From assembly GCA_903926565.1 (NCBI GenBank), contig CAIYJU010000059.1, forward strand, positions 1 to 36,541: 36,541 bases of DNA, written 5' to 3'. Shown one piece after another: positions 1 through 36,541 of this stretch (position 1 is the first letter of the stretch; every line of letters starts with the position of its first letter). This DNA comes from an uncultured Bacteroidales bacterium. GTDB lineage: Bacteria > Bacteroidota > Bacteroidia > Bacteroidales > FEN-979. Below the pieces are notes generated by a model. It searched no databases. It was not told the origin of the DNA and saw nothing but the letters and a program-made list of their open reading frames with translations. A program made the position numbers and the translations under genes.

Positions 1-825
1 ACGGTTGTCTGGAACTGGAATACAGTATCCGGTGCAACCGGTTATAAATGGGGAACAACCAATGTCTATGCTTCGGCGACTGACATGGGCACAGCCATTA
101 CAAAAACGGAAACCGGGCTGACCTGCAACACGCCTTATGTGAGGTATGCATGGGCTTACAATGCCTGCGGGAATTCTATGGCTTTAACCATGAACCAGGC
201 AACTTCGGCTTGTCCGGTATTTGCTTGTGGTACGTCAACCCTCACCATCAATCACCTGGTTTCAGGTGGCGTGGCACCTGTGAATAAAACAACGACTTAT
301 GGTACCGTTACCAATATTCCAGGTGAAACTTCAAAATGCTGGATTACCAGCAACCTTGGCTCTGACCACCAGGCAACTGCGGTGAACGATGCAACCGAGG
401 CTTCTGCCGGCTGGTACTGGCAATTTAACCGCAAACAGGGTTTTAAACATGATGGGACAACCCGGACACCCAACACCACCTGGATAACCACAATAAATGA
501 AAACCTTGACTGGCAGACAGCCAATGACCCATGTGCCCTTGAACTTGGCACTGGCTGGCGTATCCCCACCAGTACCGAATGGACAAATGTAGATGCCGGT
601 TGGACAAACTGGAACGGACCCTATGGCTCCGCCTTAAAACTCCATGCTGCCGGGTACTTGCCCAACAGCGATGGTTCGCTGAGCAGTCGCGGCTCAGACG
701 GCGACTTCTGGAGTGGTATGCAGTACAACACCGCTAACGGCTGGTACCTGTACTTCAATGTTGGGAACAGCTATATGGTCGACATCAACAAGGCGTACGG
801 TTTCTCCGCCCGATGCATCAAATAG
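1..825 (+). CDS. FISUMP domain secreted protein, 5' end cut by window
   Basis: The reading frame is open from base 1 to a TAG at 823-825, so the gene starts upstream of the window and at least 274 residues are visible. The first ~75 residues form a fibronectin III-like module (WNWNTVSGATGYKW, then a TKTETGLTCNTPYVRYAWAYNACG stretch split here only by description) that is nearly the same as residues ~115-180 of the next gene. The rest resembles the Fibrobacter succinogenes major paralogous (FISUMP, TIGR02145) domain: CWITSNLG near the start, GTGWRIPTSTEW in the middle, a FWSGMQYNTANGWYL segment and a closing SARCIK. FISUMP proteins are surface or secreted proteins of unknown function. The ATG at 85 lies inside the Fn3-like module and is not the true start. 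A signal peptide would lie outside the window. Confidence 0.8.
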   Translation, partial: TVVWNWNTVSGATGYKWGTTNVYASATDMGTAITKTETGLTCNTPYVRYAWAYNACGNSMALTMNQATSACPVFACGTSTLTINHLVSGGVAPVNKTTTYGTVTNIPGETSKCWITSNLGSDHQATAVNDATEASAGWYWQFNRKQGFKHDGTTRTPNTTWITTINENLDWQTANDPCALELGTGWRIPTSTEWTNVDAGWTNWNGPYGSALKLHAAGYLPNSDGSLSSRGSDGDFWSGMQYNTANGWYLYFNVGNSYMVDINKAYGFSARCIK

Positions 826-961
826 TTGCGCTTTGATACCACACAGTTAAGCATGCAAGTGAAAACACAGATCCATGAATATCAATAAGAACAAATTTCA
901 TGCATGCCCTAAATGATAATTATGGATATTTCAGACGTTCCGAAAAATTAAATATTATCAA

Positions 962-2161
962 ATGAAAACAATATCCGCCATAATCACGATACTCCTGGTC
1001 AATATATTACCACTGTTTTCACAGGTAGCAGTTACTGCAGATGCAACCGATCCCAACAGTTCAGCCATGTTGCAGGTTATATCTGTTACAAAAGGGTTGC
1101 TTCCACCCCGCATGACACACGTTGAGATGAATGCTGTTTCGACCCCGGCCGAAGGCCTGCTGGCATATTGCACCGACTGCGGATCGAACGGATTGGGAGG
1201 CTTGTGTGTTTTTACGGCTGGGGAATGGCACATTTTGAGCGCAGATTGTCCGATCCCTGTCTCACCGCTGGCCGGCACTCACATTGCCTCTGCCACACAA
1301 ATTATCTGGAACTGGAACGCTGTTAACTATGCAACAGGATATAAATGGAATACGTCCAATAATTATGCAACTGCAACCGATATGGCCTCTGCTACCTCAA
1401 AAACTGAAACAGGGCTCAGTTGCAACAGCTCTTACACACGCTATATCTGGGCCTGTTCCTTATGCGGGCCATCCACGGCAACAACAATCACTCAAATGAC
1501 TTCTGCTTGTACATGGACCTGCGGACAACCGATTACAGATACCAGGGATAGCAAAATTTACAGCACAGTCCAGATTGGCAGTCAATGCTGGATGGCCAAA
1601 AACCTGAATGTCGGAACATTGATTTATGGTTCGCAGGAACAAACAAACACAGGTAGTATCGAAAAGTATTGCTACGATGACCTCGAGTCAAATTGCGCCA
1701 TATATGGCGGGCTGTATCAATGGAATGAGTTGTTGAACTATGCAACTTCCAGCAGCTCCAATCCAAGCGGCCGGCAGGGTATCTGCCCGGCCGGCTGGCA
1801 TGTGCCTTCACAGGCAGAATATTGCCAGATGGAAACGTTCCTGGATGCCACGGTAAGTTGTATCGGAGGCTGGGTTGGAACGGATGCAGGTGGAAAAATG
1901 AAAGAAACAGGTACAAGCCATTGGTTAAGCCCGAATGCCGGTGCCACAAACAGCAGCGGATTCACCGCACTTCCGGGAGGCTACAGGCTGAGCGGAGGAG
2001 GGTTTGCCATGCTTTTAAATCATGCCCTGGTGTGGTCGGCCACCGAGAGTACCGTCTCGAATGCATGGGGCCTTGACCTGTTCTTTAACTACACGCAGGC
2101 CGGTCAGGGTATCTATGCAAAGCCGTGCGGATATTCCGGCAGGTGCGTTAAAGACCAGTGA
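962..2161 (+). CDS. FISUMP domain secreted protein
   Basis: 399 residues. The N-terminus is a signal peptide (MKTISAIITILLVNILPLFS, cleavage probably near residue 20). Next comes a short module with the DPNSSAMLQV / TKGLLPPRMT pattern found at the start of many Bacteroidota surface proteins (about residues 28-95). A fibronectin III-like module follows (WNWNAVNYATGYKW, about 115-180), and then a FISUMP (TIGR02145) domain from about residue 190 (CGQPITDTRDSKIYSTVQIG, CWMAKNLN) to the closing SGRCVKDQ. GICPAGWHVPSQAEY and WSATES are the typical internal FISUMP motifs. It is a tandem paralogue of the gene ending at 825, with a 136-bp gap. It has no T9SS sorting domain. The molecular role of this family is unknown. 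It converges with the GPP34 gene, with only 14 bp between the stops. Confidence 0.85.
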   Translation: MKTISAIITILLVNILPLFSQVAVTADATDPNSSAMLQVISVTKGLLPPRMTHVEMNAVSTPAEGLLAYCTDCGSNGLGGLCVFTAGEWHILSADCPIPVSPLAGTHIASATQIIWNWNAVNYATGYKWNTSNNYATATDMASATSKTETGLSCNSSYTRYIWACSLCGPSTATTITQMTSACTWTCGQPITDTRDSKIYSTVQIGSQCWMAKNLNVGTLIYGSQEQTNTGSIEKYCYDDLESNCAIYGGLYQWNELLNYATSSSSNPSGRQGICPAGWHVPSQAEYCQMETFLDATVSCIGGWVGTDAGGKMKETGTSHWLSPNAGATNSSGFTALPGGYRLSGGGFAMLLNHALVWSATESTVSNAWGLDLFFNYTQAGQGIYAKPCGYSGRCVKDQ

Positions 2162-2175
2162 AAGTGAGTTTTTTT

Positions 2176-2859
2176 TTACAAATGAATCCCTACATTTGAA
2201 GCGATGATGGCCCTTGATATGGCTGTTTGCAATAGCTTAATGACTGCTTCAGATTCATTCGAGGGAGTTTTTAATTCGGTAATTGCATTGACTCTTTCAC
2301 GAATTTTTTCGTATTGACTGAACTCCCCAAAGTTCTTTTTGACCATCCTGGATGTATTCATTACAACAAGCATCATCAATTCGTAATCCTCCAACTGATT
2401 ACCTGAGATGATCCCTGCACAAATCTGCTCACGTACCCTGGTTTTCAGGTCGGGTTCGAGGAGCGGGAACTTGGTCTGATACAGAACCACCATCAGCCTG
2501 TATTCTTCTTTACCGAGAATCTTTTGCTGAATCAACTGTTTCAGCACTGTTTTCCTGAGCAGCAGTTTTGTGTTGACGATCCGTTGAATCCATGACCGCA
2601 GGTTACGATCCTTTTTCCCCGTTTTGATCAGGTTAAGTACCCTGTCAAGCAATACATCCTCTGTTGACTTGGCATTGATCACGGTAATTTCATCATTTTC
2701 AAAGCGTATCCTGCCTTTCATGTACAACTCAAACAGAATTGCACCAACCAGCCCGAATTTCACCTTGTGTTCAGACGCCCCAAACCATCCCTTATCGTCC
2801 AGGGCAAGCAGAACAATCTTTTGAAGGAAGGAAAGTTCACCGTTAATTAAATGTTCCAC
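2176..2859 (-). CDS. GPP34 (Golgi phosphoprotein 3-like) family protein
   Basis: About 227 residues from the GTG at 2857-2859. The family is recognised from the early LSFLQKIVLLALDDKGWFG block, the GLVGAILFELYMKGRIRFEN helix-strand, the ITVINAKSTEDVLLDRVL segment and the following RSWIQRI. This is the order seen in GPP34/GOLPH3/Vps74 proteins. Eukaryotic members bind phosphatidylinositol-4-phosphate; bacterial members have no settled role, and membrane-lipid or envelope functions are only guessed at. The frame is open further upstream to a TTG at 2925, but that start would sit 83 bp inside pstB and precede the conserved domain, so I prefer the GTG (17-bp overlap with pstB) or the TTG just before it. 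It is the last gene of the pst run, in the position often held by phoU, and is presumably co-translated with pstB. Family call is firm; start and function are not. Confidence 0.8.
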   Translation of the reverse strand: MEHLINGELSFLQKIVLLALDDKGWFGASEHKVKFGLVGAILFELYMKGRIRFENDEITVINAKSTEDVLLDRVLNLIKTGKKDRNLRSWIQRIVNTKLLLRKTVLKQLIQQKILGKEEYRLMVVLYQTKFPLLEPDLKTRVREQICAGIISGNQLEDYELMMLVVMNTSRMVKKNFGEFSQYEKIRERVNAITELKTPSNESEAVIKLLQTAISRAIIASNVGIHL

Positions 2860-3604
2860 CAAGATAGAGTTTTGTTTTTTCCATTTTCGGATTGCCGAAA
2901 ACCTCCTCCACACTTCCTTGTTCAATTACTTCACCGAGATACATGAAGACCACATTGTCGGCAATACGTTTTGCCTGGCGTAAAACATGGGTAACCAGCA
3001 CAATGGTATAATCATTTTTCAGACTGCCGAATGTCTCCTCAATGAACTGGCTTGAAATCGGATCCAATGCCGATGTAGGCTCATCTGCCAGGATTATTTC
3101 AGGGTTAACCGCCAAACCCCTGGCGAGGCAAAGTCGTTGCTGCTGACCTATAGAAAGACGTGAAGCAGGTTCCCGAAGTCTCGTCCTGATCTCCTCCCAC
3201 AGGCTTGCCTGCTGAAGATAATGCATAACAAGTTTGTGTATCTCCCTGCGATTTTTTATCCCCCTGAGTTTCAGCGCGTAAGCAATGTTATTATAGATGG
3301 TCATGGGCAGTGGGTACGGCCGCTGTGACAGCAACCCCATCTGTTGTCTCAGTTTGTAGATATCTTCCTTCGCCTCAAGGATATTGTTGCCATCAATCAG
3401 AATTTGTCCGCTGACCTTTAACTCAGGATAGAGATCGGTAAGCCTGTTCAGGCATTTTAACAAGGTGGTTTTCCCACATCCCGAAGGGCCCAGAATGACG
3501 GTAATTTTATTCTTTGGAATATCAATGTTGATATTTTTAAGAATCTGGGTTTTACCGGCAAATACATTTAAATCCCTTATCTCTATTTTAGTATTCTGAT
3601 CCAT
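2843..3604 (-). CDS. pstB: Phosphate ABC transporter ATP-binding protein PstB
   Basis: 253 residues, the usual PstB length. It hydrolyses ATP to drive phosphate import through PstC/PstA at the cytoplasmic membrane. Walker A is GPSGCGKTT (residues 39-47), the Q-loop is LLSQRPYPLP (~91-100), and Walker B with the D-loop is ILADEPTSALD (~171-181). DEPTSALDPIS and the LPMTIYNNIAYALK segment are typical of PstB rather than of other importers. The ABC signature reads LSIGQ (150-154) rather than LSGGQ, a substitution at the third position. It follows pstA with a 12-bp gap and overlaps the GPP34 gene by 17 bp. No phoU gene follows it. Confidence 0.95.
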   Translation of the reverse strand: MDQNTKIEIRDLNVFAGKTQILKNINIDIPKNKITVILGPSGCGKTTLLKCLNRLTDLYPELKVSGQILIDGNNILEAKEDIYKLRQQMGLLSQRPYPLPMTIYNNIAYALKLRGIKNRREIHKLVMHYLQQASLWEEIRTRLREPASRLSIGQQQRLCLARGLAVNPEIILADEPTSALDPISSQFIEETFGSLKNDYTIVLVTHVLRQAKRIADNVVFMYLGEVIEQGSVEEVFGNPKMEKTKLYLGGTFN

Positions 3605-3616
3605 TCCAAGTTCAGG

Positions 3617-4474
3617 CTAGAAATTGATTTTAGTTTTATGATACCGTTTACCAAGTCCCCGGGAAAACAAACTTACGATTAATATGATTAGCGTCAATAC
3701 CAAAGCTGAAGCATAGGCACGGTTTTGTACTTCCGCCACCGGGGACGAGAGCTGGAAAAAAATTGACAACGGCAGTGTTGCCACCGGTTCCAGAAGTCCG
3801 TTTGGCACGTGATCAGTATATCCGGCAGTAAACAAAACTGCTGCAGCATCGCCGATTCCTCGGCCGAAAGAGAGTAACACGGCGGTAATAATCCCGGAAA
3901 ATGATTGTCGCGTGAAAATTTTAAAAGCGATTTCGGATTTGTTTGAACCCAGGGAGTATGCGGCCTCCTGAAGACCGATCGGCACGGTACACAATATCTC
4001 ATCCATGGAACGGATCATGATCGGAAGGATAAAAAGTGTGACCGTCAGTATGCCTGCAAGCAGGGAGGTCTGCAATCCGAAAAAAATCATAAGGGAAAAG
4101 CCGAAAGCACCATAAACAATGGAAGGGATACCCCAGACGAGATCAAGCAGAAACCTGATGATGCTGATCACCCTTTTATGCCTGATCAGGAATACATTGA
4201 GATAGAGTGCGACCGGCATACCAATGACAAAGGCGAGTAAGGTAGCCCCGAATGCAAGCGCCAGGGAACCCAATATGGCATTTAGGATTCCACCACCTTT
4301 ACCATAGTAATATCCACCCTGTGGGACCTGCGTAAGCATTTCCCAGGAGATGGACTTCAGACCTTTTTCAAAAATACTGTAAATGATGATTGCAAGGATG
4401 ATCAGGATGAAATAGGTTGCAACAATCATCAGCAACTTGAAAAACTTTTCTTCTATTTTTTGTGACCGGGTCAA
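3617..4474 (-). CDS. pstA: Phosphate ABC transporter permease PstA
   Basis: 285 residues with about six hydrophobic segments; the first spans residues ~13-35 after a short charged N-terminus (MTRSQKIEEKFFK). The permease EAA-like loop is visible as LQEAAYSLGSNKSEIAFKIF, followed by the GRGIGDAAAVLFTAG segment typical of PstA. PstA forms the membrane channel with PstC and contacts PstB through the EAA loop. It lies between pstC (3-bp gap) and pstB (12-bp gap), so co-transcription and coupling are likely. Length and motif order are normal for the family. Confidence 0.93.
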   Translation of the reverse strand: MTRSQKIEEKFFKLLMIVATYFILIILAIIIYSIFEKGLKSISWEMLTQVPQGGYYYGKGGGILNAILGSLALAFGATLLAFVIGMPVALYLNVFLIRHKRVISIIRFLLDLVWGIPSIVYGAFGFSLMIFFGLQTSLLAGILTVTLFILPIMIRSMDEILCTVPIGLQEAAYSLGSNKSEIAFKIFTRQSFSGIITAVLLSFGRGIGDAAAVLFTAGYTDHVPNGLLEPVATLPLSIFFQLSSPVAEVQNRAYASALVLTLIILIVSLFSRGLGKRYHKTKINF

Positions 4475-4477
4475 AGC

Positions 4478-5368
4478 TTAATATTTGTTATATCTGACAA
4501 TAAAAAAATGCATGACAAGATTAAAGAAGAGCGAAACGGCCAATAGCAGCAAGGCTGCGAACATCAGGGCAGAATCGTATTTTGGTATTGACAGCATCTC
4601 CCCATAATTATTGGCGATGAGAGCTGGCAGTGTATAGCCAGGGTCGAAAACGCTTTTTGGCAGCCTGACCACATTGCCAACCACCATCAACACGGCCATG
4701 GTTTCACCAAATGCCCTGGCCAGTCCGAACCCGAAAGCTGCAATGATACCGGGCAGTGCTTTCCTCAGGAGAACGTGCTTTATCGTTTGCCATTGGGTAG
4801 CCCCCAGAGAAAGAGCTGCCTCCTTTAACTCTGTTGGAATTGCGCGGAATATCTCGATAAGGATGTTCAGAACAAAAGGAATGATCATGATGGAGAGCAC
4901 AAAGGAAGCTGCCAGTATGCTGTAACCCATTGTTTGAATTCCAAGCCATGGACCGAGGTACCTTGAAATAAAAGGAACAATAACCAGTATCCCCCACAGG
5001 CCATAAACGACGGAAGGAATCCCGGCAAGAATGTCGATCGCAGGATGCATGATCCGCAGGAAATATTTCTTGGTGTATTGGGTAACATAAATAGCCGTAA
5101 GAAGACAAATCGGTGCAGTGATAAGCATCGATACAACAGTTACCCAGATTGAACCAATGATAAAGGGAGCAAAACCGAATTTTCCTGAAGATGGCCGCCA
5201 TACCTTTGAAAAGATGAGGTCACCAAGAGAATAATCATGAAGCAATAAAACTGATTTAAGGTAGAGCCCGATAAAAAGCAGAAATGGCAGAAACGCAACC
5301 AGCAATAAGCTGATAATCATCCAGGTGGAATTTACCGTATGTCGTTGTGCCCGATTGAGAAGATACAT
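4478..5368 (-). CDS. pstC: Phosphate ABC transporter permease PstC
   Basis: 296 residues with six predicted membrane segments, the first at ~17-40. The coupling loop reads LKEAALSLGATQWQTIKHVL and is followed by GFGLARAFGETMAVLMVVGN, the PstC-specific block. DILAGIPSVVYGLWG is the conserved PstC periplasmic/membrane motif. It pairs with PstA to form the phosphate channel. It starts one base after the pstS stop codon region and is followed by pstA after 3 bp, so it is embedded in a tightly packed pstSCAB operon. Confidence 0.95.
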   Translation of the reverse strand: MYLLNRAQRHTVNSTWMIISLLLVAFLPFLLFIGLYLKSVLLLHDYSLGDLIFSKVWRPSSGKFGFAPFIIGSIWVTVVSMLITAPICLLTAIYVTQYTKKYFLRIMHPAIDILAGIPSVVYGLWGILVIVPFISRYLGPWLGIQTMGYSILAASFVLSIMIIPFVLNILIEIFRAIPTELKEAALSLGATQWQTIKHVLLRKALPGIIAAFGFGLARAFGETMAVLMVVGNVVRLPKSVFDPGYTLPALIANNYGEMLSIPKYDSALMFAALLLLAVSLFFNLVMHFFIVRYNKY

Positions 5369-5369
5369 T

Positions 5370-6356
5370 CTAATTCAACTTTTGCAATTCCAGTATGATT
5401 TGTTCCGGCTTCACTTTTACATACCCTGCCTCTGTGACGTACTGCTGTCCATCACTTAAAATCCATTTTAAAAAGGTCTGAACGAGTTTGTTTTCAGGTT
5501 TTCCACCCGAAACAAGATAAAGATCACGGGCAGGAGGTGAAGGATATTTGCCTTCGTTAATTGCATTCATTACCTGGTCCATCGTGCCGTAAAAATTTTC
5601 ATCCGGATCAATAATTCCGTTCCCATTGAGGTCAATCGGAACGACATCCAGCCCGTTATATATTTTTCGGGTGGACATTTCGTAAACAAATCCAAGATTA
5701 TTAAACCCGATTCCTTCCGGGGTGCGTCTTACCGCATCTGCTACACCCGGATCCCCGTTTACCCCAAGTCCCTGCAAATCCTCCTGTTTTTTCCCATTCA
5801 GATATTTCGCCCACATCTCTGCTGCTCCACAGGCATCGGAACGTGTAAATGCATGAAGTTCGACTTTTGAATTATTACCAACTGCCTGGCCCCAGGTCTT
5901 GATTTTTTCACTGATAAAGATATCGTAGAACATCTGCCTGGTCAGGCCTTTTCTCTTCAGTTCAGCAAGTACCGGATTCTTTGCATTGATGGTCGGTAAA
6001 ACCGCATCCTTCGCCACAGCAATCCACCAGGCGCCTTTAGCCTGCTCCTCCGGACTCACCGATTTGGAATACATGCCGAGGTCAACCATTTTTGACAGGG
6101 CATCGGTCATTCCTTTTCCAGCACCTCCTGCAGAAACATTTACCGTGACTTGCGGATGCAGCTTTTGAAATTCTTCTGCCCATTTAACCGCCAGGGGATA
6201 TAAAGCAAAAGCACCCGACAAGGTAATCTTTCCTTTTAAGGAGTCGGCTTTTGAACCTGCAGCATTATTCCCTGACTGGTTACACGAAGAAAGGATCAAC
6301 AATCCCATCAGGAAGACAAGGAGACATCCCGAAAAAACACTGGTTTTCTTCATCAT
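5370..6356 (-). CDS. pstS: Phosphate-binding lipoprotein PstS
   Basis: 328 residues. It begins MMKK with a hydrophobic stretch and a lipobox ending LSSC (Cys25), so it is probably an anchored periplasmic lipoprotein. The mature part is a PBP-like domain of the PstS type: KITLSGAFALYPLAVKWAEE (~43-62), NVSAGGAGKGMTDA (~73-86), FTRSDACGAAEMW (~170-182), GIGFNNLGFVYE (~215-226). An unusual element is a complete EF-hand-like loop, DLNGNGIIDPDE, at residues 242-253, which could bind calcium. The first ATG overlaps the moxR stop (TAATG), and a second in-frame ATG follows immediately, so translation is probably coupled to moxR. It delivers phosphate to PstCA. Confidence 0.92.
   Translation of the reverse strand: MMKKTSVFSGCLLVFLMGLLILSSCNQSGNNAAGSKADSLKGKITLSGAFALYPLAVKWAEEFQKLHPQVTVNVSAGGAGKGMTDALSKMVDLGMYSKSVSPEEQAKGAWWIAVAKDAVLPTINAKNPVLAELKRKGLTRQMFYDIFISEKIKTWGQAVGNNSKVELHAFTRSDACGAAEMWAKYLNGKKQEDLQGLGVNGDPGVADAVRRTPEGIGFNNLGFVYEMSTRKIYNGLDVVPIDLNGNGIIDPDENFYGTMDQVMNAINEGKYPSPPARDLYLVSGGKPENKLVQTFLKWILSDGQQYVTEAGYVKVKPEQIILELQKLN
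5598..5633 (-). other. EF-hand-like calcium loop coding segment within pstS
   Basis: Residues 242-253 of PstS read DLNGNGIIDPDE: Asp at 1, Asn at 3 and 5, Gly at 6, Ile at 8, Asp at 9 and Glu at 12. This matches every liganding position of a canonical EF-hand loop. It lies after the conserved GIGFNNLGFVYE phosphate-binding-protein block. Whether it binds calcium is an inference from the motif. Confidence 0.6.
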
Positions 6357-7330
6357 TAGACAAGATTTTTTAGAAAATGATTGATGATATCTTCCACACT
6401 GATTCCTTCTGCTTCAGCTTTATAATTTCTGACTATACGATGACGAAGGACAGAGGTGGCGACCGACTTAACATCCTCAATATCCGGAGAATACTTCCCG
6501 TTAAGAACGGCATGGCATTTTGCTCCCAGTATGAGGTATTGCGATGCCCGCGGGCCGGCACCCCAGGTAAGATACTCATTGGCCCACTGATTTGCCCTGG
6601 TGGTTTTTGGACGGGTGGAGGCAACCAGGTTGACTGCAAAATGAAAAACGTTGTCAGGAACCGGAATCTTCCGGATGAGGTTTTGAAAGAACAGAATCTC
6701 TTCTGACGAGAGCACGACTGATGGCAATACAGTTTTTTCAGTGGTGGTTGCTTTCACGATCAGTATCTCCTCGTCAAAAGAAGGGTAATCAAGCCATATG
6801 TTAAACATAAACCTGTCGAGTTGCGCTTCAGGCAGCGGATAGGTGCCCTCCTGCTCGATTGGGTTCTGTGTGGCAAGCACAAAAAATGGTTCTGTCAGGT
6901 GGTAGCTTGTTCCGGCAACAGTGACGGCCTTCTCCTGCATCGCTTCAAGCAACGCCGACTGTGTTTTAGGCGGGGTACGGTTGATCTCATCTGCCAGGAT
7001 TATGTTGGCAAAAACCGGCCCTTTTATAAACCGAAAATGACGGTTTTCATCGAGGATTTCGGTACCGATGATGTCGGAAGGCATCAGGTCGGGGGTAAAC
7101 TGAATCCGGCTGTAGTCGAGCCCAAGCGCTTTTGACAAAGTATTAACCATTAATGTTTTGGCTAAACCCGGCACCCCAACCAACAAACAATGCCCTTTGC
7201 AAAAAATCGCAATGAGGAGATTTTTCACCACCTCATCCTGACCGACAATAACTTTGGCTATTTCAGATTTTAAGAGATTGTATTTTTTAACAAGCGCATC
7301 AACTGCTTCAACGTCCGATGTAAATTGCAT
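6356..7330 (-). CDS. MoxR-family AAA+ ATPase
   Basis: 324 residues, normal for MoxR. Walker A is GVPGLAKT (52-59), Walker B is IILADEINR (110-117), and the sensor segment is FFVLATQNPIEQEGTYPLPEAQLDRF, described here only by its ATQNP core. These place it in the MoxR/RavA AAA_3 group, which act as chaperone-like ATPases, often assembling metal-loaded or von Willebrand factor A proteins together with DUF58 and Bat proteins. None of those partners is next to it here. Instead it follows surA (11-bp gap), and its stop codon overlaps the pstS start by one base. The location suggests a role tied to envelope maturation or phosphate uptake, but that is inference. Confidence 0.9.
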   Translation of the reverse strand: MQFTSDVEAVDALVKKYNLLKSEIAKVIVGQDEVVKNLLIAIFCKGHCLLVGVPGLAKTLMVNTLSKALGLDYSRIQFTPDLMPSDIIGTEILDENRHFRFIKGPVFANIILADEINRTPPKTQSALLEAMQEKAVTVAGTSYHLTEPFFVLATQNPIEQEGTYPLPEAQLDRFMFNIWLDYPSFDEEILIVKATTTEKTVLPSVVLSSEEILFFQNLIRKIPVPDNVFHFAVNLVASTRPKTTRANQWANEYLTWGAGPRASQYLILGAKCHAVLNGKYSPDIEDVKSVATSVLRHRIVRNYKAEAEGISVEDIINHFLKNLV

Positions 7331-7341
7331 GATTTTTCGAT

Positions 7342-8700
7342 TTAGTTTTTAATCCATTTACGCTGGAACGCACAGGAACGCCAGTCATCCATGATTGCAA
7401 TATAGGTGGAGTTCATTTTATTTGTTATCCACTCATCAATAACATCCTGTTTTTTCTTTTCCAACGCCATTTGCTGCAAACGGGCATAATCCTCATCCAG
7501 GTTTGCCTTATGTGGATTGGTCCTGGTCTTAAGGTAATAGATCCGGAAATCCTGTTTCCCTCTTTCATTCGTGAGTACAGGTGCAGACACTTCACCCGCC
7601 TTGAGTTTGTCGATGACGAAGAAGATCTTCGCATCAATCTGGTCGGCTTCAAACTTGCTGTTGCCACTTGCCGGGTTTATCATCATGCCTCCACTGTTCT
7701 TGCTCGGATCATCAGAATATTTAACCACGGCCTGTTCATAAGTGATCTTTTTTGTGATGATCAATGTTGCAACACTGTCGAGGGAGGCTTTTGCTTTATT
7801 CAGGTTTACAGGTGAAACTTTAGGCTGTAACAGTATGTGCCGAACATTGATATATTCGCCCCTCCTTTCGATCATCTGAATGAGATGGTAGCCATCTTCG
7901 GTTTCCACGATATCCGACACCTCTCCGGGCTTCAATCTGAAAGCTGCTGCTTCAAACTCGGGCCGCATCTCGCCCCGCTTGAACATGCCGAGCTCACCAC
8001 CCTGTTTTGAGGAGCCCGGATCTTCGGAGTATAGAACAGCAAGTGTGCTGAAATCATCACCTTTGGCGCATCGTTCTTTGAAATTTTTAAGTTTTCCCTT
8101 TGCTTCCTGCTTTTCCACATCGCTGATAAGAGGCTGCCTCACAATTATCCCTATCTCGAACTCTGAATTTATCAGCGGAATGCTGTCTTTTGGAATTTTC
8201 TTATAAAAGGACTTAACCTCCGACGGCGTGATCGTGACATCCTTCGTGATTTTCTGTTGTTCCTGTTCGGTAAGCATCTGTTCCTGAACAACATCACGAA
8301 GTTCATTTTTGATTTCAAGCAATGTTTTGCCAAAATGTTCTTCCAGCCTTTCCGGTGTTCCGGCCTGTGATATAAAATAGCGCATCCTGCGGTCCATCTC
8401 CAGCTCAACCTGCGCATCTGTTACCTTAATGCTGTCAACCTGCGACTGGTGCAGCAAGAGTTTTTGAAACAGCAGGTTTTCAAGAATCTGGCACTTCAGT
8501 TTGGGTGCAGTGCCCTGAATGTTTCCCTGGCTGCGTATTTGCATATACTGGTTTTCGATATCCGACTTAAGAATAACGTTACCACCAACAATGCCAACAA
8601 CTCCATCAATAATCGTATCATTCTGAACCTGAGCACTTATATTCCCGGTCAAAATACACATTAATGGAACAAATAACAGAATAAATCGAAGAATCTTCAT
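7342..8700 (-). CDS. SurA-type periplasmic peptidyl-prolyl isomerase/chaperone
   Basis: 452 residues with an Sec signal peptide (MKILRFILLFVPLMCILTGNISA, cleavage near 23). The SurA N-domain occupies ~25-160 (DGVVGIVGGNVILKSDIE, then ENLLFQKLLLHQSQ). Two parvulin (rotamase) domains follow. The first is at ~180-280 and is well preserved (YSEDPGSSKQGGELGMFKRG, then VETEDGYHLIQM). The second is at ~283-390 and starts NVRHILLQP. The family assists folding of outer-membrane proteins in the periplasm. It is third in a set of three SurA/PPIC-like genes and 11 bp upstream of moxR. Confidence 0.9.
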   Translation of the reverse strand: MKILRFILLFVPLMCILTGNISAQVQNDTIIDGVVGIVGGNVILKSDIENQYMQIRSQGNIQGTAPKLKCQILENLLFQKLLLHQSQVDSIKVTDAQVELEMDRRMRYFISQAGTPERLEEHFGKTLLEIKNELRDVVQEQMLTEQEQQKITKDVTITPSEVKSFYKKIPKDSIPLINSEFEIGIIVRQPLISDVEKQEAKGKLKNFKERCAKGDDFSTLAVLYSEDPGSSKQGGELGMFKRGEMRPEFEAAAFRLKPGEVSDIVETEDGYHLIQMIERRGEYINVRHILLQPKVSPVNLNKAKASLDSVATLIITKKITYEQAVVKYSDDPSKNSGGMMINPASGNSKFEADQIDAKIFFVIDKLKAGEVSAPVLTNERGKQDFRIYYLKTRTNPHKANLDEDYARLQQMALEKKKQDVIDEWITNKMNSTYIAIMDDWRSCAFQRKWIKN

Positions 8701-8726
8701 AGTTGTTGTTTTGGGTATTGCGTCCC

Positions 8727-9566
8727 CTAATATATCTCAAAAACATTTTTCTTCCGGGCATTGTTGAAAAGGTCATCCTGCATCCTGCCAATCAGTTCAA
8801 TCTTCCTCTTGTTCAGGATAATGTCACGGATTCTTTGTTTTTCAAAGTTAAATGGTGACACGCCCTCCTTAATCCTGAAATCCTTGAACCGAACCAGATA
8901 AGTAAACAAAGAATCCTGATATTCCAGATCCCGGTGGTTTTTCAGAAATTCCTCCTGATTGTACGTTTTAATCGGGATCTGTTTTAACAGATCGTTGAAC
9001 AACAGCCAGTTTTCGCTGTCAAGAAAATAGTCTGCCGCATTCTTCTCGCACAGGTCAGCCAGCCTGTTTTTATCATCCGAATTATCAGAACTCAGCAGTT
9101 TCTTTATCTGCTTCGAGATGGTCGATTTCAGGGGCAGTTTAACATATTGAAGCTGAACAATGTTATCCTTCAGCAGGAAATTCTGCTGATTTGCATCATA
9201 ATAATTCTGAGTCTCCTCTTCCGTGATAAGGGTATCCAGCTTTTGCCTGACAAGGGTGTTCTCATAGGCATAGATGGTCAGCGAATTTTTATAATTTTCA
9301 AGCTGCCTGGTAAAGTCCATCTGAGAACTCGTCAGATTTTTCTCTGCCTGCTGAATGATAAGTCTCTGCCGTACCCAGCTTTCGATAAAGCCCCGGGTAA
9401 TTATCAGGCTGTCTTTGGGCAATGTTCCTGATGAAACCAACCCTTTAATGTCAGACTCATACAGATAATCATCATAAACTCTGGCCAAAACCCGCTCGTT
9501 TTTTTTTTTGAAAAATGTGGAGCAAGATGTAGCAATGATAAGCAGGAGGACGAGTGGCCGGTTCAA
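8727..9566 (-). CDS. SurA-like lipoprotein lacking a clear PPIase domain
   Basis: 279 residues. A short signal ends in a lipobox (IIATSC, Cys15), so it is probably lipid-anchored. The body is mostly charged helices, with an early VYDDYLYESDIKGLV segment and FIESWVRQRLIIQQAEKNL that resemble the SurA/PpiC N-terminal chaperone helices. The later region has no GGxLG or GYH-type parvulin motif. It lies 6 bp after the tandem PPIase and 26 bp before surA. I read it as a chaperone-like partner of the two PPIases; the family assignment rests on the N-terminal helices and the neighbourhood, so it is less sure than for its neighbours. Confidence 0.7.
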   Translation of the reverse strand: MNRPLVLLLIIATSCSTFFKKKNERVLARVYDDYLYESDIKGLVSSGTLPKDSLIITRGFIESWVRQRLIIQQAEKNLTSSQMDFTRQLENYKNSLTIYAYENTLVRQKLDTLITEEETQNYYDANQQNFLLKDNIVQLQYVKLPLKSTISKQIKKLLSSDNSDDKNRLADLCEKNAADYFLDSENWLLFNDLLKQIPIKTYNQEEFLKNHRDLEYQDSLFTYLVRFKDFRIKEGVSPFNFEKQRIRDIILNKRKIELIGRMQDDLFNNARKKNVFEIY

Positions 9567-9572
9567 TTGTCT

Positions 9573-11564
9573 CTATTTAATTTTTGCAAGCACATCCTTT
9601 TTAACATCAACGGGATATTTTGCTCTCAATGATGCGATCCACTCCTTTTCGAGGTAATTCTGATAATCTGCCGTGATTAAACCCCTGGCTTCATTCAACT
9701 CCTTGACCTCTGGCTTCAGTACTTTTCTGACATAGACAAAAACTGTTGATTCCTTGTTAATGATGTCGCCTGAGAACCCGGGCACCCATGGGATCGAATC
9801 GATCAGTTTGTTGTCTTTGCGGGAAAACTTCCCAATCTCCACCGTCACCACCTTGAGGGAATCTGTATTCATCTCTTTCTGCAGGTCGGTATCAGAGAGG
9901 CCGGATTTAATGAAATTTTTCACTTTCTGCACAGCTTTTGCACTTGTAACCGTGTAAATGCTGGCATCAAGACGGGTTTCCCATTTATAATTATTTTTAT
10001 TCTTCTTATAGAAGGAATCGAGACCGAGGGTGTCTTTTACCGCTTTTGACCACACTTTTTGATCTGTGAGGTCAAAAAGAAGGATTCCGTCACGATATTC
10101 GCCCATGAGTGCTTTAAATTCAGGATATTTCTGCTCAAGTTGTGAATTTTCCCATTTCAACGGGCTCTCGTTCAGAAATTCAGTGTATTGTTTGTCGACA
10201 TACACCTCGATGGATTGTTTTTCCTGCTTACGCTGGGTGGATGCCAGATAATCGGCAAAATCCTTCTGACGGAATGTCATGTTGCCAATTTTAAATATCA
10301 TGCCGGTGAGGTTATCAGCCAGTGATGATTTCCACTTACCAAAGAATATGCTGTCAGTTACCACTTTGTAGAAGTCCTTCAATCCTTCCGGATTTTCAGT
10401 AACCCCATACTCCTTCCTTATCCTTTCTATTACAACCTGGCGTGTTTGATCCCCACGGTTGTCTTTCATGATCTTCTGTTTCAATTCAGCCTTTTCTTCA
10501 TCGATTGGCTTCTGTGTTTTACGTTCGATGAGCTTTACAATATGCCAGCCATAACTTGTCAGGATCGGTTTGGTATAATCTCCGGCATTATTCAGTGAAT
10601 AGATTGCTTCAACAAACTCAGGAACCATTCTGTTTACGCCAAAAGCGGGAAGGACGCCATCTTTGGCTGCTGAGCCCTTGTCATCAGAATAAGCCTTTAC
10701 GAGCTCTTCGAAGGTAGCACCGCCAGTCAGTTTTGTATAAACCGAGTCAATTCTTTTATGAACCCTGGCCGAATCTTCAGCTGTTGCATTTTTGGGGATG
10801 GCCAGGAATATATGAGCTACAGTAACCTTACCAAGTGCCGGTCGCCGGGCGGTAACCTTGATGAGATGATAACCATATTCAGTACGCACAGGCATGGAGA
10901 CCTTATCTGTCTCTGTATTCCATGCTCCGTTTTCAAACGCATAAACCATATCAAATACAGCAAAAAAACCAAGGTCACCCTTATTCCCTTTCAGAAATGG
11001 ATGCTGTTGGGTTGCTTCCCTGTCTTTAGCCGACGGATCTTCGGAAAATTCAACAGCAACAGACTCGAATGAAGCACCCTGCATCAACTTTTCCCTGGCA
11101 GAAACAGCCTTTTTATAAGCTATCATGGTATCCTGGGGAGATGCATCAGGTGCCAGGCGAAAGAATACATGGCTTGCGCGCAAATCAGTTTTTTCCCGAT
11201 CGTATGCTTCCAGTATCAGACGGTTGAGGGTGGCTTCATCAGTAAAATATGGTTTGGCAAGCTGATCGCGGTACCCGTTCAACTCAGTTCTGAAAGAGGC
11301 CACAGTATCAAGGCCCATCTCTTCGGCTTGTTTAACCTTGAGTTTAAAGTTAATAAAAAGGTCAAGGTATTCATCCAATGACTTTTTATCAATCATATCA
11401 CCTTTGACGTTGTTCTTCTGGTATATATTCAAAAACTCGCTTACAAAGATCTGCTTGCCGGCGATGGTCATCAAAACTTCATCATTGTTAACCTGAGCGG
11501 TTGACGTAAGTATTGAAGCCAGTAAAATAAACGGTAACAAAATTTTCACTTTCACGCTATTCAT
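9573..11564 (-). CDS. Tandem-parvulin PPIC-type peptidyl-prolyl isomerase
   Basis: 663 residues with a signal peptide (first ~23 residues, ending STAQ). The N-terminal chaperone helices (~25-125) include LDEYLDLFINFKLKVKQAEE. Two parvulin domains follow: ~130-240 (ASHVFFRL, then KGDLGFFAVFDMVYAFE, then YGYHLIKV) and ~245-350 (VAHIFLAIP, then YSDDKGSAAKDGVLPAFG, then YGWHIVKL). The C-terminal ~300 residues have no motif I recognise but contain repeated lysine-rich helical segments. It is probably periplasmic and acts on outer-membrane or secreted proteins. It is the first gene of the close-packed PPIase/moxR/pst run and sits 116 bp after guaB. Confidence 0.88.
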   Translation of the reverse strand: MNSVKVKILLPFILLASILTSTAQVNNDEVLMTIAGKQIFVSEFLNIYQKNNVKGDMIDKKSLDEYLDLFINFKLKVKQAEEMGLDTVASFRTELNGYRDQLAKPYFTDEATLNRLILEAYDREKTDLRASHVFFRLAPDASPQDTMIAYKKAVSAREKLMQGASFESVAVEFSEDPSAKDREATQQHPFLKGNKGDLGFFAVFDMVYAFENGAWNTETDKVSMPVRTEYGYHLIKVTARRPALGKVTVAHIFLAIPKNATAEDSARVHKRIDSVYTKLTGGATFEELVKAYSDDKGSAAKDGVLPAFGVNRMVPEFVEAIYSLNNAGDYTKPILTSYGWHIVKLIERKTQKPIDEEKAELKQKIMKDNRGDQTRQVVIERIRKEYGVTENPEGLKDFYKVVTDSIFFGKWKSSLADNLTGMIFKIGNMTFRQKDFADYLASTQRKQEKQSIEVYVDKQYTEFLNESPLKWENSQLEQKYPEFKALMGEYRDGILLFDLTDQKVWSKAVKDTLGLDSFYKKNKNNYKWETRLDASIYTVTSAKAVQKVKNFIKSGLSDTDLQKEMNTDSLKVVTVEIGKFSRKDNKLIDSIPWVPGFSGDIINKESTVFVYVRKVLKPEVKELNEARGLITADYQNYLEKEWIASLRAKYPVDVKKDVLAKIK

Positions 11565-11680
11565 TTTATAAGATATTAGTTTGACAATTAGACTAACGGT
11601 TAGATTTCTGATTAATTTCCTGATTTATATTTTTTTTCAGCATTGGTCAACAGAACCGGCCAGGGTTTTACTGTCTATTT

Positions 11681-13153
11681 TTACCTGCTATAATTTGGTG
11701 CCTCACTGATGATCGTCACATCGTGCGGATGACTTTCAGCAACACCTGCTGCGCTGATCTTCATGAACTTTGCACGTTGCAGGATGTCGATTGTTGCAGA
11801 ACCTGTATAGCCCATTCCGGCCTTCAGTCCTCCGACCATCTGATAGATCACTTCCGATAAAGATCCCTTATATGGGACCCTGCCGACAATCCCTTCCGGA
11901 ACAAGCTTTTTCACATCCTCTTCCACATCCTGAAAATATCTGTCTTTGGAACCATGTTGCATGGCTTCAATGGAGCCCATGCCACGATATGTTTTAAATT
12001 TACGACCTTCAAAGATAACGGTTTCCCCCGGTGATTCATCCACCCCGGCAAAAAGCGAGCCGGCCATGATGGTATGCGCTCCGGCAGCGAGTGCTTTAAC
12101 AATATCTCCGGTATATCGGATTCCACCATCGGCGATAGCAGGAATACCTGTTCCCTTGAGCGCTGATGTAACATCATAAATGGCCGAAAGCTGTGGTACA
12201 CCTATCCCAGCGATAATACGGGTTGTACAGATGGAACCGGGACCTATTCCGATTTTCACGCCATCGACTCCTATCTTTGCCATGTCGGCAGCCGCTTCAC
12301 CGGTCCCGATGTTCCCGATGACCAGGTCTACCTCGGGATAAGCGTTTTTAATACGCTTTGCCATTTCCATAACGCCTTTCGAATGTCCGTGGGCTGTATC
12401 AAGTACAATTGCATCCACGTTTTCACGAACCAGGGCCGATACCCGGTCGAGGGTGTCGAAAGTAACCCCGACTCCTGCTGCGACCCGCAAACGGCCAAGA
12501 CTGTCTTTGCAGGCATTTGGACGCGCTTTAACCTTCAAAATGTCCTTATAGGTGATCAGCCCGATAAGTTTGTTGCCTTTATCAACAACCGGGAGTTTCT
12601 CTATTTTATGTTGCTGAAGGATTGCTTCAGCCTGTTCAAAGTCGGTGAATTCACTGATGGTGATCACTTTTCTGGTCATCACCTCCGTTACAGGCCGCGA
12701 CAGGTCTCGTTCAAATCTCAGATCACGGTTTGTAACAATCCCGACCAGCTCATTATGTGCGTTTATAACAGGAATACCGCCAATGCTGAACTCTTTCATC
12801 ATGGCAAGTGCATCCCCGACGAGGGCATGTTCCTCAAGCGTAACCGGCTGAAGGATCATGCCGTTTTCGGCACGTTTTACCTTTCTTACCTGTAACGCCT
12901 GGTCTTCGACAGACATGTTTTTGTGCAACACCCCGATTCCACCCTCCTGGGCCATGGCAATAGCCATCCGTGATTCTGTCACAGTATCCATGGCAGCAGA
13001 AACGATTGGAATATTAAGCTTTATATTTCTGGAAAACAGGGTGGAGACATCGGTTTCCCTGGGCAGTACATCAGAATACGCCGGAACCAGCAACACATCG
13101 TCATACGTCAACCCTTCACCCCGGAATTTGTCTGAATTTAGGAACATATGCAT
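11681..13153 (-). CDS. guaB: Inosine-5'-monophosphate dehydrogenase
   Basis: 490 residues, full length. It oxidises IMP to XMP with NAD, the committed step to guanine nucleotides, in the cytoplasm. The barrel starts [13 protein letters not shown] (~15-27). Two CBS domains are inserted at ~95-205. The catalytic loop is GPGSICTTR with the nucleophile near Cys309. The flap end (YRGMGS then [12 protein letters not shown]) and the C-terminal [16 protein letters not shown] are all present. Two possible starts exist, the ATG at 13153 or MFLNSDKF at 13147; the second matches the usual family N-terminus. A -7-type box lies just upstream (13168-13175), leaving a very short leader. Confidence 0.96.
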
Positions 13154-13167
13154 GCAAATTAAGTGTG

Positions 13168-13175
13168 CAAATGTA
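13168..13175 (-). promoter_or_regulatory. Candidate guaB promoter -7 box (TACATTTG)
   Basis: The minus strand reads TACATTTG, a perfect match to the Bacteroidota -7 consensus TAnnTTTG. A TTTG lies upstream with about 15 bases between the two, which is shorter than the usual 19-21, so the -33 element is weak. Transcription would begin only about 8-14 nt before the possible guaB starts. Confidence 0.4.
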
Positions 13176-13216
13176 CAAAAATATCTTATTCAAATACGCC
13201 CTGTAAAATCCTTTCT

Positions 13217-13260
13217 AAAAAAGCAACCAGCCCTCTCCTGTGTTTGGGATGAGGGCTGGC
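13217..13260 (-). terminator. Rho-independent terminator after cytochrome c gene
   Basis: On the minus strand a 9-bp perfect stem, CCAGCCCTC (13251-13259 read in reverse complement) pairing with GAGGGCTGG (13227-13235), encloses a 15-nt loop and is followed by TTGCTTTTTT. It is 47 bp beyond the stop of the seven-heme cytochrome gene, so it separates that gene from guaB. Confidence 0.8.
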
Positions 13261-13306
13261 GTTTTAATTGGGAAATCGAAAAAACAAGGTTGCTCCCGTA
13301 TAAAAT

Positions 13307-14803
13307 TTACGGGTAGAGTTCACGATGGCATTCCGTGCAGAAATAGGTCTTCCAGTTATCTTTCACATCGATCGGGTGCTGAAATTCCATCAACTTGTCA
13401 ATGGTCGAATATTGTATGTTCCCGGTCGGCCCCTGTGCGATAATTGTATGGCATAAATTACAATCTTTGGAGATAATCTTCCCTTTTTCATTTTTATGAC
13501 GGTCGGAATGGCAACGGAAACATCCATCAGATTCAAGATGCCCGATATGATTGAGGTAGTTTTTGGATGATGCCCGCATAAATGGAAACACATTCAATGA
13601 AAACTCCTTCTGAATTCCTGCAATGGCTTTATCAATCAGCGGTTTCTGGGTTTTATAGATTGAAGGATAGCCTGATTTATAAAAGTTGGTAATGCTGTCG
13701 CGAATATACGCAAAGGCTGAATCCTTGTCGGTAAAGGTACCCTTCAGAACATCCATGGCGACCTTTTTAATAAAAGGCAGTTCCTTGGGAACCTCACCGC
13801 TGATCATCGCATTGTCAACATAAACCATCGGTGATTTGTATGAGTGAGACGGCCGGTTATGGCAGTCCATGCAATCCATGATACGACGTGGTAATGTATC
13901 AAGTGCTTTTTTATCCAGCATATTGTCGGTATCCTGAAAAATCTGAACATCCCCGGTTTTGAGGTTGGTGAATTTTACCCAGGGAATTGTCTCCCGGTCT
14001 TTGGTTGGAGCCACATACTCAATTCGTACATCCTTGTTGATATGCCAGTGAATTCCTTCAATCAGTCCCATCGCACTGTAGTTCGGACCAATTTTCATCA
14101 GCATGGAATAGTTAAACTCGGTGTTGAGTGAGTCGGTAACATATACTTTTTGACTGCGGAGTTTGCGGGAATAGAATTTCTGTGGCCAATGGCAGCGTTC
14201 GCATGTTTCACGGGCCGGCCGCAGATTTTGTATGGGTGTTTCGATTGGCTGGGGAAACTTGTGAAAGAGCACCGAATAAACCTGGTATAAGCCCGATAAT
14301 TTTGATTTCACATACCATCCGGCTCCTTCTCCGACATGGCACTCAACACAGGCAACACGTGCATGCGGTGAATGGAGGTAGGTAACGTATTCAGGTTCCA
14401 TGACCTTGTGACAAAGCTTACCGCAGAATTCGACCGATTCAGTGTAATTGAATGCTTCATAACTGCCCATGGCAGAAATAATCAAAAATAAAAATGTAAA
14501 GATGGAAACTGCCACCAGTTTCTGACGCTGCCGGGGGACATTCATGTCAAGCACCGGCCAGCGGTTTTCAGGATCATGTGTTTTTTTACGATTTATCAGC
14601 ATTCCGATGGGGATCATCAGGAGCCCGATAACCATTATGGAAGGGAGTATAATATAGGTAAATATCCCGTTGTATGGATTCTGATGATCTGAAAGCAGCG
14701 CCTGGATAAACAGTACTACAATGAGAATAAAACTGTTCACGGCAAAAATAAACCCGGTAATACTGATCCAGTTTGAGGTCGTTTTTGGTAATTTCATATG
14801 CAA
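13307..14803 (-). CDS. Membrane-anchored seven-heme cytochrome c (NapC/NirT-like)
   Basis: 498 residues. Three membrane segments (about 13-37, 47-70, 95-115) are followed by a periplasmic part with seven heme c sites: CGKLCH (127-132, a CX3CH site), CVECH (152-156), CERCH (201-205), CMDCH (311-315), CFRCH (428-432), CNLCH (448-452) and CTECH (489-493). The region around hemes 1-3 (CHKVMEPEY, HSPHARVACVECH, RPARETCERCHWP) is typical of NapC/NirT-like quinol-oxidising cytochromes of Bacteroidota and Deltaproteobacteria. It probably moves electrons from the menaquinol pool to a periplasmic acceptor. No reductase gene is adjacent, so the acceptor is unknown. It is a single-gene unit with its own terminator, divergent from the cyclophilin gene. 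Start could be residue 1 or Met3. Confidence 0.88.
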   Translation of the reverse strand: MHMKLPKTTSNWISITGFIFAVNSFILIVVLFIQALLSDHQNPYNGIFTYIILPSIMVIGLLMIPIGMLINRKKTHDPENRWPVLDMNVPRQRQKLVAVSIFTFLFLIISAMGSYEAFNYTESVEFCGKLCHKVMEPEYVTYLHSPHARVACVECHVGEGAGWYVKSKLSGLYQVYSVLFHKFPQPIETPIQNLRPARETCERCHWPQKFYSRKLRSQKVYVTDSLNTEFNYSMLMKIGPNYSAMGLIEGIHWHINKDVRIEYVAPTKDRETIPWVKFTNLKTGDVQIFQDTDNMLDKKALDTLPRRIMDCMDCHNRPSHSYKSPMVYVDNAMISGEVPKELPFIKKVAMDVLKGTFTDKDSAFAYIRDSITNFYKSGYPSIYKTQKPLIDKAIAGIQKEFSLNVFPFMRASSKNYLNHIGHLESDGCFRCHSDRHKNEKGKIISKDCNLCHTIIAQGPTGNIQYSTIDKLMEFQHPIDVKDNWKTYFCTECHRELYP

Positions 14804-14920
14804 TTTATAATTTAGAATGTTTCTACCTAACGTGTTGTAAATGACCCGATAAAATTAACACTTATTCTCAGAATTAAAAGTAATTCGTCATTAATTGTGA
14901 AAAAATAAACATAATTTTCA

Positions 14921-14937
14921 TCCGGTCTGATACCGGA
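14921..14937. repeat. Inverted repeat upstream of cytochrome gene
   Basis: TCCGGT, then five bases (CTGAT), then ACCGGA: a perfect 6-bp inverted repeat located 118 bp upstream of the cytochrome c start. It could be a leader hairpin or an operator half-site pair. There is no T-run, so it is not a terminator. Confidence 0.4.
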
Positions 14938-15028
14938 ATACAATATTATTCAGGTTCAATCTGACCTTTGTCAATGCCTCAACTTCACATTTTTGTTTGG
15001 ATAATCTCATCCGATTCTCCGGTATTCT

Positions 15029-15036
15029 CAAAATTA
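15029..15036 (-). promoter_or_regulatory. Candidate cytochrome c promoter -7 box (TAATTTTG)
   Basis: The minus strand reads TAATTTTG, matching TAnnTTTG at all fixed positions. No convincing -33 TTTG is seen at the right distance. It would give a leader of about 220 nt, so this is a weak call. Confidence 0.25.
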
Positions 15037-15100
15037 GTTAATTGATCAATCACAATCTTACCAGTAATGAATTTTATCAATATCTACAGGGGTTCTTAAG

Positions 15101-15240
15101 GCTTAAACTGGTTACCAAGGGAAACCTCAGGGGCATCTGTTTCTGCAAAAACCGGTCCCGGAGGGACCAAAGATGGTTAGCAAGGGGTGACGGTGAAGAA
15201 TTTCGTCCCGTACGGGACGAGATAACTTATTATGGACCCG
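15101..15240. repeat. REP-like palindromic intergenic element
   Basis: Two GTCCC-type palindromes lie 35 bp apart. The first, at 15154-15168, is GGTCCC-GGA-GGGACC. The second, at 15203-15220, is an 18-bp perfect palindrome, TCGTCCCGTACGGGACGA. Both share the GTCCC/GGGAC core, and the stretch is GC-richer than the flanks. I recall similar GTCCCGTAGGGACG-type intergenic repeats in environmental Bacteroidota genomes but cannot check the copy number here. Boundaries are approximate. Confidence 0.55.
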
Positions 15241-15261
15241 GCCACTTTTTTGTAAAAAAGC

Positions 15262-15269
15262 TACATTTG
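15262..15269 (+). promoter_or_regulatory. Candidate cyclophilin-operon promoter -7 box (TACATTTG)
   Basis: TACATTTG matches TAnnTTTG exactly and is followed by CA, as often seen in this phylum. Immediately upstream, 15246-15261 reads CTTTTTTGTAAAAAAG (allowing one base either way), a perfect 7-bp inverted repeat. The expected transcript has a leader of about 80 nt before the ATG at 15355 and would cover cyclophilin, nhaD, recQ and the repeat protein. Confidence 0.45.
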
Positions 15270-15354
15270 CAAGATGTACAGGATTTTTCAACCGTGCCGT
15301 TATCATTTCCGGATTGGTCGCGGATGGGTTATCTTGTTGTAATATTATGAAACA

Positions 15355-15990
15355 ATGAAAAATATCCATCTGTTACTAATCATCTTCCTTGCCTGTATAG
15401 ATCTGCATTCGCAGGTGATCCCCGATCAGGCGACCCTGAAAGCCCATGCCCCGCCAACATTCACTGCGAAATTTAAAACGACCAAAGGGGATTTTTCAGT
15501 GCAGGTAAACAGAGACTGGTCACCTGAAGGAGCCGACAGGTTGTACCAACTGCTGATGACCGGTTTTTACAACCAGAATGCACTGTTCCGGGTTCAGAAA
15601 GGGTATGTGGTCCAGTTCGGGATCGGTGATAAAAAAGATGTCAACTATTTTTGGGATAAACGTCCGATTGCAGATGAACCGGTTGTCAGCGGCAATCTGA
15701 AAGGCACCATCTCCTATGCCCGCGACGGGATGAACAGCCGGACTTCCCAGATTTTCATCAATCTGAAAGACAACAACAAACTGGACACCATTGGGTATAA
15801 CGGGCTTCGGGGGTTCCCTCCGGTCGGAAAGATTGTTTCAGGTTTTGATATAATTGAATCGTTGTATGGAGATTATGGTTTTGAACCTGCAAATCACCAG
15901 GATTCTGTCATGATTCATGGGAATCTCTATCTTAAAAAGAAATTTCCCCTGCTGGATTATATTATTGATGCCCAAATTATTGCAGAATAA
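15355..15990 (+). CDS. Secreted cyclophilin-type peptidyl-prolyl isomerase
   Basis: 211 residues with a signal peptide (MKNIHLLLIIFLACIDLHS, cleavage near 20). The cyclophilin fold is shown by the N-terminal strand FTAKFKTTKGDFSVQV, ALFRVQKGYVVQFGIG (holding the equivalent of the catalytic Arg), GTISYARDGMNSRTSQIFIN and GFPPVGKIVSGFDIIESLYG. It probably acts in the periplasm or is lipidless and exported. It is the fourth peptidyl-prolyl isomerase or SurA-like gene within 9 kb, though on the other strand and from a different family. The next gene, nhaD, starts 20 bp downstream. Confidence 0.9.
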   Translation: MKNIHLLLIIFLACIDLHSQVIPDQATLKAHAPPTFTAKFKTTKGDFSVQVNRDWSPEGADRLYQLLMTGFYNQNALFRVQKGYVVQFGIGDKKDVNYFWDKRPIADEPVVSGNLKGTISYARDGMNSRTSQIFINLKDNNKLDTIGYNGLRGFPPVGKIVSGFDIIESLYGDYGFEPANHQDSVMIHGNLYLKKKFPLLDYIIDAQIIAE

Positions 15991-16010
15991 TCATTGTTAA
16001 CATCCTGACT

Positions 16011-17282
16011 ATGTTCACCCTCATGATTGTTGTCTTTATTGCCGGATATGCACTAATTGCGCTGGAACATCCGCTGAAGATCAACAAGTCAGCCACTGCC
16101 CTGCTGCTTGCTACAGCCATGTGGGTGCTATTCGGAATTGCATCCCCGCAACCTTTTTCCGACAAAATTCTGGTTGAACATTTAGGTGAAATATCCGGAA
16201 TTCTCTTTTTTCTTCTCGGAGCCATGACTATCGTTGAACTCATTGATTCACATGAAGGATTCCGGATCATCACCGATAAAATAAAAACAACCGATAAGGT
16301 CAAACTCCTCTGGCTGATCAGCATTATTGCCTTTTTTCTGTCAGCTGTTCTCGACAACCTCACCACCGCCATTGTCATGGTTGCGTTGCTCCGAAAACTG
16401 ATCGGCGAAAAGAAAGAGCGCTGGTTCTTTGCCGGGATGGTCATTATCGCAGCAAACAGCGGTGGTGCGTTCAGCCCGATCGGCGATGTCACCACGATCA
16501 TGCTCTGGGCAGGCGGCCATGTTACAACAGTCAATATCATTTTAAAAACCTTTATCCCCAGCGCATTGTCCATGATTGTGCCGCTGGGGATATTGTCTTT
16601 CACGCTGAAAGGCAGTATCATGAAACCCGCCAGGACAGTTATTGATCATGCAAACTCATCTACCCCGTCAGAAAGAAATATTGTCTTTTTTCTTGGCGTC
16701 GGCCTGCTTCTTTTTGTTCCTGTGTTTAAAGCACTTACGAATCTGCCACCGTATATGGGCATGTTGTTTGCACTTGGTATGCTTTGGGTGGTCACTGAAA
16801 TCATGCACAAAGCAAAAAATGATGCCTACCGGCCGATGGTCACGGTGGCTGGTGTCATCCGCAGGGTTGACACGCCCAGCATCCTCTTTTTCCTGGGGAT
16901 ATTGCTTGCTGTGGCAGCGCTTCAATCATCGGGGCACATTAAACTCCTTGCCGGCGCCCTTGACAAGCATGTGGAAAACCTGTATCTGATCAACGTGATG
17001 ATCGGGTTGCTTTCGGCGGTGGTTGACAATGTGCCGCTGGTGGCCGGCGCCATGGCCATGTACCAGGACACTTTTCCAACCGATCACTATTTTTGGGAGA
17101 TGCTGGCCTATTGTGCCGGTACGGGTGGAAGTATTCTTATCATTGGTTCTGCAGCCGGCGTTGCCGTGATGGGAATGGAAAAAATTGATTTCATCTGGTA
17201 CCTGAAAAAGATCTCGTGGCTGGCATTGACAGGATATCTTGCCGGGGCTGTTGTTTATTGGCTGATGAGTGTTTATTTATGA
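16011..17282 (+). CDS. nhaD: NhaD-type Na+/H+ antiporter
   Basis: 423 residues with about ten to twelve hydrophobic segments. NhaD/ArsB superfamily hallmarks are AVLDNLTTAIVMVALLRKL (~112-130), NSGGAFSPIGDVTTIMLW (~154-171) and, in the second half, LSAVVDNVPLVAGAMAMY (~335-352). Paired DN motifs in two inverted halves are expected for this family. It exports Na+ (or Li+) in exchange for H+ at the inner membrane, supporting salt and pH balance. Its TGA overlaps the recQ ATG (ATGA, 17279-17282), so translation is probably coupled. The GTG/ATG choice is not in doubt: ATG at 16011 follows the cyclophilin stop by 20 bp. Confidence 0.9.
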   Translation: MFTLMIVVFIAGYALIALEHPLKINKSATALLLATAMWVLFGIASPQPFSDKILVEHLGEISGILFFLLGAMTIVELIDSHEGFRIITDKIKTTDKVKLLWLISIIAFFLSAVLDNLTTAIVMVALLRKLIGEKKERWFFAGMVIIAANSGGAFSPIGDVTTIMLWAGGHVTTVNIILKTFIPSALSMIVPLGILSFTLKGSIMKPARTVIDHANSSTPSERNIVFFLGVGLLLFVPVFKALTNLPPYMGMLFALGMLWVVTEIMHKAKNDAYRPMVTVAGVIRRVDTPSILFFLGILLAVAALQSSGHIKLLAGALDKHVENLYLINVMIGLLSAVVDNVPLVAGAMAMYQDTFPTDHYFWEMLAYCAGTGGSILIIGSAAGVAVMGMEKIDFIWYLKKISWLALTGYLAGAVVYWLMSVYL

Positions 17283-19180
17283 CGATCCATCAAATATTAC
17301 TGAAATACTGGGGATTCTCATCCTTCCGTCCTTTGCAGGAGGAGATCATCCAGTCTGTTCTGGATGGACGGGACACCCTGGCTTTGCTGCCAACGGGCGG
17401 CGGAAAATCGTTGTGTTTCCAGGTTCCTGCACTCGCCCGCGACGGTGTATGCCTGGTTATCTCTCCGCTTATTGCCCTGATGAAAGACCAGGTCGACAAT
17501 CTTAAAAAACGCGGGATTCCTGCTGCAGCGCTCCATTCAGGCATGCATCCTGATGAAATAAGGATCATCCTTGACAATTGCTGTTTTGGCAAAACCAAGT
17601 TGCTGTATATCTCACCCGAACGGCTCACCACAGGGAATATGCGTGAAGCCATGAAACGCATGAAAATCAACCTGCTTGTCGTTGACGAGGCTCACTGTGT
17701 TTCTCAATGGGGCTACGATTTCAGGCCTCCTTACCTGCAGATTGCCAGTATCAGACCGATGATCCCCGACATCCCTGTGATGGCACTTACTGCTACTGCA
17801 ACACCGAAAGTTGTAGCCGATATCCAGCGAAAACTGGCGTTCAGGAAAGAGCTCGTTTTTCAGAAAAGTTTCGAGCGGAAGAACCTCACATACCTGGTTT
17901 TAAAGGAGGAAGACAAGCTCAAACGACTTATAAAGATCCTGGGTAAAGTGAAAGGGCCGGGTATTGTATATGTCCGCAACCGCCGCAACACCAAAGAGAT
18001 AGCTGAACACCTTCAGAAAAACAACATCAGTGCCGACTTTTATCATGCCGGTCTGGATCCGAAGACACGTGACCGCCGGCAAGCGGCCTGGATCAGTGAA
18101 GAGAAACGGATCATTGTTTCGACCAATGCCTTTGGAATGGGAATCGACAAACCGAACGTGCGGGTTGTGGTCCACCTTGATCTGCCCGACAGCATCGAGG
18201 CCTATTTTCAGGAAGCCGGGAGAGGGGGCCGTGATGAAAAAAGGGCCTATGCAGTGCTCCTGTATGAAAAAGCCGACATTCTTGATTCGAGGCACAACCT
18301 GGTGCTCTCCTATCCTGAGCTGAAAATCATCCGGGATGTATACCAGGGACTGGGCAACTATTTCCAGCTGCCTGTCGGAATGGGCAAAGATGTTAAATTT
18401 GATTTTGACCTTGCGGCATTTTCCGAACAGTACAAATTTCAGCCTGTGATTGTATATAATTGTCTGAAATTTCTTGAGAAAGAGGGATTTATCATGCTGA
18501 GTGAAGGCCTGCACCACCCGTCAAAAATATTTATCAAGGCACCAAAAGAGGAGCTGTACCGCTTTCAGGTGGAACATGAGCAATTCGACCATTTCATTAA
18601 AATCATGTTGCGGTCATACAGCGGGATACTCTCAGATTTTATCAGTTTCAACGAAGCCGAACTTGCCCGCAGAAGCAATCTGACCCTGGAAAAAACAGTG
18701 AATATCCTGAAGCATCTTGCCAAATTGCAAATCCTCGATTATCTGCCTCAATCTGACAAACCACAAATCATCTACCTGCAGGAACGTCTGGATACCCGCG
18801 ACCTGACCATATCGCCCGAAAACTACAAAGACAGGCTGAAAGATGCAGAAAAAAGACTGGAAACCATGATCGGTTATGCTGAGGGCACCAACAGGTGCCG
18901 GAGCCAGGCACTGCTGGCCTATTTTGGCGAGTGTGATACAAAGCGATGCGGCAAATGTGATGTGTGCATTGAACGAAATAAAATCAATCTGAACGAGATG
19001 GAATTCAACAACATCGTTGAAGTTATCAAACCTTTGTTGAAAACCAGGCCGAGCACACTGGATGAGCTGGTTGCTGCGGCGCATCCGGTCAATGAAGACA
19101 AGGTGATCCGGGCGATTCAATGGCTGACGGATAATGAAAAAATCAGTGTGGACCGGGAACGAAAATACAAATGGCATTAA
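17279..19180 (+). CDS. recQ: ATP-dependent DNA helicase RecQ
   Basis: 633 residues from the ATG at 17279; the frame is open further upstream to 17216, but that would run into nhaD. Helicase motifs: motif 0 WGFSSFRPLQEEII, Walker A TGGGKS (39-44), DEAH with DEAHCVSQWGYDFRPPY, motif V/VI STNAFGMGIDKPNVR and QEAGRGGRD. The RecQ-C zinc site uses Cys540, Cys557, Cys560 and Cys563 (CGKCDVC), followed by a winged-helix domain. The C-terminus ends at a short helical domain (PLLKTRPSTLDELVAAA) rather than a recognisable HRDC. It unwinds DNA 3' to 5' in recombination and fork repair. The aromatic loop has Tyr (QWGYDF) where His is usual. Confidence 0.95.
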   Translation: MTIHQILLKYWGFSSFRPLQEEIIQSVLDGRDTLALLPTGGGKSLCFQVPALARDGVCLVISPLIALMKDQVDNLKKRGIPAAALHSGMHPDEIRIILDNCCFGKTKLLYISPERLTTGNMREAMKRMKINLLVVDEAHCVSQWGYDFRPPYLQIASIRPMIPDIPVMALTATATPKVVADIQRKLAFRKELVFQKSFERKNLTYLVLKEEDKLKRLIKILGKVKGPGIVYVRNRRNTKEIAEHLQKNNISADFYHAGLDPKTRDRRQAAWISEEKRIIVSTNAFGMGIDKPNVRVVVHLDLPDSIEAYFQEAGRGGRDEKRAYAVLLYEKADILDSRHNLVLSYPELKIIRDVYQGLGNYFQLPVGMGKDVKFDFDLAAFSEQYKFQPVIVYNCLKFLEKEGFIMLSEGLHHPSKIFIKAPKEELYRFQVEHEQFDHFIKIMLRSYSGILSDFISFNEAELARRSNLTLEKTVNILKHLAKLQILDYLPQSDKPQIIYLQERLDTRDLTISPENYKDRLKDAEKRLETMIGYAEGTNRCRSQALLAYFGECDTKRCGKCDVCIERNKINLNEMEFNNIVEVIKPLLKTRPSTLDELVAAAHPVNEDKVIRAIQWLTDNEKISVDRERKYKWH

Positions 19181-19199
19181 CGACCCAAAATAAAACGCT

Positions 19200-19511
19200 A
19201 TGATATCTTCACTTCTTCTTTCAGTTATCCTGTTTATGACCGGTGCGCCCGATAACCCGGTCGATAAAAAATGTCAGTTTAAGGGCTTTAACCTATATGG
19301 AAAAATAAAAGTGGTAACTGATTTTCCCGATATTAAGGTGAAAATTGTTGAAAATTTTCCTGATCTGAAAGTCCAGGTTGTTGAAAATTTCCCTGACCAA
19401 TGTGGAAAATGGAAGTTCGTAACCGATTTTCCCGACATCAAAATCAAGTTCGTAACCGACTTCCCGGATATCAAGATCAAATTCGTGGAAAACTTCCCTG
19501 GAACCCCCTGA
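19200..19511 (+). CDS. Small exported 11-residue (FPD) repeat protein
   Basis: 103 residues. A short hydrophobic N-terminus (ISSLLLSVILFMTGA) looks like a signal peptide. From residue 37 to 100 the protein is six copies of an 11-residue unit of the form (K/Q)(V/I/F)V(T-D or E-N)FPD(I/L)K(V/I). Units 1, 4 and 5 carry TDFPD and units 2, 3 and 6 carry ENFP. Unit 3 is extended by an insert, QCGKW. Codons differ between copies, so the repeat is kept at protein level. Cys25 and Cys68 are the only cysteines in the mature part and could form a disulfide. The alternating hydrophobic pattern suggests a small beta-solenoid or stacked-strand fold. I have an unverified impression that similar FPD-repeat proteins exist elsewhere; I know no function. 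It starts 19 bp after recQ. Confidence 0.75.
   Translation: MISSLLLSVILFMTGAPDNPVDKKCQFKGFNLYGKIKVVTDFPDIKVKIVENFPDLKVQVVENFPDQCGKWKFVTDFPDIKIKFVTDFPDIKIKFVENFPGTP
19308..19499 (+). repeat. Six degenerate 33-bp coding repeats
   Basis: Six in-frame units encode the FPD repeats. Five have the full 33-bp length or are cut only by the gene end; the third is 39 bp because of the QCGKW insert. Nucleotide identity between units is moderate, with many synonymous differences such as gattttcccgat versus gacttcccggat, which argues against a recent slippage expansion. Confidence 0.75.
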
Positions 19512-19518
19512 ACTGATC

Positions 19519-19553
19519 ATTCATAATTCGTTATTCAATATTCGACATTCAAT
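19519..19553 (+). repeat. ATTCNNN heptamer tandem repeat, five units
   Basis: ATTC occurs at 19519, 19526, 19533, 19540 and 19547, an exact 7-base period: ATTCATA, ATTCGTT, ATTCAAT, ATTCGAC, ATTCAAT. The tract fills almost the whole gap between the repeat protein and the glycosylase gene, ending one base before its ATG. Confidence 0.7.
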
Positions 19554-19554
19554 C

Positions 19555-20175
19555 ATGTCCCTCCTCCCTCAAAGTTTCTACACCCGCCCCGATGTTGTTC
19601 AAATCGCCGGTGACTTACTTGGCAAACACTTGTATACCAATATCGACGGAACCATAACCTCCGGTATGATCTGCGAAACGGAGGCTTATGCCGGAATAAC
19701 TGATAAAGCTTCCCATGCCTATGGAGGAAGGCGCACCAACCGTACAGAAACCATGTATGCCCGGGGAGGCATTGCCTATGTTTACCTGTGCTACGGAATC
19801 CATTCACTGTTTAATGTTGTCACCAACCTGCCTGGCATCCCTCATGCCGTGCTGATCCGTGCGATCATCCCGGCAGATGGTATTGATTACATGTTAAAAC
19901 GGACAGAAAAAGAGAAGGTGACAAAGAATTTCGGGACCGGTCCCGGCAGGGTTTCCAGGTTACTCGGAATTCATTTTCGCCATTCGGGTCTCGACCTCAC
20001 AGGAAAGGATCTCCTCACCCCCCCGGCTATTTGGATTGAAGACTGCGGATTTAATGTAAGTGCGGAAATGATTTCTGCAGGTCCGAGGGTTGGGGTCGGA
20101 TATGCAGGACAAGACGCCTTGCTTCCATACAGGTTTAAACTCGTAACAATTTCTGAATCAACCTGCGATTTGTAA
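19555..20175 (+). CDS. Alkyladenine (3-methyladenine) DNA glycosylase, AAG/MPG family
   Basis: 206 residues, the usual bacterial length. It removes alkylated and deaminated purines in base excision repair. The active-site loop ICETEAYAG supplies the catalytic Glu43 and Tyr45 (equivalent to human Glu125 and Tyr127), KASHAYGGRRTNR supplies His54, and GGIAYVYLCYGIHSLFNVV is the family's central strand block. GTGPGRVSRLLGI is the C-terminal signature. It is a monofunctional glycosylase in this family. It follows the FPD repeat gene by 43 bp that are almost all ATTCNNN heptamers, so it may still be co-transcribed with recQ, a plausible repair pairing. Confidence 0.93.
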   Translation: MSLLPQSFYTRPDVVQIAGDLLGKHLYTNIDGTITSGMICETEAYAGITDKASHAYGGRRTNRTETMYARGGIAYVYLCYGIHSLFNVVTNLPGIPHAVLIRAIIPADGIDYMLKRTEKEKVTKNFGTGPGRVSRLLGIHFRHSGLDLTGKDLLTPPAIWIEDCGFNVSAEMISAGPRVGVGYAGQDALLPYRFKLVTISESTCDL

Positions 20176-20234
20176 ATAAAACACCAATCAATGCAGTTTG
20201 CATGGGACCCGTCTCCATATTGAAGGTAAAACAT

Positions 20235-20242
20235 TACCTTTG
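20235..20242 (+). promoter_or_regulatory. Candidate promoter -7 box (TACCTTTG) before DUF4159 gene
   Basis: TACCTTTG matches TAnnTTTG perfectly and lies 22 bp before the ATG at 20264. No -33 TTTG is at the expected distance. The leader would be about 15 nt. Confidence 0.45.
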
Positions 20243-20263
20243 TGACTTAAATTCAGCATTTTT

Positions 20264-20950
20264 ATGTTGCCGATCATCAATAAACAGCGAACTTTTCTGT
20301 TAACACTTGCCAGCATTGCAATTTTACTGGCAGCGACATCCTTTACTCCGCCTTCATTTCAGATCGCATTGCTGAAATATTCGGGAGGCGGCGACTGGTA
20401 TGCAAACCCGACTTCGCTGCCCAACCTGGTGAAGTTTGCCAACCGGAATCTGACTACCAACATCAATGAAGATATTGCAACGGTGGATATCGGAAGCCCT
20501 GAGCTGATGAATTATCCTTTTATCCACATGACCGGACATGGCAATGTCGTATTTTCAGATCAGGAGATTCAAAATCTTCGGAATTATCTCATGGCCGGCG
20601 GGTTTCTTCATATCGACGACAATTACGGCATGGACAAATACATCAGGCCGCAGTTGAAACGTGTTTTCCCCGAACTCGATTTGCTCGAACTGCCTTTTGA
20701 CCACCCGATCTACCATCAGAAATACAACTTTCAAAACGGGCTGCCAAAGATCCACGAGCATGACGGGAAGCCGCCACAGGGATTTGGTCTAATTTATGAA
20801 GGCCGGCTTGTGGTTTTTTACACCTATGAATGTGACCTTGGCGATGGCTGGGAAGACCCTTCCGTTCATGGCGATTCAGATCCGACCCGTCAGAAAGCGC
20901 TTCAGATGGGTGCAAACATCCTTCAATATGTGTTTACCACAAAGCAATGA
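20264..20950 (+). CDS. DUF4159 domain exported protein
   Basis: 228 residues. A signal peptide covers the first ~28 residues (LLTLASIAILLAATSFT). The DUF4159 domain fills the rest: FQIALLKYSGGGDWYANPTS, LVKFANRNL, YPFIHMTGHGNVVFSDQEIQ, LRNYLMAGGFLHIDDNYG and the later IYEGRLVVFYTYECDLGDGWED. The fold of such domains resembles class I glutamine amidotransferases, but I see no catalytic Cys. DUF4159 proteins often accompany MoxR, DUF58 and Bat genes; here the only MoxR is 13 kb away. Function is unknown. It has its own -7 box upstream and no visible terminator after it. Confidence 0.85.
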   Translation: MLPIINKQRTFLLTLASIAILLAATSFTPPSFQIALLKYSGGGDWYANPTSLPNLVKFANRNLTTNINEDIATVDIGSPELMNYPFIHMTGHGNVVFSDQEIQNLRNYLMAGGFLHIDDNYGMDKYIRPQLKRVFPELDLLELPFDHPIYHQKYNFQNGLPKIHEHDGKPPQGFGLIYEGRLVVFYTYECDLGDGWEDPSVHGDSDPTRQKALQMGANILQYVFTTKQ

Positions 20951-21011
20951 TTTTTTGTAGATTATTCGTGTAATCGCCTTCGCTGACTACCTAACATCTG
21001 TGATTATTAAT

Positions 21012-21019
21012 TACCTTTG
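21012..21019 (+). promoter_or_regulatory. Candidate promoter -7 box (TACCTTTG) before T9SS protein
   Basis: TACCTTTG, followed by CA, matches TAnnTTTG exactly and lies 35 bp before the ATG at 21054. It supports that ATG rather than the upstream in-frame start at 21000, which would precede the expected transcript start. Confidence 0.5.
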
Positions 21020-21053
21020 CAAGGATAATTCTCCCACTCTCAAAATAATTTCC

Positions 21054-24000
21054 ATGAAAAAAAACATCTACTTTCTGTTGACTGGATTCATACTCCTGCT
21101 GGCCTCAGTCGCAAGTTTTGCCCAGGATGCCAAATCTGTATTTCCTCCCAATTACCAGGTTGACACGCGCATAGACAACATGGGCTACTGGCAAAGATGC
21201 GCTGCAGCAGGCCTTGTGCCGGTTGAGCCTTACAGCACACTTCCCCCGGCCCGTTACAACGGCAGCAAGGTGCTTTTGCGCGGAGTTAATGTCATCGACT
21301 CCCCCGATGTTCTTGTCACTACTGAACCATCGAATTCCACCCAAAGTGAGAATTCCATCGTGATAAATCCCAATGACAAGAATATGTTGCTGAATTCCAA
21401 CAACTCAACTCCCCAGCCAAGCAACGGCACCGTAAAGGGAGCTGATGCCCTGAAAACGCTCGATGGTTCTGCAACCTGGTCGGGCACAGTGGAAGGTGCA
21501 GGGGGACCCAACTCCGGCGACCCGGCCGCAGTAATTGACCTTAACGGACGCTGGTTCATCGGATACATTGACAACGCAAGCGGACAAAGTGTTTCCTATT
21601 CCGACAACCTCGGAGCAACCTGGACCATCAGCAAAGTGGCTGCAGGCACCGCTTTCAACATGCTCGACAAAAACCATCTGTGGGTTGACATCAGCCCCTC
21701 AAGTCCATATAAAGGACACCTCTATAATGGTTGGATGGTGAATAACAATATTTCTGTTTCCCATTCAATAACCAGTGGGGCTACCTGGTCCTCCCCGGTA
21801 AACATCAGTGCTGCAACGGCTGCCGGAAGCCATAACCAGGGCATCAACTTCAAATGCGGCCCGGATGGTGAAGTATATGCAGCCTGGTCAGTCTATGACA
21901 GCTGGCCAAGCGATGAAAAAGCCATCGGGTTTAACACTTCGTTGGATGGTGGAACTACCTGGGGAACAGCCTTCCGTGCAATCAACAACATTAAAGGCAT
22001 CCGAAACACAGGAAGTGTTCCTCAAAACATGCGCACCAACGCTTTTCCGTCAATGGCCGTTGATTTAAGTAACAGCCCCTACCGTGGTACCATCTATATT
22101 GTATGGACCAACAAAGGATACCCGGGCATCAATACCGGCACAGGGACCTCCTGCTACATGATGAAATCAACCGATAAAGGCACCACTTGGTCGGCTCCGA
22201 AGATCATCAACTCCGATTCAACTGCCGGAAAACATCATTATCTTCCCTGGATCACATGCGACCAGGCAACCGGGTATGTAAGCGTTGTTTTTTATGATAA
22301 CAGGAACTGCGCGTCCACTGAAGCCCAGGCATGGATGGCCTATTCAACTGATGGAGGCAGCACCTTCACTGACTTGCAGGTCAGCGATGTCACATTCACC
22401 CCATCCGCCATCCCGAATATGGCCTCCAAATATATGGGAGATTACCTTGCGATTGCCGCGTATGACGGGAAAACATTCCCTTGCTGGACAGATACCCGTT
22501 CGGGACATTGTCTTACCTATGTCTCTCCGATTGACATCCTGGTTCCACAGGCTGCCATCGAAAACACCGGATCTGTATTGAACGATACAACATTTGGAAA
22601 TCACAACGGCCTGATGGATTATGGTGAGACTGAACTCCTCGGACTGAAGATGAAGAATACCGGAACAGGTCCTGCCGACGGAGTGTCTGTTCATCTCTCC
22701 TGCGACAATCCGTATATCACCATGCTTGATTCGATTAAAGAATACGGCCACTTTGATATTGACCAGGAAAAATTCATCCCGAACGGATTCAAATTCAAGG
22801 TGAACGACTCAATTATGAACAACGAACCGGTCATGTTCACTGTCAAAGCCATCGACCAGCAGGACAGTGTCACCTGGAGTACATTCCAGATTACCGCCCA
22901 TGCCCCGGATGTGAGCATTGTTTCCATGGCCATCAATGACATTCCTCCCGGGGGCAACGGTAACGGCCGCCTCGATCCGGGTGAAGAAGCCACCTTACTG
23001 ATCACAACAAAAAATAATGGCATCTGGGATGCTGAAAACGTTGTCAGCAACATGTCATCCCTGAATTCTTATGTCACCATCGGAAATCCGGCTTTCAACA
23101 TTGGTACGCTCCACGCAGGAGAAACTGTTGTTGCTTCGTTTGGTATTACAGTAAACAGCGGTGCCGCCATCGGATCAGCCGCACAGCTGCACAATATGGC
23201 TACCTCCAAATACAGGGTTACCGACAAAATTTTCAATGCAAAAATCGGGTTGATCGTGGAAGACTGGGAAACCGGCAACTTCACCAAATTCCCCTGGCAA
23301 TTCACCAATACTGCAAAACCATGGACCATTGATCCGGTTATCAAATACGAAGGCAACTATTCTGCAAGATCAGGTGTAATTACGGATAATGAATCCACCG
23401 GGATCTTCGTTGAATACGATGCCTCAATGGACGACAGCATCTCGTTTTTCAGACGCATCTCCAGCCAGCCCATCAGGGATGTACTCAAATTTTACATCGA
23501 CGATGCAATGGTTGGATTGTGGTCAAATTTTGCTGATACCACTTTTAAACGTTACGCATACCCGGTGATGGCCGGCCATCACACGTTTAAATGGCTTTAT
23601 GAAAAGAACAGTACAACAACCATGGGCCTTGATGCAGCCTGGGTTGACTTTATTGTTTTTCCCCCAAGGTATTATACCACTGCCAGTGCCGGACCAGATT
23701 CAGAAGTCTGTGCAGGCAACTCCTACCAGTTGCACGGTATGGCCGACAGTTACGATTCAGTGCGCTGGTCAACTACCGGAACCGGACAGTTCAGCAATAC
23801 AGCCATCCTTAACCCGGTTTACACCCCAAGCGCCGGAGATATTACAGAAGGAATGGTTCCGTTGAAACTGACGGCTTATGGCCAGAACAGGGTTGACACC
23901 AACACCATGATGCTGATGATCTATACAGCGCCTACAGCTGTGGCAGGCGGAAACGCTTCAATTTGCAAGGGAGAGACCTACACTGCAACAGGATCTTCTG

Positions 24001-24704
24001 CAACTGCTTATTCAATGCTTAGCTGGATCACATCAGGAGATGGCACTTTCGATCATGGTACGCTGCTTCATCCAATCTATACTCCGGGAACCCAGGATAT
24101 CATTCATGGTTCAGTAAAGCTGAAGTTCTATGCTCTTGGCTCTGTTACCTGCCCGATGGCTGCCGACAGTATGATACTCACCATCCACGCCCTGCCCCAG
24201 GTGAACCTGGGCAAAGATACCGTGGCTTGTGCCAATGCTGCCGTCGTGCTGAATGCCACCTATCCTGACGCATCAGGTTACCTGTGGCTTCCATCCAATA
24301 AAACCACCCCAACCATCACTGTCGACTCTGTCAATATCGGACTCCATTCCTCTGAGATCAAGGTATTTGTCACCGACAACAATGGGTGCATCGGAAAAGA
24401 TTCAGTAATGGTTTCGTTTAAAGTTTGTGGCGGGATCGGAGAACTCTCCGGTGTTAAGGTTCATATTTACCCGAATCCTAATAATGGCCTTTTCACGATT
24501 GAATTGAACTCCGTAAAACAGGAAAAACTGGACATCTCAATTATATCACCATCCGGTGAAACGGTTTATACCAGGAATCGCATGAATATTAATGGAACCG
24601 TACGTGAACAAATAGACTTAAGTCACTTATCCCAGGGGACTTACCTGTTGAATATCTCTGATGGATCCAGCAAAATGTCAACCAAGTTAGTGATTCAGAA
24701 ATAA
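21054..24704 (+). CDS. Type IX-secreted multidomain protein with Asp-box propeller
   Basis: 1216 residues from the ATG at 21054, which begins a clean signal peptide (MKKNIYFLLTGFILLLASVA, ending near AQDA). About residues 183-438 carry five Asp-box motifs (SDNLGATW, SGATW, SLDGGTTW, STDKGTTW, STDGGSTF), as in sialidase-like beta-propellers. Two CARDB-like modules follow (~510-615 and ~620-725), each starting with an NGLMDYGE or NGNGRLDPGEE loop. A MAM/cleaved-adhesin-like domain is at ~735-865 (EDWETGNF to AWVDFIVFPP), then three Ig-like repeats (~870-1130). The last ~80 residues (VHIYPNPNNGLFTIE to TKLVIQK) are a T9SS type A sorting domain. It is probably attached to the cell surface. No sialidase FRIP or catalytic Arg triad was seen, so I call it propeller-containing, not sialidase. 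Confidence 0.88.
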   Translation: MKKNIYFLLTGFILLLASVASFAQDAKSVFPPNYQVDTRIDNMGYWQRCAAAGLVPVEPYSTLPPARYNGSKVLLRGVNVIDSPDVLVTTEPSNSTQSENSIVINPNDKNMLLNSNNSTPQPSNGTVKGADALKTLDGSATWSGTVEGAGGPNSGDPAAVIDLNGRWFIGYIDNASGQSVSYSDNLGATWTISKVAAGTAFNMLDKNHLWVDISPSSPYKGHLYNGWMVNNNISVSHSITSGATWSSPVNISAATAAGSHNQGINFKCGPDGEVYAAWSVYDSWPSDEKAIGFNTSLDGGTTWGTAFRAINNIKGIRNTGSVPQNMRTNAFPSMAVDLSNSPYRGTIYIVWTNKGYPGINTGTGTSCYMMKSTDKGTTWSAPKIINSDSTAGKHHYLPWITCDQATGYVSVVFYDNRNCASTEAQAWMAYSTDGGSTFTDLQVSDVTFTPSAIPNMASKYMGDYLAIAAYDGKTFPCWTDTRSGHCLTYVSPIDILVPQAAIENTGSVLNDTTFGNHNGLMDYGETELLGLKMKNTGTGPADGVSVHLSCDNPYITMLDSIKEYGHFDIDQEKFIPNGFKFKVNDSIMNNEPVMFTVKAIDQQDSVTWSTFQITAHAPDVSIVSMAINDIPPGGNGNGRLDPGEEATLLITTKNNGIWDAENVVSNMSSLNSYVTIGNPAFNIGTLHAGETVVASFGITVNSGAAIGSAAQLHNMATSKYRVTDKIFNAKIGLIVEDWETGNFTKFPWQFTNTAKPWTIDPVIKYEGNYSARSGVITDNESTGIFVEYDASMDDSISFFRRISSQPIRDVLKFYIDDAMVGLWSNFADTTFKRYAYPVMAGHHTFKWLYEKNSTTTMGLDAAWVDFIVFPPRYYTTASAGPDSEVCAGNSYQLHGMADSYDSVRWSTTGTGQFSNTAILNPVYTPSAGDITEGMVPLKLTAYGQNRVDTNTMMLMIYTAPTAVAGGNASICKGETYTATGSSATAYSMLSWITSGDGTFDHGTLLHPIYTPGTQDIIHGSVKLKFYALGSVTCPMAADSMILTIHALPQVNLGKDTVACANAAVVLNATYPDASGYLWLPSNKTTPTITVDSVNIGLHSSEIKVFVTDNNGCIGKDSVMVSFKVCGGIGELSGVKVHIYPNPNNGLFTIELNSVKQEKLDISIISPSGETVYTRNRMNINGTVREQIDLSHLSQGTYLLNISDGSSKMSTKLVIQK

Positions 24705-24721
24705 GTTTTCAGACACCTTTG

Positions 24722-24751
24722 AAGCCCGGCTAAATACCGGGCTTTTTTTTT
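24722..24751 (+). terminator. Rho-independent terminator after T9SS protein
   Basis: An 8-bp perfect stem, AAGCCCGG (24722-24729) with CCGGGCTT (24737-24744), has a 7-nt loop and runs into nine T bases. It starts 17 bp after the stop at 24704. Confidence 0.88.
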
Positions 24752-24778
24752 GAAATTTGGAAATTATTTTTACCTTGC
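24749..24778 (+). promoter_or_regulatory. Candidate GH27 promoter (TTTG-N18-TACCTTGC)
   Basis: TTTG at 24749-24752 and TACCTTGC at 24771-24778 are separated by 18 bases, close to the 19-21 spacing of Bacteroidota -33/-7 promoters. The -7 box departs from TAnnTTTG at one position. The TTTG uses the last T bases of the preceding terminator. The leader would be about 38 nt. Confidence 0.45.
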
Positions 24779-24822
24779 AACAAATATCCGGGGTTTTCCT
24801 GGCAACTTAGAAAACTGATCCC

Positions 24823-27105
24823 ATGAAAAAGATTATTCTTCTCACAGGAATTATTGCCATGTTGCTGGTTATTTCATGCAATCAATCGAAGGAACCAAAC
24901 ATCGTATTGCTCGACAGCGAGTGGAAATTTAAAACCGGAAATGACCTTAACTGGGCCGCCCAGGGTTTCGATGATTCTTCCTGGGGCACCATCGATCCTA
25001 AGAACACATGGGAAAACCAGGGATACAAGGGCTATAACGGATATGCATGGTACCGGTGTAAAACACTGATTCGTTCCTCCTTGAAAGATCAAAGTAAAAT
25101 CACAGACAGCCTGCAGATTTTCCTTGGTAAAATCGATGACTGCGACCATGTTTTCCTGAACGGAGAACTGATCGGGGAAAATGGAAGGACCATTTACGAA
25201 AAGCTACAGCCTGCAGACGACTATATCAAACAACACGGCCTTTGGAATACTGACAGACGCTACCTGCTTGCTCAGAATGACCCTAGAATTCACTGGGACC
25301 AGGAAAACCTGATCGCGGTAAGATGTTTTGACCACGATGGCCCTGGGGGAATGTTCGGGAAAAGATTTGAAATCTCCATGACCGGACTACGGGATCGTCT
25401 GAAATTCGATTTTGCCTCCTCGGCATTTGTTTATAACCCTGATACCACTGTTACCAAAAGTTTTACAGTGACCAACATTACCGGTACGGAACGCCTTAAA
25501 GGTGAACTAAAGATTGAAGCCACCCTCAGCGACAACGGTATCAGCATCTATTCTAATCGCTCCATCATTGAGTTATCCCCGCACCAGAAAATAGAAACAT
25601 CGGCGACCTTCAGAAAAAACATGGCTGTTCCAGCAGCGCTCCGGGTAACCTTTACCGATGCTGCAACACGGAATAAAGTTACGGAAGATGTCGAGGTTCC
25701 CTACATTCTCACTCCTGAATCACCATCTGAACCAAGGATCAACGGGGCAAAGATTTTCGGGGTCAGGCCATGGTCCCCGTTTCATTTCAAAGTTGCTGCA
25801 ACCGGGAAACCTCCATTAAAATATACCGCTGCTGATCTTCCTGAGGGACTGGTACTCAACCCGGAGACCGGACTGATCACCGGTTCTTTGAAAAAGAAAG
25901 GCGAGTTCGTTGTAAAGTTAACTGTTGAAAACCAGCTTGGCTATGCCGAACGCGACCTGAAGATCATCGTTGGCGATGTGATTTCCCTGACCCCGCCCAT
26001 GGGATGGAACAGCTGGAATTGCTGGGGCCTCAGTGTGAGTGACAAGAAGGTCAGACAATCGGCTGATGCCATGGTTTCAAGCGGGCTTATCAACCATGGA
26101 TGGAGTTACATCAACATCGACGATGGCTGGGAAGACACCCACGACAAGAACGGGAACATCCTTCCCAATTACAAATTCCCCAACATGCCGGGGTTATGCA
26201 ACTATGTTCATTCGCTTGGTTTAAAGATCGGCATCTACTCTTCACCCGGTCCAAAAACCTGCGGAGGATATGAAGGAAGCTATGGTTTCGAAGCAAAGGA
26301 CGCACAGAATTATGCCAGCTGGGGAATCGATTACCTCAAGTACGACTGGTGTTCCTACGGAAATATTGCGCCGGATCCCTCTCTGGATCAGCTGAAAAAA
26401 CCTTATAAAGAGATGAAACACGCCCTTCGGAAGGCAAACAGGGATATCCATTACAGTCTGTGCCAGTATGGCATGGGGGATGTCTGGAGCTGGGGAGCCG
26501 AAGTAGATGGAAATTCATGGCGAACAACAGGTGACATTGAAGACACATGGGAAAGCCTTTCTTCCATCGGATTCAGCCAGGGACCATGCTCACCATGGTC
26601 GGCCCCCGGCCGGTGGAATGATCCCGACATGCTTGTGGTGGGTATGGTGGGCTGGGGCCCTGCACTGCGCAATACCCGCCTGACTCCAGGTGAACAATAC
26701 ACACACCTTTCATTGTGGAGCCTCCTGGCAGCGCCCCTCCTGATTGGCTGCGACCTTGAAAAACTGGATGCATTCACGCTCAATCTGCTCACCAATGATG
26801 AAGTGATCGCAGTAAACCAGGATCCGCTTGGCAAACAGGCGGTACTTATCCGTAAATGTGATGATTTTGAAGTTTGGGCCCGCGACCTGGAAGATGGCAG
26901 CGTCGCTGTGGGGTTATTTAATAAAACTGAAAAAGCATTGTATGTTCCTGTTGAAATGATCGATATGAAACTTGAAGGCAAACATGCAATGCGGGATTTA
27001 TGGAAGCAATCGGACCTCGGGATTGTAAGAGATCATTTTGAAATGAAAGTTTTGCCTCATGGGGGAAGACTGGTCCTGCTTAAACCCAAATTCAATCAAA
27101 ATTAA
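24823..27105 (+). CDS. GH27 alpha-galactosidase-like lipoprotein
   Basis: 760 residues. A lipoprotein signal ends in VISC (Cys19), so it is probably envelope-anchored. Residues ~25-190 form a GH2-type sugar-binding/jelly-roll domain (WAAQGFDDSSWGTI, AWYRCKTLI, HVFLNGELIGENG). A putative Ig (He_PIG-like) domain lies at ~310-385 (PLKYTAADLPEGLVLNPETG). The GH27 catalytic barrel starts at TPPMGWNSWNCWG (~390). The nucleophile is Asp508 (YLKYDWC) and the acid/base is Asp571 (R-TTG-D, spaced as Arg227/Asp231 in human alpha-galactosidase A). NDEVIAVNQDPLG closes the barrel. It likely cleaves terminal alpha-galactosyl (or alpha-N-acetylgalactosaminyl/beta-L-arabinopyranosyl) groups. No SusC/SusD pair is nearby, so it is not in a standard polysaccharide locus here. 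Confidence 0.9.
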   Translation: MKKIILLTGIIAMLLVISCNQSKEPNIVLLDSEWKFKTGNDLNWAAQGFDDSSWGTIDPKNTWENQGYKGYNGYAWYRCKTLIRSSLKDQSKITDSLQIFLGKIDDCDHVFLNGELIGENGRTIYEKLQPADDYIKQHGLWNTDRRYLLAQNDPRIHWDQENLIAVRCFDHDGPGGMFGKRFEISMTGLRDRLKFDFASSAFVYNPDTTVTKSFTVTNITGTERLKGELKIEATLSDNGISIYSNRSIIELSPHQKIETSATFRKNMAVPAALRVTFTDAATRNKVTEDVEVPYILTPESPSEPRINGAKIFGVRPWSPFHFKVAATGKPPLKYTAADLPEGLVLNPETGLITGSLKKKGEFVVKLTVENQLGYAERDLKIIVGDVISLTPPMGWNSWNCWGLSVSDKKVRQSADAMVSSGLINHGWSYINIDDGWEDTHDKNGNILPNYKFPNMPGLCNYVHSLGLKIGIYSSPGPKTCGGYEGSYGFEAKDAQNYASWGIDYLKYDWCSYGNIAPDPSLDQLKKPYKEMKHALRKANRDIHYSLCQYGMGDVWSWGAEVDGNSWRTTGDIEDTWESLSSIGFSQGPCSPWSAPGRWNDPDMLVVGMVGWGPALRNTRLTPGEQYTHLSLWSLLAAPLLIGCDLEKLDAFTLNLLTNDEVIAVNQDPLGKQAVLIRKCDDFEVWARDLEDGSVAVGLFNKTEKALYVPVEMIDMKLEGKHAMRDLWKQSDLGIVRDHFEMKVLPHGGRLVLLKPKFNQN

Positions 27106-27392
27106 TCTGATTTAGAATATATTAGCTTTATAACCCGGATTTATCTGTCCGTCATAAAACAGCTGTATTGATTAAATTATTTTGACGCAGAACCATCAAG
27201 CATCTGTTTTTATTTATTAGATTTGTGCAATAATTAACAGCACTCATACTAACTGATAAATTCAATCTTTTTTCGGGCAAACCTGAGGTTGTTTTTACAT
27301 TTTAAAACACTTGTTATACACTATATCATCACTAAAATTATCAGGAAACCCCTGACAAACCAGTTCTACTGAACAAACCAAAACTAAAAACT
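27106..27392 (+). other. Intergenic leader region before maeB, 287 bp
   Basis: AT-rich and without a credible gene. It holds a TAGATTTG box (27218-27225), which fits the TAnnTTTG consensus and would give a maeB leader of about 160 nt. Within that leader are two small hairpins: AACC-TGA-GGTT near 27285, followed by a T-run, and TCAGG-AAACC-CCTGA at 27341-27355. No riboswitch class is recognisable. Confidence 0.4.
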
Positions 27393-29687
27393 ATGGCAAA
27401 AATAACCAAGGAAGATGCATTGCGTTATCATGCAGAAGGCCGTCCCGGAAAAGTCGAAGTTATTCCGACCAAACCTCACAGAACACAAAGAGATTTATCA
27501 CTTGCTTATTCTCCCGGGGTTGCATTCCCGTGCCTGGAGATTGAAAAAAACAAGGATGACATCTACAAATACACCTCCAAAGGCAATCTCGTTGCTGTAA
27601 TTTCAAACGGCACTGCGGTTCTCGGCCTGGGTGATATCGGCGCTGATGCCGGGAAACCAGTTATGGAAGGTAAAGGACTTTTATTCAAAATTTTCGCGGA
27701 TGTGGATGTTTTCGACATCGAGGTTGACACACACGATGTTGAAAAATTCATTGATACAGTTAAAAACATTGCCATTACCTTCGGAGGTATCAATCTCGAA
27801 GACATCAAAGCCCCGGAGTGTTTTGAAATAGAAGAGCGCCTCAAGAAAGAGCTTCAGATTCCCATCATGCACGATGATCAGCATGGAACAGCAATCATCA
27901 GCGCTGCCGGCTGGATCAACGCCCTCGAAATTGCAGGCAAAAAGAGAGAAGAGGCCCGGATTGTTGTGAACGGAGCCGGTGCATCAGCCATTGCATGTAC
28001 AAAAATGCTGGTTTCCTGCGGAGCAAAAAAAGAGAACATTGTCATGCTCGATACCAAAGGTGTGTTGCGCAAAGACCGTACGGATCTGAATAAATACAAA
28101 CAACTCTTCGCGACCGACCGGGATATCCATACGTTGGCAGAAGCAATGGTGGGAGCGGATGTTTTTCTCGGACTTTCATCTAAAAATGTTGTGTCCAAGG
28201 ATATGGTTCGTTCCATGGCTGATAACCCTGTCGTTTTCGCCATGGCAAATCCTGATCCTGAAATCGCTTATGATGATGCAATGGATGCGCGTCCCGACGT
28301 ATTGATGGCAACCGGAAGATCCGACTACCCCAACCAGGTGAATAATGTGCTTGGGTTCCCGTTCATTTTTCGCGGAGCACTCGATGTGAGGGCAACCTGC
28401 ATCAATGAAGAGATGAAGGTAGCCGCTGTGTATGCCTTGGCAAGCCTTGCCAAAGAAGATGTTCCCGAAAATGTCAGCGCCGCATACAATGTTACAAACC
28501 TTGTATTCGGGAGGGAATATTTCATCCCAAAACCGCTGGATCCCAGGTTGATAACAACAGTTGCTCCTGCAGTTGCAAAAGCTGCCATGGATTCGGGGGT
28601 TGCACGCAATCCGATTACCGACTGGGAAGGTTACAAAACCGAGCTGAGCAACCGTCTCGGCCTTGAAAACCAGCTTGTCAGAAGAATTGCACTCAAAGCC
28701 AAAACAGATCCCAAAAGAATCGTATTTCCTGAAGGTGCCAACCTCAAAATCCTGAAGGCAGCCAAAGAAGTTTACCATGAAGGGATTGCAAAACCGATCC
28801 TTCTCGGCAACGCTGAGCAAATCAGGAAGATCATTAGTGAGAACCATCTCGATATCGGTGACCTGCCCATTATCGACCCGAGAGATCCGGGCCAGGAGGC
28901 AAACCGCAAGATGTTCGCCGACATGATCTGGAAAAAGAGACAAAGAAAAGGAACCGGGCGTACGGAAGCCTACGACCAAACTGAAAACCGGAACTATTTC
29001 GGGATCATGATGGTTGAAACCGGCCAGGCAGATGCCATGGTTTCAGGAGTGACGAGTGAATACGGCGATGTGATGGGACCAGCCTTAAAACTGATCGGGC
29101 CAAGACCGGACCTTCACCGTATTTCAAGCATGTATATGGTGATCACCAAAAAAGGGCCCTACTTCTTCGCTGATACCACTGTGAATCTTGATCCTGACTG
29201 GAAAACGCTGGCAGAAACTGCTTTGCTGACTGCAGAGATGGTCAAGAGGTTTAACATTAAACCTGTGATTGCCATGCTGTCATACTCTAATTTCGGTTCT
29301 ATAAAGCCATCGGAACATACTACCGGTCCGGAAAAAGTGAGGCAGGCAACCATGTATTTACACAAGAATTATCCTGATTTGCTGGTTGATGGGGAGATTC
29401 AGGCCAATTTTGCGCTGAACAAGGAGATGAGGAATGCACAATTCCCATTCTCGAAAATTGCGAACCAGGATGTAAATACGTTGATATTCCCGAATTTAAG
29501 TTCAGGCAACATCGCCTATAAGGTCATGCAGGAAATTGGTGGCGCGGAAGTGATCGGCCCCATTCTGATGGGGATCAATAAACCCATCCACGTCGTTCCG
29601 ATGGAATGCAGTGTAAGGGAAATCGTACACATGACCACCATCGCTGTGATGGATGCCCAGCATGCCACCAAGGCAGGAAAAAAGTGA
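27393..29687 (+). CDS. maeB: NADP-dependent malic enzyme with phosphotransacetylase-like domain
   Basis: 764 residues, the long MaeB form. The malic domain (residues ~15-155: [18 protein letters not shown], then [10 protein letters not shown]) and the NAD(P)-binding domain (~165-400: [27 protein letters not shown]) convert malate to pyruvate and CO2. A PTA_PTB domain occupies ~430-755 ([38 protein letters not shown]); in this family it is usually regulatory, sensing acetyl-CoA or acetyl phosphate, not catalytic. It opens a run of genes acting on malate and oxaloacetate, with the aminotransferase starting 38 bp later. Confidence 0.95.
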
Positions 29688-29725
29688 TCTTAAGCATTTA
29701 TTAATAATTAATATAACTGAGCATT

Positions 29726-30943
29726 ATGAGTCTAAGTATAATTGGAAGATCTATTGGAGAGTCTGTAACGTTAAAACTCAACGAAACAGCTGCCATACTC
29801 AGAGCAAAAGGTGAACCTGTGATTCACCTGGGAATTGGTGAACCAAAAAGCAAGGCACCCCTGGATGCCATTCTCGGGGCCGCCGGCCTGCTGAACAGTG
29901 GAGAGATTCGCTACACCCCGGCCGACGGCATACCTGCGCTGAAACAGGCCATCGTGCGCTATACCGGCGACATGTATCATCGCATTGTTTCACCGATGAA
30001 TGTCATTGCATCCAGCGGTGCAAAACAGGCAATTATGGTTGCCCTGCAGGCGATTTTAAATCCCCAGGATGAAGTCGTTTTCCCGGCTCCGTACTGGGTT
30101 AGCTATCCTGAAATGGTGAAGCTTTGCGGTGCAGTTCCTGTACCTGTCCTTCCTGAAGACGGCAGTTTCTACCCGACTATCCAGGATATTGAACGGGTTT
30201 GCAGCTCCTATACCAAAGCCATTATCATCAACAGCCCGAACAACCCTACAGGAGCCATGTATTCGGCACAGTTCATTGCTGAAATTGTTGAGTTCTGCGA
30301 AAAAAAGGGCATCTACCTGATCATGGATGACATTTATCACCGCCTGATCTTTGATAACCGCAAACCCATCAGCTGCTATGACTTTTTAAAAACCAGCGTT
30401 GATGAATCGAAACTGATCGTCATCAATGGTGTTTCCAAGCAATATGCCATGACCGGATTCCGGATCGGCTGGGCCGTCGCCAACAGAAAACTGATTGAGG
30501 TGATGACCAACATTCAGAGTCATCAAACATCCGGTCCTTCTGTCGTTCTGCAGGCAGCCGCTGTCGGTGCCATCAATGGTGTTCAATCCTGTGTTGACAG
30601 CCTCTGCTACACCCTTGAAAACAACACCAAGGTGATGATGGAACAACTCAACTCCTTTGAAGGGGTAAGAGCCACAAAACCTGACGGAACATTTTACTGC
30701 TTTGTTGATTTTAGCCATTACAGCAAAGATTCCAGCAAACTTGCCTTCTTCCTGCTCGATAAAGTGCGGGTAATCACAGTCCCTGGAAAAGAGTTCGGGC
30801 TGGATGGTCATCTCAGGTTATCTACCTGTGGCTCTCTGAAAGATATAACGCAGGGAATTGAGCGGATAAAATGGGCATTGGATCCAAATTCTCCGAATGA
30901 AATCTACGTCGGCGACCGCAAAATGGTAAGGGATTGGCTATAA
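29726..30943 (+). CDS. Class I PLP aminotransferase, probably aspartate aminotransferase
   Basis: 405 residues, fold-type I aminotransferase of the I-gamma kind. GIGEPKSKAP near residue 37 and YTPADGIPALKQAI follow the usual N-terminal order. SSGAKQAI (~95) binds the cofactor phosphate, INSPNNPTGA (~170) holds the PLP-contacting Asn, DDIYHRL (~201) follows, and Lys238 in SKQYAMTGFRIGW is the Schiff-base lysine. FGLDGHLRLSTCGS near the C-terminus provides the carboxylate-binding Arg. The most likely reaction is aspartate plus 2-oxoglutarate to oxaloacetate plus glutamate, which fits its neighbours, but substrate cannot be fixed from the sequence alone. pckA starts 34 bp downstream. Confidence 0.85.
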   Translation: MSLSIIGRSIGESVTLKLNETAAILRAKGEPVIHLGIGEPKSKAPLDAILGAAGLLNSGEIRYTPADGIPALKQAIVRYTGDMYHRIVSPMNVIASSGAKQAIMVALQAILNPQDEVVFPAPYWVSYPEMVKLCGAVPVPVLPEDGSFYPTIQDIERVCSSYTKAIIINSPNNPTGAMYSAQFIAEIVEFCEKKGIYLIMDDIYHRLIFDNRKPISCYDFLKTSVDESKLIVINGVSKQYAMTGFRIGWAVANRKLIEVMTNIQSHQTSGPSVVLQAAAVGAINGVQSCVDSLCYTLENNTKVMMEQLNSFEGVRATKPDGTFYCFVDFSHYSKDSSKLAFFLLDKVRVITVPGKEFGLDGHLRLSTCGSLKDITQGIERIKWALDPNSPNEIYVGDRKMVRDWL

Positions 30944-30977
30944 ACTATTTTTTTTGGAACAATTAACTTCATAAATT

Positions 30978-32627
30978 ATGTCAAAATATCTGAAATTTGA
31001 AACCCCTGCTCAAAAGCAGGCTGCAAATTTGAAAGCTGAATTCGGACTGATGAACCACGGCCTGGTACATCTTGAGCGGGTTTACTGGAACCTCCCGGAA
31101 GCTGCATTATACGAAGAGGCCGTATTTCGCAATGAAGGCAAGATCGTAAACGGAGGTCCGTTGCTGGTGCATACCGGTAAGTGGACTGCCCGGGCAGCGA
31201 ACGAAAAATATTTCGTGAAAGAATCCTCCACCGAAGATAAAATCGACTGGGGAAAAAGCAACCGCCCGATGACTCCTGAAAAATTCGATGGTTTATTCAG
31301 CCGTCTGCAGGCTTTTCTGCAAGGTGAAGAGCTGTTTGTCCAGGATGTCTTTGTAGGCGCTGACCCCGATTACCAGATGCCGATCCGCATCATCACCGAC
31401 ACTGCCTGGCAGAGCCTCTTTGCCCGCAACATGTTCATGACAACCAACACACTGGAAAAATGCAAAACCCATGTTCCCCAGTTCACCCTGATCGCATCAC
31501 CCTCCTTTAAACTTGATCCGAGGGTGGACGGAACCAACAGTGAAACTGCGATCGTGATCGATTTTTCCAGGAAAATCGCCATTGTTGCCAACACGGAATA
31601 CGCCGGTGAAATCAAGAAATCGATATTTACCATCATGAACTTCCTGATGCCACTTCAGGATGTAATGTCGATGCACTGTTCAGCCAATGTTGGTAAAGCG
31701 GGCGACGTTGCCCTGTTTTTCGGATTGAGCGGTACCGGGAAAACCACCCTCTCTGCTGATCCCAACAGGGCCCTGATTGGTGATGACGAGCATGCCTGGA
31801 GCGACGAAGGTGTGTACAACTATGAAGGTGGCTGCTATGCCAAGGTCATCAGGCTGTCTGCAGAAAATGAGCCGGAAATTTATGCCTGTACCCGAAGGTT
31901 TGGCACCATCCTCGAAAATGTGGTCTATGATCCTAATTCCAGGAAAATTGACCTCGATGATGATCAGATCACTGAAAACACCAGGGCTTCCTATCCGCTT
32001 GAATTCATCCCCAATGCCATCCCTGAAAAGATGGTGAAAACGCACCCTAAAAATGTGATCTTTCTTACATGTGACGCGCAAGGCGTACTCCCTCCCATTG
32101 CGAGGCTCAGCATGAACCAGGCAATTTACCATTTCATAAGCGGATATACCTCCAAAATTGCCGGTACCGAACTTGGTCTTGGCATTGAGCCCGAGATCGC
32201 CTTCAGCGCGTGTTTCGGAGCGCCTTTTATGGTACATCATCCCTATTTTTATGCTGATCTCCTGAGAAGAAAAATCGAGAAACACGATGCAAAAGTCTGG
32301 CTCGTAAATACCGGATGGGTTGGTGGAAAATTCGGGGTTGGTAAACGGATCAGCATCCGCCATACCCGTAACATGCTCAATGCCGTTCTTGATGGTGAAC
32401 TCGACAACGTGGAATTCCGGAAGGATAAGATTTTCAACTTTGACATCCCGCTTACCTGTCCGAATGTACCAGCCGATGTGCTGGATCCTTCCAATGCCTG
32501 GGGAAACAAGGAAGAATACTGGATGAAATACGATGCCCTGGCTTCAAGATACATTGAAAACTTCAAAGCATTTACCGACGGGTGCCCCGATGAAATAATA
32601 AACTCAGGCCCTAAAAGGAATCGCTAG
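30978..32627 (+). CDS. pckA: Phosphoenolpyruvate carboxykinase (ATP)
   Basis: 549 residues, the ATP-dependent type. It interconverts oxaloacetate plus ATP with phosphoenolpyruvate, CO2 and ADP. The kinase-1a P-loop is GLSGTGKTTLS (residues 249 onward), followed by the metal-binding DDEHAWSD. EIKKSIFTIMNFLMP, IFLTCDAQGVLPP and VNTGWVGGKFGVGKRI are further signature blocks. The N-terminus is slightly extended, with an ARAANEKYFV segment (~72). It follows the aminotransferase by 34 bp and is followed by a clear hairpin terminator. In many fermentative Bacteroidota this enzyme runs toward oxaloacetate, with succinate formation; the direction here is unknown. Confidence 0.96.
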   Translation: MSKYLKFETPAQKQAANLKAEFGLMNHGLVHLERVYWNLPEAALYEEAVFRNEGKIVNGGPLLVHTGKWTARAANEKYFVKESSTEDKIDWGKSNRPMTPEKFDGLFSRLQAFLQGEELFVQDVFVGADPDYQMPIRIITDTAWQSLFARNMFMTTNTLEKCKTHVPQFTLIASPSFKLDPRVDGTNSETAIVIDFSRKIAIVANTEYAGEIKKSIFTIMNFLMPLQDVMSMHCSANVGKAGDVALFFGLSGTGKTTLSADPNRALIGDDEHAWSDEGVYNYEGGCYAKVIRLSAENEPEIYACTRRFGTILENVVYDPNSRKIDLDDDQITENTRASYPLEFIPNAIPEKMVKTHPKNVIFLTCDAQGVLPPIARLSMNQAIYHFISGYTSKIAGTELGLGIEPEIAFSACFGAPFMVHHPYFYADLLRRKIEKHDAKVWLVNTGWVGGKFGVGKRISIRHTRNMLNAVLDGELDNVEFRKDKIFNFDIPLTCPNVPADVLDPSNAWGNKEEYWMKYDALASRYIENFKAFTDGCPDEIINSGPKRNR

Positions 32628-32650
32628 ATTATTCTGGTTTTACTGCTTTC

Positions 32651-32695
32651 ACTGCTGCACCGGGTATCATTGCCTGATGCAGCAGTTTTATTTTG
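32651..32695 (+). terminator. Rho-independent terminator after pckA
   Basis: A 9-bp perfect stem, ACTGCTGCA (32651-32659) with TGCAGCAGT (32678-32686), encloses an 18-nt loop and is followed by TTTATTTT. It lies 24 bp after the pckA stop and separates it from gltA. Confidence 0.75.
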
Positions 32696-32758
32696 TATTT
32701 TACCCGGGAGAACACCATTCTCCTGATTGCTTTTTTCTTAAAAATTAACATCTGCCAA

Positions 32759-32789
32759 TTTGCATATTCAAATTATATTGTTAATTTTA
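32759..32789 (+). promoter_or_regulatory. Candidate gltA promoter (TTTG-N19-TAATTTTA)
   Basis: TTTG at 32759-32762 is followed after 19 bases by TAATTTTA at 32782-32789, one base away from TAnnTTTG. The spacing is right for the phylum. The leader before the ATG at 32842 would be about 45 nt. Confidence 0.45.
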
Positions 32790-32841
32790 TAGCATTAAAA
32801 AAAATCATCCATCCATTTATAAACCAGTAAATAACAAGGCC

Positions 32842-34146
32842 ATGAGTTCATTAAAGTCTAAATTTGTCGAAAAGGCTGTACCTGTTGCCGCCGAAGTAAA
32901 ATCATTGTTCAAGGATCACGGCAATACCGTTATCGGACAAGTCACCATCGAGTCTGTGATTGACGGCATGAAAGGGTTGCCGGCCCTGCTTACCCTGACA
33001 TCCAAACTGGATGCCCAGGAAGGCATCCGTTTCAGAGGTTATTCAATCCCTGAACTCCAGGAAAAGCTTCCCAAACTTAACCCACAGGACGAGCCACTCC
33101 CCGAGGGGCTTTTTTACCTGATGTTATTGGGCGACATCCCTACCCTGGATGAGGTGATGGAAATCGGCAAGGAGTGGAAACAACGTGCTGTTGTTCCCGA
33201 CAGTGTTTTCAAGGTACTGGATGCTCTGCCAATGGATTCTGCACCCATGGCCGACTTTAGCGTTGGAATCCTGACACTGGCTACAGAGTCGAAATTCCTT
33301 CAGGCGTACAATGCCGGCGTTGGCAAAAAAGATTATTGGGATTCCTATTACGAGGATGTGATGAATTTCATTGGCCAGTTGCCTGTGATCGCTGCCTATA
33401 TTTATCGTAAACATTATTTCAACGGGAATGTCATTCCTGCTGATCCTTCACTGGACTGGTCGGCCAACCTTGCACACATGATGGGTTATGATGATCCTGA
33501 AATTTACAAATTATTCAGACTGTACCTCACCATTCATGCTGACCATGAAGGTGGAAACGTTTCTGCCCATGCTGCCCACCTCGTGGCATCAGCGTTGAGT
33601 AATCCTTACTATTCCTATGCTGCAGGCATGCTCGGACTTGCCGGTCCGCTGCATGGTTATGCCAACCAGGAAGTAATTGCCTGGATCCTTGATATGATCA
33701 AAGAGATTGGTACTGAAACCCCGACCAAACAACAGATCCATGATTTCTGCGAAAAAACCATTGGTGCAGGCCGCGTAATTCCAGGTTACGGCCATGCCGT
33801 TCTGAGGAAAACTGACCCGCGTTTTGAGGCCCAGAGAGAGTTTGCAGGAAAATATTGCACCGGCGACAGTTTCATCCAGATCGTAAATGACCTGTATGAG
33901 GTAGTTCCACCGATTTTAGGTTCACTCGGCAAAGTTAAAAACCCCTGGCCAAATGTCGATGCCTACTCCGGTTCACTGCTGATGCATTATGGCATCAAGG
34001 AAGCGCCCTTCTATACTGTATTATTCGGAGTTTCAAGGGCACTGGGCGTTCTCGCCTCCCTGCTTTGGGACAGGGCCCTTGGTTTACAGATCGAAAGGCC
34101 ATCTTCCTATACACTGGCGTGGTTCAAGGAAAAAGCCGGAATATAA
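32842..34146 (+). CDS. gltA: Citrate synthase, eukaryotic (mitochondrial) type
   Basis: 434 residues. It condenses acetyl-CoA and oxaloacetate to citrate. The sequence follows the mitochondrial-type citrate synthase pattern rather than the usual bacterial one: KGLPALLTLTSKLDAQEGIRFRGYSI, described here by its EGIRFRGYSI core, then HADHEGGNVSAH, GPLHGYANQEV, PGYGHAVLRKTDPRF and WPNVDAYSG. The catalytic triad maps to His271, His318 and Asp373, close to pig His274, His320 and Asp375. It has no bacterial NADH-site N-terminal domain. It has its own promoter and is 27 bp upstream of mdh, with which it forms a natural pair (Mdh supplies oxaloacetate). Confidence 0.93.
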   Translation: MSSLKSKFVEKAVPVAAEVKSLFKDHGNTVIGQVTIESVIDGMKGLPALLTLTSKLDAQEGIRFRGYSIPELQEKLPKLNPQDEPLPEGLFYLMLLGDIPTLDEVMEIGKEWKQRAVVPDSVFKVLDALPMDSAPMADFSVGILTLATESKFLQAYNAGVGKKDYWDSYYEDVMNFIGQLPVIAAYIYRKHYFNGNVIPADPSLDWSANLAHMMGYDDPEIYKLFRLYLTIHADHEGGNVSAHAAHLVASALSNPYYSYAAGMLGLAGPLHGYANQEVIAWILDMIKEIGTETPTKQQIHDFCEKTIGAGRVIPGYGHAVLRKTDPRFEAQREFAGKYCTGDSFIQIVNDLYEVVPPILGSLGKVKNPWPNVDAYSGSLLMHYGIKEAPFYTVLFGVSRALGVLASLLWDRALGLQIERPSSYTLAWFKEKAGI

Positions 34147-34173
34147 AAAACTAACTTTAAAAACATAGAAAAC

Positions 34174-35112
34174 ATGAAAGTAACAGTTGTAGGTGCCGGA
34201 CTGGTTGGCGCAACATGTGCAGATTCCATCGCACATAAAGACATCGTGAAAGAGGTAGTCCTCCTGGATGTCAAACAAAACGTAGCAGAGGGTAAAGCAC
34301 TGGATATGTGGCAGATGTCGCCTGTTGACCAGTTTGACACACGCATCCATGGTTCGACAAATGACTATAGCAAAACAGCCGGGTCAGACATTGTTGTCAT
34401 CACTGCCGGTGTTCCACGGAAACCCGGAATGAGCCGTGACGACCTGATCTCCATCAATGCAGATATCGTAAAAACCAGCACGGAGAATATCATTAAATAC
34501 TCTCCGAATGCAATCATTATCATTGTTTCCAATCCGTTGGATGTAATGACCTATTGTGCTTATCTCACAGCAAAAATCGATTCAAGCCGCGTATTTGGCA
34601 TGGCCGGAATCCTTGATACTGCAAGATATGGTGCATTCCTCGCTGAGGCCCTGGATTGCTCTCCGAAAGACATCCAGTCAATTCTGATGGGTGGCCATGG
34701 TGATACCATGGTTCCGCTGCCCCGTTATACAACCGTCAGCGGAATTCCTGTTGAGGAGTTGATTGCAAAGGATAAGCTGGATGCAATTGTTGAACGGACC
34801 AAAAAAGGCGGTACGGAAATCGTAAACCTGCTTGGAACCTCTGCATGGTATGCCCCCGGCGTGGCTGCTGCTCAAATGGTTGAAGCCATCGTGAAAGACC
34901 AGAACAGGATCTTCCCATGTTGCGCCTGGTTACAGGGTCAATATGGCCTGAAGGATATCTATCTCGGAGTTCCTGTAAAACTGGGACGGAAAGGCATCGT
35001 AGAGATCATCGAGTTGAAGCTCAACGCTGAGGAAAAACAGTTGGTTGATGCTTCAGCAAAAGCTGTTCGCGAAGTGATGGATGTTCTCGATAAAATGAAT
35101 GCTGCAAAATAG
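34174..35112 (+). CDS. mdh: NAD-dependent malate dehydrogenase
   Basis: 312 residues, LDH-like MDH. The Rossmann motif is VVGAGLVGATCADSIA (~5-20), and the acidic residue after strand 2 is in LLDVKQN, favouring NAD. AGVPRKPGMSRDDL supplies the substrate Arg pair that separates MDH from LDH. SNPLDVMTY and GGHGDTMVPLPR follow, with catalytic His175. It oxidises malate to oxaloacetate in the cytoplasm. It starts 27 bp after gltA, so the two are likely co-transcribed, possibly with the cold-shock gene 38 bp downstream. Confidence 0.95.
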   Translation: MKVTVVGAGLVGATCADSIAHKDIVKEVVLLDVKQNVAEGKALDMWQMSPVDQFDTRIHGSTNDYSKTAGSDIVVITAGVPRKPGMSRDDLISINADIVKTSTENIIKYSPNAIIIIVSNPLDVMTYCAYLTAKIDSSRVFGMAGILDTARYGAFLAEALDCSPKDIQSILMGGHGDTMVPLPRYTTVSGIPVEELIAKDKLDAIVERTKKGGTEIVNLLGTSAWYAPGVAAAQMVEAIVKDQNRIFPCCAWLQGQYGLKDIYLGVPVKLGRKGIVEIIELKLNAEEKQLVDASAKAVREVMDVLDKMNAAK

Positions 35113-35150
35113 ATTTTACGAATTATTATTAATCTTAATTTCAAAGTGTT

Positions 35151-35342
35151 ATGTCAACAGGTAAGGTGAAATTTTTCAATGAGAGAAAAGGTTTTGGTTT
35201 CATCCTGGATGATGAAAGCCAGCAGGATGTTTTCGTTCATGTGAGTGGATTGATTGATAAAATTCGCGAAGATGACCAGGTTTCTTTTGATCTGACGGAA
35301 GACAATCGCGGCAAAAAAGCCATTAACGTTCGGAGGGATTAA
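35151..35342 (+). CDS. Cold-shock domain protein (CspA family)
   Basis: 63 residues, one cold-shock domain. RNP1 is KGFGFI (13-18) and RNP2 is DVFVHV (26-31), with the opening GKVKFFNERKGFGFI typical of the family. It binds single-stranded RNA and DNA and is expected to act as an RNA chaperone. It is slightly shorter than E. coli CspA (70 residues). It ends just before a strong bidirectional terminator. Confidence 0.93.
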   Translation: MSTGKVKFFNERKGFGFILDDESQQDVFVHVSGLIDKIREDDQVSFDLTEDNRGKKAINVRRD

Positions 35343-35358
35343 CTGATTCCCGTCCGGT

Positions 35359-35396
35359 AAAAAAAAAGAGCGAAGTCGAAACCTCGCTCTTTTTCT
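35359..35396. terminator. Bidirectional terminator between csp and dnaN
   Basis: The stem AGAGCGA (35367-35373) pairs with TCGCTCT (35384-35390) around a 10-nt loop. Nine A bases on the left (35359-35367) and TTTTT on the right give a T-run on both strands, so it can stop both the plus-strand cold-shock transcript and the minus-strand dnaN transcript. Confidence 0.85.
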
Positions 35397-35424
35397 GTTT
35401 ACTGACCTGTAATGGTCCGGGTGA

Positions 35425-36541
35425 TTATTTATTCAGCATCACCGGCATCACCAACATCAGGATATCCTCGTCCTTGTTTTCATTGTTAAGCGGGGTCAGG
35501 ATGCCGGCTTTGTTAGGAGCAGACATTTCGAGGCTGATCTCTTCTGTATCGATGTTGTTCAGCATCTCCAGCAGGAATTTTGAATTGAACCCGATTTCCA
35601 TATCTTCCCCGTTGTAGGAGCAATTCAGTCTCTCTTTCGCCTCATTGGAAAAATCAATATCTTCTGCGCTCAGAATCAGCTCCTGGCCTGAGACCTTGAA
35701 CCTGATCTGATGTGTTGACTGATTTGCAAATATTGACACACGGCGGATGGTAGTCAGCAATGCGTGACGGTCGATGGTAAGCTTATTTGGATTTTCCTTC
35801 GGAATAACTGCATCATAATTCGGGTATTTCCCGTCGATCAAGCGGCAGATCAGGTGAATATTCGAGAAGGAGAAGAACGCGTTCGTTTTATTGTATTCAA
35901 TGGTGACCTGTACTTCCTGGCTTGAGAGTATGTTCTTTAACAGGTTCAAAGGTTTTTTTGGAAGGATAAATGAGGCAGAATCTACCGATTTCAGATCTGT
36001 GCGTTTATATTTAACCAGTTTATGTGCATCCGTCGCAACAAAGGTAATATCATCGGGCGATAGTTCACAAAAGACCCCTGAAAGGACCATTCTCAACTCA
36101 TCGTTTCCGGTAGCAAAAAGTGTTTTGTTGATTGCCTGCGATAACAGGTGTGAATCAATGGTGATTGCGGTGGTCTCTTCCAGTGATGGAGTGTGCGGAT
36201 ATTCCTCGCTGCGGTGCCCTGAAAGTTTGTATTTTCCCTCTCCGGCAGAAATTTCGATCATCAGGGTTTCCATGTTAATGGAGAATGCCACCGGGATATC
36301 AGGAAAGGTTTTAAGTGTTTCCACCAGTATTTTAGCCGGGATTGCAATACTCCCGGTATCCTCAGACATATCAGGACTAATTGACACACGCATGGTCGTT
36401 TCCAGGTCTGAAGATGTGATTGTTATCGAATTTTCTTTAAGTTCAAAAAGAAAGTCATCCAGAATGGGAAGGGTATTGTTGGTGTTGATCACACCCAGGA
36501 TTGACTGAAGGTTTTTAAGTAATGTTGTGCTGGAGATGATG
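35425..36541 (-). CDS. dnaN: DNA polymerase III beta sliding clamp, 5' end cut by window
   Basis: The frame runs from the stop at 35425 to the window edge: 372 codons plus one base are visible. The N-terminal residues read IISSTTLLKNLQSILGVINT, so the GTG at 36492 (VINTNNTLPILDDF) is internal and not the start; only two or three codons (probably MKF) are missing. The three-fold clamp pattern is evident: TLPILDDFLFELKEN, AIPAKILVETLKTFPD, GHRSEEYPHTP, MVLSGVFCELSPDDITFVATDAHKL, IDGKYPNYDAVIP, and the closing MLVMPVMLNK. It tethers polymerase III to DNA. It is convergent with the cold-shock gene. Confidence 0.95.
   Translation of the reverse strand, partial: IISSTTLLKNLQSILGVINTNNTLPILDDFLFELKENSITITSSDLETTMRVSISPDMSEDTGSIAIPAKILVETLKTFPDIPVAFSINMETLMIEISAGEGKYKLSGHRSEEYPHTPSLEETTAITIDSHLLSQAINKTLFATGNDELRMVLSGVFCELSPDDITFVATDAHKLVKYKRTDLKSVDSASFILPKKPLNLLKNILSSQEVQVTIEYNKTNAFFSFSNIHLICRLIDGKYPNYDAVIPKENPNKLTIDRHALLTTIRRVSIFANQSTHQIRFKVSGQELILSAEDIDFSNEAKERLNCSYNGEDMEIGFNSKFLLEMLNNIDTEEISLEMSAPNKAGILTPLNNENKDEDILMLVMPVMLNK

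Follow-up and report, generated by a model that had tools for sequence, protein, structure and literature searches.

An accessory FPD-repeat protein of Bacteroidales related by sequence homology and predicted fold to the torus-knotted protein Q9PR55

In the literature surveyed, the 7_1 torus knot of Q9PR55 (UU089.1 of Ureaplasma; PDB 8IWA, 8IWB, 8IWC, 8JRM and 8W68) is more complicated than any other protein knot confirmed so far. It was first seen in an AlphaFold prediction and then by crystallography (8IWA; PMC13352647), the structure paper being Hsu et al. 2024 (cited in PMC11223836 and PMC13123833). Its knot core comprises residues 27-83 (Brems et al., PMC9278004). The same authors describe P73136, a protein of 112 aa that is 48% identical to Q9PR55, as a probable homolog and report for it a predicted 5_1 knot with one winding fewer (PMC9278004). 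In that literature Q9PR55 is the one solved protein with a 7_1 knot, and no function is given for it. The Knotted Solenoid fold (PNAS 2026, PMC13123833) also concerns knotted bacterial proteins built from strand repeats, but there, as described, a 3_1 trefoil arises from an order-shifted solenoid, unlike the torus knot of the Q9PR55 type. Two further groupings are relevant, namely phrog_6462, whose function is unnamed, and DUF6150 (PF19647). A search of the open-licence literature found no paper under the names UU089.1 or DUF6150 and none on torus-knot proteins of Bacteroidetes. The fold discussed below is already known from Q9PR55; variants of it that carry a leader, a pair of cysteines, a second domain or a link to phages were not found described in that literature.

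The gene considered here lies in a window of 36,541 nucleotides, the whole stretch of DNA analysed, which is a contig of an uncultured Bacteroidales bacterium. It is a single-copy gene in this genome and runs on the plus strand, like every feature given below, from an ATG at 19200 to 19511, encoding 103 aa. Residues 1-17 (19200-19250) resemble the hydrophobic leader of a signal peptide, as read directly from the residues; there is no basic residue ahead of the hydrophobic stretch, and leaders are present in many relatives too. Behind the leader come Cys25 (codon 19272-19274) and then six units, five of the full 11 residues and the last cut short: VVTDFPDIKVK (19311-19343), IVENFPDLKVQ (19344-19376), VVENFPDQCGK (19377-19409), which holds Cys68 (codon 19401-19403) and is followed by an extra WK (19410-19415), FVTDFPDIKIK twice (19416-19448 and 19449-19481) and FVENFPGTP (19482-19508). 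The order TD-EN-EN-(insert)-TD-TD-EN that had been read from the sequence alone is therefore correct, with the qualification that the last unit is incomplete, and Cys25 and Cys68 are indeed the only cysteines of the protein. A scan for promoters and terminators found no terminator and two promoter-like sites, where 1.1 would be expected by chance.

The periodicity is far beyond chance. Residues 11 positions apart are identical in 31 of 58 comparisons within the 69-residue repeat region, whereas 10,000 shuffles averaged 5.4 and never exceeded 17. Where two units share a residue they share its codon in 34 of 88 cases, against 38 expected from the codon usage of five neighboring genes (P for as many or more, 0.83). 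Because this agreement is no higher than codon usage predicts, the units are old and held at the protein level, the latter as the sequence-only reading had proposed from the divergence of the codons. Recent duplication of units as the origin of the repeat is ruled out by the codons, except perhaps for units 4 and 5, the DNA of which is 82% identical and is matched by a tandem-repeat row of TRF (19413-19486).

Pfam places the protein in no family at E up to 1 and leaves it below the gathering cut-off of DUF6150, and NCBIfam holds no convincing model for it, the one match (E 0.1) lying far under the cut-off. The absence of a recognized domain, as first supposed, thus holds for these two collections but not more widely, since the protein covers positions 5-103 of phrog_6462, a profile of 103 positions, with E 5.6e-31 and a PDB entry also matches. 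A phmmer search of the PDB found chain A of 8iwa, that is UU089.1, with E 2.4e-10, the next entry being a glutathione transferase, 8qll, at the chance-level E of 0.094; a profile of 29 sequences matched 8iwa with E 1.2e-14 and nothing else up to E 1. The alignments span residues 25-85 (phmmer) and 26-85 (profile) of Q9PR55 and so include the entire published knot core (27-83; limits from PMC9278004), which in the phmmer alignment corresponds to residues 36-90 of the window protein (19305-19469) with a single length difference of two residues. Identity over the core is about 40%, and the two proteins share FPD-type turns between strands and a similarly small size. The window protein differs in its leader-like N-terminus, its stricter repeats, its accessory settings and its N-terminal and loop cysteines, although for this last comparison Q9PR55 was considered only from residue 25 onward.

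Structure prediction agrees with the sequence match. AlphaFold2, given the mature part and 29 diverse sequences (the window protein and the related loci found with it) and no templates, produced a model of six strands with mean pLDDT 96.1 and pTM 0.83, and the five models ranged from 94.2 to 96.1 in pLDDT. A set of 19 sequences, most of them close, gave a pLDDT of 41 when the leader was retained. Foldseek placed 8iwa and 8iwb as the best PDB matches to the model (probability 1.00, TM 0.57-0.64, rmsd 3.3-3.4, 68 columns); the NMR model 8jrm matched poorly (TM 0.30-0.31, rmsd 10.2). Only entries for Q9PR55 (8iwa, 8iwb and 8jrm, all under E 0.001) fell under E 6 in that search, the next having a probability of at most 0.01, and no solved solenoid was matched; a search of BFVD returned nothing under E 0.001. 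Knotted Solenoid entries were absent from the Foldseek matches, although the library searched may not contain them. By homology and by predicted fold, then, the window protein is assigned to the fold family of Q9PR55.

Two other folds have to be weighed against a 7_1 knot. The sequence-only reading had suggested a small beta-solenoid or a self-stacking strand protein, and had proposed structure prediction of the monomer among its checks; that prediction is confident but resembles the 8IWA knot and not a solenoid. A strict 11-residue period is what an ordinary short solenoid would show, and AlphaFold2 is reported to return confident yet unrealistic solenoids for repeats (PMC11795689) and to ignore topological barriers and chain crossing (PMC10672856). 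On the other side, the one sequence relative of solved structure is a torus knot, Foldseek recovers Q9PR55 and no solenoid, and the loop after unit 3 keeps its place throughout the aligned family, as would be expected of a closed domain in which the number of units is set. The 8IWA structure was released in 2024, presumably after the training cut-off of AlphaFold2. A model that resembles this later knot and is unlike solenoids argues against a solenoid artefact, but not against an artefact of chain crossing. An ordinary solenoid or stack of strands now seems highly improbable. A simpler topology within the same fold family deserves more weight, yet we regard it as rather unlikely: the N-terminal strand would omit the last winding, giving a 5_1 knot like the one predicted for P73136, or something simpler still. 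The 48% identity reported between Q9PR55 and P73136, which are one winding apart, shows how close relatives may differ in this respect (PMC9278004). A TM score to 8iwa of only about 0.6 likewise means that the winding may differ. Against this, the aligned segment covers the whole 7_1 core of Q9PR55 with one two-residue difference in length. A torus knot of one type or the other is very likely on the predicted fold, and 7_1 is the slightly favored assignment for the window protein.

The cysteines point to a further feature of the fold. In the family alignment one cysteine stands shortly ahead of a conserved [YFH]G[KNR] and a second in xCG[KE]W, the loop that follows unit 3. The two go together: among 97 domains, a count that leaves out four DUF6150-like loci, the loop cysteine is present in 76 of the 83 with the N-terminal cysteine and absent from 12 of the 14 without it. 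Fisher's test gives 5e-9 for all, 5.5e-6 for 70 rows below 80% identity and 8e-4 for 40 rows below 65%, although the test ignores shared descent and the counts are not independent. If a C-terminal cysteine is also accepted as the partner, 81 of the 83 domains have one (4e-8 on the 70 rows, with the same limitation). A C-terminal cysteine without one in the loop occurs in L016, L037, L038, L086, L089 and L090, and together with a shifted loop cysteine in L093 and L094; it arises at three places in the tree (L037; L016 with L090, L093 and L094; L086 with L089). Nine of the 12 cysteine-free domains form one clade; the three that fall outside it are L078, L092 and domain 1 of L019. The exceptions to the pattern are L081 and L106, with the loop cysteine only, and L103 and L107, with no partner, the cysteine of L107 lying within the leader. 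More than one cysteine is present in the N-terminal region of 16 domains. Seven members (L062, L072, L073, L075, L076, L077 and L084) keep both cysteines though apparently leaderless, and six (L046-L048, L109, L110 and L114) have a leader and no cysteine pair. A disulfide pinning the N-terminal tail is the simplest reading of this covariation, and the pattern hints at selection for a chain that stays pinned; alternatively, the paired cysteines may form a metal site. The relatives with a C-terminal cysteine would, if bonded, be naturally closed knots and are candidates for covalently closed knots.

The family is scattered rather than universal. Matches at E 0.001 or better were found in 18 of 61 genomes comprising that of the window and its relatives, the 18 including the window genome itself, a decayed remnant (G015) and DUF6150-like proteins. 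At E 1e-4, 11 of 395 genomes of a phylum sample and 50 of 393 genomes of an order sample matched, the latter with 63 places carrying a gene of the family (knot places) and with none in the other 343 genomes. The scan of genome contigs gave 19 loci, two of them from Myxococcota, and plasmid records gave two relatives from Leptospira weilii and one from Burkholderia stagnalis that is 43% identical. The Leptospira plasmid copy fits phrog_6462 better (E 1e-48) than the window protein does. No match was found in the phages collection to the window protein (E 0.01) or to the Leptospira protein (E 0.001), and a viral scan with the YGED-type alignment gave no relative. One archaeal candidate, L040, was rejected, its frame containing stops and a run of X. 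Altogether 101 different domains of the family were aligned, from records of Bacteroidota, Myxococcota, Spirochaetota and Pseudomonadota. Searching with the window protein also brought up L014, which scores above the DUF6150 cut-off (28.9 against 27 bits), and L017, L099 and L100 resemble it by eye; these DUF6150-like rows lack the N-terminal cysteine segment seen in the aligned family.

Seven orthologs from the same genus are 72-78% identical to the window protein. Over the mature part they differ from it at 10-14 of 80 residues and at 37-51 third codon positions. The NG86 method gave a finite dS for 16 of 28 pairs within the genus, the others being saturated, with a median dN/dS of 0.04 and a maximum of 0.07; YN00, computed for six of the seven comparisons with the window gene, gave about 0.13-0.28. 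The genus orthologs are under purifying selection, dN/dS being well under 1 by both methods. Relatives across Bacteroidota, the search for which had been proposed along with the repeat, were found; they keep the repeat and many of them have leaders. Loss of the repeat among homologs and a dN/dS near 1, either of which had been named as fatal to the sequence-only reading, were not what was seen.

The ATG lies 19 nt beyond the end of recQ (17216-19180; the start is as listed and the true one may lie further in), and the gene for a methylpurine-DNA glycosylase (AAG; 19555-20175) follows. Pfam bears out both neighbors as originally assigned; we place both outside the system. The interval before AAG contains an imperfect 14-base tandem repeat of 2.6 copies (19518-19553). 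Within the genus this setting is kept, recQ preceding the intact gene at eight of eight loci and AAG following it at seven of eight. Eleven genus-mates have no intact copy, and AAG was found in ten of them: six have recQ and AAG with no copy between, one has a remnant, and in the other three recQ was not seen within the short flank. The remnant (G015; L018 and L151, contig G015:C159) is broken by stops and adjoins an AAG gene with the first 59 residues missing from its match. As the same site is empty in close relatives, the gene is dispensable. It is accessory: close relatives have or lack it at one site, and where it occurs it is conserved. The check on recQ synteny that had been suggested thus succeeds within the genus, but the arrangement was seen nowhere beyond it and is uninformative on function. 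Elsewhere, among ten neighbors of six loci, two of them without a family, the genes next to relatives encode transglutaminase-like, PepSY and TPR proteins, a CoA transferase and a nucleotidyltransferase, CorA, and YebC with Usp. A link to DNA repair through recQ and AAG was considered and rejected, the site being confined to the genus, the gene being absent from six of the ten AAG loci of genus-mates and the neighbors elsewhere being unrelated.

A different set of neighbors recurs in part of the family. On the Leptospira weilii plasmid the relative lies within a tail operon and overlaps the gene for baseplate J directly after it; upstream are genes annotated as tape measure, DUF6046 and tail protein X, then a gene for the baseplate hub (phrog_4930) and two more whose PHROGs have no known function and which, from their position, may encode the spike and a gp25-like protein. 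Nine viral contigs share this arrangement from hub to baseplate J, and Leptospira-type copies with the hub in the same tail operon are L121-L127, L130, L131 and L139. In other viral contigs a hub match stands beside the gene at L118, L128 and L132 (one contig), L137, and L106 and L133. L104 adjoins a gene for the terminase small subunit, L108 a tail protein gene, and L114 lies between a moron and an Rz-like spanin gene. Beside L095 (G481) stands only the other tail gene. Counted together, the copies beside the phrog_4930 hub or in its tail operon include L015, L081, L085, L087, L089, L091, L092, L098, L175, L106, L118 and L137. Genes similar to IS605 OrfB/TnpB occur near knot-family genes on two viral contigs (L101, 4927-6153; L129, 2568-3911).

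In Bacteroidales the association can be counted, with 63 knot places set against 60 hub rows from order samples of equal size. The hub rows fall in 48 of the 393 genomes, and 13 genomes hold both a knot place and a hub. At ten of the 63 knot places a hub match is 12-177 bp away, and these places are spread over nine genomes and six families; such closeness would be expected about once in a few thousand for a random pair in a 4 Mb genome. In all ten the knot gene and the hub are on opposite strands. Eight pairs diverge and two converge, the copies of the convergent pairs being among the weakest members of the family (E 5e-8 and 4e-5). The other 53 knot places have no link to a hub, and no knot place accompanies 49 of the 60 hub rows; when hub loci were read individually, a knot place was seen in 3 of 30. 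No hub gene was found in the window genome. On a tree of 96 domains the 15 rows linked to hub or tail genes are clustered, requiring 9 changes where shuffling gives 14.2 (none of 500 shuffles reached so low a number), although rows with short flanks may be wrongly counted as unlinked. The starred branches force at least four changes, so the link with phage tails has been made or moved more than once. Part of the family is linked to phages and has been carried repeatedly by prophages.

The reading that we consider probable as a whole is that of an exported protein of the Q9PR55 fold, a disulfide-stapled torus knot encoded by an accessory gene that prophages carry; for the window protein we infer the knot type, the export, the disulfide and the role. 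Removal of the leader, which suggests export, would leave the mature protein. Its six short strands, joined by FPD turns, would wind into a torus knot, either 7_1 as in Q9PR55 or 5_1 as in the prediction for P73136, and a disulfide between Cys25 in the N-terminal tail and Cys68 in the mid-loop would pin the tail so that the knot could not slip open. The product would serve the cell envelope as a binding module, compact and very stable, its knotted core and stapled tail presumably being hard to unfold or cut and so fit for the envelope or the cell exterior. Of the earlier description, a small, exported-looking, strand-rich repeat protein under selection at the protein level survives and the solenoid or self-stacking fold does not.

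Carriage by several kinds of prophage, a leader and, often, a strand of its own are typical of lysogenic-conversion genes. Proximity to the hub hints that the protein has a partner in the incoming tail, and for this reason superinfection exclusion is the best single guess at a role: a periplasmic lysogenic-conversion or superinfection-exclusion factor acting on incoming phage tails. We offer this assignment tentatively and think it doubtful in the particular; carriage by prophages applies to part of the family and not to the window copy, and export is read from leaders. The copy between recQ and AAG would be a chromosomal, domesticated version. The same neighborhoods could instead mean that phage tails contain the protein as a structural component or need it for assembly, for example at the spike tip, with stand-alone copies as tail remnants. 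The ten places 12-177 bp from a hub gene and the Leptospira-type copies, set between tail genes and overlapping baseplate J, are what such a part would predict. It would hardly predict the leaders with which the tail-linked copies L139, L121, L118 and L015 start, or the opposite strand of all ten hub-linked copies in Bacteroidales, and as 49 of 60 hub rows adjoin no knot place, such tails are built without a knot protein. We judge a tail part unlikely. A greater possibility, though still short of probable, is a stability module of the cytosol or envelope with no connection to phages, whose phage copies would be passengers. The 53 knot places away from any hub and the relatives that are apparently leaderless would suit such a module; its absence from 343 of 393 genomes of the order and the empty sites in close relatives are unlike housekeeping genes, and the several independent phage settings also speak against mere passengers.

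With about 100 related domains, accessory and partly tied to phage tails, the wider family offers a way to ask what knots do. As the genes are accessory and some are tied to phage tails, gene removal, phage challenge and tests of the cysteines are straightforward. Much bolder, and improbable as a complete account, is the proposal that disulfide-closed torus knots are exported by bacteria and their prophages to serve as weapons or shields, in which most members would be pinned at the N-terminus, the few lineages with a C-terminal cysteine would be covalently closed 7_1 (or 5_1) knots, three chromosomes would encode composite double knots and the hub-linked copies would act in the periplasm on incoming tails. 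The candidates for the composites are three members, L019 (G027:C325), L067 (G635:C199) and L070 (G502:C3), that have two family domains in tandem in a single ORF. Should both domains be knotted, each such chain would form a composite knot whose crossings outnumber those of every knot confirmed by experiment in the literature surveyed; the composite knots described by Brems et al. are of the 3_1#3_1 type (PMC9278004).

The two residues before FPD tend to match among the units of one protein (DA, DH, ES/DS/NS and TD/EN, from L012, L047, L042 and the window protein), as if stacked positions change together.
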